Below, one piece after another: positions 1 to 64,000 of a DNA stretch of 64,000 nucleotides. The stretch's first letter is position 1. Each line of letters starts with the position of its first letter. The DNA lies in the NCBI RefSeq assembly GCF_003814875.1, contig NZ_RKQF01000001.1, positions 5,890,001 through 5,954,000 on the forward strand. The letters run 5' to 3'. A program made the translations under genes and the position numbers. The notes beneath the pieces were generated by a model. The model was not told the origin of the DNA. It made no database searches and saw only the letters and a program-made list of their open reading frames with translations. The DNA comes from Streptomyces sp. Ag109_O5-1. GTDB lineage: Bacteria > Actinomycetota > Actinomycetes > Streptomycetales > Streptomycetaceae.

Positions 1-1
1 C

Positions 2-88
2 GGGACGGGCTCGGCGTCCACCCGCATCAGGTCCGGCCGTCGGATCCGTGTGGACGGCACGGCCGGCACGGTCACCCTTCTCGACTGA
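2..88 (+). CDS. 3' end of a PEP-utilising enzyme (partial)
   Basis: Only the last 28 codons and the TGA stop (86-88) lie in the window. The peptide ends RIRVDGTAGTVTLLD. This resembles the C-terminal edge of the swivelling phosphohistidine domain of PEP synthase, PPDK or rifampin phosphotransferase proteins, where an 'IRVDGTAGTV' strand is typical. The stop is followed after 25 bases by the start of the HD-domain gene, so the two may be co-transcribed. The family call rests on this short tail alone. Confidence 0.45.
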   Translation, partial: GTGSASTRIRSGRRIRVDGTAGTVTLLD

Positions 89-113
89 CCGGCCCCGTAC
101 GACAGGAGACGTC

Positions 114-827
114 ATGACGTTCGACCGGGCGGCCCGCGAGTCGCTGCCGGCCCTCCCCCTGGCAGCCTCGGAGATTCCCCTGAGCGACCCCCTTCCTTCG
201 CCCGTGCCATTGACCGGCGCCCGGCGGGAGATCTGGGAGCGCGCCCTCCCTTACCTGGACGTGCGCGACAACGACGCCCATTCGCTGTATGCCTTCGCGC
301 TGGCGACCGCACTGCTGCACACCCTGCCAGGAGCACGGGAGGACGTCGTGCTGCCCGCCGTCCTCCTGCACGACACCGGCTGGAAGACGGTCGACCCTGC
401 GGACATCCTGCCCGCCATCGCGGGGCGGGCCGGACCTGCCGGGCAGGAGACGATACGCAGGCACGAGACCGAGGGCGCCGCCATCGCCGCCCGCATCCTC
501 GCCGAAGTCGGCTACCCCGCGCGGGACACCGAGCGGATCGTCACCATCATCGACGGGCACGACACCCGCAGGGACGCCCTCGACCTGGACGACGCCGTGG
601 TGAAGGACGCCGACAAGCTGTGGCGGCTGACCCCGCACGGCCTGCGGACCGTCGGTGCGTGGTTCGCCCTGGACCCGGACCGGACACTGCGGTTCCTGGC
701 GGCACGTACCTACGACCGGCTGCTCACCGAACCCGCCCGTGCCGTCGGTGCCGCACTCACCGTGCTGGCCCGCACCGATCTCAGCGTGCGGCGAAGCGGC
801 CTGAACGCACCATCACCTAGAGAATGA
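114..827 (+). CDS. HD-domain phosphohydrolase
   Basis: A cytoplasmic protein of 237 residues with a metal-binding HD domain over roughly residues 55-200. The HD pair sits in VLLHDTGW. Further candidate ligands are the H and E of RRHETEG, the IDGHD motif, and the aspartates of KDADKLWR. These are the usual metal-site spacings of HD hydrolases that cleave phosphate esters or nucleotides; the substrate cannot be read from sequence. The ATG at 114 was chosen over an upstream in-frame GTG at 48 because AGGAGA lies just upstream at 104-109 and because the longer form would overlap the preceding gene. No membrane segment is present. Confidence 0.75.
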   Translation: MTFDRAARESLPALPLAASEIPLSDPLPSPVPLTGARREIWERALPYLDVRDNDAHSLYAFALATALLHTLPGAREDVVLPAVLLHDTGWKTVDPADILPAIAGRAGPAGQETIRRHETEGAAIAARILAEVGYPARDTERIVTIIDGHDTRRDALDLDDAVVKDADKLWRLTPHGLRTVGAWFALDPDRTLRFLAARTYDRLLTEPARAVGAALTVLARTDLSVRRSGLNAPSPRE

Positions 828-843
828 CTCATTCCGGTTGATT

Positions 844-3339
844 ATGGATATTTCCGGCGCAAGCCTTGACTGCATGGACGCCTATCCGCCACTCGGAGTG
901 GTCGTGACCGACCGGCAGGGTCTGGTCATCGGGTGGACGCCCGGAGCGGAACGCCTGCTCGGTCACACCAGCGCCGAGGCCCGCGGCCGGTCCGTGGCGG
1001 AGTTGCTGGACGCCCCCGTACTCCCGGGCGGGGAGCCTGCTCGAGGTGAAGGGGCTGCCGAGCACGGTGAGTGGCAGCCGGACCTGAGCGTACGCCACAA
1101 GGACGGGCACCGGCTGGCCGTGGCCGTCTCCCGCTACCGGCTCGCCCCGGGGGCGGACAGCACCGGAGGAGGACCCGGCACCGTCCTGCTCATCGCCCCG
1201 CCGTCCGGGCCGGCGGCGGAACGACTTCGGCAGTCGCTGTCCGGCTGGGTTCTGCAGGACTCGCCCCTGGCCCTGACGGTGCACGACACCGAGCTGCGCA
1301 GCGTGTGGCAGAGCGCCGCGATGCACCGCCTCAGCGGCCTGCCGGACGAGGAGCGATGCGGACGCCGGCTGCCGGAGATCTTCGCCGGCCCCGACGCGGT
1401 GGAGTGGGAGGAGGCGATGCGGCTGGCCATGGCCACGGGCGAAGAGCAGGTCAGCGAGCTCAAGGGCACCGGCCTGGCCGGCCTCGGATCCCGTGTCTTC
1501 AGTCTCTCGGCGACGCCGCTGCGGGACGCGGAGGGCGGTACGCTCGGAGTCTGTGCTCTCGTGGGTGATGTGACCGAGAGGCGCCGTGCCCGCGAGCGGC
1601 TCTCTCTGCTGAACGACGCGAGCCTGCACATCGGCAGCACCCTCGACATGGTGCAGACCGCACGGGAGCTCACCGAGGTGGCCGTACCCAGGTTCACCGA
1701 CTTCGCCCGCGTGGACCTGCTGGACGTCATCCTCCAGGGCGACGAACCCCCTCCTGGGCCGCTGGTCGGCCCCGTGCGGCTGCGGCGCATCGCGGAACTG
1801 TTCCTGTGCGAGGGGGTCACCACGGCACAGCACACCGTCGGCGAGGCGGACGTCTACCTCGCGAACTCGCCGGCCGCCCTGTGCCTGGCCACCGGCCGGC
1901 CGACGCTGTACCGGGACAACACCGCCCCGCCGATCCGCACCTACTACGAGATCGACGCGACCCCCGAGCGGCGGGCTAGGGTCCGGCGGATGGGCCCGCA
2001 CTCATGGATCATCGTGCCGGTGATAGCCAGGGGCACGACCCTCGGCGTGGTGTGGTTCACCCGCATGCGGGAGACTCCGGAGAGCTTCGACGAGGATGAC
2101 CTTCCCCTCGCCGAGGACCTGGTGGCAAGGGCGGCGGTCTGCCTGGACAACGCCCGGCGCTTCACCCGCGAACGCGCCGCGGCTCTCACTCTGCAGCGCA
2201 GCCTGCTGCCGCAGCGGATGCCGGAGCAGTCGGCGGTGGAAGCCGCCTTCCGCTACCTCCCCGCCGAACAGCGTTCCGGGGTGGGCGGCGACTGGTTCGA
2301 CGTGATCCCGCTCTCCGGAGCCAGGGTCGCGCTGGTGGTCGGCGACGTGGTCGGGCACGGCATCCACGCGGCCGCCACGATGGGCCGGCTGCGCGCCGCC
2401 GTACAAACCCTCGCCGATGTCGACCTCGCTCCCGACGAACTGCTCACCCGCCTCGACGACCTGGTCCTCCGGCTGTCGGCGGAGTCCGGGGCCGACACGG
2501 AGCCGCCGGAGGCGGAGGCCGCCGGGGACATCGGGGCCACCTGCCTGTACGCGGTGTACGACCCGGTCTCCAGGCGCTGCTCCATGGCGCTTGCCGGCCA
2601 CCCGCCGCCCGCCGTCGTCGGTCCGGACGGCACCGCTGAGTTCCTGGACGTCCCCGTGGGACCGCCACTCGGACTGGGCGGGCTGCCGTTCGAATCGATG
2701 GACGTCACCCTCCAGGAAGGCAGCCTGCTCGCCCTTTACACCGACGGCTTGATCCATTCCGGCCACCGCGACCTCGAGGAGGGGCTTGAGGCCCTGCGGG
2801 AGGCGCTGGCCGTTCCGACGGGCACGCTGGACTCCCTGTGCGACCACGTCGTACACAAGCTGCTGCCCGAGGGCCCCGCCGACGATGCGGCCCTGCTCCT
2901 GGTGCGGCCCCGGGCCCTGGACGCGCGCAGGGTCGCCGTGTGGGACGTGGAGGCCGACCCCGCCGAGGTGGCGCGGATACGGTCGAACGCCGTCCGTGCC
3001 CTGGCCGAGTGGGGGCTGGAAGAAGCCGCGTTCGTCACCGAACTGGTGGTCAGTGAACTGGTCACCAACGCCATCAGGTATGGCGACACGCCGATCCAGT
3101 TGCGGCTCATCCATGACCGCGGGCTGATCTGCGAGGTCTCCGACTCCAGCAGCACCGCCCCGCATCTGCGCCGGGCTCGGGTGTTCGACGAGGGCGGTCG
3201 GGGGCTGTTGCTGGTCGCGCAGCTCACGGAGCGCTGGGGCGCCCGGCAGACGGCGGCCGGCAAGACGATCTGGTGTGAGCAATCCCTGGCCGCGGCCGGC
3301 GGCCCGCTCCTCTCCCTGGAGGGAACTGCCGCCATATGA
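844..3339 (+). CDS. PAS-PAS-GAF-PP2C phosphatase with C-terminal HATPase
   Basis: A multidomain signalling protein of 831 residues of the RsbU/SpoIIE type that is abundant in Streptomyces. In order: a PAS domain (about residues 12-100), a second PAS (about 125-240), a GAF domain (about 245-430), a PP2C/SpoIIE phosphatase domain (about 445-690, with GVGGDWFDV and VVGDVVGHG as metal-site motifs), and a HATPase_c anti-sigma kinase domain (about 695-815, with VVSELVTNAIRYG and GGRGLLLV). The expected role is dephosphorylating an anti-sigma-factor antagonist, while the fused kinase domain binds a sigma factor or antagonist. A TTG at 838 is also possible, but the ATG at 844 is in frame. No transmembrane segment is visible, so the signal is probably cytosolic. 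Confidence 0.88.
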   Translation: MDISGASLDCMDAYPPLGVVVTDRQGLVIGWTPGAERLLGHTSAEARGRSVAELLDAPVLPGGEPARGEGAAEHGEWQPDLSVRHKDGHRLAVAVSRYRLAPGADSTGGGPGTVLLIAPPSGPAAERLRQSLSGWVLQDSPLALTVHDTELRSVWQSAAMHRLSGLPDEERCGRRLPEIFAGPDAVEWEEAMRLAMATGEEQVSELKGTGLAGLGSRVFSLSATPLRDAEGGTLGVCALVGDVTERRRARERLSLLNDASLHIGSTLDMVQTARELTEVAVPRFTDFARVDLLDVILQGDEPPPGPLVGPVRLRRIAELFLCEGVTTAQHTVGEADVYLANSPAALCLATGRPTLYRDNTAPPIRTYYEIDATPERRARVRRMGPHSWIIVPVIARGTTLGVVWFTRMRETPESFDEDDLPLAEDLVARAAVCLDNARRFTRERAAALTLQRSLLPQRMPEQSAVEAAFRYLPAEQRSGVGGDWFDVIPLSGARVALVVGDVVGHGIHAAATMGRLRAAVQTLADVDLAPDELLTRLDDLVLRLSAESGADTEPPEAEAAGDIGATCLYAVYDPVSRRCSMALAGHPPPAVVGPDGTAEFLDVPVGPPLGLGGLPFESMDVTLQEGSLLALYTDGLIHSGHRDLEEGLEALREALAVPTGTLDSLCDHVVHKLLPEGPADDAALLLVRPRALDARRVAVWDVEADPAEVARIRSNAVRALAEWGLEEAAFVTELVVSELVTNAIRYGDTPIQLRLIHDRGLICEVSDSSSTAPHLRRARVFDEGGRGLLLVAQLTERWGARQTAAGKTIWCEQSLAAAGGPLLSLEGTAAI

Positions 3340-3598
3340 CCGCGCTGTACGCGGCGCGCGACGACGACACGGAGGGGTCGGCCCAGATCGCCGACTGGAG
3401 AAGGCGGCCGACGAGAAGGCGCCACTGCCGGACATCGAGGCGACCCGCTGGCGTCTCAGTCACGGCCTGGACTGACGAGCCGTCTCACCGTCGGCGATGG
3501 GTGCAAGCGGCCGCGGTCGCCGAACTGCACACCGGCTCCCACCAGGGCGGATTAAGGTTTCGGCAAGGGCACCGCCCCGCCTGGGCAACCGTCCATGG

Positions 3599-5374
3599 TC
3601 AGGACACGACGGAGCGCTGGGGCACGGTGCCCGCCTCGGTCGGCGTGGAGCGGGTGGTGTACTGCGGTACGGGGGCGTCGTCGCGGCCGGTGTCGCGCAC
3701 GAGTCCGTACCGTTCGCGGTCGGCGGAGTGCGGGGCCGGGGGACTGGCGATGTCGTCGGCTGTCTCCTGCCAGGAGGAGGGCAGGACGTCGAGGTTGTAG
3801 TCGGCCTGGGTTTCGTTGAGGTGGAGTGTGACGCTGCCGTCGAGGTAGTAGTACTCGTTCTGCCACATCTGCTGGGCTCCCGGCGGCAGGATGATCAGTC
3901 CTTGCTGCCGGTTGCCCATCCAGGTGCCGCCGGCGGTCGCGCCCGGCTGACGGTCGTCCATGCGGTGGCCGCCGCCCGAGGCCACGTGGAACAGCCTTCC
4001 TCGCAGTCCGGTCCACGAGGGCATGGTCAGCAGCCCGGGGCGCAGCCCGTACATCACGTCCCAGTGGACGGTGAAGTAGCCCTTCCCGCGCAGTACCACC
4101 GTGTCCCCGCGGTGGACGAGCTGGTAGCCGTCCAGGTGACTCTTCAGCCCCGTCATCGTCACCGTGGTCTGCGGGCGGTGGGGCAATGCGGCGGGCGGCC
4201 GGTCCGCCGGTGGCGCGCTGTCCACGATGTCGACCACGGACCCGTACCGCGGCCGGGGCGAGGGACGCGAGACGGCCGAGCCCAGTACCGGTGCCGGCCG
4301 TGACGGTGATGCGGATGCGGATGCGGTGAGCGAGGGCGCGGGTGCCGGGCCGGAAGCCGTCGGGGCGGCGGTGGCCGGACGCGCCGACGGGCTGGACCAT
4401 GGGGCCGCGTACACGAGCACGCCACCGCCCACGGCGAGCAGCGCACTCGCCGCCACCACGGCCTTCGCGGTGAGGCTCGTTCCTGCGGTCCCTGCCGTCC
4501 CCGCCGTCGCGGAACCCCCGCTGCCTGAAGTGACCGTGGTGCCGGCCTGGCCGGCCGCCGCGGCGTGCGTTCCCGCGGACAGCCACGGTCGCCAGGCCAG
4601 CAGTGCCACCGGCACGGGCAGGAGGGCCAGGGACGCCAGCAGTCCTTCCGGGGCCAGCATGCCTTCCTCGTGGCGCACGCACCGCGGGCACTGCCGCACA
4701 TGGCGGCTGAGGCGTTTGCGCCACAGGCCGCTGGGGGCCCCGTTCCAGTCCAGGGTCAGCCGGGTCAGTTCCCCGCATGCGGGCCTGGCCGCGAGGGCTC
4801 GGACGATGACGCGGGAGGTGTGCAGGCGCTCCTTCATGCGTTGCACCCGTACAGCCGCTTGATGGCCGGTCATGTCCAGAGCGGAGGCGAGCTCGGGCCG
4901 AGCGAGCCGGCCGGCCGTCTCCAGCCACCACAGTGACAGCAGCTCCCGGTCGTCCTCGTCGAGCCAACGGGTCGCGCGCACGGACTCCTCGCGCTGCCCG
5001 GACAGCCGCAGGTCGAGGATGACCCCCTCGGCGAAGTCGGCGGCCGGGTCGGGCCGGTGCTCAGCCGCGTCGAACGCCGCTCCCGTCGTCTCCCTCCTGC
5101 CGCGCCTGCGGATGTGGTCGCGGACCTCGTTCACGGTGATGGTGATCACCCAGGACCGGAACGCCTCCGGGCGCTCCAGTCCCCCGATGCCGCGCAGGAT
5201 GCGCATCATCGTCTCCTGGACGACGTCGTCGACGTCGTCGCGGTACGGGTGCGCACGCGCCGCGACGCTGTAGACCAGCGGAAGCGTCCGGGAGCTGAGC
5301 TCTTCCAGGGCGCCGCGATCGCCGGCCCGAGCCGCGGCAATCACGTCGGCCGCGGGCGCGGCATGCCTGGGCAT
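3599..5374 (-). CDS. ECF sigma factor fused to zinc-finger anti-sigma-like, TM and extracellular domains
   Basis: A 591-residue protein. Residues about 10-93 form sigma region 2 (DDVVQETMMRILRG, then FRSWVITITVNEVRDHIRR). Residues about 135-190 form sigma region 4. A C200...H225xxxC229xxC232 cluster follows, which is the spacing of ZAS zinc-binding anti-sigma factors. Hydrophobic segments lie at about 245-261 and 303-324, separated by a Gly/Ala/Thr-rich loop. After a Pro/Ser/Ala-rich linker there is an unidentified C-terminal domain of about 190 residues rich in Trp, Tyr and Gly. The ATG at 5374 was chosen because GGGAGA precedes it; upstream in-frame codons look non-coding. Known ECF groups carry C-terminal extensions, but this one joins regulator, inhibitor-like finger and sensor in one chain. 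The wall-anchored gene upstream on the same strand could be a target. Confidence 0.82.
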   Translation of the reverse strand: MPRHAAPAADVIAAARAGDRGALEELSSRTLPLVYSVAARAHPYRDDVDDVVQETMMRILRGIGGLERPEAFRSWVITITVNEVRDHIRRRGRRETTGAAFDAAEHRPDPAADFAEGVILDLRLSGQREESVRATRWLDEDDRELLSLWWLETAGRLARPELASALDMTGHQAAVRVQRMKERLHTSRVIVRALAARPACGELTRLTLDWNGAPSGLWRKRLSRHVRQCPRCVRHEEGMLAPEGLLASLALLPVPVALLAWRPWLSAGTHAAAAGQAGTTVTSGSGGSATAGTAGTAGTSLTAKAVVAASALLAVGGGVLVYAAPWSSPSARPATAAPTASGPAPAPSLTASASASPSRPAPVLGSAVSRPSPRPRYGSVVDIVDSAPPADRPPAALPHRPQTTVTMTGLKSHLDGYQLVHRGDTVVLRGKGYFTVHWDVMYGLRPGLLTMPSWTGLRGRLFHVASGGGHRMDDRQPGATAGGTWMGNRQQGLIILPPGAQQMWQNEYYYLDGSVTLHLNETQADYNLDVLPSSWQETADDIASPPAPHSADRERYGLVRDTGRDDAPVPQYTTRSTPTEAGTVPQRSVVS

Positions 5375-5548
5375 CGGGTCTCCCTTCGACCTGACGCGGG
5401 TACGAAGCCCCGCTCGCGCCGACCGAGCCGGGTTGCAGGGCCCGCGGGCCATCGCCGTCGGTATCACACACACGTGGCAGCGGAGTCATCGTAAGGGGTG
5501 AGCGCTGACAGCCATGGGCGGGCCGGTGGAATCCGTGGCGGCCGGGGA

Positions 5549-7483
5549 TCAGCGGGAGTGACGCGGGGACGTACGCGGACGCGAGCGGACGCGCACGAAG
5601 ACGAAGACCGCGGCGACGCCGGCGAGAACGACGCCCGCCAGTCCTGTGAGGGCCCACAGAGCACCGAAGTTGCTGCCGGTGTCCGCCATGGTGCCGGTGT
5701 CCGCCATGGTGCCGGTGGAGGCGCCCAGGGGGGTGGCCGCTCGGCCGGTCCGGGCCGGGGAGGGCGCCGGTGTCGTCGCGGCGGAGGAGGGGAGAGCGGT
5801 GAGCACGGTGTGGGCGCCGGCCCGGCTGGCGGAGAAGCGCGCCCCGCCGATGGCGAGACCGGTACCGGAGACTTTTGCGGTCGTCGAACCGACGGTCAGC
5901 TCACGGGAGTTCCGGGAAAGAAGGATCTTCGCGCCTGTGACGACCTTCAGCCTGCGCAGGGTCGTGTCGCGTGCCTTGCTGAGATCCAGGACGGCCGAGG
6001 AACCGGTCAGAGCGACCGCGCTGGATGTCCGCAGAGAGGTCCCGGAGACGATCAGGCTGCCTTTGGCCACGGTGGTGGGTCCGGTGTAGGCGGCGCTGGT
6101 GACGGTGGTGGCCGCGGCTCCGCTCTGCGTCACCGATCCGGCACCGGTCACCGCCGGGAGGGAGGTGGGTGTCCCGGTGTTGCGGAGCACGAGTGAACCG
6201 TTGTCGATCACTTTGTCGAGGGCTCCGCCGGTGTGGAGGCGCCCGTCGCCGCCCGCGGTCCCGGAGCCGAGACGGAGGGTCGCATTCCTGTCGATGGTGG
6301 TGGATCCGTCGTAGTACTGCGCTGCTGCGAAGGTCACGTCGTTGCCGCTGGTGCCGGCGATGACGACGTCCCCGGCGCCGGGAGCGCTGAGGGTGTCGTG
6401 ATACATGCCGCCGCCGATGGGCGCGCCCAGGGTCACCGGTCCGTTGTAGTCGAAGGTGAGCCGGGAGCGCTGCCGTCTGGCGTGCAGGTTGATGTAGACC
6501 GTCTGCGCCGTGCCGGGCATGAAGATCTGGTGCGTGGTCCCGTCGCCCCACTGGACGTCGGCGCCCTCGATGTTGGTGCCGCGCTTGTTCAGTTTGTGGG
6601 CCACGGGCCGCCAGTTCAGTCCGGGGTCGCTCAGCGACGGCGCCGCCCCGTCGCCGCTGTCGCTCCAGCTGTAGACGCCGGTGAGGATCACCTTGCTGCC
6701 CGGGCGGGAGTGCACATTGACGTCGTTGCCGTACTCGTGGCTGTAGAAGTTCTGCCGCTGTACGACAGTGTGGTTGAGCGGGGTGTCGATGATCCATGAA
6801 CCGCGGTTGACGACGGAGCGGGCGTTGGGCAGTTCGGCGGCACAGGTGGTGCTCGCGAAGTTGACGCCCGTGCCGTTGTCGAAGATGCCGGAGAACGGGT
6901 TGGTGCCACAGATCTGGAGCGTTCCCCACATGTTCCGGGGCTGGGTGACCAGGCCGGAGCCGCTGATGATGCCCAGGTTGAACAGCCGGGTCAGCGACAG
7001 ACGCAGGGTGCCGTCCACCCGGATGTTGTCCTGGTTCTGCTGGTAACCGGGCGTGTTGTACGGGAAGGACCCGATCAGGCCGGTCGTACCGCCGGTGCCG
7101 TACTGGAGGGTCGCCCCCGCGTCCACGGTGACCGCGGGCTCGTCAGCACTGGCGACCACGACGTACGGATGGTTACCGCCCGGTATCCGGACCCTCTGGT
7201 GCTGCCGGGAGTGCGGCAGGGTGAAGGTGCTGTCCTTGGCGAGGACCAGCGTGCCGCTGCCGGACACGCGAAGGGCTCCTTCACCGCTGATCACACCGGT
7301 GTACGTGTGGGTTCCCTGCGGGACGCGCACGACCGCGTCACCGGTCAGGACGACATCACGGTTCGCCAGGACGGCCGAGGTGATGTCGCCGTCTGCGGCG
7401 ACCGCGCTGCCCACCGCGACCACCGGTGTGACGGCTCCCGCGACGAGAGCCGACGCCAGGACAAGGTGCCAAGATCGATTCAT
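5549..7483 (-). CDS. Secreted, wall-anchored autotransporter-repeat (PATR-like) protein
   Basis: A 644-residue exported protein. An N-terminal signal peptide (MNRSWHLVLASALVAGAV, ending near AVAA) precedes a long region rich in Gly, Thr, Ser and Val. That region carries short beta-helix-like repeats such as GSGTLVLAK and GSLVLRN, the pattern of passenger-associated transport repeats. The C-terminus has a sorting-like TMADTG motif present twice in tandem, then a hydrophobic helix (about 24 residues) and an Arg-rich tail. That layout fits anchoring by a class E-type sortase that uses LAxTG-like motifs. The start at 7483 follows GGAAG and gives a clean signal peptide; the 70 codons upstream look non-coding. 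A surface adhesin or carbohydrate-interacting role is inferred only from architecture. Confidence 0.75.
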   Translation of the reverse strand: MNRSWHLVLASALVAGAVTPVVAVGSAVAADGDITSAVLANRDVVLTGDAVVRVPQGTHTYTGVISGEGALRVSGSGTLVLAKDSTFTLPHSRQHQRVRIPGGNHPYVVVASADEPAVTVDAGATLQYGTGGTTGLIGSFPYNTPGYQQNQDNIRVDGTLRLSLTRLFNLGIISGSGLVTQPRNMWGTLQICGTNPFSGIFDNGTGVNFASTTCAAELPNARSVVNRGSWIIDTPLNHTVVQRQNFYSHEYGNDVNVHSRPGSKVILTGVYSWSDSGDGAAPSLSDPGLNWRPVAHKLNKRGTNIEGADVQWGDGTTHQIFMPGTAQTVYINLHARRQRSRLTFDYNGPVTLGAPIGGGMYHDTLSAPGAGDVVIAGTSGNDVTFAAAQYYDGSTTIDRNATLRLGSGTAGGDGRLHTGGALDKVIDNGSLVLRNTGTPTSLPAVTGAGSVTQSGAAATTVTSAAYTGPTTVAKGSLIVSGTSLRTSSAVALTGSSAVLDLSKARDTTLRRLKVVTGAKILLSRNSRELTVGSTTAKVSGTGLAIGGARFSASRAGAHTVLTALPSSAATTPAPSPARTGRAATPLGASTGTMADTGTMADTGSNFGALWALTGLAGVVLAGVAAVFVFVRVRSRPRTSPRHSR

Positions 7484-7788
7484 CGAGTCAGGGTGCTTCC
7501 TGAAGTGCTGGTGATCCTTACGGACGTGAAGACCGGTGGCCGGCCACCGGGATCTCAAAAACCCGGAGAAGTTCTCCATTCCACCTACGCCGCCCGTCGG
7601 GCAGGACGAGGCGCCAGGGGCATTGAGGCCTTGCCCACCTGGCACACGGAAGGCATCGGGTCCTGGGGAACGGTTCCCTTTCGTGCCGTGCACCGGTCGC
7701 CGGGAAAACAGCGTCGGGGCGGCAACCTTCTCGTCCTCTGCGGCAACTGGGAGCCGGAAGGCCGAGTCGAACTACCGGATGGACGGGC
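7484..7788. other. Intergenic region upstream of the wall-anchored protein
   Basis: About 300 bases with no convincing reading frame on either strand. It must hold the promoter of the leftward wall-anchored gene. I saw no clear terminator or strong dyad. Confidence 0.4.
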
Positions 7789-8013
7789 ATGAGGGCAACG
7801 AAGCACGCCGCGCCGCAACCGTGGCGCGGGCGCGGACTGGTCATGGGCATTCCCTTGGCGCTGCTGGACGTCGGTGTGCCGGCGTCCCGTCCCCCGGGGA
7901 GCGGAACCGGTGTCAAGGTCACCGACATCTACGGGGAGCGGCTGACCGCCGACGGCACCGCCGTGCAGCCGGACGTCGCGCAGCCGACCGGCGTCCGGTT
8001 CGCCCGGCAGTGA
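7789..8013 (+). CDS. Small hypothetical ORF
   Basis: A 74-codon frame with an ATG start and no match that I recognise. A weakly hydrophobic stretch (LVMGIPLALLDVGVPA, about residues 17-32) follows a basic N-terminus, which could be a poor signal peptide or a remnant. The end (VKVTDIYGERLTADGTAVQ) reads like a short secreted or periplasmic segment. No good ribosome-binding site precedes it. It lies upstream of the SigE-type sigma gene on the same strand, separated by about 140 bases. It may be a decayed gene rather than a functional one. Confidence 0.25.
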   Translation: MRATKHAAPQPWRGRGLVMGIPLALLDVGVPASRPPGSGTGVKVTDIYGERLTADGTAVQPDVAQPTGVRFARQ

Positions 8014-8156
8014 CCAGCCCGCCGGTCAGCCTTCACCACCCCGCAACCGAGCACGACCGCTGTTCGAATCCCGGGCTGGGCACTGTTAGGCTGCGCTCCC
8101 CGTTGTTAAACGCGCAACCAACGCACACATCATTGCCAGGAGAGGGCGACCGGGGG

Positions 8157-8687
8157 ATGGTCCTCGATAACGCGTCCGCGGAGTTCCACGAATTCTTCGA
8201 ACGCCACTATGCCGAACTCGCCCGTCTGGCATACCTCCTGACCGGGGAGACCGACGCGGCGGACGACCTCGCGGCGGATGCCCTGGTCGCCCTGTGGCAG
8301 CGCTGGGACCGGTTGCGGCAGGCCGACCACCCGCTCGCCTACGCCCGCGGTGTGGTGGCCAACCTGGCGCGGGGACGGATCCGCAGCGCGGTGCGCGAGC
8401 GACGCCGGATCACGCTGTTCTGGTCCCGCAGCCCCGAGAAAGTGGAGGGGCCGGACATGGCGGCCGTGCTGGACGTCCGCGCGGCGCTCGCCCGGCTGCC
8501 GTTCCGCAAGCGCGCCTGCGTGGTGCTGCGGCACGCCTTCGACCTGTCGGAGAAGGACACGGCGGTGGCGCTGGGCATCTCGGTCGGCACGGTGAAGAGC
8601 CAGACCTCGAAGGGAATGGCCGAGCTGGAAAGGATACTGGGCGCACGAGCGGCCGCGGACCTGGTGCCAGGGAGGAGGAACCGGTGA
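8157..8687 (+). CDS. SigE-family ECF RNA polymerase sigma factor
   Basis: A 176-residue sigma factor of the small SigE-like type common in actinomycetes. Region 2 spans about residues 8-75 (FEEHY-like FERHYAELARLAYLLTGE, then DLAADALVALWQRWDR). Region 4 spans about 100-160 (LPFRKRACVVLRHAFDLSE, then the helix-turn-helix AVALGISVGTVKSQTSKG). The ATG at 8157 has AGGAGAG about 13 bases upstream. The TGA overlaps the GTG start of the next gene (GTGA), so translation of the two is coupled. The neighbour encodes a membrane protein with an extracellular domain, the expected regulator or sensor of this sigma factor. Confidence 0.85.
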   Translation: MVLDNASAEFHEFFERHYAELARLAYLLTGETDAADDLAADALVALWQRWDRLRQADHPLAYARGVVANLARGRIRSAVRERRRITLFWSRSPEKVEGPDMAAVLDVRAALARLPFRKRACVVLRHAFDLSEKDTAVALGISVGTVKSQTSKGMAELERILGARAAADLVPGRRNR

Positions 8688-9469
8688 ACGAGGAGATCGA
8701 CCGTCGGCTGCGCGAGGCCGCCGAGGCCCACCGGCCCGACCGTGCGAGGATGCTGGCCCGGGTGCAACGCGGCATGGCCGGCCCCGCCGTCCGTCACCGC
8801 GCGCGGCCGTTCGCGAGGTCTGGGACCAGGGTCGCGCTGGCCGGGCTCGCAGCCGCCGGCATCCTGGCGACCGGCGGCCTGGCCGTCGCCGCCATCGTCG
8901 CCACCCCGTCGCCGTCGCCCACCGTGACCACGCCTGCCACCCCGTCCCCGACCGTCAGCTCCCCGCACCCGACACCGGCCCGCCCCACCCCTGTCGCGCC
9001 GGCCCCGGCCACCACCCCGGGCAGCGCGCGCCCGACTCCGCCGGCCACCAGTCCATCGCCGGCCGCCGGCGAGAGCCAGAACGGGCCGCTGTGGTCGGCC
9101 GGCTCGCTGGATCCGAAGAGCACCGTCTACTGGACGGGTAGCAACCTCGTCCTCAAGACGACCCAGCCGCTCACCTCGCTCACGGTCGAGATGCGGATCG
9201 TGCAGACCGGCGGGGTGAAGAACACCGGCACCTGGCAGACCCTGCCGAGTGGTGACTTCACCGTCACCGTCCAGGAGGCCGGCGGCACGCTGGTCTACCG
9301 CTGGGTCCTCAAGCCTGGCCTGACCGTGCCGGCCGGGAGCCATGAGTTCGCCGCGCAGTTCAACAACGGCACCAGTGTCCGCAGTGCCGCGGGCGACGGC
9401 TACCGCGTCGACGGGCAGGGTTCGGGCGGCTCCGCGTCGGTCCGGGGAGGGTTCGTCCCGACCCGGTGA
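8684..9469 (+). CDS. Membrane partner of the SigE-type sigma factor
   Basis: A 261-residue single-pass membrane protein. A short cytoplasmic N-terminus of about 45 residues precedes one transmembrane helix (VALAGLAAAGILATGGLAVA, about residues 46-66). A Pro/Thr/Ser-rich linker follows (about 70-130), then an extracellular beta-rich domain of about 120 residues with several Trp and Gly. The extracellular part (about GPLWSAGSLDP to VDGQGSGG) resembles the exported domains often paired with SigE-type genes in Streptomyces and could bind a carbohydrate. The GTG start overlaps the sigma-factor stop. No zinc-binding anti-sigma motif is visible, so calling it an anti-sigma factor is inference from position. 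Confidence 0.6.
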   Translation: MNEEIDRRLREAAEAHRPDRARMLARVQRGMAGPAVRHRARPFARSGTRVALAGLAAAGILATGGLAVAAIVATPSPSPTVTTPATPSPTVSSPHPTPARPTPVAPAPATTPGSARPTPPATSPSPAAGESQNGPLWSAGSLDPKSTVYWTGSNLVLKTTQPLTSLTVEMRIVQTGGVKNTGTWQTLPSGDFTVTVQEAGGTLVYRWVLKPGLTVPAGSHEFAAQFNNGTSVRSAAGDGYRVDGQGSGGSASVRGGFVPTR

Positions 9470-9672
9470 ACGCCGCTGTGCGGCAAGGGGACGAGCCTCC
9501 TTGCCGTACAGCTCGATGGTCGAGCAGACCTCGGTGAGGCGCTCCCGGTCGCCCCGGGTGCCCAGGCGCACCGGTGCACCCGTGCGGACCGGCAGGTCGT
9601 TGGGGAAGGTGACGGCGGCCGTGAAAACCCTCCCTCGATCGCGGCAACCTTTCTGTGCGTGGCGGCGACTGA

Positions 9673-12192
<2,520 letters not shown>

Positions 12193-12214
12193 CCGCTACT
12201 CACCGCCTCGTCGA

Positions 12215-12245
12215 GGAACCCCAGCCGTGTGCCGGCTGGGGTTCC
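12215..12245 (+). terminator. Hairpin after the xylanase-arabinofuranosidase gene
   Basis: A perfect 13-bp stem (12215-12227 pairing with 12233-12245) with a 5-base loop lies 23 bases after the stop of the rightward hydrolase gene. There is no strong T-run, as is usual in Streptomyces. Confidence 0.7.
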
Positions 12246-12541
12246 CGTCGTTCGGGGATCAGACGGAGGCTCGGCGAGGCTTGTCGGGCTGATGGGTGTG
12301 CTCCTGGTCCTGCGCGGCGTGGGCGCCGGCGTCCCGGGCCGCATTCACCTTCCGCCGCAGCGACGCATTCATCGACCGGGACGGCCCGCACTCCCCCGGC
12401 CTCGCGGTCGAACTCGGCTTCCCCGCCGTCACCTGTCAGCACGGTCATCCCCTTCGCCGAGGCCGTCTCGATCGGCGCCCGCACCGACGGCGGCATGGCC
12501 GGCGCCGCCCGGAGAAGTCCTCAGCCCGGCGAAGACGACGA

Positions 12542-12574
12542 AATGCGCCCCCATCGAAGCGATGGGGGCGCATT
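12542..12574 (-). terminator. Hairpin after the ricin-domain protein gene
   Basis: A perfect 15-bp stem (12542-12556 with 12560-12574) and a 3-base loop lie just beyond the stop of the leftward ricin-domain gene. The roughly 300 bases between this hairpin and the one at 12215-12245 hold no convincing gene. Confidence 0.75.
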
Positions 12575-12586
12575 CGTCAACTTCAC

Positions 12587-14473
12587 CTACTTGAGTGCTG
12601 TACCGCCCGAGTTGTGGTACGCGATCGTCTTGTTGATCAGGTTTCCGCCGTCGGTTTCGACCGAGGTCTGTTCCTGCTGTCCTGGACCGAAGAGCAGGCC
12701 GGCGACATGGGCGTTCGCGACCTGGTCCATGTGCCCGAAGAACCAGTCCACCTTGTCGTCCTTGTAATGGTTGAGGGTGTTGTTCTGCGCCATGTTGCCC
12801 ACGGGGATCTGCCACAGGACCACCGGCTTGCCCACGGACTCGGCCATCGTCTTGTAGAACTGCAGCGCGGCGGCGGCCTTCTGGTCGGTCCAGAAGTGGT
12901 CACTGCCGCCGTGGGCCGGCTGTGCGTACCAGCCCGCGTCGCGGTCCGACACATCGGTGGCCAGGAAGTCGGCGTTCTGCGCCCCGAGGCTCGCGTAGTC
13001 CTTGACGCATCCCTGGGTGTTGTTCTGCCAGTCCCAGCAGGTGAGGTGGAGCCCCGCGGCGGTGTTCGGCGCGTACTTGTGCGCCATCGAGATCAGGCAG
13101 CGGGAAAGTCCGGCGGCGCTGTTCTCCTGCGATCCGCAGTCCGTCGGATTCGCGGCCGCGACCTGTGCGGGAACCTGGTGCGGATCGCCGAGCGACCGGA
13201 CGTAGCCCCAGAAGTCGGGCTCGAGGTCGATCGCGTCGTGCGACGTGCCGATCTTCTGGAGGAAGAACCGGTAGTCGTTCAGGTACCGGGTGAGCAGGTC
13301 GAGCCGGTTGATGGCCTTGACCTCGCCCGGACCGTCGCCCTGGCCTGCCGCGTCCCCGAGGTCGCGCAACGAGTACCAGGTCCAGAGCATCTTCTGCGGA
13401 CGTGGGCTCCCCTTGTACGTCGCCTGGGCCGCCACGGAGTCCCGCCAGGTCACGTAAGTGCCGGGCGCCGTGGTGCTGCCGTTCCAGCAGCCCCACCAGC
13501 CCGACCAGTCGTCGTGGCAGCGCGCTGCCGTGTAGTAGTCCGACGAGGGTGCGGGCTGGCTGTGCACATAGGCGTACCGCACGTCGAACGGCGCGGCGGC
13601 CGCCGAGGCGTCGGACATCGAGCCGCCGATGAGCACCGTGCCGCTGCCCATGAAGCGTTTCGTCGAGCTGCCGCCACCGGCCACGGGAGACGGCGTCGAC
13701 GACGGCGTCGACGACGGGTGCGAGCTGCTCGGAGCCGGGCTGGCGGGAACGCTGCTGCTCGGCGCGGAGGGCGTACCGGAGCTGCCGACACTCCCGGCCG
13801 GGACGAGTTGCCACTGCTGATCGGCGCCGCCCCGGTCGCGGTTCTGGACGACGTGGCCCCCGTCGGCCTTGGCGGCGTTGTGGACATCGACGGCCATGCC
13901 ACTGAAGCGATTGACCAAACGCACATAGCCGTCCGACGACTTCGCCAGTTTGAACTGCTGGTTGGTGCCGTTCAGGTCTTTCCACTGCACGAGGGCGGAG
14001 CCGGCCGTCTTCGACCAGCCGAGGTCGTCCAGCACCTTGCCGGAGTTCCGGTTCTGCAGCCGGTAGTACCCGTCACCCGCGTCGATGAAGCGCCACTGCT
14101 GGTTGGCCCCGCCGTGACGGCTCCACTGCACCACCGCCGCGCCGTCGTTCTTGGCGGAGGCGCGGTCGTCCAGCACCTTGCCGCTGTTGCGGTTGACCAG
14201 CACGTACCACTTCTTCAGATCCAGGGTCTTCGGCTGCGCCGAAGCCTGGCTGACCACGACAGCCGAGCCGGTCACGACCACCATGGCGAGACCCGCCCAG
14301 AGACCCCGACGCGCGAGCAACCGACGGCCACGATGCTTCGGACGACCACCGCGCGCGCCGCCGTCGGCACGGTGGCCGCCGACGGGGGACGCCACCGATG
14401 ACGTGGGTGGGCCGGGGACATGTCTGTGCTCTCGTTCCAGGGACACGCCTGTGCTCTCTTTCAGCCGTTGCAT
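12587..14473 (-). CDS. Secreted ricin-lectin protein with a putative glycoside-hydrolase domain
   Basis: A 628-residue exported protein. An Arg-rich N-terminus of about 60 residues leads into a signal peptide (LWAGLAMVVVTGSAVVV, cleavage near ASA). Ricin-type repeats follow over about residues 85-220 (NRNSGKVLDD twice, ending NQQW/NQQF/DQQW). A Ser/Pro linker comes next, then a C-terminal domain of about 360 residues. That domain has SGWWGCWNGS, DAIDLEPDFWGYV, LHLTCWDWQN and WQIPVGNM. Acidic residues at strand ends and many Trp suggest a TIM-barrel glycosidase, but I cannot assign a GH family. The start at 14473 has AGGTGG upstream. It lies convergent to the GH10-GH62 gene, consistent with a role in polysaccharide breakdown. 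Confidence 0.75.
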   Translation of the reverse strand: MQRLKESTGVSLEREHRHVPGPPTSSVASPVGGHRADGGARGGRPKHRGRRLLARRGLWAGLAMVVVTGSAVVVSQASAQPKTLDLKKWYVLVNRNSGKVLDDRASAKNDGAAVVQWSRHGGANQQWRFIDAGDGYYRLQNRNSGKVLDDLGWSKTAGSALVQWKDLNGTNQQFKLAKSSDGYVRLVNRFSGMAVDVHNAAKADGGHVVQNRDRGGADQQWQLVPAGSVGSSGTPSAPSSSVPASPAPSSSHPSSTPSSTPSPVAGGGSSTKRFMGSGTVLIGGSMSDASAAAAPFDVRYAYVHSQPAPSSDYYTAARCHDDWSGWWGCWNGSTTAPGTYVTWRDSVAAQATYKGSPRPQKMLWTWYSLRDLGDAAGQGDGPGEVKAINRLDLLTRYLNDYRFFLQKIGTSHDAIDLEPDFWGYVRSLGDPHQVPAQVAAANPTDCGSQENSAAGLSRCLISMAHKYAPNTAAGLHLTCWDWQNNTQGCVKDYASLGAQNADFLATDVSDRDAGWYAQPAHGGSDHFWTDQKAAAALQFYKTMAESVGKPVVLWQIPVGNMAQNNTLNHYKDDKVDWFFGHMDQVANAHVAGLLFGPGQQEQTSVETDGGNLINKTIAYHNSGGTALK

Positions 14474-14547
14474 CTGACCGACCACCTGGCCGGACAACAC
14501 CGAGTGGTCCCAGGGGCCGAAAAGGTTGCCGCGAAGAGCCACAGAAT

Positions 14548-14736
14548 TTTTTTCGCCTCGCCCAAGGGGTCCGGGGTGCGGTGGCGGAAGAACAGGGCCG
14601 ATCCCAGGGTCACCCCGCGTGCCCGCAGCGGCACTGCCATGACGGAGTGGATTCCGACGCGGTGCGTCAGATACAGGCCGAGGGCCCCAACGTATGGCCA
14701 GGTTGCTTGCCGCCGACGGTGGCCCACGTCCAACAC
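14548..14736 (-). pseudogene. GAF-domain fragment of a PP2C-type phosphatase
   Basis: About 60 codons read GIHSVMAVPLRARGVTLG, then ALFFRHRTPDP. This is the end of a GAF domain as found in the PAS/GAF/PP2C phosphatases of Streptomyces; compare SWIIVPVIARGTTLGVVWF in the phosphatase gene at 844-3339. Both the upstream and downstream parts of such a protein are missing, and the sequence turns non-coding after AKK. The fragment abuts the 5' end of the ricin-domain gene on the same strand. A rearrangement therefore placed the lectin gene next to a truncated phosphatase gene. Confidence 0.6.
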
Positions 14737-14810
14737 CGAAGTGCGGGGCCTGGGTTCCCCGCGGTGAGCGCGACGGTTCCGTGACCGGTGGGCGTGGTCC
14801 GGTGTCAGCG

Positions 14811-15716
14811 TCAGGGGGTTCGGGCCTCGGCGGCGTCGCGGAGGAGTCCGGCGAAGGTCAGGGCGGCGGGGGTGAGGGAGTGGTCGGCCATGCGAACCAG
14901 GAGGATGCGGCGGATGGGAGCTGGCGGTTGGAGGGGCAGGGCGTTTACGCCGGGTCGGATGCCCTCCAGGGCCAGGGTGGGGGCGAGGGCGACGCCGATG
15001 CCGGCGGCGACCATGGCCTGGGCTTCCTGGTAGTCGTGGGCCTCGTAGGCGATGTGGGGCTCGAAGCCGACGGCGCGACAGCCGCGGACGAGGGCTTCGG
15101 CCACCGGGTGATGGTCGGCGCGGGTGATCCAGGGGTCGTGTGCGAAGTCGGCGAGTGAGGCGGCGTCGCGGCCGGCGAGTGGATGGTGGTCGCTGACGAG
15201 AAGGGCAGGCGGGTCATCGAGAAGTGGGGTGATGACAATGTCCTCCCGGTCGATTCGGCTCCAGTCGTAGTCCCACATGAGGGACATCTCGATCTCCCGG
15301 TTCTCCAGCATCGTCCAGAGCCCGGCGATGCGGGCGCTGCGGACGGTCAGCCGTACGTCGGGGTGGGCGTCCCGGAAGGCGATCACGGCCTGTGGGAGGA
15401 GCGAGGCGCCGACGGTGGGGAAGGTGCCGATGCGCAGGGTGCCCGCGCGCAGGCCGGCGTAGTCGGCGAGTTCGTTTTCCGCGGCCCGCAGTTCGCGTTC
15501 GATCCGGTGCCCTCGTTCGGCCAGCGCCCGTCCGGCGTCGGTGAGGGAGACACCCCGGGCGTGGCGTTCCAGCAGGGGCTGTCCTGCCTCCGCTTCCAGG
15601 CGGCTGACCTGCTGCGATACCGCTGACGGGGTGTAGTTCAGGGCGCGGGCTGTCGCGGTCACCGAGCCGCGCCGGGCGACCTCCGTGAACAGCAGGATGC
15701 GCCGGACATCGAGCAT
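14811..15716 (-). CDS. LysR-family transcriptional regulator
   Basis: A 301-residue regulator with an N-terminal winged helix-turn-helix (about residues 2-60: LLFTEVARRGSVTATARAL, then SAVSQQVSRLEAEAG) and a LysR substrate-binding domain (about 85-290). The ATG at 15716 is preceded by GGAGGTGG, so the ATG seven codons upstream is unlikely. It is divergent from the prpF-like gene, and the two starts are about 145 bases apart. This is the classic arrangement for a LysR protein controlling the neighbouring operon, here the PrpF-like isomerase and dicarboxylate transporter. The interval is relatively AT-rich, as expected for shared promoters. The inducer is probably the transported acid or a product of it. 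Confidence 0.88.
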   Translation of the reverse strand: MLDVRRILLFTEVARRGSVTATARALNYTPSAVSQQVSRLEAEAGQPLLERHARGVSLTDAGRALAERGHRIERELRAAENELADYAGLRAGTLRIGTFPTVGASLLPQAVIAFRDAHPDVRLTVRSARIAGLWTMLENREIEMSLMWDYDWSRIDREDIVITPLLDDPPALLVSDHHPLAGRDAASLADFAHDPWITRADHHPVAEALVRGCRAVGFEPHIAYEAHDYQEAQAMVAAGIGVALAPTLALEGIRPGVNALPLQPPAPIRRILLVRMADHSLTPAALTFAGLLRDAAEARTP

Positions 15717-15862
15717 GCCGCCACCTCCAGCGTTCACTTCACCTTAATAGCCATACACATTTCCGAGATTGTACTTCACGCTGCCGTAACCCACCGTGGA
15801 GGACACCACGCACGGCGAGACCGTCGGCGGGCTTCCCCTTCCCTGGCTGTGAGGAGTCGGTT

Positions 15863-16981
15863 GTGCTGCGTCTGCAGGGCGAGATGATCCGCGGAGGAAC
15901 CAGCAAGTGCTGGATCTTCGACCACCGCGACGTGGCCGCCACGGGCGTGGACGTCGATGCCCTCCTGCTCGCCGCCTTCAACGCCGCCGACCCCCGCCAG
16001 ATCGACGGCGTGGGCGGAGCCTCCTCCACCACCTCCAAGGCCGCCGTCGTACAGGCGTCGACCCAGGCCGGCGTGGATGTCGAGTACGCCTTCGCACAGG
16101 TCGGGATCGGCGACGAGCACGTGGAGTGGGCCAGCAACTGCGGCAACTGTGCCACCGCCGTGGCCCTGTACGCCGTCCACCACCATCTCGTGCCGATCAC
16201 GTCGGACACCACCACCGTCCGCATGCTCAACGTCAACACCGGGGCCCGCCTCACCGGCACGATCCCCACCCCCGCGGGCGTGGCCCCGGAGGAGGGCACG
16301 GCCGTGGTCCCGGGTACCTCGGCGCCGGGCGTGCCGGTCCTGCTCGGGTTTCAGGACCCGGCGGGCTCGACGACCGGCCGCGCACTGCCGACCGGCCGGG
16401 CACTGGACGAGCTGACCGGCCCGGACGGCCTTGTCGAGGCATCCCTGGTGGACGCCGGCGCGCCGGCCGCGCTGTTCGAGGCCAAGGCGTTCGGCCTCGA
16501 CGGCACGGAATCCCTCACCGCGTTCGCCACCGCAGTACCCGCGCTGACCCTGCTGCGCCGCCAGGCAGCGCTGGCCATGGGCCTGGCCCGCGAGGGCGAT
16601 CCGGTCAGCCACGCGGTACCGAAGGTGGGCATCGTCGCCCGACCCGCCCCTTATCGCACCACACAGGGCATACTCGTCAACCAGGACGAGTACGACCTGG
16701 CCGTGCGCATGGTCTCCATGCACGCCCCGCACCCGGCGATCGGCCTGACCTCCGCCGTGGCCCTGGCCACAGCCGCCACCACCCCTGGCACCCTCGCCCA
16801 CCGCGTAGCCCGGCAGACCGCCGACGGCACGCTGCGCCTGGGCACCCCCGCCGGCGTGGTCACCACCCAAGCCGTCCCCGCACCGGACGGCGCGTCCCCC
16901 ACGGTGCTGCTGCACCGCGCCGCCCGCCGCATCGCCCGAGCCGAACTCCTCGTTCCCGTCCTGGAAGGACGCCCCGCATGA
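15863..16981 (+). CDS. PrpF/LigU-family isomerase (DUF453)
   Basis: A 372-residue enzyme of the PrpF family, which includes 2-methylaconitate cis-trans isomerases, 4-oxalomesaconate tautomerases and related aconitate isomerases with a diaminopimelate-epimerase-like fold. Family marks include GEMIRGGTSKCWIF near the N-terminus, DGVGGASSTTSKAAVV, WASNCGNCATAVA and the C-terminal PAIGLTSAVALATA. The Cys residues in GGTSKC and SNCGNC lie where the family keeps catalytic acid-base residues. The GTG start has GAGGAG upstream. Its stop overlaps the ATG of a dicarboxylate symporter (ATGA), so isomerase and uptake of an unsaturated tri- or dicarboxylate are likely coupled. No acnD or 2-methylcitrate gene is near, which argues against propionate metabolism. 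Confidence 0.85.
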   Translation: MLRLQGEMIRGGTSKCWIFDHRDVAATGVDVDALLLAAFNAADPRQIDGVGGASSTTSKAAVVQASTQAGVDVEYAFAQVGIGDEHVEWASNCGNCATAVALYAVHHHLVPITSDTTTVRMLNVNTGARLTGTIPTPAGVAPEEGTAVVPGTSAPGVPVLLGFQDPAGSTTGRALPTGRALDELTGPDGLVEASLVDAGAPAALFEAKAFGLDGTESLTAFATAVPALTLLRRQAALAMGLAREGDPVSHAVPKVGIVARPAPYRTTQGILVNQDEYDLAVRMVSMHAPHPAIGLTSAVALATAATTPGTLAHRVARQTADGTLRLGTPAGVVTTQAVPAPDGASPTVLLHRAARRIARAELLVPVLEGRPA

Positions 16982-18375
16982 GCCGCAACGACGCCGCCCC
17001 GGGTACCGTCACCGCACCACCGGGCCGCATCCGCCGGATGCTGTCCCACCTCTACATCCAGTGCCTGATCGCCGTCCTCCTCGGCGCCGCCGTGGGCGGG
17101 TTGTGGCCGTCCGTCGGCGCTGACCTCAAACCGCTCGGCGACGGCTTCATCGCGCTGGTGAAGATGTTCATCGCACCGATCATCTTCTGCACGGTCGTCC
17201 ACGGCATCGCCTCCATGGGCAACGCCCGCGCGGTCGGCCGCGTGAGCCTGAAGGCTCTGGTCTACTTCGAGGTGCTGACCACCGTGGCCATGGTGATCGG
17301 CCTGGTCGTCGTCAACGTCGTCAAACCGGGCAGCGGTCTGCACATCGACCTCTCGACCCTGTCCACCAAGGGCCTGCCGCCGGAGGCGACCACGGCCCAC
17401 GAGGGCTTCGCCGCCTTCCTTCTCGCCATCGTCCCGGCCACCCTGGTCAGCGCCCTGACCGGCAACGAGATCCTGCCCGTGCTGCTGGTGTCGGTGCTGT
17501 TCGGCTTCGGCCTGCACGCCAGCGGAGAGGCCGGCCTGAGTATCGCCCGGGGCGTCGAGAAGTTCTCCACGGTCCTGTTCACGCTCATCCGCTGGATCAT
17601 GCGACTGGCCCCCATCGGCGCGTTCGGCTCAATGGCCTTCACCATCGGCCACTACGGCCTGGGCACCCTGCGCCACCTGGCGCTGCTCGTCGGCTCGTTC
17701 TGGCTGACCGCCCTCTTCTTCGTCCTGGTCGTCCTCGGAACCGTGATGCGCCTGAACGGACTGCGGCTGCTGCCCTTCCTGCGCTACATCAAGGAAGAAC
17801 TGCTGATCGTCCTGGGCACCTCCTCCACCGAGCCCGTCCTGCCGCGCATGATGGCCAAGCTCCAGCACGCCGGCGCCTCGAAACCCGTCGTCGGCATCAC
17901 GCTGCCCGCCGGGTACTCCTTCAACCTCGACGGCACCGCCATCTACCTGACCATGGGCTCGGTCTTCCTCGCCCAGGCCCTCGGCATCCACCTCAGCCTC
18001 ACCCAGCAGCTGGCCATGCTCGCCGTCATGCTGCTCACCTCCAAGGGCGCCGCAGGCGTCACCGGCTCCGGCTTCATCGCCCTGGCCGCCACCCTCAGCG
18101 CCGTCCCGCACGTCCCGCCCGCCGCCCTGGCACTGATCTTCGGCGTCGACCGGTTCATGTCCGAAGCCCGCGCCCTGACCAGCCTGGTCGGCAACGGCGT
18201 CGCCACCCTGGCCGTCGCCCGCTGGGAGGGCGAGCTCGACGAGGACCGCGCCAAGGCCGTCCTGCGCGGAGAGATCCCCTACGCCCCCGCCCCCGTTCCC
18301 TCCGCGGTGACAGCCGAGCCCGATCCGACGGAGACACCAGTACCAACCCACGCCCCCGTCCCCGCCGCAGGCTGA
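16978..18375 (+). CDS. Dicarboxylate/cation symporter (DAACS family)
   Basis: A 465-residue membrane carrier of the DctA/GltP type. About eight hydrophobic segments, two re-entrant hairpins and the family motifs are visible: GTSSTEPVLPRMM (the serine-rich hairpin), GYSFNLDGTAIYLT and the later FGVDRFMSEARALTSLVGN. The Asp and Asn residues of the last motif belong to the substrate and sodium site. The start overlaps the PrpF-like gene and the divergent LysR gene probably controls both. The likely job is uptake of a C4 to C6 carboxylate that the PrpF-like enzyme isomerises. The last about 40 residues are a Pro/Ala/Thr-rich cytoplasmic tail of no known function. Confidence 0.9.
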   Translation: MSRNDAAPGTVTAPPGRIRRMLSHLYIQCLIAVLLGAAVGGLWPSVGADLKPLGDGFIALVKMFIAPIIFCTVVHGIASMGNARAVGRVSLKALVYFEVLTTVAMVIGLVVVNVVKPGSGLHIDLSTLSTKGLPPEATTAHEGFAAFLLAIVPATLVSALTGNEILPVLLVSVLFGFGLHASGEAGLSIARGVEKFSTVLFTLIRWIMRLAPIGAFGSMAFTIGHYGLGTLRHLALLVGSFWLTALFFVLVVLGTVMRLNGLRLLPFLRYIKEELLIVLGTSSTEPVLPRMMAKLQHAGASKPVVGITLPAGYSFNLDGTAIYLTMGSVFLAQALGIHLSLTQQLAMLAVMLLTSKGAAGVTGSGFIALAATLSAVPHVPPAALALIFGVDRFMSEARALTSLVGNGVATLAVARWEGELDEDRAKAVLRGEIPYAPAPVPSAVTAEPDPTETPVPTHAPVPAAG

Positions 18376-18421
18376 CGTCGCGGTCCTGACCGATCTCGCC
18401 GCCGAGGCGGATGCCATCAGC

Positions 18422-18733
18422 GTGGGCTGCGACAAGTGCGTGCCAGTCAGCGTGCGTGCGGGACAGCGCGGGCCCCGCCCCGTCTACCAGGTCCTCGCCG
18501 GCAGTACACCCGTCATGGTCACGACTCAGAAGGTGCTCGTCGCCCGGCTGGGCGACGAGCAGTGGAGTCAGCTGCTGACCTGCTCCGCCGGCGGGCGCAG
18601 CAGCATCGTCAAGCAGACGGCCGTCCGCACCGGGACGGTGGTCGTCGCGGTCTCCGGCCGCCCCGGCCTTGTCGATGCCCGCGTGCACGAGGCAGTCGCC
18701 AAGGCCACGGGGGCGAGGTCCACGGAGCGATGA
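18422..18733 (+). CDS. Hypothetical protein, possibly a 5'-truncated gene
   Basis: A 103-codon frame beginning with GTG. The amino-acid composition is protein-like (VYQVLAGSTPVMVTTQKVLV, and SSIVKQTAVRTGTVVVAVSG), unlike that of the other frames here. The frame stays open upstream to near the symporter stop (AVLTDLAAEADAIS), so the true gene may have lost its 5' end. I do not recognise the family; the C-terminal VDARVHEAVAKA could be a helix. No good ribosome-binding site is seen. It runs against the decayed Fic gene on the other strand. Confidence 0.35.
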   Translation: MGCDKCVPVSVRAGQRGPRPVYQVLAGSTPVMVTTQKVLVARLGDEQWSQLLTCSAGGRSSIVKQTAVRTGTVVVAVSGRPGLVDARVHEAVAKATGARSTER

Positions 18734-18806
18734 GGCGGGCCCGGCGGGCAGACAGCTCGGGCTCGTCCGCCGCGCGCCGCTTCTGGTGGCTGCTTCCGTC
18801 CTGTCG

Positions 18807-18837
18807 CAACGGCGGCCCACTGTGTGGGCCGCCGTTG
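18807..18837 (-). terminator. Hairpin at the end of the decayed Fic locus
   Basis: A perfect 13-bp stem (18807-18819 with 18825-18837) with a 5-base loop. It lies where the protein-like part of the leftward frame ends, yet no stop codon precedes it. This fits a terminator of the original gene, whose stop was lost. Confidence 0.6.
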
Positions 18838-19394
18838 GCGTGCGCCGGGTTGGTTCTCTTCGAACTTGTAGCGGTATCGGAAGGGGTCTCGCGCGCGGAG
18901 GGCTTCGACCAGGCGCCCGCATTCGGCGTAGTCCTCGTCGGTCATGAGGGCGTAGACGTTGCTGGGCATGGTGCTGTCGGGGAGCGGGTCGACGTACTTC
19001 AGGCACAGGTTGACGAGGACTGCCACTGATACGTCTCGGCCGTCCCGGGCGCTCTCCCCAAGGAACTGGAGGGCTTCGCACTGGGAGCGAATCAGCGCAA
19101 GAACGTCTTCGGACACGGTCCCGTCGTCAGCACGAGCGACTGCGTCGGCCGTGATGCCCTCGGCGACGAGGCTTCGGTCACTCCCCAGTCGACCTCATAC
19201 AGGCGCTCGATGATGCCGGTCTCGATCGCGTGGCGCCGCAATGAGCGCCTGCGGGCTTCCTGGAAGGCCGGATCGTTCGCCTTGACGACCTCCTGCCACG
19301 CCCTTTGCAGGGAGTCGACCGACTCCAGCACGGGCAAGAGGTCACCGTTGACATGAGGCAACGGCTCTACCTCAACCCATTGAAGATCCGGCAT
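18838..19394 (-). pseudogene. Frameshifted, truncated Fic-family protein gene
   Basis: Codons from the ATG at 19394 give LPHVNGDLLPVLESVDSLQ and RRHAIETGIIERLYEVDWGV, the N-terminal region of actinobacterial Fic-domain proteins. Near 19171 the frame is lost. In the next frame it continues VAEGITADAVARADDGTVSE, then ALIRSQCEALQFLGESARDG, as expected if one C is missing after GAAGCC. No Fic motif (HPFxDGNGR) follows. Instead the frame runs into an unrelated tail (DPLPDSTMPSNVYALMTDED) and then through a terminator-like hairpin without a stop. The gene therefore carries a frameshift and an internal or 3' deletion, so a functional AMP-transferase is not expected. Confidence 0.72.
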
Positions 19395-19462
19395 CCTGTT
19401 GACGTTGGCAGCTTAGTCGGATCAACGGCTGAAGGGTGCCGTCGCGAGTGCACAGCCGCACG

Positions 19463-19496
19463 GCGGGGCCGCAGGCCGTTGTGGCTGCGGCCCCGC
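19463..19496 (-). terminator. Hairpin after the GH74 gene
   Basis: An 11-bp stem (19463-19473 with 19486-19496) with a partly structured 12-base loop begins 15 bases past the stop of the leftward GH74 gene. Confidence 0.7.
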
Positions 19497-19510
19497 TCAG
19501 GTGATTGGGG

Positions 19511-22162
19511 TCAGGACGGGTCGCCGTACTGGAGGCCGCGTCCGTTGGTGCCGATGTAGACGCGGCCGTAGGTGTCGGGATCGCCGGTGATGATGCCGAG
19601 GCTGCCGATGGCGCCCCACTGGTGGGCGTCGTCGTTGACGCGGAGCCAGGTGGCGCCCTTGTCGGTGGAGCGGAAGACTCCGGTGACGTCGTTGACGGTG
19701 CCGATCAGGTACAGGGCCTGATAGTTGGCGCCGGGTGCGGCCTTGCCGAAGCCGAGGGCGGAGGCGGACTGCACCGTCTTGAGCGTGGTGAAGGTGCGGC
19801 CGCCGTCGGTGGAGTGCAGCAGCCCCTTGTCACCGCCGGCGATCCACAGGTCCCCGTTGATGCCGGGGACGGCGGTGAGCCGGCCGGCGGGCAGGCTGGT
19901 GGCGCGGGGGGTGAAGGTCGCGCCGCCGTCGGTGCTGGCGTGGAGCGTGCCGCCCGTGAGTGAGTAGAAGGTGTTGGCCGAGGAGCGGTCGGCGACGACC
20001 ACGGCGTCGGTGCCCAGGCCGCTGACCTTCGACCAGCTCGCTCCCTTGTCGGTCGAGCGGTACGGGGCCTGGCCGGCCTCGGTCCACACGATGGTGGAGC
20101 CGTCCGCCGCGAGCGCGACATGGCCGCTGTTCGCACTGCCCACCGGCTCTGCCGTGAAGCCGTTCCAGCTGCTGCCGCCGTCGGTGGAGTAGGCGCCGTC
20201 CTGCGCGCCGCCAGTCCCGACGCGGACCATCATCGCGGGGGCCGACTGGGCGAAATCGATGTCGGTGCTGCTGCTCATCAGCGGGTTCTTCAGCCGTCCG
20301 GCGGGCACCTCGGTCAGGGAGTCGTGGCGGAAACCGCCTTGGTCGCCCATGGAGGTGATGACGGTGGCGCCGCCGGGAGGGGCGATCGCGTCCGCCAGCG
20401 AGGTCTCCTCCAGCCCGCGGGCCCCGGAGGTCCAGTGGCTGGTGCCGCCGCTGTCGGAGGCGCTCGCGTCCTTGCTGCGCCAGATGCCGTTGCCGGTGCC
20501 GTACAGCACGTGCCCGGAGTCGAAGGGATCGATGGCCAGCGCGGTCATCCAGTGCCCGATGCCGGTACCGACGTAAGGAGCGGCGGAGGCGTCCCGCACC
20601 GACTTGTCGGCCAGCGCCTTCCAGGTCGTGCCGCCGTCGGTGGTCCGGTAGAGCTCGTCCTGGGGCCACCAGCGGTCGAGGGTGGTGACCATCACCGTGG
20701 ACGGCTTCTGCGGGTCGACGGCCAGACCGGAGAACCCGTAACTACCCTGGGACGGGGAGATGTTCTTCCACGCGCCGCTGGTCGGGGTGTACTTCCACAC
20801 CGAGCCCGTCGTCGCGTCCATGGGGCCGATGCTGTTGCTGTAGGACAGGTACAGCGACCCGTCACCGGAGACCACACCGTGCTGCGGCATCTGGCCGGTG
20901 GGCTGCCCGGAAACAGCCTGCCAGCTGCTGCCGCCGTCGGTGGAGCGGTACAGGGGCGTGGACGTGTCGTTGACGCCGACGTAGACCGTGTTGCTGCCGG
21001 CCGGGCCGTACGTCACGAAGGAGATGCCCGCGCCGCTGCCCGCCCCGTCCTTGACGGGGAACGACGAAACCTGACGCCATGTCACACCGTAGTCGGTGCT
21101 GCGCCACAGGCCGTTCTTGCGGGTGCCCAGCAGCAGGGTGCCGTGGTTCGCGGGGTCGATCACGAGCCGCTCGCCCGCCCCCCGGCCGGGTTCGTTGCCG
21201 CCCACCTTGAACGGCAGATCGGTCCGCTGGAAGGTACGGCCCCGGTCGGTGGAACGCAGGATCGCGCCGTTGCCCGCCCACTCGTTGGTGTAGGTGCCCG
21301 TCGAGAGGTAGAGCCGGCCCGGGTCGACGGGGTCGGTGGCCAGCGCGTCGATGCCCAGCAGGTTCCAGTCCTTCTCACCGAGCCAGTCGGTCAGCGGGAT
21401 CCACTGCTCGGCCGCGGTGTCCCAGCGGTAGGCGCCGCCCATGTCCGTGCGCGCGTACAGCAGACCCTTCTCCCGCTGGTTGAACACCAGCCCGGTGACG
21501 TAACCGCCGCCCGCCACCTGGGCGTTCTTCCACACATACGGTCCGGCCGCGGCCGTGGTCTGAGTGCTGCCGGTCCCGGACGCCTGGGTCTCGGCCGTTT
21601 GCACCAGCTTCCACTGCTGGTTGGCGCTGCCCCTGCCGGGATACTGGATGATCGGCGCGCCCTCGGCCGTGGAGCCTCCGGAGACGTCCAGGACCTGGCC
21701 GCTCCTGCGGGAGGTGAAAGTGACGGCGTCGGAACCGCTCACATCGTCGATCCGCCACTCCTGGGAAGTGGAGGAGCTGTCGGTCTGCTGCTCGGCGGCG
21801 GCCGCCTGGGCGGTCGAACCGCCCGTTATGCCCAGCACCTTGCCGCTGTTGCGGTTCACCAGCTCGTAGTACCCGTCCCCGGCAGGTCTCAGCTTCCACT
21901 GCTGGTTGGCGGTGTTCTGGTCGGTCCACTGCTGGATGCGGGTGCCGTCGGCGGTGGAGAAGGCGTTGACGTCCATCACCTTGCCACTGCGTACGGAAAC
22001 CAGCCGGTAGTAGGCATTGCCGTCGATCGTCGCGGCCTGCGAGTCCTCCTGCGCGAACAGGAGATACGGCACGACGATGGCAGGCACGCCGAGCAGCAGA
22101 GCGGTGGCGGTCCAGCGACGGCGGTGACGCCCGCGGCGTCCGCCGGTCGTGGGGTTGTTCAT
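19511..22162 (-). CDS. Secreted GH74 xyloglucanase with N-terminal ricin repeats
   Basis: An 883-residue exported enzyme. The Arg-rich N-terminus and signal helix (TATALLLGVPAIVVPYLLFA, about residues 18-37) precede ricin-type repeats over about 45-185 (NSGKVLGI; NQQW ends). A two-bladed-propeller GH74 domain runs from about 205 to the end. GH74 marks include LLYARTDMGGAYRWD, ALATDPVDPGRLYLSTGTYT, many SxDGGxxW repeats such as STDGGSSW, and ALAIDPFDSGHVLYGTG. The two catalytic Asp residues are expected in the TDMGG and DPFDS motifs. It should cut xyloglucan outside the cell. The ATG at 22162 follows AAGGAGAA. The lectin module lies at the N-terminus, whereas the xylanase at 9724-12192 has it in the middle. 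Confidence 0.92.
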   Translation of the reverse strand: MNNPTTGGRRGRHRRRWTATALLLGVPAIVVPYLLFAQEDSQAATIDGNAYYRLVSVRSGKVMDVNAFSTADGTRIQQWTDQNTANQQWKLRPAGDGYYELVNRNSGKVLGITGGSTAQAAAAEQQTDSSSTSQEWRIDDVSGSDAVTFTSRRSGQVLDVSGGSTAEGAPIIQYPGRGSANQQWKLVQTAETQASGTGSTQTTAAAGPYVWKNAQVAGGGYVTGLVFNQREKGLLYARTDMGGAYRWDTAAEQWIPLTDWLGEKDWNLLGIDALATDPVDPGRLYLSTGTYTNEWAGNGAILRSTDRGRTFQRTDLPFKVGGNEPGRGAGERLVIDPANHGTLLLGTRKNGLWRSTDYGVTWRQVSSFPVKDGAGSGAGISFVTYGPAGSNTVYVGVNDTSTPLYRSTDGGSSWQAVSGQPTGQMPQHGVVSGDGSLYLSYSNSIGPMDATTGSVWKYTPTSGAWKNISPSQGSYGFSGLAVDPQKPSTVMVTTLDRWWPQDELYRTTDGGTTWKALADKSVRDASAAPYVGTGIGHWMTALAIDPFDSGHVLYGTGNGIWRSKDASASDSGGTSHWTSGARGLEETSLADAIAPPGGATVITSMGDQGGFRHDSLTEVPAGRLKNPLMSSSTDIDFAQSAPAMMVRVGTGGAQDGAYSTDGGSSWNGFTAEPVGSANSGHVALAADGSTIVWTEAGQAPYRSTDKGASWSKVSGLGTDAVVVADRSSANTFYSLTGGTLHASTDGGATFTPRATSLPAGRLTAVPGINGDLWIAGGDKGLLHSTDGGRTFTTLKTVQSASALGFGKAAPGANYQALYLIGTVNDVTGVFRSTDKGATWLRVNDDAHQWGAIGSLGIITGDPDTYGRVYIGTNGRGLQYGDPS

Positions 22163-22309
22163 GGGGAGGTGTTCTCCTTGCATGCCGTTCACCAGAAGAG
22201 GAGTGAATCCAGGCACGGGGGATGACCGGATCCGACTCCTAGTGGTCACAGACTCCGCACAGGGTTGCCGCGAGCCGGGAACTTTTTCCGTTCACCTCGT
22301 GGTGCGGTA

Positions 22310-22445
22310 GGCGTTGATCAGCGTCCAGGGTGGCGTTGGTGCCCTGGGCATCGACGGCCTTGGCCCGGAAGGACACCGAGCCTGGCGTCCCGGGCTGGTC
22401 CAGCGTCACGGACCGCTTGGCGTCCTCAGGATCCGGGTTCGTCTC
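22310..22445 (-). pseudogene. 3' fragment of a secreted protease-like gene
   Basis: About 45 codons read EDAKRSVTLDQPGTPGSVSF and RAKAVDAQGTNATLD. This resembles the C-terminal beta-sandwich of secreted Streptomyces subtilases, where 'SLRAKAVDAQGN' type strands occur. There is no start, catalytic domain or clean end, and the sequence stops being protein-like just before the GH74 promoter region. It adjoins the decayed recombinase gene and is probably the product of a deletion at that end of the integration zone. The family assignment is tentative. Confidence 0.4.
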
Positions 22446-22510
22446 GCCGAATGGGAGCGGATGAACGGGCGACACGTCCAGGGCGACAAAAGAGCGAGGC
22501 AGGAGGGCGG

Positions 22511-22960
22511 ACTGTGATTCTTCCCGCGTTCCTCCGCCGGGAGCTCCGCTGGCACTTGGAGTCGTACGCCGAGCCTGCCCTTGACGGGTTGCTCCTCGTG
22601 GGGGAGAAGGGGGCGCCCTTCCGGCGCAGCACCTTCGGCCGGAGGTGGCGGAAGGCCCGTGAGATCGTCGGCATGCCTGAGGGCTTCCGGTTCCACGACC
22701 ACCTCCGCCACACCGGACACACCCTGTCCATCCGATCCGGTGCCACCCTCAAGGCACGATGGCCCGCGCCGGCCAGTCCTCCGAGAAAGCCACGCTGATC
22801 TATCAGCACCCCCAAGACGACGGAGAGTAGGAAGTCGCAGCCGGCCTCGACGCCACAGTACGGAAGGCATGCCAGGATGCTGCGGCCGTGCCAGAACAGC
22901 AGACGGTCGTCCCCGACGATCACCGTTCTGGCGCGAATCTGGCACGCGGCAATAGATCAC
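22511..22960 (+). pseudogene. Decayed tyrosine recombinase (integrase), C-terminal part
   Basis: The first frame gives ILPAFLRRELRWHLESY, GAPFRRSTFGRRWRKAREI and FRFHDHLRHTGHT. This is the catalytic half of actinobacterial phage/AICE integrases with the H-x-x-R box, here carrying an extra residue (HDHLRH instead of HDLRH). Near 22755 the frame shifts. The next frame continues MARAGQSSEKATLIYQH, with the nucleophilic Tyr, then meets TAG at 22828 and resumes EVAAGLDATVRKACQDAA. The catalytic Arg-I half and the arm-binding domain are missing. Its 3' end leads directly into a displaced tRNA-Gly fragment at about 23007, the normal int-next-to-att arrangement of integrative elements. Confidence 0.8.
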
Positions 22961-22975
22961 CGCGCACAGCAAAGA

Positions 22976-23176
22976 GGCCCGGGTCGATGACCTGGGCCTT
23001 CTTTATGGAGCGAGTGACGGGAATCGAACTCGCGCTCTCAGCTTGGGAAGCGACGGCGCTTGGGGACGTGGGTACCTGTTGACCTGGCCTCATACGCCTG
23101 GCACGGTGCCTGACGAGGCATACTCGCACCGCTGTTGACCCGCGTCGACCGTTCTTATGGGCACGCTATGGGCACG
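22976..23176. repeat. att-like scar 1: terminator hairpin + tRNA-Gly 3' half + arm sequence
   Basis: A hairpin (22976-22998) is followed at 23009-23051 by the 3' half of tRNA-Gly in inverse orientation, with two base changes against the intact gene at 54064-54137. Past the anticodon-stem position the sequence leaves the tRNA (gacggcgctt) and matches scar 2 instead. Further on, two copies of ATGGGCACG (23157-23165 and 23168-23176) could be recombinase arm sites. This is the expected remains of an attachment site beside the integrase remnant. Confidence 0.75.
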
Positions 23177-23348
23177 CCCTCGGTTCGGAGGAGTGAGAGA
23201 GCGCCGCTCCAGGCTCGATCCCGGCCGCGTCATGGAAGTCGGCAGCAGACGGAAGGCTCCCTGAGACTCGGCAGGCCCTACCTGAGGGGCAGCTGGTCGG
23301 AGAGGGATCCTGTCCGGCCCGCTATCGGGAACACCGCGCCCCGGCGGG

Positions 23349-24956
23349 TCACTTCCGTATGACGTCGGTGCAGTAGAGATCCTTGTCCGGCAGGTGGCCG
23401 GTGGCCAGGAAGCCGACGGTGGCCTTGTCGGCGCAGGCGGAGCCTTCGTTGTAGGCGTAGTGCCCGCCGTTGTCGACGCCGACGAAGACGGAGCCGTCGC
23501 CGAGGGCCTTGTGCAGCCCGACGCCGCCTTCCCACGGAGTGGCGTTGTCCCGGCGGTTCTGCAGGATCAGGGTGTTGCGCGGGCCGCCGGCCACGACCTT
23601 GACAGTCGCCTCAGCCGGCTTGTTCCAGAAGGCGCACGCCCAGATGTTGGCGGGCATGCCCGCGGTCAGCGGCCACTTCTTGCGGTCGGCGGCGGTGCGG
23701 GTGGCGTAGCCGTCGACGTCGTGCGGCCATTCGGCGTCACCGCAGGTGAGAGCCATGAACATGGTGGCCTGATTGTCCGCTGGGACGCCCGGAGACGACG
23801 GTGAGTCGGCGAACACCTCCTTGAGAACCGCGGCGTCGGCGGCCGTGGTGCTGCCGTGGGACAGGTCTTCGGCGGCCTTCCAGAACTGGGCGAGCACGGG
23901 AAGGGTGTTGTTGTGCAGAAGCAGGGCGTAGGTCATGTTCCGCAGCAGCGGCCCGTCCATCGACACCGATGCGCCGGGAATCGCCGCGGGCGTGTGGTCG
24001 AGCCGGTCGGCGAGGGTGAGGTAGGTATGGGTCACCTGCGCGACGTTCGTGCCCAACTTGAGGGTGCTGTGCTGCGCCGCGGCGACGCGGGCGGCGTCGG
24101 GGAACCGGTCGGCCATGCCCTTGCCCCAGGTGTCCGCGACCTGGTCGGCCCATACCTTGGCGGGGTCGACGTTGCCTTCCAGGATCAGCCGGTCGGTGTG
24201 GTTCTGGAAGAGAGACCGGTAGACGGCGCCGAGGTAGGTGCCGTAGGACTGGCCCCAGTAGGAGATCTTCTTCTCACCGAGCGCCTGGCGGATGCGGTCC
24301 ATGTCGCGGGCGGTGTTGGCGGTGGTGTAGTACCGCAGGTTCTCGCCCACGGTGTCGGCGCACTGCTTGGCGGCGGCCTTGGCGATGGCCACGTTCTTGG
24401 TGATCGAGCCGTCCGCGGCGGGATAGGGGAAAAGCCCGGTCACGGTGGGGTCCTTTAGACCGCAGCTCTGCGGGGTGCTGTGCTCGACGCCACGCGGGTC
24501 GAAGCCGATCAGGTCGTAGCGGTCCAGCACGGACTTCGGCAGGGTGGGCGCCATGGTTCCCGGCGTGTCGAGACCGCCCAGGGCCGGCCCGCCGGGGTTC
24601 AGCAGCAGGACGCCATGCCGCTTCCCGGGTTTGGCGGTGGACAGCCGCGAGACCGCCACATCGATCTTCGTACCGCCCGGGTGCTGATAGTCCAGGGGGA
24701 CTTTCAATGTCCCGCAGGTCAGGTGGGGGCTACGGGTTTGTCCCTCGGCCAGGGCCGGGCACTTGCCCCAGGTGATCTTGGCGTTCCCTGCGGTCTCGGC
24801 GACCCTCCTACCGGCGGCCTGGGCCGGTTGCGCGCCCTGGGCATCGGCACCGCACGCGATCAGTGCGGTCCCTGCCACCGTGGAGACCAGCAGAGCCGCG
24901 GCGAGTCGGCGGCCTCCGGGGAAACCGTACTTCGCGGAACTGCGCGTCGTGGTCAT
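23349..24956 (-). CDS. Secreted TAP-family alpha/beta hydrolase (tripeptidyl aminopeptidase-like)
   Basis: A 535-residue exported hydrolase. The N-terminal signal ends in LIAC, a fair lipobox, so it is probably a lipoprotein. The alpha/beta-hydrolase core carries the oxyanion region LLLNPGGPALGG, the nucleophile elbow GQSYGTYLG, an Asp in LQNRRDNATPWEGG and a His in DNGGHYAYNEG. The last two lie in the TAP-like C-terminal domain. Length and motifs match Streptomyces mycelium-associated proteases of the SlpD/SlpE and tripeptidyl-aminopeptidase group. The ATG at 24956 follows AAGGA. It is monocistronic. It stands between the two att-like scars but has normal composition. Confidence 0.88.
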   Translation of the reverse strand: MTTTRSSAKYGFPGGRRLAAALLVSTVAGTALIACGADAQGAQPAQAAGRRVAETAGNAKITWGKCPALAEGQTRSPHLTCGTLKVPLDYQHPGGTKIDVAVSRLSTAKPGKRHGVLLLNPGGPALGGLDTPGTMAPTLPKSVLDRYDLIGFDPRGVEHSTPQSCGLKDPTVTGLFPYPAADGSITKNVAIAKAAAKQCADTVGENLRYYTTANTARDMDRIRQALGEKKISYWGQSYGTYLGAVYRSLFQNHTDRLILEGNVDPAKVWADQVADTWGKGMADRFPDAARVAAAQHSTLKLGTNVAQVTHTYLTLADRLDHTPAAIPGASVSMDGPLLRNMTYALLLHNNTLPVLAQFWKAAEDLSHGSTTAADAAVLKEVFADSPSSPGVPADNQATMFMALTCGDAEWPHDVDGYATRTAADRKKWPLTAGMPANIWACAFWNKPAEATVKVVAGGPRNTLILQNRRDNATPWEGGVGLHKALGDGSVFVGVDNGGHYAYNEGSACADKATVGFLATGHLPDKDLYCTDVIRK

Positions 24957-25189
24957 GGCGTTGTCCTTAGCTACTCGGCTGCTCGAACCTGCCTGGTCAG
25001 GCCGTCGTGTTGACGGTTCGAGTCAACAAGGGACCACCAGTCGCGCGCGTCACCGTGGAGAGGACACTTCAGGTAGCTCGCTCGGGGGATGCCGGGCCGA
25101 ACCCGGGCAGGGATGAGCGGCCCCAGCGAATCGAGGGGGCGAACGCGGCCGGGACGCGCTCGCCCGACCCGGCCGGCATCACGGGGCCG

Positions 25190-25888
25190 TCAGGCGCGGT
25201 CGCCGTCCCCCGTCAACCCCGCCCGATATGCCAGGACCACCGCCTGGACGCGGTCGCGGAGGTCCAGCTTGGTGAGGATGCGAGAGACGTAGGTCTTCAC
25301 GGTCTCGTGGCTGATGACCAGCTCGGTGGCGATCTCGGCGTTCGACAGGCCCTCGCTGATGAGGAGGAGGACCTCGTGCTCGCGGGGGGTGAGGACCTTG
25401 AGGCGCTCGCGCTCGGGGGACGCGGGGGCGGCGGAGGGGCGTACGCGTTCGGCGAAGCGGCCGATCAGGGTGCGGGTCACGGCGGGGGCCAGGAGGGACT
25501 CGCCGCGGGCGACGACGCGTACCGCGTTGATCAGTTCGGGCGGCGGGGCGTCCTTCAGCAGGAAGCCGCTGGCGCCGGCGCGGAGGGCCTCGTACACGTA
25601 CTCGTCGACGTTGAAGGTGGTGACGATGAGGATCCTGGCTGGGCTGAGGGAGTCGGGGCCTGCCAGGCGGCGGGTGGCCTCGATTCCGTCGAGGAGGGGC
25701 ATGCGGATGTCCATGACGACGACGTCCGGCTTCAGCTCCTGCGCGCTTCGGATCGCCGCTCGGCCGTCCACGGCCTCCCCCACGACCTCCATGTCGGGCT
25801 GGGCGGAGAGGATCGTGACGAAGCCGGCGCGCACGAGGGCCTGGTCCTCGCAGACCAGCACCCTGATCTCAGCGGGCGGAACACTCAC
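25190..25888 (-). CDS. NarL/LuxR-family response regulator
   Basis: A 232-residue response regulator. The receiver domain (about residues 8-125) has the acidic pair in VCEDQ, the phospho-acceptor Asp in VVMDIRMP, a Thr in VTTF and Lys in LLKDAP. The C-terminal LuxR helix-turn-helix (about 165-225) reads LTPREHEVLLLISEGLSNAE, then HETVKTYVSRILTKL. The GTG start overlaps the stop of the upstream histidine kinase gene (GTGA), so the pair is translationally coupled. Targets are unknown. Confidence 0.92.
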   Translation of the reverse strand: MSVPPAEIRVLVCEDQALVRAGFVTILSAQPDMEVVGEAVDGRAAIRSAQELKPDVVVMDIRMPLLDGIEATRRLAGPDSLSPARILIVTTFNVDEYVYEALRAGASGFLLKDAPPPELINAVRVVARGESLLAPAVTRTLIGRFAERVRPSAAPASPERERLKVLTPREHEVLLLISEGLSNAEIATELVISHETVKTYVSRILTKLDLRDRVQAVVLAYRAGLTGDGDRA

Positions 25889-27186
25889 GCGGCACCTCCC
25901 GAGGGGATCCGTGCGTGCACGCGGAAACCGCCCTGCGGGCGGGGCCCTGCCGCGAACTCGCCTCCCAGCATCTCCACCCGTTCCCGCAGCCCGGTCAGGC
26001 CCCGGCCTCCCGAGACGTACGGGCCATCACCCGGCAGGGCGGCGGACACGGGAGCGCCGTCGGCCAGCCCGGCAGTGGTGACCTCCACGTCCGTCCAGCC
26101 GGGGGTGTGCGCAAGCCGTACCAGCGTCGGCCGGCCCGCGGCATACTTCACGGCGTTCGTCAGGGATTCCTGCACGACGCGATACGCCGTGAGCTGGGCA
26201 CCTACGGCCATGGCCGACTGCTCTCCGTCCTCGACCAGCTCGACCGGCTGGCCGCCCGCTCGTGTCTGCTCCACCAGATCAGGCACCCGGCCCGGCAGCG
26301 GCGTCCGCTCCCGGCGCGCCGAATCACCGGTCGCCTCCAGCACACCGAGCAGGAACCGGAGCTCGGCCAGCGCGCGACGGCCGGTGCCGTTGATCGCGTC
26401 GAGGGCCTCGTGGAGGCGGTCCGGCGACTCGGTGAGGTACTGGGCCGCGCCCGCCTGTACCACCATCGCGGTCACATGATGGGTCACCACGTCGTGCAAC
26501 TCCCGAGCCAGGCGGCTGCGTTCCGCCGCGATGGCCACCTGCGCGGAAAGGCGCCGTCGCTCGGCCTCCTGCTCCCGCCGCCCGCGGACCAGGACTCCCA
26601 GGCCCCACACCACCGCTAGGACCATGTAATAGAGCAGGTAGTCGGTCAGGCCCTCGGGCGAATCCAGCGCGTACAGGGCGATGCCGAAGACCACGTACCC
26701 GCCCGTCGCCGCCAGCGGTACGACTTGTCGGAAGCGGTCCTGGTGGGCACCCACGGAGTACAGCGCGATGTACAGCCCCAGGCTGCCGAAGGTCGGCGGC
26801 AGGCCCAGGCACTCGTACACCGCGAACGAGGCCCCCGTCACCGCGAGGCAGGCGGCCGGCCACCGGGTGCGCACCGCAAGCGGCAGGGTCTGCCCCAGGG
26901 TCAGCAGCACACCCGCGACGAAGGTGCCATGGACGGGAAGCCTGCCGAACTGCGCCCCGATCCGCGACAGCGGCGCCACGAACGACAGCACCGTGAAGAC
27001 AAGCGCGAACTCGCGGTCCCTGGCGGCGGCAGGGCGTGATCCCCACCAGCGCGTCAGCACGCGGAGCCGAGCGGCTTCGGCGACGACCGGCTTCACTCGT
27101 GGGGAGAGGTTCCCGCCCTGCGCACGCGCGGTTGGCGCGGGGGATGCCGAGCCCGCTGGTTCACGCGCTGCTTGGTCTTCCGTCAT
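25885..27186 (-). CDS. Membrane histidine kinase (HisKA_3 / NarX-like)
   Basis: A 433-residue sensor kinase with about five to six hydrophobic segments between residues 60 and 205, a short coiled region, and the HisKA_3 dimerisation motif ELHDVVTHHV with phospho-acceptor His231. A HATPase_c domain follows (ESLTNAVKYA as the N-box, then GGRGLTGLRERVE as the G-box). The membrane part has no large extracellular loop, so it likely senses membrane or lipid-soluble signals. The start is uncertain between two adjacent ATGs at 27189 and 27186; a GGAAG at the usual distance favours 27186. It forms an operon with the response regulator downstream. Confidence 0.9.
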   Translation of the reverse strand: MTEDQAAREPAGSASPAPTARAQGGNLSPRVKPVVAEAARLRVLTRWWGSRPAAARDREFALVFTVLSFVAPLSRIGAQFGRLPVHGTFVAGVLLTLGQTLPLAVRTRWPAACLAVTGASFAVYECLGLPPTFGSLGLYIALYSVGAHQDRFRQVVPLAATGGYVVFGIALYALDSPEGLTDYLLYYMVLAVVWGLGVLVRGRREQEAERRRLSAQVAIAAERSRLARELHDVVTHHVTAMVVQAGAAQYLTESPDRLHEALDAINGTGRRALAELRFLLGVLEATGDSARRERTPLPGRVPDLVEQTRAGGQPVELVEDGEQSAMAVGAQLTAYRVVQESLTNAVKYAAGRPTLVRLAHTPGWTDVEVTTAGLADGAPVSAALPGDGPYVSGGRGLTGLRERVEMLGGEFAAGPRPQGGFRVHARIPSGGAA

Positions 27187-27429
27187 CATCTTCCACGATC
27201 CCGTAGGTCCGGCGCTGAGCGGTACGAGGACCCAGCCGCGGTCCGCGACCCGTCCACCCGTTCGGTACGACTTGTCCGGCATCTGCACCACACGGTACCG
27301 CGGCCGGTGATCGACGCATCCGCCGGCCGTTCACGCCTTCGTCGCCGAGCCGCGTTCAGGGTGCCGGACGCACCGCATGCCGCAGCGGCCGCGTTCTCCC
27401 CCCTCCCCCCCCGGGAGCCGGAAGAGCCC

Positions 27430-27706
27430 CCGGAACTGCGGCTCCGCGGGTTCCGGGAAGTACTCGCGCAGCAGCCCGTTCGTGTTCTCGTTCGTGCCTC
27501 GCTGCCAGGGCGAGTGCGGGTCGCAGAAGTAGATCCGGAAGCCGGTGAAGTCCTCTATCTCCTCGTGGAGATAGAGTTCGCGGCCCTGGTCCCAGGTGAG
27601 GGTGCGGCGCAGCGCCGCCGGCAGGTGCGCAGTCTGCTCGGCGAGTGCGTCACGCACCTGCGGGGCCTTCCAGCCGTCGGGCAGGTGGATGAGGTCTTCC
27701 GGATCC
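27430..27706 (-). mobile_element. IS30-family transposase fragment
   Basis: The frame gives APQVRDALAEQTAHLPAALR, then TWDQGRELYLHEEI and DPHSPWQRGTNENTNGLLRE. These contain the second Asp and the Glu of the IS30 DDE domain. The N-terminal HTH, the first catalytic Asp and both terminal inverted repeats are missing. The fragment is bounded by an oxidoreductase remnant on one side and a run of C residues (about 27405) on the other. It is too short to transpose. Confidence 0.8.
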
Positions 27707-27729
27707 GGCGAAGCGCTCGGCGCCGCAAC

Positions 27730-27918
27730 GTGAGGTACTCCTTCCTGTTCATGAAGGCCAGCGGGGACCAGCTGCGCGAGCTCACCCATCTCATCGAGGC
27801 CGGCAGGATCCGACCCGTCGTCGACACGGTGTTCCCGTTCGAGTCGACCCGAGAAGCGTTGGAGTACGTCGAAGCAGGGCGTGCGAAGTCCGGCAAGGTC
27901 GTCGTCAAGATGACGTGA
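27730..27918 (+). pseudogene. 3' fragment of a zinc-type alcohol dehydrogenase/quinone oxidoreductase
   Basis: About 62 codons read VRYSFLFMKASGDQLREL, then IEAGRIRPVVDTVFPF, EALEYVEAGRAKSGKVVVK and a TGA stop. This is the standard C-terminus of NADP-dependent MDR-family oxidoreductases. The catalytic and nucleotide-binding parts are missing, and the sequence begins exactly where the IS30 fragment ends, suggesting that the IS insertion or a later deletion removed the rest. Confidence 0.75.
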
Positions 27919-27920
27919 GG

Positions 27921-28110
27921 GAACGGTACTGCCGACCGGTCAAGGTCCTCCGCGAGCGTCGGAACGACGCCGTCTGCGGCAACGAGAAGTGCCCTGGCGG
28001 CCCGGACGCCGGCATCGGCGCCCGCGAGCTGCACGCGCAGGCTCTCGGAGAAGGAGTGCAGTGCGGCCTTGGTCGCGTTGTAGGTGGGGGTGGTCGGCAG
28101 CGGTACGGAA
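27921..28110 (-). pseudogene. Fragment of a short-chain dehydrogenase/reductase
   Basis: The frame contains TPTYNATKAALHSFSESLRV, the SDR active-site YxxxK region and following helix, then LAEDLDRSAVPF. The Rossmann N-terminus is missing, and the C-terminus runs into the oxidoreductase remnant on the opposite strand. The fragment ends near att-like scar 2. It is probably a chromosomal gene cut by integration or deletion. Confidence 0.65.
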
Positions 28111-28129
28111 CGGATCGGAATCTGGTGGG

Positions 28130-28355
28130 GACCCCCGAAATACATAAACCCCAGGTCACTGACCTGGGGCTTCTTTTGGAGCGGGTGACGAGAATCGAAC
28201 TCGCGCTCTCAGCTCGGGAAGCGACGGCGCTTGCGCGGACTCACACGCCCCGAGCTGGACGTACGCGCTGATCGGAGTTCCTCACGAGTGCGGGATCGCG
28301 CCGTGATTGACCGCAGTTGCCCGCTCTCATGGGCACGGCCGGGGCACGCCGTCAT
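28130..28355. repeat. att-like scar 2: terminator hairpin + tRNA-Gly 3' half + arm sequence
   Basis: A 9-bp stem hairpin (28149-28157 with 28161-28169) and the tRNA-Gly 3' half (28179-28222, inverse orientation, one difference from the intact gene) are followed by the same non-tRNA arm start as scar 1 (gacggcgcttg). A related ATGGGCACG...GGGCACGCC pair lies at about 28328-28350. The homology to the intact tRNA locus extends past the hairpin into CCCCCGAA at about 28131. All copies have the same orientation. Confidence 0.75.
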
Positions 28356-28796
28356 GGAACGTCGGATGCATCGTCGTGCGAACGCCTCGGTGCTCCTGGC
28401 GGTGTTCTGGCCCGAGAGGAACTGCCGCTCGGGGAGGGTGGCCCTCCGCCGGAACTGATCCGCGGTTTCGACAGACCGCTTGAGCAGTGGGTCGAGCATC
28501 GGGAGCGACCACAGCCCGCTGGGGCATCGATCTGGGCGTCGGCTGCACTATGTGATCGCAGCACGGCGGTGGGGGTCGCCGTACCCGAACCGCGGCATCG
28601 GTGCACAGCCCTCCTGATGCCCACCCTTGAGGTCGGCCCGGTGAGGGTCGGGTGCGCCGGACGGGCGGGAACCGGCCCAGCTCCATCCCGTCGCTCCCAC
28701 GACAGCCGACGCTGTCGTCACCCCGACCGCGGGACTTCCGGCCCGTACTCTCATGTGGCCACCACAAGGCGCTCCGGGTGGCCCGCGCCCACGCGA
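28356..28796. other. Intergenic region after scar 2
   Basis: No convincing gene. Short frames exist on both strands but none has a recognisable family, good start or ribosome-binding site. It is probably degraded element DNA between scar 2 and the MerR-like gene. Confidence 0.4.
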
Positions 28797-29141
28797 TCAG
28801 CTGGAACCGGAGCTGCCAGCCGCCTCGTCCGCGGCACGACGGTACTCGGCGTTGATGCGCTGAGCTTCCTCGAGCTGGTCCTCGAGGATGACGATGCGGC
28901 AGGCGGCCTCGATCGGGGTGCCCTTGTCGACGAGCTCGCGGGCGCGAGCGGCGATCCGCAATTGATAGCGGGAGTACCGGCGATGCCCGCCCTCCGAGCG
29001 GAGCGGAGTGATCAGACGAGCCTCGCCGATGGCCCGAAGGAAGCCCGGGGTGGTGCCGAGCATCTCGGCTGCCCGGCCCATCGTGTAGGCGGGGTAGTCA
29101 TCGTCATCCAGAAAATCACTAAGAGGGTTGTCCGCTGTCAT
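28797..29141 (-). CDS. Small MerR-type helix-turn-helix regulator
   Basis: A 114-residue protein with a MerR-like DNA-binding domain: AYTMGRAAEMLGTTPGFLRA (helix-turn-helix), RLITPLRSEGGHRRYSRYQL (wing), then the short coiled region IVILEDQLEEAQRINAEYRR. An acidic N-terminus (SDFLDDDD) precedes it. There is no effector domain. The ATG at 29141 has GAGGTG upstream, so the longer frame from 29192 is not used. Proteins of this size and sequence occur in Streptomyces near cold-shock genes, and here the CspA/DEAD-helicase cluster starts about 1.5 kb to the right. The large palindrome at 29167-29198 lies just upstream of the start and may be its operator. Confidence 0.82.
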   Translation of the reverse strand: MTADNPLSDFLDDDDYPAYTMGRAAEMLGTTPGFLRAIGEARLITPLRSEGGHRRYSRYQLRIAARARELVDKGTPIEAACRIVILEDQLEEAQRINAEYRRAADEAAGSSGSS

Positions 29142-29166
29142 GTCACCTCGCTGTGCAACGCGTCGA

Positions 29167-29198
29167 GGGGCCTTGGTGCCGTACGGCACCAAGGCCCC
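29167..29198. promoter_or_regulatory. Perfect 32-bp palindrome upstream of the MerR-like gene
   Basis: The half-site GGGGCCTTGGTGCCGT (29167-29182) is followed immediately by its exact reverse complement (29183-29198). It lies 26 bases before the MerR-like start, inside the likely leader. It could be an autoregulatory operator or an RNA hairpin that controls expression. The absence of an upstream leftward gene argues against a plain terminator. Confidence 0.55.
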
Positions 29199-29845
29199 GA
29201 AGGAAATTCAACACCATCTGTCGGCCCTACTGCTGTGCCGACCTTCTGTTTCCGCTACCCGGCCCGGCAGAGGGCGGGGTAGCGGGGGATCGCAGCTGCT
29301 TGACCGGGGACCACCATCCATTCCGGGGTCTTGCGGTACCCGGGCCGAGTGCTTCTCGGGCCGGGCGATCCTGATGGCGTCTGCTCCTCCGTTCCTCTCT
29401 GAACCAACCACTGGATGAATCGGCACTGCGGTACTGCTGCGGCAGCTCCTCGACATGCGAGCCGCCCAGTGCGGCTCCCAGCGCCGTCGCCGTTCTGGGA
29501 AACCTTGGCTTCGAGGCTCGAGAGCCGCACTGACCTGGGAACTTCGTGTACAGCTACCCGCCAGTTCGTTTCTGCCGGGTCTCGTTCGACCGTGTTCTAC
29601 GACAGGAAGCATAACCACACCGCGAGGCAATGTCTACTCTGGCAAGAGTAGATTTCACCCCTATGGCAGAGGAGGAATCCTGCCACCTGCGACGATGGCC
29701 TCCCCCTAGGTCGTCGCGCGCGGCGCCACGACGGACGGGGCCCGCCCCTCGCCGCTCGGTCAAGAACCGCCTCCCGCCGTCCGCGAAGCTGCTTCACCTC
29801 CCACGGGGCGGGCCCGAGACAGGCAACTGAATAGGATCTGCTCTC
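29199..29845. other. Long intergenic region between MerR-like gene and GvpU-like gene
   Basis: About 650 bases with no convincing reading frame on either strand. The composition is less GC-rich than neighbouring genes. It contains the dyad at 29633-29652 and presumably the promoters of the two divergent genes. Confidence 0.45.
29633..29652. promoter_or_regulatory. Perfect 8-bp inverted repeat, candidate operator
   Basis: TCTACTCT and AGAGTAGA (29633-29640 and 29645-29652) flank GGCA. The dyad has the size and symmetry of a homodimeric repressor site and lies about 190 bases upstream of the small gene at 29846. The cognate regulator is not obvious. Confidence 0.45.
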
Positions 29846-30220
29846 ATGTCGAACCCTGATGAACTGCTTGTCGCTCTCTCCGCCGCGGTGGAGTCCGAGC
29901 GAAGCAATCAGATGTCGCTGACCGTGGTCGTCGGTGGCGCCGTCATCACCGGCCGGCTGGCTCCCGAGGCCGTGTGGAGGGAGCGGGTGGCGGAGGTCCT
30001 GAAGGGATCGGACCGCCTCGGCCCGTTCTCCGACGTCTTCACCGGCGGCCCGCGAGGGGGACGGCCCGGCCGCGGCGGAGATCCCACGCATCTGCACTTC
30101 CATCTCGCGCGGATCCTGCAGGGCAGCCTCGGTATCCCGGAGACGGGCGGCATGTACCGAGTCGCGATCAAGGACGTCAGCGCATGGACCGTGGGTGATT
30201 TCAGCTACTTCGACCGGTGA
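29846..30220 (+). CDS. GvpU-like conserved protein
   Basis: A 124-residue protein. Residues about 22-45 (MSLTVVVGGAVITGRLAPEA) and the C-terminus (YRVAIKDVSAWTVGDFSYF) recall the gas-vesicle accessory protein GvpU family, which has an 'LTLTVGGLLVSGTL' strand near the N-terminus and a 'WRGRLxxVxGFxLG' end. The middle (GGPRGGRPGRGG) is a Gly/Arg-rich loop. No other gas-vesicle gene is near, so this may be a stand-alone homologue of unknown role. It has no signal peptide or membrane segment. A bidirectional terminator follows. Confidence 0.4.
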   Translation: MSNPDELLVALSAAVESERSNQMSLTVVVGGAVITGRLAPEAVWRERVAEVLKGSDRLGPFSDVFTGGPRGGRPGRGGDPTHLHFHLARILQGSLGIPETGGMYRVAIKDVSAWTVGDFSYFDR

Positions 30221-30276
30221 GATGCTGTCCCCGCCCCGCTGCTCGGCCAAGAGTCTCCGAGCGGACGAGGACACAG

Positions 30277-30318
30277 CGGTGGGGGCTATGTCGACGCGCG
30301 TCGACATAGCCCCCACCG
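30277..30318. terminator. Perfect 42-bp palindrome, bidirectional terminator
   Basis: A 21-base half-site (30277-30297) is followed directly by its exact reverse complement (30298-30318), with no unpaired loop. It stands between convergent genes (29846-30220 and 30348-30662), so it can terminate both. Confidence 0.75.
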
Positions 30319-30347
30319 GGATCCTGAGGGCGGTTACCCGCCCGTCC

Positions 30348-30662
30348 TCACACGTCCACAGGGCAGGTGCCGTCGACCAGTGCCGACGTGGTCCGGAGCG
30401 GAAGGGGAACGCTCATGGGCGCGGCCCCGGGGCCGTCGTGGCAGGTGAAGCCGAGGCGCGCCATGGCCCGGGTGACTTCGCCGACGGTGAAGTCACGGCG
30501 GTCCTGTCCCGTGGTGACCTGGCCCACCTGCTTGACGGGGTAGCGGCGGCGGCCGATGGTCACGGACGCGCCCGTGACCAGCTCGGGCTTGACGCCCTTC
30601 ATCGAGGCCAGCACCCCGATCTTGGTCAGGTCGAACGGGTACTGGGCGATGACACAACGCAT
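30348..30662 (-). CDS. Small conserved protein of the cold-shock cluster
   Basis: A 104-residue protein starting MRCVIAQYPFDLTKIGVLAS, with VTIGRRRYPVKQVGQVTTGQ in the middle and a Cys-containing C-terminal part. The sequence resembles small Streptomyces proteins found beside cspA-like genes; no biochemical function is known to me. The ATG at 30662 has GGGAGG upstream. It is the last gene of a leftward run that includes the CBS-like protein, the DEAD-box helicase and CspA, so it may belong to the same low-temperature response. No membrane segments or known motifs were found. Confidence 0.65.
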   Translation of the reverse strand: MRCVIAQYPFDLTKIGVLASMKGVKPELVTGASVTIGRRRYPVKQVGQVTTGQDRRDFTVGEVTRAMARLGFTCHDGPGAAPMSVPLPLRTTSALVDGTCPVDV

Positions 30663-30709
30663 GATGCCTCCCAGGCATGACGGAAAGGAACTGACCCGGG
30701 CGGGGTGGA

Positions 30710-31006
30710 TCAGCCGCGGACGGGAACAGGCCGGAGCCGGCTGCCGAGGACGTCCCGCAGACGGATGCGGTCCGTGTACGTGGAACTGGCACGGAGAACG
30801 GCGAGCCGGGCCAGAGTGATCGAACCCGTGCTCTGGTCGTCGCCGTCGCACACAGTCAGGTACTCGACACGTGCACCCGCCATGACGGCCAGAGCCACCT
30901 CGACGGTCATGTCGTCACAGACCCGAGGCCCGTACGCTTCCATGCCGTCGACCACGGTCGTCGATGCGGGGTCCGCCACGCGGCACTGCGTCTGAGTGGG
31001 CGTCAA
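30710..31006 (-). CDS. CBS-domain-like small protein
   Basis: A 98-residue protein. VCDDMTVEVALAVMAGARVE followed by YLTVCDGDDQSTGSITLARL resembles half of a CBS domain, in which a residual 'VxDxDGxxxGxIT' strand precedes a helix. The C-terminus (RIRLRDVLGS) fits the next CBS helix. CBS modules bind adenosyl nucleotides, but one half-module alone would need to dimerise. The start is TTG at 31006 with AGGAGG in front. It lies between the helicase gene and the small conserved gene in the cold-shock cluster. Confidence 0.6.
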   Translation of the reverse strand: MTPTQTQCRVADPASTTVVDGMEAYGPRVCDDMTVEVALAVMAGARVEYLTVCDGDDQSTGSITLARLAVLRASSTYTDRIRLRDVLGSRLRPVPVRG

Positions 31007-31090
31007 AAAAGCCTCCTGCGGTGAGGGTTGGTCGGCTTGGTGGCCATTGCGGCCTGGGGAGACCGCTGCGGCTCCGGGGTCGTGCAGGGC

Positions 31091-32581
31091 CTAGGCCGCC
31101 GAGTCGACGGCGGTGCGCCGCTGTGCCCTGCGGCGCACCGCCGCGCCGGCGGGCCGCCCCTGGCCGGTGCGGCCCTGACGGCCACGGGACGGGGAAGACG
31201 TGCGGCGGGGACGCTCCACGGCCGGAGCGGTGATGACGACCGGGACACCGGACGGCGCCTGGGCGCCGGTGATACGGCTCAGCTCCGCCTCACCCGAGCG
31301 CACCGGAGTGATGCGCGGGGTGATGCCGGCCGAGGCCATCAGTCGGCTCATGCCGCGGCGCTGGCCGGGTGTCACCAGGGTGACGACGCTGCCGGACTCC
31401 CCCGCACGGGCCGTACGACCGCCACGGTGCAGGTAGTCCTTGTGGTCGCCGGGCGGATCCACGTTGACGACCAGGTCGAGGTTGTCGACGTGGATGCCGC
31501 GGGCCGCGACGTTGGTGGCGACCAGCACCGTGACGTGACCGTCCTTGAACTGAGCCAGGGTCCGGGTGCGCTGCGGCTGGGACCTGCCACCGTGCAGGGC
31601 GGCGGCGCGGACGCCGCTGCTGAGGAGGTGCTCGGTCAACCGGTCCACGGCGTGCTTGGTGTCCAGGAACATGATGACCCGGCCGTCCCGTGCCGCGATC
31701 TCGGTGGTCGTCCGGCGCTTGTCCGCGTCGTGCACGTGGAGTACGTGGTGCTCCATCGTGGTGACGGCACCGGCCGACGGGTCGACGGAGTGGACCACCG
31801 GGTCGGTCAGGTAGCGACGGACCAGCAGGTCCACGTTACGGTCCAGGGTCGCCGAGAAGAGCATCCGCTGGCCCTCCGGCCGCACCTGGTCGAGCAGGGC
31901 GGTGACCTGGGGCATGAAGCCCATGTCGGTCATCTGGTCGGCCTCGTCCAGGACAGTGACCGCGACGTCCCGCAGTCGGCAGTCGCCCCGGTCGATCAGG
32001 TCCTTGAGCCGCCCCGGTGTCGCGACGACGACCTCGGCCCCGGCCCGCAGCGCACTCGCCTGTCTGCCGATCGACATTCCGCCGACAACGGTGGCCAGCC
32101 GCAGCCGGACGGCGCGGGCATACGGGGTGAGCGCGTCGGTGACCTGCTGGGCGAGTTCACGGGTGGGTACGAGGATCAGGGCCAGCGGCTCCCGTGGTTC
32201 GGCGCGCCGGCCTGCCGTACGGGCCATTACCGCGAGGCCGAAGGCGAGCGTCTTGCCCGACCCGGTACGGCCACGACCGAGTACGTCACGGCCGGCCAGG
32301 GAGTTCGGCAGGGTCGCCGCCTGGATGGGGAACGGTACGGTCACGCCCTCGTGGCCGAGCGCGACCAGCAACGGCGTCGGCATGGCGAGATCGGCGAACG
32401 TCTCGACGGCGGGCAACGCCGGCGTGGTCGTCTTCGGCGGTGCGAACTCACCTTGTGCGGCCCGCCGGTTTCCGTTGCCATTGGAGCGGCTCTGAACACC
32501 GGAGCGGCCGACGGCAGCGCTTCCTCCGAAGCGGTCGTATGCGCGAGTCGTGCGTGTGCGAGTCGTGCGTGCACGGTTCAT
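31091..32581 (-). CDS. DEAD-box ATP-dependent RNA helicase
   Basis: A 496-residue helicase with all core motifs: a Q-motif region (VPFPIQAATLP), motif I (GRGRTGSGKT), Ia (PTRELAQQV), Ib (TPGRL), II (VLDEADQM), III (LFSATL), IV-V (VLVATNVAARGIHV) and VI (YLHRGGRTARAG). The N- and C-terminal extensions are Arg-rich and probably bind RNA. It should unwind structured RNA in the cytosol, as cold-induced helicases do. The ATG at 32581 has AGGAAGG upstream. It lies downstream of cspA on the same strand, across a hairpin terminator that could allow partial read-through in the cold. Confidence 0.93.
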   Translation of the reverse strand: MNRARTTRTRTTRAYDRFGGSAAVGRSGVQSRSNGNGNRRAAQGEFAPPKTTTPALPAVETFADLAMPTPLLVALGHEGVTVPFPIQAATLPNSLAGRDVLGRGRTGSGKTLAFGLAVMARTAGRRAEPREPLALILVPTRELAQQVTDALTPYARAVRLRLATVVGGMSIGRQASALRAGAEVVVATPGRLKDLIDRGDCRLRDVAVTVLDEADQMTDMGFMPQVTALLDQVRPEGQRMLFSATLDRNVDLLVRRYLTDPVVHSVDPSAGAVTTMEHHVLHVHDADKRRTTTEIAARDGRVIMFLDTKHAVDRLTEHLLSSGVRAAALHGGRSQPQRTRTLAQFKDGHVTVLVATNVAARGIHVDNLDLVVNVDPPGDHKDYLHRGGRTARAGESGSVVTLVTPGQRRGMSRLMASAGITPRITPVRSGEAELSRITGAQAPSGVPVVITAPAVERPRRTSSPSRGRQGRTGQGRPAGAAVRRRAQRRTAVDSAA

Positions 32582-32698
32582 GTGGAACCTTCCTCGACGT
32601 GGGCGCGTATCAAGGAATTTCCGCAGCAAAACGAACGGCGCAGAGAATCGCGAGAACGAGCCGAAAAAACAGGGATGAATCGCCCTGAAAATGAAGCG

Positions 32699-32734
32699 AG
32701 CTGGGGCCCGCACCCCAAGGTGCGGGCCCCAGCT
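32699..32734 (-). terminator. Hairpin between cspA-like gene and helicase gene
   Basis: A perfect 16-bp stem (32699-32714 with 32719-32734) with a 4-base loop, 27 bases after the cspA stop. It would end most cspA transcripts and leave the helicase gene on its own promoter or on read-through. Confidence 0.8.
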
Positions 32735-32760
32735 GCGAAGTATGCGTCAGTGCCGACGCG

Positions 32761-32964
32761 TCAGGCGGGAACGATGTTCTCGGCCGTCGGGCCCTTCTGG
32801 CCCTGCGCGATGTCGAACGAAACCTTCTGACCTTCCAGCAGCTCACGGAAGCCCTGGGCGGCGATGTTGGAGTAGTGGGCGAAGACGTCGGCGCCGCCGC
32901 CGTCCTGCTCGATGAAACCGAAGCCCTTTTCCGCGTTGAACCACTTCACGGTGCCAGTAGCCAT
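32761..32964 (-). CDS. Cold-shock protein CspA family
   Basis: A 67-residue single cold-shock domain. The RNA-binding motifs RNP1 (KGFGFIEQ) and RNP2 (DVFAHYSNI) are present, starting [17 protein letters not shown]. It binds single-stranded nucleic acid and acts as an RNA chaperone in the cytosol. Residues match the usual length for the family exactly. The roughly 490 bases upstream hold no gene and may include a long leader. A strong terminator follows. It groups with the DEAD-box helicase and two small proteins downstream. Confidence 0.96.
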
Positions 32965-33457
32965 TTTGTTTCCCCTTCGGAGACGGTGTCAGGAATACGC
33001 TCTGTGCGCTTTCCGTGTCGCCGTGATGATCAGCCGCCGGAAAAACCATTCTGGCAACCACACCTGCAACTGATACTGACAGTAGCACGTCGTGAGCGAC
33101 CCCACACGGTGAACAATTCCTGGCCGTCTCCCGCCTCAGGAATATTTCTCGTGCGCCGTGTCGATTTCTCACTTCCCGACCACAGGAATTGCTCTTCCGG
33201 GCCGCACTGTTGCCGTCGAAACTGTCCGGTCGCAGCGCCGTGACCTCCTTCGACGGCTTGGGCGCGGCTGCCGTCGCCATCAGCTGACGACATGCCGACG
33301 AACGCGCCGAGACCCCAGCAGCGAGAGGAAGGCCACACGGCGGTTCCGGCGGGGCGACCGCGGCGGTCTTGCGGCCCGCGGGCCGATCGAGCTCCGCATG
33401 AGGGCGTAGGCGGTCTGCGGGCTGATCCACACGGTGCGCGGCGATTGCCTCGGCCGG
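32965..33457. other. Upstream region of the cspA-like gene
   Basis: About 490 bases without a supported gene on either strand. It is expected to hold the cspA promoter and perhaps a structured 5' leader. I could not identify a specific thermosensor element by eye. Confidence 0.45.
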
Positions 33458-34018
33458 TCAGGCGGGCCTGTTCGGGCTCCGGGGGAAGGCCGTGTCGCCG
33501 GCCAGCGCCACGATCGCGTCCTTGACGAGCAGCACGCGCGGCGGGTAGTCCTGCGCTTTGTCCCCGGGGGCGTCCAGGGCGGAGGTGCGCCAGACCTCTG
33601 CTCCGGTGCGGCTGTCCAGTGCCAGCAGACGGCCGAAGCGGTTGGAGAAGTGGACCCGCTTGTACGCCGCTGACACCGCGGGCACGGACAGACTCTCCAT
33701 GTCCGTTGTCTTCTGCCAGAGTTGTCTGCCGCTGCGGGCCGACACCGCGGTGACCGTCCCGTCGGACCGGACGAAGTAGACGACGCCGTCCACGAGGGTG
33801 GCCGCGCCGGTCAGTGGATGTGCCAGCGGTATCCGTCTGACCTGTCCGGTGTCCGGGGCCACCTGCAGCAGCGCGTTGTACGGTCGTTCGTATCCGGCTT
33901 CGTACACGTCCTTCGCGGTCTGGGGGGCGAGGAACAGGGGTTGCCCGCCGACTGCGCCGAGCGCTTCCGCCTTCTTGGGCAGCGTGGCGGGGAGCGGACT
34001 GGCCGCGACCAAGCGCTG
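33458..34018 (-). pseudogene. 3' part of a PQQ-like beta-propeller protein
   Basis: The frame gives QPLFLAPQTAKDVYEAGYER, DGVVYFVRSDGTVTAVSARS, GRQLWQKTTDMESLSVPAVS and LLALDSRTGAEVWRTSALDA. These are typical PQQ-like propeller blades (GxLxALDxxTGxxxW), as in the sensor domains of some Streptomyces Ser/Thr kinases. No start or N-terminal half is present: near 34018 the protein character ends and a cupin fragment begins on the other strand. The C-terminus reaches a normal stop. It is probably the remains of a membrane-anchored sensor or a kinase. Confidence 0.65.
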
Positions 34019-34021
34019 TCC

Positions 34022-34174
34022 GATCTGCTCGACAGCGCTGCCACCGACGGCCGGTTGACCGTCGGGAGATTCAGCGTCGCCGAGGGCGAAGCCCCGCCGT
34101 ATCACCTGTACACCCCAGAGGACGAGGTGTACTACTACGCCGGCCGCGCCACGGTCCTGGAGGCGGCCCGCGGC
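34022..34174 (+). pseudogene. Cupin-domain fragment
   Basis: The frame reads DLLDSAATDGRLTVGRFSVA, then EGEAPPYHLYTPEDEVYYY and AGRATV. This matches the first half of a cupin (G-x5-H-x-H-x3-E-like metal strand, here PPYHLYTPEDEVYY, with one of the usual His replaced). The second cupin motif is missing, and the flanks belong to other broken genes. It is not expected to be functional. Confidence 0.55.
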
Positions 34175-34254
34175 TTCGATTCGGGCGCGGACACCAAGAG
34201 CAGATCCACGGCGGAGCGGGCTGTATGCGCGGGGTGGCCTTCGAGTGTTTCTAG

Positions 34255-34350
34255 CGCGACGCACGGCTGTTCCGTATCTACGAGGGCGCCAGCCAGATCC
34301 AGCAGGTGTTCATCGCCCAGGCGCTGCCGGGCGACGCGGCACGCAGTTGA
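34255..34350 (+). pseudogene. 3' fragment of an acyl-CoA dehydrogenase gene
   Basis: Thirty-one codons give RDARLFRIYEGASQIQQVFI, then AQALPGDAARS and TGA. This is the highly characteristic C-terminal helix of acyl-CoA dehydrogenases ('DARxxxIYEGTSQIQ'). An in-frame TAG lies immediately upstream and nothing else of the gene remains. It is followed closely by the promoter region of the Ser/Thr kinase. Confidence 0.75.
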
Positions 34351-34455
34351 CTCGAACGCCAACTCGCCCTTATCGAAAGCATGTTGCGCTAGTCTCCACG
34401 CTGACCGACACCAGTCGCGCACGTCGCACATGTCACGCGAGAGACCGGGATTCCC

Positions 34456-36420
34456 ATGTCTGTCCCTCACCACAGCCGGTCCAGCGCGCTCGCCTACGAG
34501 GCGGCCGGCATGGAGCCCCCGCCTCCGGTCCCGCTCAAGAAGACCGACCCCACTCGGGTCGGCCCGTATGCCCTGATGTCGGTGCTCGGCAGCGGGGGGA
34601 TGGGCCGGGTCTATCTGGGCCAGGACACGACCGGCGGGTCGGGCCTGGCGGCGGTCAAGGTGATCCGGCCCGAATACGCGGAGGACCCCCAGTTCCGGAA
34701 GCGTTTCGAGCGGGAGGTCGGCGCGCTTGACCGCGTCCAGGGGGCGCACATCGTGCGGCTGCTGGGCAGCGGTTGCGACGAGGACCTGGTGTGGGTCGCC
34801 ACCGAGTACGTCCCCGGGCCGACACTCGCCGAACTCGTCGACGCGCGGGGGCCGATGGACCCGCACGCCGCCTGGCGGCTGCTGGCCGACATGGGGCGTG
34901 CGGTCGAGGCCATCTGGCGCGCGGGGATCGTCCACCGTGACCTCAAGCCGTCCAATGTGATCCTGGCGTCCGACGGCGCCCGCGTCATCGACTTCGGAGT
35001 CGTCCAGGCCACCGACGGCACCTCGATCACCGTCACCGGCCAGAACGTGGGAACCCCCGCCTTCATGTCCCCGGAACAGGTCAGGGGCATGGAGGTGACC
35101 GCTGCCTCCGACATCTTCGCGCTGGCCTCCGCCCTCGCCTACGCCGTCACGGGGCAGGCGCCGTTCGGTGACGGCACCGGTGTCGACGTCCTGCACCGGG
35201 TCGCCTTCGAACCGCCGAAGGAGGAAGTCCTTGAGAAGGCGGCGGCCGTCGACGCGGAACTGGCCGCGTTCATCCGTACCTGCCTGGACAAGGAACCCGA
35301 ATCGCGCCCTTCACCGGAGACGGTGTTCCGGACCGCCATCGGGCACCAGTTCCCCGCGCCGGCCGAGCGGTCGGTACGGGCCGCGCCGAAAGCACCCCTG
35401 CTCGATGGACGACCCACCGCCGCCCCCGCGCCACCCGCGGCCCCTCCCGCCGGCTCCGTCGCCTCCGACCACCCTGTCACCCCCGCTCCCGGGAGGCGCA
35501 GGAAACTGATCGTGGGCGCAGCCGCCACGGTGGGTGTCGCGGTCGCCGCGGCCGTCACCGTGGCACTGTTGCCGCAGAGCCACTCCGCCGCGACGGCCTC
35601 CCCCGGGCCGGACACGTCGGCGACCGTGTCCGATACCAACTCGGCCTCCAAGCCCAGCAGTTCACATAAGGCGCCGACGTCGTCCCCGTCGCAGGCGGAC
35701 CAGGCGGTGAAACAGTCGCCGAGTGCGGCGGCAACGAAGGACCCCACCACGCAGGGTTCCGGGACACCGGACCTCCGCACCGCCGCGTGCTCCGCCGAGC
35801 TCGCGTCAGGAACCACCGGCGCCTGCGTCAAGGCCCTGCAACTCCTCCTCGACAGCCATGGCCTCTACGTCCCGGTCAGCGGGGACTTCGACGCCCCGAC
35901 CGTCGCCGCGGTCAGGGCCTTCCAGACCGAGGCCGGCCTCACCGTCGACGGAAAGGTCGACGCGCAGACCAAGAAGCTTCTGTACGCCCTGCCCCGAGGC
36001 ACCGTCCGGGCCGGCTCGGTCACGGTGACCGAGAGTGTCAACGCCATCTCGGTCGCCCGGTGTCTCGACAATCGCGGCTCGGACGTCCAGGTGTGGGGGT
36101 GCAACGGCACGGACGCCCAGAAGTGGGCCCTGTACCGTGTGGCCGGCCAGGGCTCTCAGTACCGCGTCGTCAATCGGGGCAGCCATCTCTGCCTGGACGC
36201 CGACGCCGGCACGACCGGGCAGAACGGCCAGGAGGTACAGGCCACGAGCTGCGACGGGCTGAGCGCCCAGACGTGGCAGCTGGGTGGCGGCGGAACGCTG
36301 GTCAGCGTCCCGGACGGCTTCTGCCTGGACGCGCAAGCCTCCACCTCCGGGCAGGACGGTCAACGGGTCCAGGGCTTCGGATGCGCGGGCAGCACCAACC
36401 AGGTGTGGCACTGGTCCTGA
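34456..36420 (+). CDS. Membrane Ser/Thr protein kinase with peptidoglycan-binding and ricin-lectin domains
   Basis: A 654-residue PknB-type kinase. The catalytic domain (about residues 36-290) has GSGGMGRVYLG as the glycine loop, Lys68 in AAVKVI, the loop HRDLKPSNV with Asp162, the DFG motif at 179-181 and the activation-end GTPAFMSPEQ. A Pro/Ala-rich linker leads to one transmembrane helix (LIVGAAATVGVAVAAAVTVA, about 350-373). Outside the membrane are a Ser/Thr-rich stalk, a peptidoglycan-binding type 1 domain (about 440-505: LQLLLDSHGLYVPVSGDFD, then VDGKVDAQTKKLL) and a ricin-type lectin domain (about 520-654, NRGSHLCLDAD, CDGLSAQTWQ, NQVWHW). It may couple cell-wall or glycan binding to cytoplasmic phosphorylation. 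It stands alone without a cognate phosphatase. Confidence 0.92.
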   Translation: MSVPHHSRSSALAYEAAGMEPPPPVPLKKTDPTRVGPYALMSVLGSGGMGRVYLGQDTTGGSGLAAVKVIRPEYAEDPQFRKRFEREVGALDRVQGAHIVRLLGSGCDEDLVWVATEYVPGPTLAELVDARGPMDPHAAWRLLADMGRAVEAIWRAGIVHRDLKPSNVILASDGARVIDFGVVQATDGTSITVTGQNVGTPAFMSPEQVRGMEVTAASDIFALASALAYAVTGQAPFGDGTGVDVLHRVAFEPPKEEVLEKAAAVDAELAAFIRTCLDKEPESRPSPETVFRTAIGHQFPAPAERSVRAAPKAPLLDGRPTAAPAPPAAPPAGSVASDHPVTPAPGRRRKLIVGAAATVGVAVAAAVTVALLPQSHSAATASPGPDTSATVSDTNSASKPSSSHKAPTSSPSQADQAVKQSPSAAATKDPTTQGSGTPDLRTAACSAELASGTTGACVKALQLLLDSHGLYVPVSGDFDAPTVAAVRAFQTEAGLTVDGKVDAQTKKLLYALPRGTVRAGSVTVTESVNAISVARCLDNRGSDVQVWGCNGTDAQKWALYRVAGQGSQYRVVNRGSHLCLDADAGTTGQNGQEVQATSCDGLSAQTWQLGGGGTLVSVPDGFCLDAQASTSGQDGQRVQGFGCAGSTNQVWHWS

Positions 36421-36948
36421 CGGCCCCGCCGAGGGGTGGACACGACGTCGCCCCTCCCCTCACAGTCGCGTCATGGCGCGGGCATGCCCGCCCGCGTGGA
36501 TCGTGAGGGGAGGCTTCCTCAACTCGGCAGCCGACACCGGCGCTCAACTGCTGGTCCGACTCGACCCTGGGCGGCGCCCCGCAGTGCCGGCCACCCTGTC
36601 GACGGATCTTTGCTCAGTTCGGCCGGTCTGCCGGTACTCCTCCACGGGAGTCTGGTGGCTTGGTCCCCTAACGCCCCTCGGCAGGATGCAAAAACCGGCG
36701 AGAAGGGCCGGGTGGTTACGCGGTCGACTTCACCGGGTGTGCCTTCAGGGCCCGGTAGCCGTCGCGATGGGCCCGCTCTGTCCGTGTTTCTCCGCTATCC
36801 CGTAACGGCGCGTCAACTCGCTTGTCACAGCGGTGTCTTGGTGCAACTCCTACGGCAACGCATGGCCCGGCACCGGCCTCCTATGAAGCGACCGAGGCCG
36901 CTCAGCCGGAGCGAGCGACCGATACGACACCGCTTCCCAGGAGTACCG
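36421..36948. other. Intergenic region between kinase and lipoprotein genes
   Basis: About 530 bases without a supported gene. Open frames exist because of high GC but show no recognisable product. It should contain the promoter of the lipoprotein gene; a CAGGAG ribosome-binding site lies at 36938-36943. Confidence 0.45.
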
Positions 36949-37665
36949 ATGCGCGTCAAGAAGATGCCCGCCCTCGCCCTCATCGTCGCTGCTGCCGGCC
37001 TCTCGCTGACCGCGTGCGGCAGCAGCGACGGATCGAGCGCTTCCGCCAATGCCAACGCGTCCACCACCGCTAGCAGCTCCACCACCGGCGGCACCTCCAC
37101 CGGCGGCCAGGGCTCGACCTCAGGTTCCTCCTCGTCCGGCTCCAGCGGCTCCAGCGGCTCCAGCGGCTCCAGCGGCTCCAGCGGCTCCAGCGGCTCCAGC
37201 AAGGGCAGCGTACTCTCCGCCAAGACCCAGTCCTCGACGTCGAGCTCCATGTGCAAGACCGACAATCTCGCCCTCAGCGCCACCGCCAGCGGGACCAAGG
37301 ACGAGATAGTCGTCAACCTGAAGAACACCGGTTCCAGCAAGTGCAGCATGCACGGCTTCCCGGGCGTTCAACTCGTGGGCCCCGATGGGCTGGGCGACAC
37401 CGGGCCGGACGCCGCCCGCACCGAAGCCCCCCCGTCCACCGTCACCATCGGACCCGGCGAGGAGACCCGCTTCCTGCTCCGCTACATCCCGGACACCAGC
37501 GGCTCCGGCAAGAAGTACACCCGGCTCTTGGTCACCCCGCCCAACGAGAGGGTCGGGGAGATCGTGAATCTCAACAAGCTGGCCTTCACCATCTCCGCCT
37601 CCAGCGGCAATGCTCCGGACGTCTACGTCGACCCGGTCGGCTACCACGTCGGCTCCGGCAAATAG
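36949..37665 (+). CDS. DUF4232-type lipoprotein with a Ser/Gly repeat spacer
   Basis: A 238-residue lipoprotein. The signal peptide ends in the lipobox LTAC (Cys23). A low-complexity spacer of Ser, Gly and Thr follows (about residues 24-98), containing perfect tandem repeats of SSG encoded by a 9-base unit at 37141-37200. The C-terminal domain (about 100-238: NLALSATASGTKDEIVVNLK, then CSMHGFPGVQLVGPDG and TVTIGPGEETRFLLRY) matches the DUF4232 fold of exported actinobacterial proteins. Two Cys residues could form a disulfide. It is anchored outside the membrane, with the spacer holding the domain away from it. Function is unknown. The ATG at 36949 has CAGGAG upstream. Confidence 0.85.
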   Translation: MRVKKMPALALIVAAAGLSLTACGSSDGSSASANANASTTASSSTTGGTSTGGQGSTSGSSSSGSSGSSGSSGSSGSSGSSGSSKGSVLSAKTQSSTSSSMCKTDNLALSATASGTKDEIVVNLKNTGSSKCSMHGFPGVQLVGPDGLGDTGPDAARTEAPPSTVTIGPGEETRFLLRYIPDTSGSGKKYTRLLVTPPNERVGEIVNLNKLAFTISASSGNAPDVYVDPVGYHVGSGK

Positions 37666-37825
37666 GCCCAGCAGCCACATACAAAGGCGTACCTGCCGGC
37701 CGGCCTGTGCCGTGCTGTTGGGGATCGTCTGAGCGCGTCGTGCGGACGCCAACCTGTCCATGCGCGAAAGCGCCGGGCAGGCCCTGGCGCGTATGACCGC
37801 CCCCACTGAAAGTCGGCGCTTCCGC

Positions 37826-38629
37826 TCAGCCGAACGCAGCCAGGGAGACCGGCTGCCACTGGCGCCAGGTGCTCAGACGTTCCTTGTAGAGACCAGCGAC
37901 ATCGGTGAAGGACTTGCCGAGGAAGATCCTCAGCGGGGGTTCGTCCGCATCGACGATCCGAAGAATCGCGTCGCGGGTCGCGCGCGGGTCGCCCACCTCG
38001 AAATCCTGCGCAGTGGCCGCATGGACTTCGGTGTAGTCCGGGTGCCGCTCGCTGTGCCGTGCCCCGCGAGCCAGCCAGTCGGTGGCATAGGGGCCGGGCT
38101 CGACGTTGGTGATGTGGATGCCGAAAGCCGCCACTTCCTGCGCCAGGGACTCCGACAGCCCCTCAAGTGCCCATTTGGAGGCGTGGTACGCGCCGATGCC
38201 GGGGAATGCACGTACGCCTCCCTCGCTGGTCACCTGCAGGATCCTTCCCGAGCGTTGCGACCGCATGAAGGGCAGCACGGCCTGCGTGACCCACATCGCG
38301 CCGAAGAAGTTGGTCTCCATCTGAGCCCGGAGGTCGTCCTCGTTCACCTCCTCGACCATGCCGAAATGCCCGTAGCCGGCGTTGTTGACCGCGATATCCA
38401 GCGAACCGAAATGCGCATGGGCGAGCTGCACCGCCTCATGCACCGCGGCGCGGTCGGTGACGTCGAGCCGGACCGGCAGTACCGCGTCCCCGTACCGCTC
38501 GGCCAACGGGGTCAGCAGGCTGATGTCCCGAGCCGTCGCCGCGACGTGATCGCCGCGTTCGAGCGCCGCTTCTGCCCACTCGCGGCCGAACCCCCTCGAA
38601 CTGCCCGTGATGAACCAGGTCTTCGCCAT
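37826..38629 (-). CDS. Short-chain dehydrogenase/reductase
   Basis: A 267-residue classical SDR. It has the NAD(P)-binding TGSSRGFGRE motif near the N-terminus, NNAGYG, the catalytic Ser-Tyr-Lys (VTSEGG, YHASKWALEGLSE) and EPGPYATDW near the cofactor. The Arg residues after the glycine motif favour NADPH. The substrate is unknown. The ATG at 38629 was chosen because upstream codons look non-coding. It is divergent from a LysR regulator whose start lies 140 bases away, so that regulator probably controls it. Confidence 0.9.
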   Translation of the reverse strand: MAKTWFITGSSRGFGREWAEAALERGDHVAATARDISLLTPLAERYGDAVLPVRLDVTDRAAVHEAVQLAHAHFGSLDIAVNNAGYGHFGMVEEVNEDDLRAQMETNFFGAMWVTQAVLPFMRSQRSGRILQVTSEGGVRAFPGIGAYHASKWALEGLSESLAQEVAAFGIHITNVEPGPYATDWLARGARHSERHPDYTEVHAATAQDFEVGDPRATRDAILRIVDADEPPLRIFLGKSFTDVAGLYKERLSTWRQWQPVSLAAFG

Positions 38630-38768
38630 GACTGGTGCTCCCCTTGCATGAATTGCTGTGCGTGAATTGCTTGCTGTTGCTCCTCCATCGTGCTGCCGAT
38701 ACAGGTATTCCACCAGCGAAGGTCTTTCATGGAAGACATGCGGTTTTGGAATGTGTCAGGATGACGGC

Positions 38769-39677
38769 ATGGCCGACTTCACCCTCACCGGTCTCCGCGT
38801 CGTCCAGGCAGTGGTCGACACCGGATCGTTCACCGCTGCGGCCGACGCACTCGGATACACGCAGTCGGCGGTGTCACGTCAGGTGGCGGCGATGGAAGCC
38901 GCCGCGGGCGCAGCGCTGTTCGTCCGGGGCGCCCGCGGGGTCGCTCCTTCCCCCGCGGGCATGATGCTCGCCCGCCGAGCCGCGACGGCCCTCAACGAGA
39001 TCGACGCCGTCAGCACAGACCTCGCCGGACTGCAGGACCACGTCACCGGACGAGTCGCCATCGCGGCGTTCCCCTCGGCCGCCGCCGTGCTCGTCCCCAG
39101 GACTTTGGCCCGCCTGGGAAACGACCACCCGGGTCTGATCGTCGAGTTCGGCGAGGCGTCCTCGCCCACGCAGCTTCGCCAGCTCCGCGCTCACCGCATC
39201 GACATCGCGGTGATCGGCGTGGGACCGGACCTGCCCGCCTACGATTTCGAGGGACTGCGCCGCGACCTGCTCCTCGACGGCGGCCTTCTGCTCGCCGTCC
39301 CTGCCGACCACCGGTTCGCCGGCCGCGGAACCATCCCGGTGACCGAGCTGAGGGACGAACCCTGGATCGTCGGCAAGGGCCTGCGTGACGATCCCCAGTT
39401 CGGCGCCTGGCCGACCCTCGACCATCCGCGGATCGCCTACGCCGCCCGCGAATGGCCCACTCGCTTCGGCCTTGTCGCCACCGGTCTCGGCATCGCCGTA
39501 CTCCCCGAAGTGGCGGCCGCCGCGATCCCCGCCGGCGTCCGCACGGTCCGCGTCGACGACCCTGCCTGGCTCGGCCGAGCCGTCGTCGCCGTCACGGTCC
39601 GCGACCGCTCTCCCGAAGTGACGGCCACCGTGGGGGCACTGCGCCACGAGGCGGCACAGCTTCGTGCGGCGCCATGA
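38769..39677 (+). CDS. LysR-family transcriptional regulator
   Basis: A 302-residue LysR protein with an N-terminal helix-turn-helix (VQAVVDTGSFTAAADALGYT, then QSAVSRQVAAMEAA) and a C-terminal substrate-binding domain. The frame is open further upstream, but the ATG at 38769 has AGGATGA upstream and gives the normal family length. It is divergent from the SDR gene and is likely its regulator. It belongs to a different subgroup from the LysR protein at 14811-15716. Confidence 0.88.
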   Translation: MADFTLTGLRVVQAVVDTGSFTAAADALGYTQSAVSRQVAAMEAAAGAALFVRGARGVAPSPAGMMLARRAATALNEIDAVSTDLAGLQDHVTGRVAIAAFPSAAAVLVPRTLARLGNDHPGLIVEFGEASSPTQLRQLRAHRIDIAVIGVGPDLPAYDFEGLRRDLLLDGGLLLAVPADHRFAGRGTIPVTELRDEPWIVGKGLRDDPQFGAWPTLDHPRIAYAAREWPTRFGLVATGLGIAVLPEVAAAAIPAGVRTVRVDDPAWLGRAVVAVTVRDRSPEVTATVGALRHEAAQLRAAP

Positions 39678-39782
39678 CGTTCACTCCTCATGGGAGTGAG
39701 CGGTCTTGTGCCGCAGGTGTCTGTCCAGGGTGGCAAACATGTCCGTGCTGTAGTACGGGTCCTGTCGGTACATTGCCCGTAA

Positions 39783-40211
39783 AGCCGAGGCTCCTTGACC
39801 TCCAGGCCCAGCGGCGCGAACCACCGACGCGCGCGGCGCTCCGCGTAGCGGCGCGAGGTACCGCCGAGCGTCAGCGGGAGCGCCACGTTCTCCACCGCCG
39901 GCGGTTCGGGCAGCAACTGCCCGAACTGGAAGACGAAGCCGAAGCGGGTACGGCGCAGCTCGCTGCGGTCCGGCTCGCGCAACTGGTCGATGCGCTCGCC
40001 GTTCAGCAGCACCTGGCCGCTGTCCGGGCGCTCGATGTTCGCCAGGCAGTGCAGCAAGGTCGACTTGCCGGACCCGGAGGGGCCCATCACGGCCAGCGAC
40101 TCGCCCGTTCGCACGGCGATGTCCACGCCGTCGAGTGCGGGTGGACCCGAAGGACTTGGACAGTCCGATGCCGCTCAACACGTGCGGCTGAGAGGAGGTG
40201 TTGTTGGCCAT
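39783..40211 (-). pseudogene. Truncated, frameshifted ABC transporter ATPase
   Basis: From the ATG at 40211 the frame gives NTSSQPHVLSGIGLSKSFGS. Around 40150 it shifts, and the next frame continues ALDGVDIAVRTGESLAVMGP, then SGSGKSTLLHCLA (Walker A) and FVFQFGQLLPEPPAVENVAL (Q-loop). After GLEVKEPRL near 39783 the sequence is lost, so the ABC signature, Walker B and H-loop are missing. This is the MacB/LolD-type subfamily. An unrelated tail (TDMFATLDRHLRHKTAHSHE) occupies the space before the LysR gene. No permease gene is near. It cannot work as an ATPase. Confidence 0.8.
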
Positions 40212-40329
40212 GTGCCCCAACATCCGTTCTGCGGCTGCCCTTCACCTCGGCCGGCCGGCCGGTTCGGAGCCACCGCGTCGTCCTTTTGGCCGAGGCTGCA
40301 CGGCGGGGACGCCGCCTACGCTGCGGGAT

Positions 40330-40644
40330 GTGCGAGACGCGAGAGACACAGACGATCACACCCGGGATTCCCCGCTGCCCCACCGCACCGCCCTCACCGC
40401 ACTGGGGGTGGTCATGGCGCTCTTGTGGGTGGTCTACGTGTCCGGCGTCGCGGCCGACGCCGGACTCGAAGGCGGCAGCGCATGGTGGGGGCTGGACCCG
40501 GGCCTCGCGGCGGCCCTCGCGCTGCTGCTGCCCGACAGACATCTCGCGTCGGCCTGGGACGCGGGCGCCGCGGTGCTCCACTGGACGGTGACACTGGCCC
40601 TCTTCACGTCCGTGAAGCCGTGGAAGTCCGGGTGGACACCATGA
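40330..40644 (+). CDS. Small membrane protein of unknown function
   Basis: About 104 residues from the GTG at 40330, with two to three hydrophobic segments (ALTALGVVMALLWVVYVSGV, LDPGLAAALALLLP, and VLHWTVTLALFTSV). A charged N-terminus (DARDTDDHTRD) precedes the first. I know no family. An alternative start is the ATG at 40414, which would leave two segments. It is divergent from the decayed ABC ATPase. It may be a small integral protein of the inner membrane. Confidence 0.55.
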   Translation: MRDARDTDDHTRDSPLPHRTALTALGVVMALLWVVYVSGVAADAGLEGGSAWWGLDPGLAAALALLLPDRHLASAWDAGAAVLHWTVTLALFTSVKPWKSGWTP

Positions 40645-40888
40645 GGCCCCCAGTCGCCGCCAGCGGCATGGGGGCCTCCGCGCGTTCCCGCCCGGTACGG
40701 GATGTGCAGCTCCCGGCCCGCAGCATGGCCACGCTGACCTGGGTAGGCCGTGTAGACGGCGACCTGGGTTCGGACATCCGGGTCAGCCGGCGGTCTTGAG
40801 GTGCCGGCAGGTCACATCCGATGCCCCGTCATATGCCGCTGACGCCAACTCCACCTGCGATGTCCGGGCTGCTTCGGTTCGATGCGGC

Positions 40889-41779
40889 TCAGCGTCCCGC
40901 TGCCGCGTAGGCCGATCCGATCTCGTTCGGTGTGCCGCCGGGCTGGTACAGGCCCGTCGCTCCGGACTGGGTCGCCGGGAGTGTGAACCAGGCGTAGCGC
41001 TGGACGTACGGCAGGCTCTGCAGCATCGTGGTGGAGGCCGTGACGAAGGCGGCCTGCTGCTGGGTGGTCGGGTACGCCGGGCCGGGGCCGTAGTTGTGCA
41101 AAGCGTACTCGGTGAGCCAGATGGGCAGTTGGTAGCGCAGATGGATGGCCTGCAGGTAATTCTGCAGCTGGTTGACCGCGTCAGGGGTGGTGAAGTCCCC
41201 GCCGTACCAGTGGACGGAGATGAAGTCCACCCGGTAGCCGAGGCTGCGTGCGCCCTGCATGAACTGGTCCAGCCAACTGCCGGAGATGTCGGCGTTCTTG
41301 GCGACGGCCGGGCTGCCCAGGGCAAGCCCGGTGGCCATCAGCCTCGGCCACAGGCTGAGGGCCTCCTGCGGCGACATGTTGGATTGGCCCGCCTGGTCGG
41401 GTTCGTTGAAACCGAGCAGGCTGCTGCTGCCCTGGCTCTTGGCCTCGTCGAGGGAGCCGTCGAAGACTGCCGAGGATCCCGAGATCATCGGGACGAAATC
41501 CACGCCGCACGGGCTGGTGATACTGGGGTGGTCGGCACCCCAGTTGTAGTACCAGGAGACACCGGAATCCGCGAGCGCCGGGGTGACCCCGTCGAAGCTC
41601 CAGGTGGAGACCCCCTTCTTGGCCACCGTAGTCGGACAGGCCGATGGTGACGGGGAGTTGAGGGCCGACGCGTGCGAGGCGCCGGTGGAGGCGACCAGGC
41701 CGACGAAGGAGAGGGCCACTGTGGCCAGGCAGGCGGTCAGCCCCCGGCCAAGTCGGCGACAAGCATGCAGAGCAGGCAA
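40889..41779 (-). CDS. Secreted GH128-type glycoside hydrolase (Asl1-like)
   Basis: A 296-residue exported hydrolase. The signal peptide is MPALHACRRLGRGLTACLAT and the following hydrophobic run, cleaved near SHA. The mature enzyme has KKGVSTWSFDGV, SWYYNWGAD, FVPMISGS, the acid/base Glu in LLGFNEPDQ and the nucleophile Glu in PIWLTEYA. This matches the small TIM-barrel beta-1,3-glucanases of the GH128 / Asl1-like group, active on fungal wall glucan. The start is a TTG at 41779 preceded by GGGAG at the right distance. There is no binding module. Confidence 0.88.
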   Translation of the reverse strand: MPALHACRRLGRGLTACLATVALSFVGLVASTGASHASALNSPSPSACPTTVAKKGVSTWSFDGVTPALADSGVSWYYNWGADHPSITSPCGVDFVPMISGSSAVFDGSLDEAKSQGSSSLLGFNEPDQAGQSNMSPQEALSLWPRLMATGLALGSPAVAKNADISGSWLDQFMQGARSLGYRVDFISVHWYGGDFTTPDAVNQLQNYLQAIHLRYQLPIWLTEYALHNYGPGPAYPTTQQQAAFVTASTTMLQSLPYVQRYAWFTLPATQSGATGLYQPGGTPNEIGSAYAAAGR

Positions 41780-42181
41780 AACGAACTCCCTTGTTCACTG
41801 ATGGGGCTCACCAAGCCGCGTCCGAATCATCTGCGGTGGACGGGACACGGGGTAGACGTGGGCAGGCAGACCCGTTGGCGAAGCCTGCCGAATGCTGGGA
41901 CTGACAATCTGCGGCGAAACAGCCTTCCCTTGATGGTTCTGCTTCGGCGATCACTCTGAAGGGCATGCCAGAGTCCGATCAAGTCCCCGTTCGTTCTGTG
42001 AAGTTGAGCGGGACGGGGGGCTTCGCCCGGTCACCGCGCTGGACGACAGCCCGCGTCGCCTCGGCGACGACCACGTCGATCTCTACTATCCACGGGGGGC
42101 GGTTGGGCACCAGCGGGACTCCCTGTGATCCGGTCCTGAAGCGCAGCGCGACCTTCAGGCCAAGGCTCCGCGGTGGGCGGT
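41780..42181. other. Intergenic region between GH128 and EamA genes
   Basis: About 400 bases without a supported gene. It should hold the promoter of the leftward GH128 gene. I saw no terminator or clear dyad. Confidence 0.4.
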
Positions 42182-43393
42182 CTACCGCCGCCGACCGTGG
42201 TCCGCCACTGCCTCAGCGGGACGGTCGAGGTTCGTCTCCTCTTCCCCCATGCGCGGCATGCGCAAGATCAGGGTGTCGAACGCCCCTGCACCGTGGTAGG
42301 TGGTGAGGGTGACCGTCGGGCTCTCGTCCCCTGCGTACCTTGCCCAGTCCACTCTGGGGTCCTGTCTGGCGAAATCCGGGAACGTCGGGTGCCGCGGTGC
42401 GGGCGGAGGCTGGGGTGGGCCGGGGGCGTAGGCCGGGTACGGCGGTATTCCTGCACTGAGGTGTCTGCCCTGCTGGGCCGTGGCTTGTTCCGCGACGCCG
42501 CTCGTGACCACGATCGTGACGCCTACGATGATCAACAGGAGTCCGGGCACGGCCGCGGGCTGGATGCCCTGCCCCATGAACCACCACGCGGCGAGCGCCG
42601 CCACGGGGGTCTCCAGCAGGAGCAGGACGCTCATCGTCGTCGCCGATGTCCTGCCGAGGGCGAAGTTCAGTGAGCCGAGTCCCAGGATCTGGGGAAGGAT
42701 GAGCAGCCCGAGCAGCGACAGTTGCGTGGATCTGTCGAAGCCCGTCAGCGGGATGTGGGCCAGCCGGCAGACGGCAAGGAGTTCCACACCGCAGACCAAC
42801 GAGGTGAACGTCGAATACAGCGGTGTGCTCACATCCGCGCGCGACCGTTCGCTCAGCGCGGTGTACCCGGCCTGGGCGATGGCCCCGACGAGGGCAAGCA
42901 GGTCCCCTAGCAGTGCTGTACCGCCGGACCTGATGTCGAGACCGCCCGCAGCGGCCGCTCCGAGCACGGCGAGCGCGAGACCCGCCCAGGTCCGGCGGGG
43001 CGTCCGGACGCCCTGGCCCGCGGCGATGAGTGCCTGCCAGACGGGCTGGGTGGCGACGAGTGCCGTGGACATGGCGACCGAGGTCAGTCGGGTGCTCGAC
43101 ATGAAGGCCGCGAAGTGGAGGGCGAGTGCCGTGGCCGCGAGGAAGCCGAAGACCAGCGGCCGCCACTGCTCCCGGCGCAGGATGCCGCGCTCGCCCCGAG
43201 CGACGCGCACCACCTCGCGACGGCGCAGTAACAGCAGGAGAGGCCCGAGCACGGCGAAGCCCAGGCAGTTGCGCCAGAAGGCCATGGCGAGCGGCGAGGC
43301 GGAGGCGGCGGCGGTGAGCGGGGCGGTGGCCGAGACGGAGACCACGGTGACCGCCATCGCCGCCATGGACAGCGGATCGAGCCTGGACTTCAC
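42182..43393 (-). CDS. EamA-family transporter (DMT superfamily exporter)
   Basis: A 403-residue membrane protein with about ten hydrophobic helices in two EamA repeats (SMAAMAVTVVSVSATAPLTA through LAVLGAAAAGGLDI, then LLGDLLALVGAIAQAGYTAL through VPGLLLIIVGVTIVVTSG). The C-terminal 85 residues form a Pro-rich and charged cytoplasmic tail of unknown function that is not part of the EamA fold. Exporters of this family move amino acids, sugars or drugs. The GTG at 43393 was chosen because the sequence becomes membrane-protein-like there; upstream codons are Pro/Arg-rich and non-coding. No clear partner is beside it. Confidence 0.85.
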   Translation of the reverse strand: MKSRLDPLSMAAMAVTVVSVSATAPLTAAASASPLAMAFWRNCLGFAVLGPLLLLLRRREVVRVARGERGILRREQWRPLVFGFLAATALALHFAAFMSSTRLTSVAMSTALVATQPVWQALIAAGQGVRTPRRTWAGLALAVLGAAAAGGLDIRSGGTALLGDLLALVGAIAQAGYTALSERSRADVSTPLYSTFTSLVCGVELLAVCRLAHIPLTGFDRSTQLSLLGLLILPQILGLGSLNFALGRTSATTMSVLLLLETPVAALAAWWFMGQGIQPAAVPGLLLIIVGVTIVVTSGVAEQATAQQGRHLSAGIPPYPAYAPGPPQPPPAPRHPTFPDFARQDPRVDWARYAGDESPTVTLTTYHGAGAFDTLILRMPRMGEEETNLDRPAEAVADHGRRR

Positions 43394-43719
43394 GCGTTCG
43401 TACCGCCGTCCGCGGTATGTCCGATATTGGTCACTGGGCACGCGGTTTCTGGGAAGTGGGGGCGCCGGTTCAGGACTTCGCCGGCGGAAGTGAGACTGTT
43501 CGGCGCCGACGTGTCCTCGTCGATCAGGCAGGCTGCAGGCGCCAGGAGCACAGCAAGGAGTGTGAAGCCGGGGTTGCCGGGCGGCCCGGCGGGGAGAGTC
43601 CCACCGGCCGAACAGCCCCCCGGGTGTCGTGGCCCACGGGCATGGTGGGCACGGCTGCCGCCACCACGCGGTGGCGACAGCCGCTGAGTCTCTTCGGGGC
43701 ATCAGCCGCCCGAAGTCCC
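43394..43719. other. Intergenic region between EamA and Ohr genes
   Basis: About 325 bases with no supported gene on either strand. It contains the promoter of the leftward EamA gene and the end of the Ohr gene. Confidence 0.4.
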
Positions 43720-44145
43720 CTACTGGACCGTGGCCGTGAGGGTCACCTCGATGTTCCCCCGGGTGGCGTTGGAGTACGGGCACACTTCATGAGTGGCCTT
43801 CATCAACTGGTCGGCGGTGGACTGCTCCAGGCCCGGCAGGTGCGCGGTCAGCGACACGGCCAGGGTGAAACCGCCGGCCTCCCGTGCCAGCAGACTCACC
43901 TTCGACTGCACGGTCGAGGCCGACAGTTCGACCCCCTGCCCGCGCGCGATCAGGCGCAGTCCGTTGTGGAAGCAGGCGGCGTATCCGGCGGCGAAGAGCT
44001 GCTCCGGGTTGGTCCTGTCGCCGCCGGGGCCGCCCATCTCCTTCGGGACCGCCAGGACTTCGTCCAGGACGCCGTCGAGGGACCGGACTTCGCCATTGCG
44101 ACCGTCACCGGTCGACAGGGCCTCGGTGGTGTACAGCGCAGACAT
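43720..44145 (-). CDS. Organic hydroperoxide resistance protein (Ohr/OsmC family)
   Basis: A 141-residue peroxidase. The two redox Cys residues are Cys58 (GYAACFHNGL) and Cys122 (HEVCPYSNATRGN), with the flanking sequences typical of Ohr rather than OsmC. A Glu near residue 48 (NPEQLF) matches the family too. It reduces organic hydroperoxides in the cytosol, recycled by lipoylated partners in other bacteria. The ATG at 44145 has AAGGGA upstream. It is divergent from an XRE regulator gene; no OhrR (MarR) gene is adjacent, so the XRE protein could be its regulator. Confidence 0.93.
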   Translation of the reverse strand: MSALYTTEALSTGDGRNGEVRSLDGVLDEVLAVPKEMGGPGGDRTNPEQLFAAGYAACFHNGLRLIARGQGVELSASTVQSKVSLLAREAGGFTLAVSLTAHLPGLEQSTADQLMKATHEVCPYSNATRGNIEVTLTATVQ

Positions 44146-44446
44146 GTTGTTTCCCTTTCGTGAGACGCGGTCCGGCCGGTACGCCGGACATCGCGTCCGG
44201 GACGCGGTGGGCGGGGATGCCGTGGCCAAGTGAGTCGGGCCGAGCCGAAGCCGGGACCGCATGGACGGCGAAACCGCCGTACCGGGGTTCCGGGCCGGTG
44301 ACGCCGGTCGTCCACCCCCGCCCGTGTTCCGTTGCGGGGCGGACCTGCGTCCTGCTCGTGGCTCCGAGTGTGCTGGCGCTGGCTGCTCGCAGCCTGCCCC
44401 TGCCAGGGGCAGGCTGCCTGGCGTCCCGGTGATCGATACTCGGTGT

Positions 44447-45382
44447 ATGGACAAGAAGCCGCGGTTGGGGGAGTTCCTCAAGACCCGCCGGTCGCAGTTG
44501 CAGCCGGCGGACGTGGGACTCCCGGATTTCGGAGAACGCCGTCGCGTGCCGGGTCTGCGCCGCGACGAGCTGGCACAGCTCGCCGGGGTGGGACTGTCCT
44601 ACTACACGCGGCTGGAGCAGGGGCTCTCGCTCAACGCCTCACCGGAGGTGCTGGACGCGCTGGCTCGTGCCCTCGGGCTGGACGAGGTGGAGCGGGCCCA
44701 TCTGCACGACCTGGCCCGCGCCTCGCGCCGCACCGGTACCCGGCGCAGGCCCGCGCCGGAGCGGGCGGGCGACACGACCCAGCAGTTGCTCGGCGCGTTC
44801 GGCGACGCACCCGCGGTCGTGCTCGGGCGCCGCAGCGACGTACTGGCCTGGAACCGCACGGGACACGCCCTGTTCGCCGGGCATCTGGACCCGCACATCC
44901 CCGATCAGCCCGACCGGCGCCCGAATACGGCACGGCTGGTCTTCCTGGACGCACACACCCGGGACCTCTACGACGTGGACTGGCCGAAGAAGGCCAGGGA
45001 CGTGGTAGGAAAGCTGCGGCTCGCCGTCGGGCAGCATCCGGACGATCCTCGGCTGGCCGCGCTGATCGGTGAACTGGCCATGAAGAGCGCGGAGTTCAGC
45101 ACGATGTGGTCCGAACACCGGGTCAGGAAGTGGGACCTTGCGACGTACCGCATGCACCATCCGCTCGTAGGCCGCATGCAGCTCAACCTCCAGACCCTGA
45201 ACGTCCCGCAGGAGGAGGGCCAGCGCATAGTCGTGGCGACCGCCGACGCCGGCACCACGTCAGCGGCAGCGCTGTGCCTCCTCGCCCAGGCCGGTGTTCC
45301 GACTGCCCTTCCGGCCGCGGGGCAGGCGGGACGCACCGAGACTCCGGGATCCCCACGGGACGGGGCGGACAGCCGGAGCTAG
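44447..45382 (+). CDS. XRE-family regulator with MmyB-like ligand-binding domain
   Basis: A 311-residue regulator. The N-terminal XRE helix-turn-helix (about residues 6-80) reads LGEFLKTRRSQLQPADVGLP, RRVPGLRRDELAQLAGVGLS and YYTRLEQG. A MmyB-like domain follows (about 105-280: VLGRRSDVLAWNRTGHALFA, MKSAEFSTMWSEHRVRKW, HPLVGRMQLNLQTL). MmyB-type domains are thought to bind fatty acids or similar molecules. The ATG at 44447 fits the family start. It is divergent from ohr (starts 300 bases apart), so it may sense oxidised lipids and control the hydroperoxide reductase. A paralogue is at 45636-46541. Confidence 0.9.
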   Translation: MDKKPRLGEFLKTRRSQLQPADVGLPDFGERRRVPGLRRDELAQLAGVGLSYYTRLEQGLSLNASPEVLDALARALGLDEVERAHLHDLARASRRTGTRRRPAPERAGDTTQQLLGAFGDAPAVVLGRRSDVLAWNRTGHALFAGHLDPHIPDQPDRRPNTARLVFLDAHTRDLYDVDWPKKARDVVGKLRLAVGQHPDDPRLAALIGELAMKSAEFSTMWSEHRVRKWDLATYRMHHPLVGRMQLNLQTLNVPQEEGQRIVVATADAGTTSAAALCLLAQAGVPTALPAAGQAGRTETPGSPRDGADSRS

Positions 45383-45635
45383 GCGCCTCTTGCGGAAGCG
45401 ATGACCGCGCCGCGCCATCCAACGAGACCACCAGCACGCGCTTGGTAGCGGTCCTGGCCAGGTGCGTCCACGAGATGTCCGCCGACCGCTCGGACTGCCC
45501 GTCAGCGTTTACGACGGCTTGACTATGCCGTGCAGGGCCAGGTGGATCGCACGTTCGGCGGCGGCACGCGCCTCAGCCCTCGTGGTACCGGCATGGACTT
45601 CGCCGGTGAAAAGGGGAGGGGGTGCCGGGAGCCCG

Positions 45636-46541
45636 CTACTCGGGCAGCGGCACCGCGCGGGATTCCTCGATGGCCGGCTCGGAGCGGTCCGGGCTGGTGG
45701 CCGCGGTGTGGACCAGGAGTGTCATCGCGGCCCGCGATGGCGAGCCGGCCTCGGTGGTCGCGATGACGACGTGCTGGTCCTGTTCGGTACGCAGGGCCTG
45801 CTGGGTGACGGTCATGGCGCCGACCAGCGGGTGACGCATCTGGTAGAGCGCCGTGTCGCCGGCCTTGACCCGGTGGTCGGCCCACAGGCCCGCGAACTCG
45901 GCGCTGTTCACTGACAGCTCTCCGACCAGCGCGGCCAGCGCCGGGTCGTTCGGGAACCGACCGGAGGCCAGGCGCAGCGTCCCGACCACGGCCCGGGCCT
46001 TGGCCTGCCAGTCCTCGTACAGTTCGCGGGTGTGCCCGTCCAGGAATACCAGGCGGGCCATGTTCGGCCGCTGCCAGGGGCGGTTGGGGCCGCCCGTGTC
46101 CAAATGTCCGGCGAACAGCGCGTGCCCGGCGCGGTTCCACGCCAGGACATCGCTGTACCGGCCGAGCACGAGGGCCGGGACGTCCGCCAGGGTGTCCAGC
46201 AGCTGCCGCACCGCCGGGCCTGCCTTCTCCGGTGCCGGTCGGCGTCCGGTCGGCTGTGTCTTCGCGCCGTCGGCCAGGGCGTGCAGGTGCCGGCGCTCGG
46301 CGTCGTTCAGGCGCAGGGCCTGGGCGATCGCGCCCAGGACCTGCGGGGAGGCGTTGGACGACAGGCCCTGTTCCAGCCGGGAGTAGTACGAGGCGCTGAC
46401 CCCGGCCAGCAGTGCGAGTTCCTCGCGCCGCAGCCCCGGGACCCGGCGCTGATCGCCGAACACCCGCAGGCCGATGTCTTCCGGTCGCAGCTGTGCACGG
46501 CGGGTCTGCAGGAACTCGCCGAGCTGTCGTCGTCTGTCCAT
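45636..46541 (-). CDS. XRE-family regulator with MmyB-like domain (second copy)
   Basis: A 301-residue paralogue of the regulator at 44447-45382, with LGEFLQTRRAQLRPEDIGLR, RRVPGLRREELALLAGVSAS and YYSRLEQG in the DNA-binding part and LVLGRYSDVLAWNRAGHALF with NSAEFAGLWADHRVKAGD in the ligand-binding part. The ATG at 46541 is favoured; an ATG four codons upstream (46553) is also possible. The SRPBCC gene lies upstream on the same strand with a 113-base gap. The two XRE genes are tail to tail, separated by about 250 bases, which suggests duplication with inversion or independent acquisition. Confidence 0.9.
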   Translation of the reverse strand: MDRRRQLGEFLQTRRAQLRPEDIGLRVFGDQRRVPGLRREELALLAGVSASYYSRLEQGLSSNASPQVLGAIAQALRLNDAERRHLHALADGAKTQPTGRRPAPEKAGPAVRQLLDTLADVPALVLGRYSDVLAWNRAGHALFAGHLDTGGPNRPWQRPNMARLVFLDGHTRELYEDWQAKARAVVGTLRLASGRFPNDPALAALVGELSVNSAEFAGLWADHRVKAGDTALYQMRHPLVGAMTVTQQALRTEQDQHVVIATTEAGSPSRAAMTLLVHTAATSPDRSEPAIEESRAVPLPE

Positions 46542-46654
46542 GGCCCCAAGCATGGGCAGCCGTCGGGCAGCCGACCACTCCCTGCCAGTGTCAGGCACCG
46601 CCGCCTGGTCGGTTCCTCGTGGACGCGCCGGCGGCGGAGTGGCCGGCCCGGTGT

Positions 46655-47164
46655 TCATGGCTGGTGTTCTTCGGCGATCCACTGGGCGAGGGAGAGCAGG
46701 GTGATGTCGACGCTGTCGGCCATGAAGTCGCGCAGGCGGTCCAGGTCGGCGCGGTCGGTGCCGAGTACCGGGTCGAGGCGCAGCAGTCGCCAGGACTGCT
46801 CGACGACGGTTCCGCGCCCCGCTGGGTGGAAGGTCCAGCTCCAGTGCACGATGCCGTCGGCGGCGCCGCCGACCACGAACGCGAACGCGGCGCCGGGGAC
46901 GGCCGTCACGATCTGGGACCGGGTGGTCCATTGCTTGTCGTCACGGTGGTTTGTGCCGCTGAACCAGGCGCCGGTCTCGGGTCCGGCGCCGGGGTCGAAG
47001 GCGACGTCGCTTGCCGTCGGGCTCCACCGGCCGATCGCGGAGACGTTGCTGACCAGGCCGTAGACCCGGTCGGGTGCGGCATCGACCCACACCCGGCGGG
47101 TGAAGGCGAACTCTGACGCGTCCAGGACTTCGAAGGGGTCGGATTCTCTGACGCTGGTGCTCAA
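46655..47164 (-). CDS. SRPBCC (START-like) family protein
   Basis: A 169-residue protein of the polyketide-cyclase/START-like fold: FTRRVWVDAAPDRVYGLVSN at the N-terminal strand, SAIGRWSPTASDVAFDPGAG, a central NHRDDKQWTTRSQIV, and a C-terminal long helix (DLDRLRDFMADSVDITLLSL). The fold has a hydrophobic cavity and binds small lipids or aromatic compounds. The TTG start at 47164 has AGGAGG five bases upstream. It is upstream of the second XRE gene on the same strand and divergent from the propeller gene. Ligand and role are unknown. Confidence 0.82.
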   Translation of the reverse strand: MSTSVRESDPFEVLDASEFAFTRRVWVDAAPDRVYGLVSNVSAIGRWSPTASDVAFDPGAGPETGAWFSGTNHRDDKQWTTRSQIVTAVPGAAFAFVVGGAADGIVHWSWTFHPAGRGTVVEQSWRLLRLDPVLGTDRADLDRLRDFMADSVDITLLSLAQWIAEEHQP

Positions 47165-47439
47165 AGGGTCCTCCTGGGGGCAGTGCTGTGTTGCGGATCG
47201 CCGGTGCGGCGACGTCCATTCCAGCGCCGGCCTCACCGGGCGGCCAGCCCCCGCGGCGCGTATCCCCGCCAGGGAGTGGTTGCGCCTTCCACCCCGACCG
47301 AATACTCGGAGCAGTCCCTGCGGGGGACGGCCCGGTAGCGGCCGCTGCCTGCCGTGGCCCCTGGCGTCCGGGGCGGGACCCATCCATTTCCTGTGCGTCG
47401 GCATCGGGCCGCCGCATGCCCGGAACCTGTGAAGGAACT

Positions 47440-48528
47440 ATGTTCACCAAGCTCTCCAAGATCGCCGTGTCGGTCGCCGCTGTGGCCACGGGCCTGGTCG
47501 CGACCATCGGCGCGACCCAGGCGTCGTCCGCGTCCGCCCCGCTGGGCCACCCGCGGACCGCCGTGCACTTCAACCTGGCCGCGGGCCAGACGCCTGAGAA
47601 CATCGCCCTGGCCCGCCACGGCAACCAGTACGTCACCTTCGCCAAGGCCCGCCAGGTCGCCGAGGTCACCCGCGGCGGCGCCGTCCGGATCCTTGCCACC
47701 ATGCCCCTGCCGGCCGACGGCGGCGTGCACACCCCGGCGCTGGGCTTCCCGCTGACCGTGGGCATCACCCGGGACCACGACGGGACCCTGTACTTCCTGT
47801 ACGCCACCGGCACCACCGACCTCACCGGCGTGTGGCGCATGCACCCCGGCGGCCGGCCCGAGCGGATCGCCGCGATGCCCGCGAACAGCCTGCCCAACGG
47901 CCTGGCGCTGGACGCTCGCACCCACACCCTCTACATCACCGACTCCGAGGGCGCCGTCTGGAGCGTGCCCGCCACCGGCGGCACCGCCACCGCTTGGTCC
48001 ACCGACCCCGCACTGGCCCCGGCCGGATTCCTCGGCGCCAACGGCCTGAAGGTCCACAACGGCGCGATCTGGGCCACCAACCTGGACAAGGGCACCATCG
48101 CGCGCATCCCGATCCTCCCCGACGGGACCGCCGGCCCGGCCCAGATCACCGCCACCGGCCTGACCGGCATCGACGACTTCGCCTTCACCGGCCACGGCGA
48201 CCAGATCCTGGCCGCCCTCGACACCGTCGACCAGGTCGCCCTCGTTCAGCCCGATGGCACCCACACCACCGTCCTGACCGCCGCCGACGGGCTGCAGGGC
48301 CCGACCTCCATCGCCCTGCGCGGCGACACCGCCTACATCATGAGCGCCGCCTACCTCACCGGAAAGGACCCGAACGAGATCACCGTGAGATCCGCGACAT
48401 CCTGGCGATCCGCGACGGCGGCCGGCCACCCTGCGGCCACGTCACCGAGCTCCTCGACGGGCACCTTGCCGACGTCGAGCAGCGGATCGCCGACCTGGAG
48501 GCAACCCGCGGCATGCTGCACGAGCTGA
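47440..48528 (+). CDS. Secreted SMP-30-like beta-propeller protein with a replaced C-terminus
   Basis: A 362-codon frame. The signal peptide (LSKIAVSVAAVATGLVATIG, cleaved near SSA) precedes a six-bladed propeller of the SMP-30/gluconolactonase/strictosidine-synthase-like type (PENIALARHGNQYVTFAKAR, NGLALDARTHTLYITDSEG, ANGLKVHNGAIWATNLDKG, GPTSIALRGDTAYIMSAAYL). After KDPNEI at about 48380 the sequence changes: the last 50 codons are an out-of-frame reading of a MerR gene remnant. So only a few terminal residues of the propeller seem to be lost, and the protein could still fold. The ATG at 47440 has GAAGGA upstream. Substrate unknown. Confidence 0.78.
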   Translation: MFTKLSKIAVSVAAVATGLVATIGATQASSASAPLGHPRTAVHFNLAAGQTPENIALARHGNQYVTFAKARQVAEVTRGGAVRILATMPLPADGGVHTPALGFPLTVGITRDHDGTLYFLYATGTTDLTGVWRMHPGGRPERIAAMPANSLPNGLALDARTHTLYITDSEGAVWSVPATGGTATAWSTDPALAPAGFLGANGLKVHNGAIWATNLDKGTIARIPILPDGTAGPAQITATGLTGIDDFAFTGHGDQILAALDTVDQVALVQPDGTHTTVLTAADGLQGPTSIALRGDTAYIMSAAYLTGKDPNEITVRSATSWRSATAAGHPAATSPSSSTGTLPTSSSGSPTWRQPAACCTS

Positions 48529-48602
48529 CCCGCACCGCCTCCGCAACCGACCCCGCCACCTGCACCGAGGGCGACATCTGCCGCATCCTCAGCGCCGGTT
48601 GA
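48387..48602 (+). pseudogene. C-terminal fragment of a MerR-family regulator
   Basis: In another frame from the propeller gene the sequence reads EIRDILAIRDGGRPPCGHVT, LLDGHLADVEQRIADLEATR and CTEGDICRILSAG, then a stop. The Cys residues (PPCGHV; TCTEGDIC) match the C-terminal metal-binding coil of heavy-metal MerR regulators such as those for copper, zinc or mercury. The helix-turn-helix half is missing. A deletion has joined it to the propeller gene. Confidence 0.8.
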
Positions 48603-48780
48603 GACCAGGCTCCGCGGCGCCCACGAGTTCCTCCGCTGAAACGCCCACATCGTCCGCAAGCTGCTCCAACGGCATTGGCAGCAGTCCTTGCACGCGGACC
48701 TCCACATCCCGAAGCAACTCGGGCGGGGGCGCCGCCACGCCCAGCAAGACACCACCGGTAAGGCACAAGCCGATGCTCCC
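48589..48780 (-). pseudogene. Possible coding remnant upstream of nothing recognisable
   Basis: The frame reads GEHGSIGLCLTGGVLLGVAA, then ELLRDVEVRVQGLLPMPLEQ and LADDVGVSAEELVGAAEPG. Composition and helix pattern look protein-like, but no start or family can be given. It lies between the MerR remnant and the ZIP gene and overlaps the MerR stop on the other strand. It may be another piece left by the same rearrangement. Confidence 0.25.
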
Positions 48781-48811
48781 GTGTTCACCGGGCTCGGCCG
48801 AACTTCGCGCC

Positions 48812-49639
48812 TCAGGCGCCTGCGGCCGTGACGATCGCGTCGGTGGCGAAGCCGAGCAGGAGGCCGAGGAGGATGCACCAGGTGGTGAGCGTCTTGAGGC
48901 CGGTCTTGCGGGCGACGGCCAGCAGCTCGATGACGACGTAGAGGATGGAGCCCGCGGCAAGGCCGAGGAAGGCAATCGAGAGCGTGTCGTTGACCAGATG
49001 CTGGCCGACGAGGGTGCCCAGGAAGGTGGGACCGCCGCCGATCAGGCCGAGCAACAGCAGGCTGACCCAGGACGGGCGTTCGCCCTCGGCGGCCAGCGGA
49101 GCGACGATGCCGAAGCCCTCGGTGGCGTTGTGCAGGCCGAAGCCGATGATCAGCAGCAGGGCGAGGGAGAGTTCCCCCTGAGCGGCGGAGTTGCCGATGG
49201 CGAGGCCCTCGGCGAAGTTGTGCAGGCCGATGCCGGTGGCGATCATCAGCGCGAGCGATGCCGCTTGACTGCGAGGCTTCGGCGCCGGCTCGGCGGAGGC
49301 GGCGGCACCGGGACCTGCGGGCCGGGCGGCGGCTTCGCGGCGGCGGGCGATCCAGCCGTCGTAGTGAACCAGCCCGGCGAGTCCGATGGTCAGACCCGCC
49401 ACCAGGGTGGAGCCCCCCGACGCCACGGTTCCCCAGACGTGCTTGCCCAGGGCCTCGTCGATGGGCTCCCAGGCGTGGGTCAGTACGTCCCAGACGAGGA
49501 AGATCAGGATGCCGATGGCGACGGCGTTGAGGCCGGCCTTGAGCCGCGGGGTGGGTGTGCGGAGGCGCCCGAGAGGGAGGCCGAGGTAGATGGTGAAGCC
49601 TGCGATGGCTCCGAGCAGGGCGATGTTGCCGCTGGACAT
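48812..49639 (-). CDS. ZIP-family divalent metal transporter
   Basis: A 275-residue transporter with about eight hydrophobic segments. The metal-site helices carry GIGLHNFAEGLAIG and GFGLHNATEGFGIV, the HNxxEG signatures of ZIP proteins, with a long loop between helices three and four. ZIP proteins import zinc, iron or manganese into the cytosol. An iron-box-like sequence at 49684-49702 precedes the gene, so DmdR/IdeR control and iron or manganese uptake are more likely than zinc. The start is 49639. Confidence 0.9.
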   Translation of the reverse strand: MSSGNIALLGAIAGFTIYLGLPLGRLRTPTPRLKAGLNAVAIGILIFLVWDVLTHAWEPIDEALGKHVWGTVASGGSTLVAGLTIGLAGLVHYDGWIARRREAAARPAGPGAAASAEPAPKPRSQAASLALMIATGIGLHNFAEGLAIGNSAAQGELSLALLLIIGFGLHNATEGFGIVAPLAAEGERPSWVSLLLLGLIGGGPTFLGTLVGQHLVNDTLSIAFLGLAAGSILYVVIELLAVARKTGLKTLTTWCILLGLLLGFATDAIVTAAGA

Positions 49640-49683
49640 GGGGACTCCGGTCTGACGTGCACAGGAAGCGCCCAGAACTTAAG

Positions 49684-49702
49684 ACAGGCAAGCCTTACCT
49701 AA
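49684..49702 (-). promoter_or_regulatory. Iron box (DmdR/DtxR-type operator) upstream of the ZIP gene
   Basis: On the minus strand the sequence TTAGGTAAGGCTTGCCTGT agrees at 14 of 19 positions with the actinobacterial iron-box consensus TTAGGTTAGGCTAACCTAA. It lies 45 bases upstream of the ZIP start, in the expected promoter. Under metal repletion the regulator would repress uptake. Confidence 0.7.
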
Positions 49703-50132
49703 CAAGCCATGTAGGTCGACTTGGGTGAACCTTGATGAGGTCATTACATGTTCCTGCCCGTGGCGGGATGCAATCCCATCGAGCGTCGCGTTCGTACCAC
49801 TTCACGCTCTTACATCGGTTGCGGCAGGTCACGCAGCCAGAACGCGGCGCAATGCGCTACATGGTTTCCTCGCAACCGCAATCCGAAAGAGTGCCGCTTA
49901 CGTAACCTAGATGCAGCCCCGACCAGGGTTACGTCCCTGGGCAGGCGCCGATCACCTTGGCCGCGATGATCAATATCGTGCCCCGGAGTAGCGCCGGCTT
50001 GAGGGTCTGCAGCTTCCGCTCTCTGCGGAGGCCGAGATGAAAGTTGTCGTTGAACTTTCCCAACGTGAGCGGTAGGTGCAGTACGGATGCCTGGCTCCGG
50101 AGACGTTCCGGATGCACGGTGAGGAAGCGCTC
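49703..50132. other. Intergenic region between the iron box and the P450 locus
   Basis: About 430 bases with lower GC than the neighbours and no supported gene. Short frames on both strands show no family. It should hold the promoter for the small ORF and the P450 fusion. Confidence 0.4.
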
Positions 50133-50264
50133 ATGTACGACCCGAATCCCAGGAACGCTCGACACGACCAGGTTCTGCGTGCCGCGGCGACCTGCCTGGT
50201 CCAGGCGATCCTGGTCGACCGGCTGGAGTCGCAGCACGCAACGGCGGAGGCATCGCCGCCATGA
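50133..50264 (+). CDS. 43-residue ORF coupled to the reductase-P450 gene
   Basis: A short ORF, MYDPNPRNARHDQVLRAAAT followed by CLVQAILVDRLESQHATAEA. GAGGAAG precedes the ATG at the right distance, and its TGA overlaps the next ATG (ATGA), so it probably couples translation to the P450 fusion. The helix-forming middle has one Cys and no iron-sulfur motif, so it is not a ferredoxin. It may be a small partner of the fusion enzyme or a leader peptide. Confidence 0.5.
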   Translation: MYDPNPRNARHDQVLRAAATCLVQAILVDRLESQHATAEASPP

Positions 50265-52891
50265 CCAATGCCGACAACCTGCGCGCGTTCAGGCGCGAGG
50301 GTCGCATCGTGATCGTCGGGGCGTCACTGGCGGGACTGCGGGCGGCGGAGTTCCTGCGCGACGAGGGTTTCACCGGGTCGCTGACGATGATCGGTGACGA
50401 GCGGGGCGAGCCCTACGACCGGCCTCCCCTGTCCAAGCAGGTACTGACGGGGTGGGTGCCCGCCAGCGGCACCATGCTGCCGCGACGCCGTGAGATCGAT
50501 GCGGAGTGGCTGCTGGGTGTGCCCGCCAGCGGGCTGGACCTCGCGACGAACCATGTGCGGCTGGCCGATGGACGGGCGGTTCCCTTCGACCGGGTGCTGA
50601 TCTCCACCGGGGTACGGGCCCGGCCCTGGTTCGTCGAGTCTGAAGGAACCCTGGACGGGGTGTTCGTAGTACGTACGCGCCAGCATGCCGAGAGCCTGCA
50701 GCAAGCCCTCGCCGCCGGGCCTTCCCGCGTTCTGGTCATCGGCGCGGGGTTCACCGGCTCCGAGATCGCCTCCGTCTGCCGTGAGCGGGACATTCCGGTG
50801 ACCGTCGCCGAACTCGGGGCGGCTCCGCTGGTCGGGGCGCTGGGCGCCGTGATCGGTGAGGTCGCGGCGGACCTGCAACGCGCGCACGGCGTCGACCTGC
50901 GGTGCGATGTCAAGGTCACCCGTCTTGAGGGCGACGCGCAGGGCCGGTTTCGCCGTGCTCACTTCGACGACGGCAACAGCATCAACGCCGACGTGGCGGT
51001 GGTGGCACTCGGGAGCATCCGCAACACCGAGTGGCTGCGGGAGTCGGGACTGGCGGCAGGCGGGTGGGGCATCACCTGCGACACGGGCTGCCGCGCCCTC
51101 GACATCCATGGCCGCGTCACCGACGACGTCTTCGCCGCGGGCGACGTGGCACGTTGCCCCAACCCGGTCTACGGGTACCGGCTCATCTCGCTGGAGCACT
51201 GGGCCAACGCCGTGGAGCAGGCCGAGGTCGCCGCCCACAACATGGTCAACGGCCAGGCGGACCTCCGGCTCCACCTGTCCATCCCGGTGTTCTGGTCGAT
51301 CCAGTTCGGCGTCAACATCAAGTCCGTCGGCGTGCCGACCTTCGCCGACGAGGTGGTCGTCACCCAAGGATCGCTGCACGACCACCGCTTCGTCACCGCA
51401 TACGGCTATCGGGGCCGCGTCACGGCTGCCGTGAGCTTCGACAACGCCAAGTGGCTGAACCACTACCGGCGACTCATCGAGACGGCCGCACCCTTCCCGC
51501 CCCCCTGCCCCACGCCTGACCGGTCGGCCGACATGAAACCGGTGCGCGTCGACTTCCCCGACCCCACCGTGCTCGCCCAGGGTGCCACCGCGGTCGTCAC
51601 AGGCTATGACCCGGGTGAGCACCGCGTCACGGCTGCGCACCAGCATCGGCGGGAGGAAGGCCGGATACCCCCGACCGGGCTGCCCGGCACGTTGCAGCGG
51701 ATATACGACTACTCCTCCCGGGCCGACCCGTACCCGCTCTATGCGGAGCTGCGCCGGACACCGGTGGCCAGGCAGGAGGACGGCAGCTATGTCATCAGCA
51801 CCTATCGCGCGATCACCGACGTACTGAATGACCCGCATCTGAGTTCCGACGTGCGCAATCTGTCGCGTCCGATGCCCTCCGGGGAGGGAGGGGTCCCATT
51901 GTCGTTCATCCATATGGACCCGCCCGAGCACGACCGCCTGCGGCGCATGGCCATGCGCCACTTCGGCCCTCCGCACACCCCGGGACTGGTGACCGGCCTG
52001 GAAGGCGACCTGACTGCCACCGTCGGCAGCGTGATCGACGGTTTCACGGGCAAGGAGCGGATCGACGTCGTCGACGATTTCGCCTCCCCGCTCCCGGTGA
52101 CGGTGATCTGCCACCTGCTCGGCGTGCCACGCGAGGACGGACCGAGGTTCCACCTCTGGGTGAACGACATCATGAACTCGATCGACTACGACCCCAGGAC
52201 CGACCCGAAGGAGAGGCTGGAGAAGGGGGTACAGGCCCGCAAGGACTTGCGCCAGTGCCTCGGTGAGCTGGTGCAGCGGCGCCACGGCCGGCCGGGCGAC
52301 GGCCTGTTGAGCCGGCTGGCCAACGACGACGAGCCCGACGTCGACGGTCGGATGACCGACGCCGAAATCGTCGCCACCGCCAAACTGCTGCTGATCGCCG
52401 GACACGAGACCACCGTCAACCTCATCACCAACGGCATGCTGACGCTGCTGCGCCACCCACAGGTGCTGCGGCGACTGCGCGACGAACCGGACCTGGTCGT
52501 GCCGCTGGTCGAGGAACTGCTGCGCTACGAGCCCCCCGTGCAGATCATTCCCTGGCGCGCCGCGTACAGCGACATCACCGTCGGCGACACCGTCATCCCC
52601 AAGGGCTCGCGGATCACGCTCATGCTGGCCTCGGGCAGCCGCGATCCGGACCGCTTCCACGACCCCGACCGCTTCGACCCCGACCGGACCGACAACCAGC
52701 ACCTCGGCTTCGGCAGCGGCATCCACGCGTGCTTCGGCGGACCGCTGGCCCGGCGGGAAACCCAGATCGCGCTGACCGAGCTGGCACGCCGCCTCGACCA
52801 CCCCCGGCTGGTCACGGACCCCCCGCCGTACCGGCCCAGCCCCGTTCTTCGGGGGCCGATCCATCTGGAGATCGAGCAGGGTGACAGTTGA
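50261..52891 (+). CDS. Ferredoxin reductase-cytochrome P450 fusion protein
   Basis: An 876-residue protein that joins two electron-transfer proteins. Residues about 14-415 are a putidaredoxin-reductase-like FAD/NAD oxidoreductase (IVIVGASLAGLRAAEFLRDE, EPYDRPPLSKQ, VLVIGAGFTGSEIASVCRER, DDVFAAGDVARCPNP). After a linker of about 60 residues, residues about 475-876 are a P450: I-helix LLIAGHETT (residues 710-718), ExxR in VEELLRYEPP, and the haem loop FGSGIHACFGG with Cys824. No ferredoxin domain or gene lies in or beside it, so a ferredoxin from elsewhere or direct transfer is needed. Both halves look intact. The substrate is unknown. Fusions of FAD-type ferredoxin reductase to P450 without a ferredoxin are uncommon. 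Confidence 0.9.
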   Translation: MTNADNLRAFRREGRIVIVGASLAGLRAAEFLRDEGFTGSLTMIGDERGEPYDRPPLSKQVLTGWVPASGTMLPRRREIDAEWLLGVPASGLDLATNHVRLADGRAVPFDRVLISTGVRARPWFVESEGTLDGVFVVRTRQHAESLQQALAAGPSRVLVIGAGFTGSEIASVCRERDIPVTVAELGAAPLVGALGAVIGEVAADLQRAHGVDLRCDVKVTRLEGDAQGRFRRAHFDDGNSINADVAVVALGSIRNTEWLRESGLAAGGWGITCDTGCRALDIHGRVTDDVFAAGDVARCPNPVYGYRLISLEHWANAVEQAEVAAHNMVNGQADLRLHLSIPVFWSIQFGVNIKSVGVPTFADEVVVTQGSLHDHRFVTAYGYRGRVTAAVSFDNAKWLNHYRRLIETAAPFPPPCPTPDRSADMKPVRVDFPDPTVLAQGATAVVTGYDPGEHRVTAAHQHRREEGRIPPTGLPGTLQRIYDYSSRADPYPLYAELRRTPVARQEDGSYVISTYRAITDVLNDPHLSSDVRNLSRPMPSGEGGVPLSFIHMDPPEHDRLRRMAMRHFGPPHTPGLVTGLEGDLTATVGSVIDGFTGKERIDVVDDFASPLPVTVICHLLGVPREDGPRFHLWVNDIMNSIDYDPRTDPKERLEKGVQARKDLRQCLGELVQRRHGRPGDGLLSRLANDDEPDVDGRMTDAEIVATAKLLLIAGHETTVNLITNGMLTLLRHPQVLRRLRDEPDLVVPLVEELLRYEPPVQIIPWRAAYSDITVGDTVIPKGSRITLMLASGSRDPDRFHDPDRFDPDRTDNQHLGFGSGIHACFGGPLARRETQIALTELARRLDHPRLVTDPPPYRPSPVLRGPIHLEIEQGDS

Positions 52892-53331
52892 CGCGGCAGC
52901 CGCGGGCAGTTGCAAGGTCGCGCCGCGCGCGCTGCCGCCTACCGGCAGAGCCTGCAACGGCTGCGTGAGATGGATGTCCTGATCGGCTCGTACGAGCCGC
53001 ACAAGCCCAAGACAGGCGGAGGCGCCGACCGCTTCCAGTGGGAGGAAGCGCTGGAACTGTTGGTACCCGGGGTGAGCCAGAAGTTTCCTCGGCACGGCAG
53101 GCGGTCGGCGTCGCTCAGCGGCGAGGACGAAACTTGCCCGCCTGCGGTGGCCTTGTGGCACCACCCCGTGGCGGAGAGGTACCCCTGTCCGGGCAGGCGC
53201 TTTCCCTCAAGACATCCTCGGCCGGCCCGGCATGGTGGCCGAAAGGCGGCTCTTGCCAAGACTTGCGCGCATACCAGCACAAGACTGGCGGGCAGAGTCG
53301 TCCAATACACCAGCCGTTGGGGGGAAGATGC
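52892..53331. other. Region between the P450 gene and the next membrane protein
   Basis: No assured gene. A rightward stretch at about 52930-53090 reads AAAYRQSLQRLREMDVLIGS, then PHKPKTGGGADRFQWEEALE and LLVPG. It looks protein-like and may be a remnant, but I recognise no family and no start. The rest of the region is featureless. Confidence 0.3.
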
Positions 53332-53859
53332 ATGTCACCGGACTGGGCAACAACCATCACCACTGTGGGCGGGGTGGCCGCCGCCTTGATCGGCGTGGTG
53401 GCCGGCTCATTACTCACCAGCCGCAGCGAACGCACACATTGGGCACGTGACAAGCAGATCGCCGCCTGCTCTGCGATCGTCGCCGAGTCCACCCGGATCC
53501 AACTCGCGCTACGTCGCGCCTGGAAGCTCGGCGACCCCGTGGACTGGGTGCCTTGGAACGTGGCCTTGGGAACGATCTGGCTGGTCGGCAGTCCTGCAGT
53601 CGTCGATGCCGCAGCTCGGGTCGACGAAGTGTTCTGGGACTGCAGCGATCAGTTCATCCGGCAAGTCGCACCCGATGAACAGTCCTGGGGCGAGGCGCGC
53701 GACCGAATGGAAACCGCGCGGCTCCACTTCATCAACACCGCACGTCTTCATATCGATCCCCAGCGCTCACGGCTCACCCAGGTGCCTGTCAGCCGACCGC
53801 CCCAACCGCGTCTTGCAGGACCGGAACCAGAAGGGGCCGGGGCGCCCGACGCCGCATAA
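53332..53859 (+). CDS. Hypothetical single-pass membrane protein
   Basis: A 175-residue protein with one N-terminal transmembrane helix (TITTVGGVAAALIGVVAGSL, about residues 8-27) and a cytoplasmic helical body of about 130 residues (DKQIAACSAIVAESTRIQLA, VDWVPWNVALGTIWLVGS, MFWD-like VFWDCSDQFI). The C-terminus is Pro-rich. I do not recognise a family, but the layout resembles small actinobacterial proteins that coil against the membrane. The ATG at 53332 was chosen because the hydrophobic helix starts there and GGGGAAG precedes it. It is the last gene before the intact tRNA-Gly. Confidence 0.6.
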   Translation: MSPDWATTITTVGGVAAALIGVVAGSLLTSRSERTHWARDKQIAACSAIVAESTRIQLALRRAWKLGDPVDWVPWNVALGTIWLVGSPAVVDAAARVDEVFWDCSDQFIRQVAPDEQSWGEARDRMETARLHFINTARLHIDPQRSRLTQVPVSRPPQPRLAGPEPEGAGAPDAA

Positions 53860-54031
53860 ACCCCATCCACTTGGCGCGCGACGCGGGTCACAGAAAATGC
53901 GTCTCGGCATTCGAGATGATCCGCGGCTACAGCTACCGGAGTGGCGCTTCGGGACCCCTGAGGCGACCTCCGGGTGCCGACTTAGGGCGCACGAAGGGCA
54001 CGGAACCCCCGAATTGGACTAGACAAAAAAC

Positions 54032-54058
54032 AAACCCCAGGCCACCGACCTGGGGTTT
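54032..54058 (-). terminator. Hairpin downstream of tRNA-Gly
   Basis: A 10-bp stem (54032-54041 with 54049-54058) lies just beyond the 3' end of the leftward tRNA, followed on that strand by a T-rich stretch. The same hairpin, slightly changed, occurs at att-like scars 1 and 2. Confidence 0.8.
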
Positions 54059-54063
54059 CAATC

Positions 54064-54137
54064 TGGAGCGGGTGACGAGAATCGAACTCGCGCTCTCAGC
54101 TTGGGAAGCTGATGTTCTACCATTAAACTACACCCGC
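54064..54137 (-). tRNA. tRNA-Gly (anticodon CCC)
   Basis: The minus strand folds into a full cloverleaf: acceptor GCGGGTG (54131-54137) pairing with CACCCGC (54068-54074), the D-arm GTTTAATGGTAGAAC, anticodon arm TCAGC-TTCCCAA-GCTGA with anticodon CCC, and T-arm GCGAGTTCGATTCTCGT. The CCA end is encoded (54064-54066). It decodes GGG. Its 3' half is the part repeated at 23009-23051 and 28179-28222, so this gene is a likely integration target. Confidence 0.95.
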
Positions 54138-54419
54138 GTAAGACGCCGAGCTTGTCGGTGTCTGAATGCTCGCTCACTGTACCCCATCGCGGACCTCCGG
54201 CGCTCAGAGCCTGGGGTTCGTGTGCGTTTCAGGGGCCGACAGGGGGCGGGATCCGGCTGCGGGCGGCCGGAGTTGGGGCGTACGGTGGGGGTGTGGGAGA
54301 GGGTCCGGGCGGGACGGAGTGCCGCCTGGAGAGCCGTCCCTTTGATCCCGTAATGTGGCTTTCCGTCGTCACGGCAGTAAGCCCGACGCGGCTCCTGGGG
54401 AAGGGACTTAAGGGACTTG

Positions 54420-54578
54420 ATGGAACGCACCGTCGTCCGCTGTGCCGAAGGGCACGTGTTCAGCACCGCTTCGTTCCCGATGCAGCAGGCCGAGCGGCTC
54501 GGCCCCGGCCGGCTCGTCCGGTGTCCTAAGTGCGCCCGGTTGCGCAGCGCCGTACCGGTCACGCTCGAAAGGCAGTAG
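54420..54578 (+). CDS. Small zinc-ribbon protein
   Basis: A 52-residue ORF beginning MERTVVRCAEGHVFSTASF. It holds four candidate zinc ligands: Cys8 and His12 (RCAEGH) and a CxxC pair (VRCPKCARLR). It lies directly upstream of dcd with a ribosome-binding-like AAGGGACTT before the ATG. Small zinc ribbons of this kind are conserved in Streptomyces beside dcd, which argues for a real gene. Function is unknown. Confidence 0.75.
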   Translation: MERTVVRCAEGHVFSTASFPMQQAERLGPGRLVRCPKCARLRSAVPVTLERQ

Positions 54579-54662
54579 CGGCACAGGAAGAACTGCAGTA
54601 ACACAGGCGCGTGGACTCGTGGTGGTTTTCACGGGTCCGCGCGCCTTGCGTATCCTCGGGAC

Positions 54663-55238
54663 GTGCTTCTCTCAGACAAGGACATCCGGGCCGAGATCGA
54701 TGCCGGGCGGGTACGGATCGATCCCTACGACGAAACCATGGTGCAACCGTCGAGCATCGACGTACGGCTGGACCGGTTCTTCCGGGTGTTCGAGAACCAC
54801 CGGTACCCGCATATCGACCCCTCCGTCGAGCAGCCGGACCTCACCCGGCTCGTGGAGCCCGAGGGCGACGAGCCCTTCATCCTCCACCCCGGTGAGTTCG
54901 TGCTCGCCTCGACGTACGAGGTCATCACCCTGCCCGATGATCTTGCGTCGCGGCTGGAGGGGAAGTCCTCGCTGGGGCGGCTCGGGCTCGTCACCCACTC
55001 CACCGCCGGGTTCATCGACCCGGGGTTCAGCGGGCACGTCACCCTGGAGCTGTCCAACCTCGCGACCCTCCCGATCAAGCTGTGGCCGGGTATGAAGATC
55101 GGGCAGCTGTGCATGTTCCGGCTCTCCTCCCCCGCCGAGCACTCCTACGGCAGCGAGCGCTACGGCTCCCGTTACCAGGGGCAGCGCGGTCCCACCGCCT
55201 CCCGCTCCTACCTCAATTTCCATCGGACGCAGGTGTGA
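54663..55238 (+). CDS. dcd: dCTP deaminase
   Basis: A 191-residue enzyme of the Dcd family. It starts [20 protein letters not shown] and contains [24 protein letters not shown], the catalytic-site [20 protein letters not shown] (with the conserved Glu just before it in LEGKSS) and the C-terminal [18 protein letters not shown]. Length and motifs fit dCTP deaminases of actinobacteria, which in some cases are bifunctional and yield dUMP directly. It provides the dUMP pool for thymidylate synthesis. The GTG at 54663 is the family start. The phosphoribosyltransferase gene follows after 10 bases, so the two are likely an operon. Confidence 0.97.
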
Positions 55239-55248
55239 GGCGCCGGGT

Positions 55249-55755
55249 ATGAGCAGCGGAAGTGACGCTCGGGAGAACCTCACCTACGAGCAGTTCGGCG
55301 TGGCCGTGCGCGAGCTCGCCCAGACCATCGCCGACGACGGGTTCGAGCCCGACATAGTGCTGAGCATCGCCCGTGGCGGGGTCTTCGTCGCCGGTGGGCT
55401 CGCCTATGCCCTCGACTGCAAGAACCTGCATCTGGTCAACGTGGAGTTCTATACGGGGGTGGGGACGACCCTCGAGATGCCCGTCATGCTCGCCCCCGTC
55501 CCCAACGCCATCGACTTCAGCGACAAGAAGGTCCTGATCACGGACGACGTCGCCGACACCGGCAAGACGCTGAAGCTGGTCCGCGACTTCTGCCTCGACA
55601 CCGTCGCCGAGGTCCGCTCCGCAGTGATCTACGAGAAGTCCCACTCCCTCGTGAAGTGCGAGTACGTGTGGAAGCGGACGGACGACTGGATCAACTTCCC
55701 GTGGAGCGTCGAGCAGCCCGTGGTGAAGAGGGCCGGGCAGGTTCTGGACGCGTGA
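55249..55755 (+). CDS. Phosphoribosyltransferase
   Basis: A 168-residue type I phosphoribosyltransferase. The PRPP-binding motif is VLITDDVADTGKTLKLV (about residues 96-112), and the N-terminal loop SIARGGVFVAGGLAYAL fits purine salvage enzymes. Hood residues in the C-terminus include WINFPWS. It probably recycles a purine or xanthine base; the exact base cannot be told. It follows dcd with a 10-base gap, and a strong terminator comes after it, so both act in nucleotide metabolism. Confidence 0.9.
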   Translation: MSSGSDARENLTYEQFGVAVRELAQTIADDGFEPDIVLSIARGGVFVAGGLAYALDCKNLHLVNVEFYTGVGTTLEMPVMLAPVPNAIDFSDKKVLITDDVADTGKTLKLVRDFCLDTVAEVRSAVIYEKSHSLVKCEYVWKRTDDWINFPWSVEQPVVKRAGQVLDA

Positions 55756-55788
55756 GGTGTGCGGGCGGCGAAGGTCCGTGCTGATCGG

Positions 55789-55824
55789 AGAAGGGCCCCC
55801 GGCTGTCTCGCCGGGGGCCCTTCT
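55789..55824. terminator. Strong bidirectional hairpin terminator
   Basis: A perfect 15-bp stem (55789-55803 with 55810-55824) with a 6-base loop, between the rightward phosphoribosyltransferase gene and the leftward Yip1-family gene. Confidence 0.85.
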
Positions 55825-55851
55825 CGTACGGACCGTGTGTGCCGGTGGCCT

Positions 55852-56799
55852 CTAGAACGTGCCGAGCTTCACGATCGACAGCAGTGCGATCAGCTGGATC
55901 GCCGACGCGCCCAGGGCCTTCGGCCACGGCAGGTCGTGGGACCTGCTCACCATCAGGGTGAGCAGCGCGCCCGCGCCGACCCAGGTGGCCCAGCCGAGGA
56001 GCTGGACGAAGCCCGCGTCGCCGCCGAAGAACATCGCGAACAGGAGGCGGGGGGCGTCGGTGACCGACATGATCAGCATGGAGAGGCCGACCGTCGGCTG
56101 CCAGGCGCCGTCGCCGCCCAGCTGGCGGGCCAGGGTGTGGGTCACCACGCCGAGGACGAAGGACATGACCACCACCGCGACCGCGGTCACCAGGACGATC
56201 GGGACCGCGTTGGAGAGTGTGGCGTTTATCGCGTCCGAGCGGGCGCCGTCGAAGCCGAAGACCGCGAGCAGGCCGTAGAGGAAGGTCACGATGAGGGCGG
56301 GGGCCCACATCGAGTAGTCCCGCATCTGGAGGAAGGTCTGGTTGGGGGCCAGGACGATGCCCCGCAGCAGGTCCTTCCAGTGCAGACGCGGGCCGATCGG
56401 GCCGGACGGCGCCGCCGAACCGGCGTGGTAGGTCGCGCCCTGCGTGTAGGCGCCGGCCTCGTCGACCGAGAAGGCCTGGGTGTGGCCCGGCTGGTTCGCC
56501 GCGTACGGGTCGGGGGCGGCACCGTAGCCGCCGTAGCCGTTGTCGTCGCCGAAGTACTCCGGGCCGTCGCCGCCGGGCTGTGTCCGGCCCTGGTGTCCGC
56601 CGCGCACCTGCGCCTGCGGCCAGCCGGGCCCGCCCCCGTTCTGCGGGTACGGCCGCGGAGCCGACGGGTGTCCGTACGACGGCCCCGGCTGCCCCCCGTA
56701 GCTCTGGGGCGGCGCCTGCTGCCCGTACGCGGGTTGTTGCGGTCGCGCTTGCGGGGCACGGTTGTCCCGGCCGCCGCGTCCGATCCTGAATCCAGCCAC
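55852..56799 (-). CDS. Yip1-family membrane protein
   Basis: A 315-residue protein. The N-terminal half (about residues 1-130) is a Pro/Gly/Gln/Tyr-rich disordered region (QQPAYGQQAPPQSYGGQPGP). The C-terminal half has a conserved LHWKDLLRGIVLAPNQTFLQ and five hydrophobic segments (MWAPALIVTFLYGLLAVFGF through IQLIALLSIVKL), as in bacterial Yip1-domain proteins. Such proteins sit in the membrane; their role in bacteria is unclear. The GTG at 56799 is the likely start (VAGFRIGRGGRDN), with GAGGAC in front. It is alone between two terminator or intergenic regions. Confidence 0.8.
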   Translation of the reverse strand: MAGFRIGRGGRDNRAPQARPQQPAYGQQAPPQSYGGQPGPSYGHPSAPRPYPQNGGGPGWPQAQVRGGHQGRTQPGGDGPEYFGDDNGYGGYGAAPDPYAANQPGHTQAFSVDEAGAYTQGATYHAGSAAPSGPIGPRLHWKDLLRGIVLAPNQTFLQMRDYSMWAPALIVTFLYGLLAVFGFDGARSDAINATLSNAVPIVLVTAVAVVVMSFVLGVVTHTLARQLGGDGAWQPTVGLSMLIMSVTDAPRLLFAMFFGGDAGFVQLLGWATWVGAGALLTLMVSRSHDLPWPKALGASAIQLIALLSIVKLGTF

Positions 56800-56936
56800 G
56801 TCCTCGAACGTACCCGGTCCGGAAGAAGCGTGTGCGGGCTCGGCCGTCGGAGCCCGCCATTGCGGCAGAGCTGTGACATCCCCTAAGGGAGGCCCAGGGG
56901 GAGAAATCCAGGAGGTTCCGGGGGGTCCGGACGGGC

Positions 56937-58412
56937 CTACTGCCCGAACGCGGAACCCAGCAGCGCTCCCGTCCCCGACACGCCCACCGACGTGGCTCCG
57001 AAGCTCACCACGCCCGTCGTCGTCAGGCCCGAGGACGAGCCGCGCAGGCTCCATACGGCGCCCCGCCCGCCGTTCTCATGCTGCGCGCCGACCGCCAGAT
57101 CGGCCCGGTGGTCGCCGTTGAGGTCGGCCAGCCGGACGGCGGAGCCGAAGAGGTCGGTGTTTTCGTCGCTGTCGGGGACGCCGGGCGTGTTCTGGGTGTA
57201 ACGCGTCGCGCCCACGCCCGTCAGACCGGCGGCGGAGCCGCGCAGCAGCGTCACGGTGCCGGCCTGCCGGACGGCGCCGACCGCCTCGTGGGGCGCACCG
57301 ACCGCCACGTCCGCGTATCCGTCACCGTTGACGTCGGCGACGGAGAGGGAGTCGCCGAACCAGTTTTGCCCCACGCTGCTGCCGGGGACGCCCGGGCTGT
57401 CCTGGGTGATCGTCGCCTGGGGTGTGGTGCTCACGCCGTCCGGGCCGCCCAGGTAGGCGCGGACCGAGCCGCCGTCGGCGCCGGTGACGTCTCCCGGGGT
57501 GACGGACACGATGAGGTCGTCGTGTCCGTCGCCGTTCACATCGCCCACGGCGACCTGGTGCCGGCCGCCGGTGGGCAGCACCCGCTCGAACTCGGGCGTG
57601 GGGGACGCACCCTGGTAGACGATGTTCCCGGAGACCGTCGGCGACGAGTTCCACGAGTCGTACGTGCCGTTGATCACCAGGTCGTCGATGCCGTCGCCGT
57701 TGAAGTCGCCGGCGGCCAGGGAACAGGCGCCGCCGCCGCAGGCGACGCCGGACACGCCGCCGTCCTCCAGATCGGTGTCGAGCCAGGTGCGGGATGCGGC
57801 CCCCCCGGTCCTGGTGAAGCCGCCCCTGAAGATCTGTACGTCCGAACCGGTGCTGCCGACGGCCAGGTCGGCCCGGCCGTCCCCGGTGAAGTCGCCGACG
57901 GCCAGGGAGCGGCCGAAGTAGTCGTGGGACGTGCGGTCCGGGTCGGCGACGGCACGGCCTCCGCTCAGGCCGTTCTTGCCGCCCCAGACGATCACCACGG
58001 CACCGCCGTAGGCGTCGTCGCCGTGGCGCTCGGCGCTGACGACCAGGTCGGCGTACCCGTCCCGGTTGAGGTCCCCGAAGGCGAGCGCCGAGCCGAACCC
58101 TCCGTCGGTCTGCGCCGTGCCCGGGATCCCCGCCGAGTCCTGAGTGACGACCGTACGGTTCGACGCCTTGATGCCGGACTTGGAGCCGTAGCTGACGACC
58201 ACCGCACCGGCCCGCGCCTTGCCGCCGACTGTGGCGCCCGGCGCCGCGGTGACGAGGTCGCGGTAGCCGTCGCCGTTGAAGTCGTCGGCGTACTTGGCGG
58301 GGGCGGCGGACGCGGCGGAGGCGGTGGTGACGGGCAGGGCGGTGAGCAGGCCGGTGGTGAGGGCCGCGGCGAGGAGCAGGGTGCAGGGGCGAAGGCGAGT
58401 GCGGGTGCGCAA
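56937..58412 (-). CDS. Secreted FG-GAP repeat protein (copy 1)
   Basis: A 491-residue exported protein. The signal peptide (RLRPCTLLLAAALTTGLLTA, cleaved near ASA) precedes about seven FG-GAP/VCBS repeats of an integrin-alpha-like propeller, each with a calcium-binding loop such as DFNGDGYRDLVTAAPG, DLNRDGYADLVVSAERHG, DFTGDGRADLAVGS and DVNGDGYADVAVGAPH. No catalytic domain is visible. The TTG start at 58412 has AGGAG eight bases upstream. A close relative follows on the same strand (58480-59961, upstream). The role may be adhesion or binding of glycans or proteins outside the cell. Confidence 0.88.
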   Translation of the reverse strand: MRTRTRLRPCTLLLAAALTTGLLTALPVTTASAASAAPAKYADDFNGDGYRDLVTAAPGATVGGKARAGAVVVSYGSKSGIKASNRTVVTQDSAGIPGTAQTDGGFGSALAFGDLNRDGYADLVVSAERHGDDAYGGAVVIVWGGKNGLSGGRAVADPDRTSHDYFGRSLAVGDFTGDGRADLAVGSTGSDVQIFRGGFTRTGGAASRTWLDTDLEDGGVSGVACGGGACSLAAGDFNGDGIDDLVINGTYDSWNSSPTVSGNIVYQGASPTPEFERVLPTGGRHQVAVGDVNGDGHDDLIVSVTPGDVTGADGGSVRAYLGGPDGVSTTPQATITQDSPGVPGSSVGQNWFGDSLSVADVNGDGYADVAVGAPHEAVGAVRQAGTVTLLRGSAAGLTGVGATRYTQNTPGVPDSDENTDLFGSAVRLADLNGDHRADLAVGAQHENGGRGAVWSLRGSSSGLTTTGVVSFGATSVGVSGTGALLGSAFGQ

Positions 58413-58479
58413 GGCGGTGACTCCTTTGACGGGCCGGGCGCGTGCGGGACGCGCCCGGCCGGTTGCGTTCAGATACCCG

Positions 58480-59961
58480 TCAGCTGCCGAAGACCGAGCC
58501 GAACTGCGGGGTGCCCGTCGTCGACACGCCCACGTTGTTCGGGGCGATGGCCCGGGAACCGGTCGCGGTGATCTTCGAGCCGTTGGACGGCAGGTAGGTC
58601 ACCGAGCCGTCGCCGCCGTTCTCGTACGAGCCGACGACCAGGTCGGCCTTGCCGTCGCCGTTGACGTCGTCGAGCTTGACGTCGGTGCCGAAGAGGTCGT
58701 TCTTCTCGTCGTCGCCGGGGACGCCGGCCGTGCTCTGGGCGAAGGACTGGGCGCCGGAGGCGAGGTTGATGCCGGTCTTGGAGCCGTAGAGGACGGTGAC
58801 CTGGCCGGTGTTGGTGTGGCTGCCGATGTCCTCGCCGGGCGTGGAGACGACCAGGTCGGCGTAGCCGTCGCCGTTGACGTCACCGAGGTCGAGGTCCCAG
58901 CCGAAGCCGTCGCCCGTCTCCGAGGCGCCGGGGACGTTGGAGGTGTTCTGGTTGAACATGGTGACCTTGGCCGGGCCGGAGGCGCTGCCGTAGGTGACGG
59001 CCACCCGGCCGCCCTTGGCGGAGTCCGGGACGGTGGTGCCGTTGGAGGTGTTGTCCCAGTCGGCGCCGCTGACGATGTCGCCGAAGCCGTCGCCGTTGAT
59101 GTCGCCGATACCCGTGACGATGCCGCTCTTCAGCGTCTTCACGCCGGTGGCGGTCAGGCCGTTCGCGGTGCCCGGCAGCCAGTAGTTGGTGTTCCACTGG
59201 TAGCTGGTCTTCGTCTCGAACCCGTCGACGACCAGGTCGCTGCGGCCGTCGCCGTTGACGTCACCGGCGGTGAGGTGCAGCGGGCCGTACGCCGACGAGC
59301 TGTTGCCCGCACGGATCGGCGCCTTGACGGTGTACCGGCCGCCGGGCGTGCCGTTGCTCGCGATGCCGCCCTTGAGCACCCACAGCGTGGCGGAGGAGCT
59401 GCCGACGGCCAGGTCGGCCTTGCCGTCGCCGTCGAAGTCACCGGCGGCCAGGCTCAGCCCCCAGTTGTCGTGCGAGGACGGGGCCGGGTCCTTGAGATCG
59501 ACGCCCTTCCCGGTGAGGCCGCTCTTGGAACCCCAGAGCAGCGTGACGGTGCCGCCGTCGGTGTCGGTGCCGACCTTGTCGTACGGCGCGGAGACCGCGA
59601 GGTCGTCGTAGCCGTCGCCGTTGAAGTCGGCGTACGCCATGTCGTAGCCGAACTCGTCGCCGGCCGCGGCGGTGCCGGGGACGCCGGCGCTGTTCTGGCT
59701 GAGGGCGGTGTGCTTGGCGGCGGTGAGGCCGGTGGCCTTCGAGCCGTAGAGGGCGACGATCTGGCCGGCGTTCTTGTGGCCGCTGACGTAGGCGGTGGCC
59801 GCCGAGGTGGCGATGTCGCCGATGCCGTCGCCGTTGAAGTCGGCCTGAGCGACCTTGACGGAGTCCGCGGCCGACGCCGAGGCGGCCGAGAACGTGAGCA
59901 GCCCGCCCGTCAGCGCGGCCGCGGTGGCCGTCGCGAGAGCGAGTCGCGGGAACGTGTGCAT
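58480..59961 (-). CDS. Secreted FG-GAP repeat protein (copy 2)
   Basis: A 493-residue exported paralogue of the downstream gene, with signal peptide MHTFPRLALATATAAALTGG and repeated calcium loops (DFNGDGIGDIATSAAT, DFNGDGYDDLAVSAPY, DFDGDGKADLAVGS, DINGDGFGDIVSGAD). Repeats make a seven-bladed propeller. The ATG at 59961 has AGGAGA upstream. The gap to the next copy is only 67 bases, so the two are probably one transcript and came from a tandem duplication. Ligand unknown. Confidence 0.9.
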   Translation of the reverse strand: MHTFPRLALATATAAALTGGLLTFSAASASAADSVKVAQADFNGDGIGDIATSAATAYVSGHKNAGQIVALYGSKATGLTAAKHTALSQNSAGVPGTAAAGDEFGYDMAYADFNGDGYDDLAVSAPYDKVGTDTDGGTVTLLWGSKSGLTGKGVDLKDPAPSSHDNWGLSLAAGDFDGDGKADLAVGSSSATLWVLKGGIASNGTPGGRYTVKAPIRAGNSSSAYGPLHLTAGDVNGDGRSDLVVDGFETKTSYQWNTNYWLPGTANGLTATGVKTLKSGIVTGIGDINGDGFGDIVSGADWDNTSNGTTVPDSAKGGRVAVTYGSASGPAKVTMFNQNTSNVPGASETGDGFGWDLDLGDVNGDGYADLVVSTPGEDIGSHTNTGQVTVLYGSKTGINLASGAQSFAQSTAGVPGDDEKNDLFGTDVKLDDVNGDGKADLVVGSYENGGDGSVTYLPSNGSKITATGSRAIAPNNVGVSTTGTPQFGSVFGS

Positions 59962-60148
59962 GCGGGTGGTCTCCTGCGGCATGCGGGGGGCCGTCCGCAC
60001 CGGGCGGACGTCCGGAGTCATTGGATGTCCGGCGATCAAGAGACCAACGTCAACCGGTAAAGGTTGTACGTGAGTTCGAGAATTCGATGAGATCACCGGG
60101 GTATGCGGCTGCGACTCGCCGGGGCCTCGGGCGCCGCCGGTGCAGGGC

Positions 60149-60213
60149 GGGCCCATGAGGTGACGGGTCCATGAGGGCGACGGGCCCATGAGGGCGACGG
60201 GTCCATGAGCGCC
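60149..60213 (+). repeat. Four tandem copies of a 16-17 base unit
   Basis: Copies at 60149-60164, 60165-60181, 60182-60198 and a partial one from 60199 share the core GGG(C/T)CCATGAGGG. The last contains an ATG at 60205 that would encode MSAVKIYAATVPAER. This resembles the N-terminus of monooxygenase-like proteins such as the fragment at 63301, so the array may sit at the edge of a degraded gene. Confidence 0.6.
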
Positions 60214-60249
60214 GTGAAGATCTATGCAGCGACCGTGCCCGCGGAGCGC

Positions 60250-60280
60250 TTGACCTTACCCTTGAGGGCAAGGTTTAGCG
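60250..60280 (+). promoter_or_regulatory. MerR-type promoter/operator
   Basis: TTGACC (60250-60255) and TTAGCG (60275-60280) are spaced 19 bases apart, the stretched spacing of MerR-controlled promoters. Between them lies the dyad ACCTTACCC (60253-60261) ... GGGCAAGGT (60266-60274). It ends 18 bases before the MerR-peroxiredoxin start, so the fusion protein probably controls its own gene. Confidence 0.75.
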
Positions 60281-60298
60281 TTCTTCGAGGTGAGGGGT

Positions 60299-61255
60299 AT
60301 GCGGATCGGGGAGCTGGCTCGGCGAGCCGGTGTGACGACCAAGGCGGTGCGCTACTACGAGTCGCTCGGGCTGCTCGCTCCGGCGCGGCTGGGCAACGGC
60401 TATCGGGACTACGACGAGCACGACGTACGGCTGACCCAGGAGATCCGGGCGCTGGGCCGCCTCGGCATCCCTGTCGAGGCGACGCGGCCGTTCCTGGAAT
60501 GCCTGGCCCTGGGACACCGGCACGCGGACGACTGCCCGGCCGCGCTGGCCGGGTACCGGGACGCCATCAACGAGCTCACGCAGCGGATCGAGGGCCTCAC
60601 CGCCCGCCGGGCGGTGCTCGTGGCGCACCTGCACGAGGCCGCCCACCGCAACAGCCACCGCTCACCGGCCGCCGAAGGAGAGGAACCGATGACCGACTAC
60701 ACGAGCCTGCCTGCCGACCTGCCCGTTCCCGAGGACGACGGCGCCGCCGCCCACCTGCCCGGAACCGGAATGCCGCAGCTGGAACTCCGGGCCACCGACG
60801 GCGCGACGGTCGGCCTCGATGCGCTGGGTGCAGGTCGCACGGTGCTCTACATCTACCCGCTGACGGGCCGTCCCGGCGTCGATCTGCCCGAGGGCTGGGA
60901 CGCCATCCCCGGCGCCCGTGGCTGCACCCCCGAGACATGCGGCTTCCGCGACCACCACCAGGATCTGCTCGCGGCCGGCGCGGCCCGGGTGTACGGCCTC
61001 TCCAGCCAGGACAGCGACTACCAGCGTGAGGTCACCGAGCGGCTCCGCCTGCCGTTCCGGATGCTTTCCGACCCGGCCCGAAGCGTGGCTCGGGCACTGG
61101 AACTGCCCACGTTCACCGTCGGCGGGCTGACGCTGTACAAACGGCTCACGCTGATCGTCAGGAACAACGTGATCGAGCACGTGTTCTACCCGATCTTCCC
61201 GCCGGACAGGCACGCCGGCCAGGTCCTGGCCTGGCTGGGGGACAACGCCCTGTAA
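60299..61255 (+). CDS. MerR regulator-peroxiredoxin fusion protein
   Basis: A 318-residue fusion. The N-terminal MerR part (about residues 1-120) starts MRIGELARRAGVTTKAVRYY with helix-turn-helix and wing (GLLAPARLGNGYRDYDEHDV), followed by the dimerisation coil, which contains Cys residues in ECLALGHRHADDC. The C-terminal peroxiredoxin part (about 150-318) is of the PrxQ/BCP type: TDGATVGLDALGAGRTVLYI, the redox pair Cys209-x4-Cys214 in ARGCTPETCGFRD, and VYGLSSQDSDYQREV. One chain could both sense peroxide through its own reduction chemistry and switch transcription. The promoter upstream is MerR-type. The ATG at 60299 is preceded by GAGGTGAGGGG. Confidence 0.93.
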   Translation: MRIGELARRAGVTTKAVRYYESLGLLAPARLGNGYRDYDEHDVRLTQEIRALGRLGIPVEATRPFLECLALGHRHADDCPAALAGYRDAINELTQRIEGLTARRAVLVAHLHEAAHRNSHRSPAAEGEEPMTDYTSLPADLPVPEDDGAAAHLPGTGMPQLELRATDGATVGLDALGAGRTVLYIYPLTGRPGVDLPEGWDAIPGARGCTPETCGFRDHHQDLLAAGAARVYGLSSQDSDYQREVTERLRLPFRMLSDPARSVARALELPTFTVGGLTLYKRLTLIVRNNVIEHVFYPIFPPDRHAGQVLAWLGDNAL

Positions 61256-61270
61256 CCCTGTAGAGCGGCC

Positions 61271-61894
61271 TCAGACGTGGAGCTCCTGTGGAAAGCCGGT
61301 CCAGCGGAGCTCGGTGGGGAGGTGGCCGGTGTCGTTGAAGAGGAGGAGCGCCGGCGGGCGGTCGGGTGCGTAGCGGATGACGGTCAGGGCCGCGTTGGCG
61401 TGATTGATACCCAGCCATCGCCACTTCGGCGCGGCGAGGGCGGCTCGGACGAGCCAGCCGACGAGGAAGTTGTGGGTGACGACAAGCTCGTGGCGCGGTT
61501 CGTCGCCGGCGACGGGTCCGGTGAAATCCGCGAGCGCCGCCGCCGCGAGCCCGGGGCCCTGTTCGCGTTCCTCGGCCGTGAACTGGTCCAGGAACTTGAT
61601 CCAGGCGTCGGCCGCCTCCGGCGGCAGTTCCTCGCGTGCCGGCAGGTAGGGGATGTAGTCGCCGGCCGCTTCAGAGTGATGGCGCGGGACACCGTCGAGC
61701 TGTTCACCGATCAGCCGGGCGGTCTGTTCGGCACGGGCGAGCGGACCGTGGTGGATCGCCGCCAGCGGGACCCCACGGAGCCGCTCCCCCAGCAGGACGG
61801 CCTGGCGGCGGCCCGCAGCGGTCAGTTCGCTCTCGTCCGGCGACGCCTCGGCGTGACGGGCGAGATAGAGATAGCGGGCGGCCGTACCGGTCAT
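61271..61894 (-). CDS. Histidine phosphatase-family protein
   Basis: A 207-residue phosphoglycerate-mutase-like phosphatase. The catalytic RHG-type motif is LYLARHAEASPDE (R-H), and the second catalytic His is in ELVVTHNFLVGWL, with GPLARAEQTARLIGEQL as a conserved helix. The usual third residue of the triad (RHG) is Ala here (RHA), which occurs in the family. It probably hydrolyses a phosphate ester. It is convergent to the MerR-peroxiredoxin gene with a 15-base gap. The ATG at 61894 has AAGGACG upstream. Confidence 0.88.
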   Translation of the reverse strand: MTGTAARYLYLARHAEASPDESELTAAGRRQAVLLGERLRGVPLAAIHHGPLARAEQTARLIGEQLDGVPRHHSEAAGDYIPYLPAREELPPEAADAWIKFLDQFTAEEREQGPGLAAAALADFTGPVAGDEPRHELVVTHNFLVGWLVRAALAAPKWRWLGINHANAALTVIRYAPDRPPALLLFNDTGHLPTELRWTGFPQELHV

Positions 61895-62208
61895 GGGCGC
61901 GTCCTTCAGTGGAGTCGAGGTTGCGGACTCATGGAGGGACACCGACCCGCGCGGACCGGTTCCGCGAAGGATGGAGTCGTACGACCACGGTTCCATCGAT
62001 GCCCGGGCCGACCGCGAGAGGGCGGCCGTTCCTGTCGGCCGGCCGGAACAGTCGGCCGAACTCCCGCTTCTCATCGGTGAGTTGCGCGGGCGTCACACCC
62101 TCTCGGCCCAACCGCAAGGCGCTGCAGCGCCCGGCCCGTCTCCGGCGGACGCCGTTCGAACCGGACACCCGGGTTGAGGCCGGTCAGGGACCGGCTGGGA
62201 GCCGGGTC
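61895..62208. other. Region between phosphatase and truncated hydrolase
   Basis: About 310 bases with no assured gene. On the minus strand the sequence TDEKREFGRLFRPADRNGRP looks protein-like but has no recognised family. It probably contains the promoter of the histidine phosphatase gene. Confidence 0.3.
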
Positions 62209-62385
62209 GTACGGGCCCGGCGTGCCGCCGAACCCCGGCAGATCGGGGGCGACGATGTGCAAGTCGTCGGACAGGGCTGTCAGTTGATGCCGACACATCC
62301 GGCCGCCTTGCCCGGCACCGTGCACCAGGACCAGCGCCGGATGCTCTGTGCTGCCGGCCTTCAGAACATGCGTCCTCACGGTCAC
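62209..62385 (-). pseudogene. 5' fragment of an alpha/beta hydrolase
   Basis: The frame reads HVLKAGSTEHPALVLVHGAG, then QLTALSDDLHIVAPDLPGFG and GTPGPYD. This is the N-terminal third of an alpha/beta hydrolase (the LVHGAGQGG oxyanion turn). The nucleophile elbow and the rest are absent, so the gene is truncated after 'PGPY'. Confidence 0.7.
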
Positions 62386-62561
62386 AAGATGGCAGCCGCA
62401 CACGCGCCGGACCAGCCGACAGCACATGCCATCAGTCGAACACGGCCACGGGGGCTACGGCAGTGTCCCGAAAACCCGGTCACCCGTGCCCATGGGGCCG
62501 ATCGAGCCGGTGGGCCGTGCCGTGGACGGCCCAGCCTTCTCACCGGGCGGGGGAGGGCCGG

Positions 62562-63071
62562 TCAGCGGTAGAGGTCGATCGTGAAGCGCCGCGTACCCGT
62601 ACCGATCGTGACGGCGTGGACCGAGCCACGGGCCCGGTTGAACACCCCGGTGCCACCGGTGATCGCGTTGTCGAACGAAGGGGGAGGGCCCGGGTTGAGG
62701 ATGCCGAAGACCATTCCCTGCACGGTGAGTTGACCGCCCGGGAGGTTGTAGTTCACGACGCACTCCTCCGCTCCGCCGCTGTCGACCCGGGTGGTGGTGC
62801 AGGTGCCGCCGGTGTCACCGGCCTTGTTGCCGCGCTGGTCGAAGAGTTCCGAGCGGAAGACGGTCCGATCGCCCTGGGCGGGGCTGCCGCCGGGGTTGAC
62901 GGGGAAGCGTGTCTGCTGCACGAGGTGGCCGATGAGTGTGATGACCTGGTGTCCGCCCCTGGCATGGGCGAAATCGGTGTCCGCCGCGGCGCCCGCGACG
63001 GGGGCGCAGGCGAGAAGGGTGACCAGCGCAGTGGCCGTGCCGAGACAGGCTGCCCTGATGGGGCGCATCAT
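62562..63071 (-). CDS. Secreted allene-oxide-cyclase-like barrel protein
   Basis: A 169-residue exported protein. Signal peptide MMRPIRAACLGTATALVTLL, cleaved near AGA. The mature part is a beta-rich domain with NKAGDTGGTCTTTRVDSGGA, EECVVNYNLPGGQLTVQGMV and ITGGTGVFNRARGSVHAVTI. These last two match the AOC/dirigent-like barrel family found in Streptomyces. A disulfide between the two Cys (TCTTT and EECVV) is likely. The start at 63071 is favoured by GGGAG upstream. It may bind or process a small ligand outside the cell. Confidence 0.75.
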   Translation of the reverse strand: MMRPIRAACLGTATALVTLLACAPVAGAAADTDFAHARGGHQVITLIGHLVQQTRFPVNPGGSPAQGDRTVFRSELFDQRGNKAGDTGGTCTTTRVDSGGAEECVVNYNLPGGQLTVQGMVFGILNPGPPPSFDNAITGGTGVFNRARGSVHAVTIGTGTRRFTIDLYR

Positions 63072-63300
63072 GTGGCTCCCGAGGTCGATGTTCATGAACG
63101 GTCAGGTGCCGCATTCATAACCTCGGCGCTGTCCCCGCCCGGAACGCCCCGGCACGACCCACCGTCAGATCCGACCAGTCGGACCAACCCGGGACGAGAG
63201 ATGCCCCGACCGACCGCGCACCACAGAGATCGCTATCCACAGCAGGCGTGCCAACTGACCGCTCACGCCCTCCTGATCACCCTTGCGGCGGGACGAGCCC

Positions 63301-63447
63301 ATGAGCGGAGTGAAGATCGACGTGCTGACTGTCGCCGCCGAGCAGCGGGAGGTTCCGGAGAAGCGGTTCGCCTCCCGGGCCCACTCCGTGGAGAGCTCGG
63401 ACGGATTCGAGTGGTGCGAGTTGCTGCAGTCGCAACGGGTGCGTTGA
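63301..63447 (+). pseudogene. Truncated antibiotic-biosynthesis monooxygenase-like gene
   Basis: A 48-codon frame, MSGVKIDVLTVAAEQREVPE then KRFASRAHSVESSDGFEWCE. This is the first half of a small ABM-domain protein (ferredoxin-like fold; 'MSVVKINVLTVPAEQREELE' is the usual start). The second half is lost, as the frame ends after LLQSQRVR. The fragment carries a start with no clear ribosome-binding site. Confidence 0.7.
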
Positions 63448-63607
63448 TGTAGCACTGGCCGCGCTTCCGTGAGGAGCCCGTCCGAGGGTTGGTCAAAACG
63501 CCGGAAAGTGGCTCCTGACCTGCAACGGCAGGACTGAAGTCGGCGAATTTCGTTGGCCTCACGGCATCACCGCTGCGTAGGGTCACCGCGTCCCAGGAGG
63601 TGAGGCC

Positions 63608-64000
63608 GTGACCACGTACGGCACGATGTTGATTCCCGCGCCGCTCGAACAGGCCGCCCCCGTCCTGCGCGCGGTCTGCGCGGCCGGCTACGCGACCACC
63701 GCCGGGCCGGAATTCTGCCTCGCCCACCCGGACCGGTCCGTCGAGGAGAACAGCGTCTTCGCGCTCGCCGGGCCGATCAGCGCCGAACTGGGTGCTCCGG
63801 TACTGGCCGCCTTCCAGTACGACGGTGACCGGCTGGAGTTGGAGGTCTGGCGTGACGGAGTTCTCGCCCACCGCTACGACTCCTGGCCGGGACGGGACGA
63901 CGAGGACGCCGACGAGGTACCCGTGGGCGCGGACCCTGCCGCTTTCCTGGACTTCGCCGCCGGGCCCGTGGACAGCCACCGCCTGGCCTCCGCGCTCGCG
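63608..64000 (+). CDS. Hypothetical protein (5' part; continues past window)
   Basis: The frame from the GTG at 63608 runs to the window end (131 codons so far): VTTYGTMLIPAPLEQAAPVL, then FCLAHPDRSVEENSVFALAG and VLAAFQYDGDRLELEVWRDG. An AGGAGGTGAGG ribosome-binding site precedes it. It is soluble and acidic, with no signal peptide or known motif. The family is not recognised. Confidence 0.7.
   Translation, partial: MTTYGTMLIPAPLEQAAPVLRAVCAAGYATTAGPEFCLAHPDRSVEENSVFALAGPISAELGAPVLAAFQYDGDRLELEVWRDGVLAHRYDSWPGRDDEDADEVPVGADPAAFLDFAAGPVDSHRLASALA

Follow-up and report, generated by a model that had tools for sequence, protein, structure and literature searches.

A natural ferredoxin reductase-P450 fusion in Streptomyces that probably still depends on a ferredoxin

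How does a cytochrome P450 obtain its electrons when it is joined in one chain to a ferredoxin reductase and no electron-carrier domain lies between the two? This question is raised by a gene in a 64,000-nucleotide stretch of the genome of Streptomyces sp. Ag109_O5-1 (hereafter the window), in which an earlier note, made from the sequence alone, recognised one open frame encoding an intact FAD/NAD reductase and a full P450, with about 60 linker residues between them. Pfam, PDB and motif comparisons agree with that description (Table 1). The fusion proved to be natural and genuine, and the gene probably represents an altered class I system that is still ferredoxin-dependent.

In the reductase part, Pyr_redox_2 was matched at residues 15-321 (E 2.4e-43) and Reductase_C at residues 344-425 (E 4.6e-10), while the best p450 stretch was found at residues 600-856 (E 8.3e-32); together with Pyr_redox and a sub-threshold NAD_binding_8, these make up the complete Pfam list of the chain. 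PDB matches widen the reductase to about residues 15-426, through biphenyl-dioxygenase-type ferredoxin reductase structures, and the P450 to about residues 475-870, through bacterial P450s of which CYP164A2 is the best. The motifs GASLAG (residue 20), GAGFTGSE (161) and AGDVAR (293) of the reductase, and AGHETT (713), EELLR with its ExxR (751) and FGSGIHACFGG (817, with Cys 824) of the P450, are taken by us to be the FAD and NAD sites, the I-helix, the ExxR motif and the haem loop. No FMN, [2Fe-2S] or flavodoxin carrier domain was detected by the Pfam scan of the 876 residues. The linker showed an omega of 0.49 over the fused copies only and is of low confidence in the AlphaFold2 model, the overall quality of which (mean pLDDT 67.5, pTM 0.50, residues 334-474 below 50) is too poor for the domain geometry to be judged from it.

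Table 1. Features of the fused locus (positions in the window) and split cassettes of the same genome (positions on contig C1 of the window genome, G000)
Feature	Position	Strand	Basis or remark
Ferredoxin pseudogene, cognate single-cluster type	50037..50264	+	Translation, comparison with intact homologues, own-genome search
Fused ferredoxin reductase-P450 gene	50261..52891	+	ATG start, 876 codons (876 aa), zero internal stops
FAD/NAD(P)H ferredoxin-reductase domain, residues 15-425	50303..51535	+	Pfam Pyr_redox_2 and Reductase_C; PDB matches
Linker, about residues 426-486 (about 60)	51536..51718	+	Ancestral reductase tail plus ancestral P450 N-terminus
Codon 464 (CGG), site of ancestral reductase stop	51650..51652	+	TAG in same-frame split homologues (nucleotide comparison)
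GGAGG, putative relict ribosome-binding site of the formerly separate P450 gene	51652..51656	+	Role inferred
Codon 469 (ATA), site of ancestral P450 start	51665..51667	+	ATG in split homologues
Cytochrome P450 domain, about residues 487-870	51719..52870	+	Pfam, PDB, motifs; haem Cys824 at 52730-52732
Split cassettes, window genome	G000:C1:448615-451308, 1595740-1598286, 5790603-5793222, 9777229-9779869

Since the wider family is mostly split, a sequencing or assembly error could in principle have removed a stop between two genes that are truly separate. However, 19 distinct full-length copies (the window's included), from different assemblies, run in frame without a stop in the linker, and in 18 of them the old P450 start is neither ATG nor GTG nor TTG, by which a lost-stop artefact is ruled out for all practical purposes. 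A search for fused homologues, suggested in the earlier note, thus yielded 18 beside the window's own, and the fusion that it had claimed is genuine and common to all of them. The finding that it had held would refute the claim, namely homologues encoded as two genes with a stop and a start in the linker, is true of the wider family and false for the fused copies.

The 19 fused copies were compared with 33 split ones, counted after removal of exact duplicates among full-length copies with a reductase identity above 75%; L020 (contig end), L021 (decayed), L025 (short P450 match), L054 (frameshifted), L097 (truncated), and L049 and L060 (no reductase match) had been excluded beforehand. Relatives on genome contigs were the best 80 of 86, to which plasmid and whole-genome searches added further ones, and within those best 80 the named fused copies belong to the genera Streptomyces and Actinacidiphila. 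Two fused copies sit on linear plasmid records. A full-length fused copy was present in 7 of 392 genomes of the genus, including that of the window, when each genome was scored on its two best candidates. Across 396 genomes of the phylum there were 9 matches at E<=1e-100, from 2 of 236 genera, the window's own being the only fused one; the relatives in the second genus were all split, two of them with 53% identity over the whole.

In a nucleotide tree of the 52 copies, all 19 fused ones fall into one clade, with a UFBoot support of only 64, which adjoins the split copies L032, L033, L034 and L038 and has the window as its deepest and longest branch. The fused gene therefore appears, at this support, to be nested as a single clade in a family of split ferredoxin-reductase-P450 operons. 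Among the excluded loci, L020 (1-2112) is fused through a far longer linker with repeated GKVTS units, its contig beginning inside the reductase, whereas L021 (7237-9243) is a decayed fused remnant covering query residues 155-805, where no ferredoxin was found, and L060 (6001-6330) a decayed scrap matching residues 766-875.

The junction is consistent with a TAG stop and an ATG start having been lost. Split copies typically read TAGGAGGGAAAGCGAG-ATG-ACC at this point, with the reductase stop overlapping the ribosome-binding site of the P450 gene, and fused copies CAGGAGGAAGGCCGG-ACG-ACC. The old stop site is CAG in 15 of the 19 fused copies (CGG in the window) and the old start site is ACG in 14 (ATA in the window). 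The single fused copy with a start codon at the old P450 start, L091, carries GTG there, and in L001 and L011 an in-frame ATG follows after a few codons, so an additional, separately started P450 is conceivable in these three.

Directly upstream of the fusion lies the ferredoxin gene that completes the split operons, and in the window it is broken, with an in-frame TAG at 50073-50075 (codon 13) and the CxxYxxC motif gone; its TGA (50262-50264) and the start codon of the fused gene overlap as ATGA. Two intact relatives (L001 and L120) match Pfam Fer4_13/Fer4_15, and the paralogous ferredoxin described below, used as query against the window genome, recovered the dead gene at 67% identity (E 1.8e-23) with one TAG inside. 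A ferredoxin of the CxxYxxC(X)nCP type accompanies the reductase and P450 in 33 of 33 split copies, scored intact by a motif test, versus 12 of 19 fused ones (with H for Y in L007), the other 7 being damaged (Fisher p 3.8e-4). Outside these counts, L025 has an intact ferredoxin as well, and a composite ferredoxin of the split type is 89-90% identical to the intact ones of the fused L004 and L011.

The damage takes different forms. Besides the stop and lost cysteines of the window, the front of the gene is replaced in L003, both ends are truncated in L046, the second Cys is changed to Arg in L005 and L118 (the frame being otherwise open, with one lost cluster cysteine as the main defect), and L119 combines a stop with a Cys to Arg change. 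In L013 the gene is absent, since unrelated DNA replaces it together with the first reductase residues upstream of position 6001, while the fused frame is open. If L005, L118 and L119 share one event, about five events would be needed on the tree.

Selection was assessed through estimates of omega from an MG94xHKY likelihood over 26 taxa (19 fused, 7 split), with a fixed topology, at most 40 optimiser steps and convergence unchecked. For split, other fused and ferredoxin-damaged fused branches, respectively, omega was 0.121, 0.160 and 0.118 in the reductase (2dL 7.65 against one omega, 2 df), 0.135, 0.182 and 0.123 in the P450 (2dL 8.25, 2 df) and 0.145, 0.262 and 0.476 in the ferredoxin (2dL 7.40, 2 df). 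On the window branch it was 0.117 in the reductase, 0.112 in the P450 and 0.73 in the ferredoxin, with 2dL values against the rest of 1.31, 2.15 and 5.10, so that only the ferredoxin shift is notable there, and the reductase and P450, not significantly lower than elsewhere, are simply not relaxed. An omega of 1 was rejected for reductase plus P450 on this branch (2dL 164). The fused enzyme of the window is thus under strong purifying selection beside a relaxed ferredoxin, and such selection where the ferredoxin is damaged indicates that the enzyme is still needed despite the dead gene.

These values also bear on the idea that the whole fused cassette is redundant with a paralogue and on its way out, the ferredoxin being the first part to break. 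L021 and L060 are indeed scraps, both species that bear them also have a split relative (L026, L018), and, as whole fused cassettes decay too, redundancy could simply have struck the ferredoxin gene first. Such wholesale redundancy is nevertheless doubtful and has only a small chance of being correct, as 7 of 7 full-length fused copies with a damaged ferredoxin stay open, the omega of the fused enzyme on these single branches is 0.107 to 0.227, and neutrality is rejected on the branch of the window.

The genomes that carry the fusion differ in what else they contain. A close split cassette, 80-86% identical across its reductase half or its full length, was found in 5 of 5 searched genomes with a damaged local ferredoxin (the window's, L003, L005, L013 and L046) versus 2 of 12 with an intact one (L008 and L091; p 0.0034), an association that covers 17 genomes, several of them drafts and the related species among them not independent, with L118 and L119 (plasmid records with damaged ferredoxins) left out and with only part of the first-look candidates scored in 4 of the 12 counted genomes of one search that are not plasmid records. 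The ferredoxin of the close cassette is intact in all five genomes with a damaged one. In the window genome, four further split reductase-P450 cassettes occur, each with a stop-free upstream ferredoxin match; the close paralogue lies about 147 kb from the fusion, and its ferredoxin occupies G000:C1:5793222-5793458. The constituents of a class I system are hence all encoded in this genome, with an intact FAD reductase and P450 in the fusion and matching ferredoxins elsewhere, one of them beside the close split paralogue. It is probably because this related copy can do its job that the local ferredoxin gene is broken.

A ferredoxin other than that of the close paralogue might serve the fused enzyme, given that the query with the paralogous ferredoxin matched 13 places in the window genome at E<=0.01 (a figure that includes the query and the dead gene), with the ferredoxins of the three other split cassettes at 63-67%. 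This is unlikely. Distant cassettes (about 55-65%) are present in the searched genomes whether the local ferredoxin is damaged or intact, and for that reason cannot explain the pattern of ferredoxin loss. Moreover, CYP147G1 of M. marinum worked, as described for 11 ferredoxins tested, with its own only (PMC6237146), and comparable strictness would explain why a close paralogue matters.

The same pattern weighs on a more radical reading, in which the FAD would reduce the tethered haem directly and the ferredoxin, no longer needed, was lost in parallel in several lineages. Damage in 7 of 19 fused versus 0 of 33 split copies would be expected from it, and so would the strong selection on the fused enzyme where the ferredoxin is damaged (branch omega 0.107-0.227). 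Yet 12 of the 19 fused copies keep an intact ferredoxin, with an omega of 0.26 on undamaged fused branches, and among the searchable genomes damage occurs only alongside a close paralogous ferredoxin. In addition, FAD-only reductases of the fold of the fused enzyme normally need a one-electron carrier. Ferredoxin-independence is accordingly decidedly unlikely.

The simplest explanation for damage only where a close paralogue was found is a fused enzyme that has kept its need for a ferredoxin, with the local gene dying only where a close relative exists. We therefore consider it likely, though well short of certain, that the fusion is a tethered class I system of the CYP147 type which still uses a ferredoxin, supplied in trans in the window genome by the paralogue about 147 kb away. 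The starting state would have been a CYP147-type class I cassette of ferredoxin, reductase and P450 genes, close together or overlapping, in which the stop and start between the reductase and P450 genes were lost to give one gene. Electrons would pass from NAD(P)H to FAD, on to a separate single-cluster ferredoxin and from there to the tethered haem domain, a route suggested by the conservation and paralogue patterns only, and the reaction of the fused enzyme would be the hydroxylation of a lipophilic compound, for which a fatty acid is plausible. In the window lineage the local ferredoxin gene died and the ferredoxin of the second, unfused cassette would serve instead. Supply in trans does not predict the higher omega on fused branches with an intact ferredoxin (0.16-0.18) than on those with a damaged one (0.12).

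With regard to the earlier note, its phrase "without ferredoxin" is misleading, as a cognate ferredoxin gene stands directly upstream and, though broken in the window, is intact in 12 of the 19 fused copies, and a system without ferredoxin is not supported, as the window genome keeps relatives of the broken one elsewhere. The term "putidaredoxin-reductase-like" is fair for the fold of the reductase, but the ferredoxin has a single cluster and belongs to the CxxYxxC...CP type, and the two intact ones scanned match Fer4_13/Fer4_15 rather than a [2Fe-2S] putidaredoxin family.

The surroundings of the cassettes vary. No neighbour gene common to most fused loci was found among the 16 compared. Seven of these 16 (L001, L004, L006, L007, L010, L013 and L014) have another P450-like gene, a weak P450 match in L004, whose end lies about 0.3-1.7 kb upstream of the fusion. 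It was not found beside the fusion in the window, where a gene for a ZIP-family zinc transporter lies upstream on the opposite strand (48812-49639, minus) and, downstream at 52910-53856, two scanned ORFs have no Pfam match and may be non-coding or remnants. A GH15/trehalase-like gene (L120:10730-12547) comes after the split cassette in L120, L031 and L041; matches to it, some of them only fragments, were obtained at ten other loci, none of them fused.

In one branch of soil Streptomyces, fusion has joined the two outer members of an electron chain of three proteins; the middle one stayed free and was subsequently damaged or lost at the locus in what would be about five lineages. Since every state is represented among close relatives (split with ferredoxin, fused with ferredoxin, fused without a working ferredoxin, and decayed), the steps from class I towards one-chain P450s are directly testable, including whether a P450 system can dispense with its ferredoxin, and the fused scaffold could interest P450 engineers. 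Direct transfer, if true, would make this a one-chain ferredoxin reductase-P450 system without an FMN or iron-sulphur carrier.

CYP116B and P450RhF are members of class VII, and CYP102A1 (BM3) is a member of class VIII. Both classes resemble the present fusion in having reductase and P450 in one chain, but the class VII reductase is of the FMN/[2Fe-2S] type and that of class VIII a diflavin FAD/FMN one (PMC9112060), whereas here the reductase is N-terminal and FAD-type, without an iron-sulphur domain, and no FMN domain was found by Pfam. The redox class table in that source lists no ferredoxin reductase-P450 fusion that lacks a carrier or works with a free ferredoxin, in line with the view of the earlier note that the arrangement is unusual; among the open-access PMC matches listed, by titles and abstract starts, none describes a natural fusion of this kind without ferredoxin, a statement about these matches and not about print at large. 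CYP51-fx of M. capsulatus likewise has one partner fused, through a flexible tether, and the other free, but there, as portrayed in PMC9519919, it is the ferredoxin that is fused and the reductase that is free, the reverse of the situation here.

The closest likeness is to the CYP147 operons, and the CYP147 label suggested here draws on operon make-up, reductase length and genus distribution. According to the accounts of these operons, M. marinum has Fdx3/FdR1/CYP147G1 with an FdR1 of 466 aa, its ferredoxin and that of S. avermitilis (CYP147B1) carry a CxxYxxC...CP motif, and M. xanthus has its ferredoxin and reductase in fused form (PMC6237146), while S. virginiae has svf06/svfr03/svu020 with svfr03 listed as 464 aa (PMC3599690). 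Fatty-acid hydroxylation is reported for CYP147G1 and CYP147F1 (PMC6237146, PMC9962201). The split homologues share the content and order of these operons, most of their reductases being 463-464 aa; in contrast to the described operons, in which reductase and P450 are separate even where ferredoxin and reductase are joined, it is the reductase and the P450 that form one chain here.
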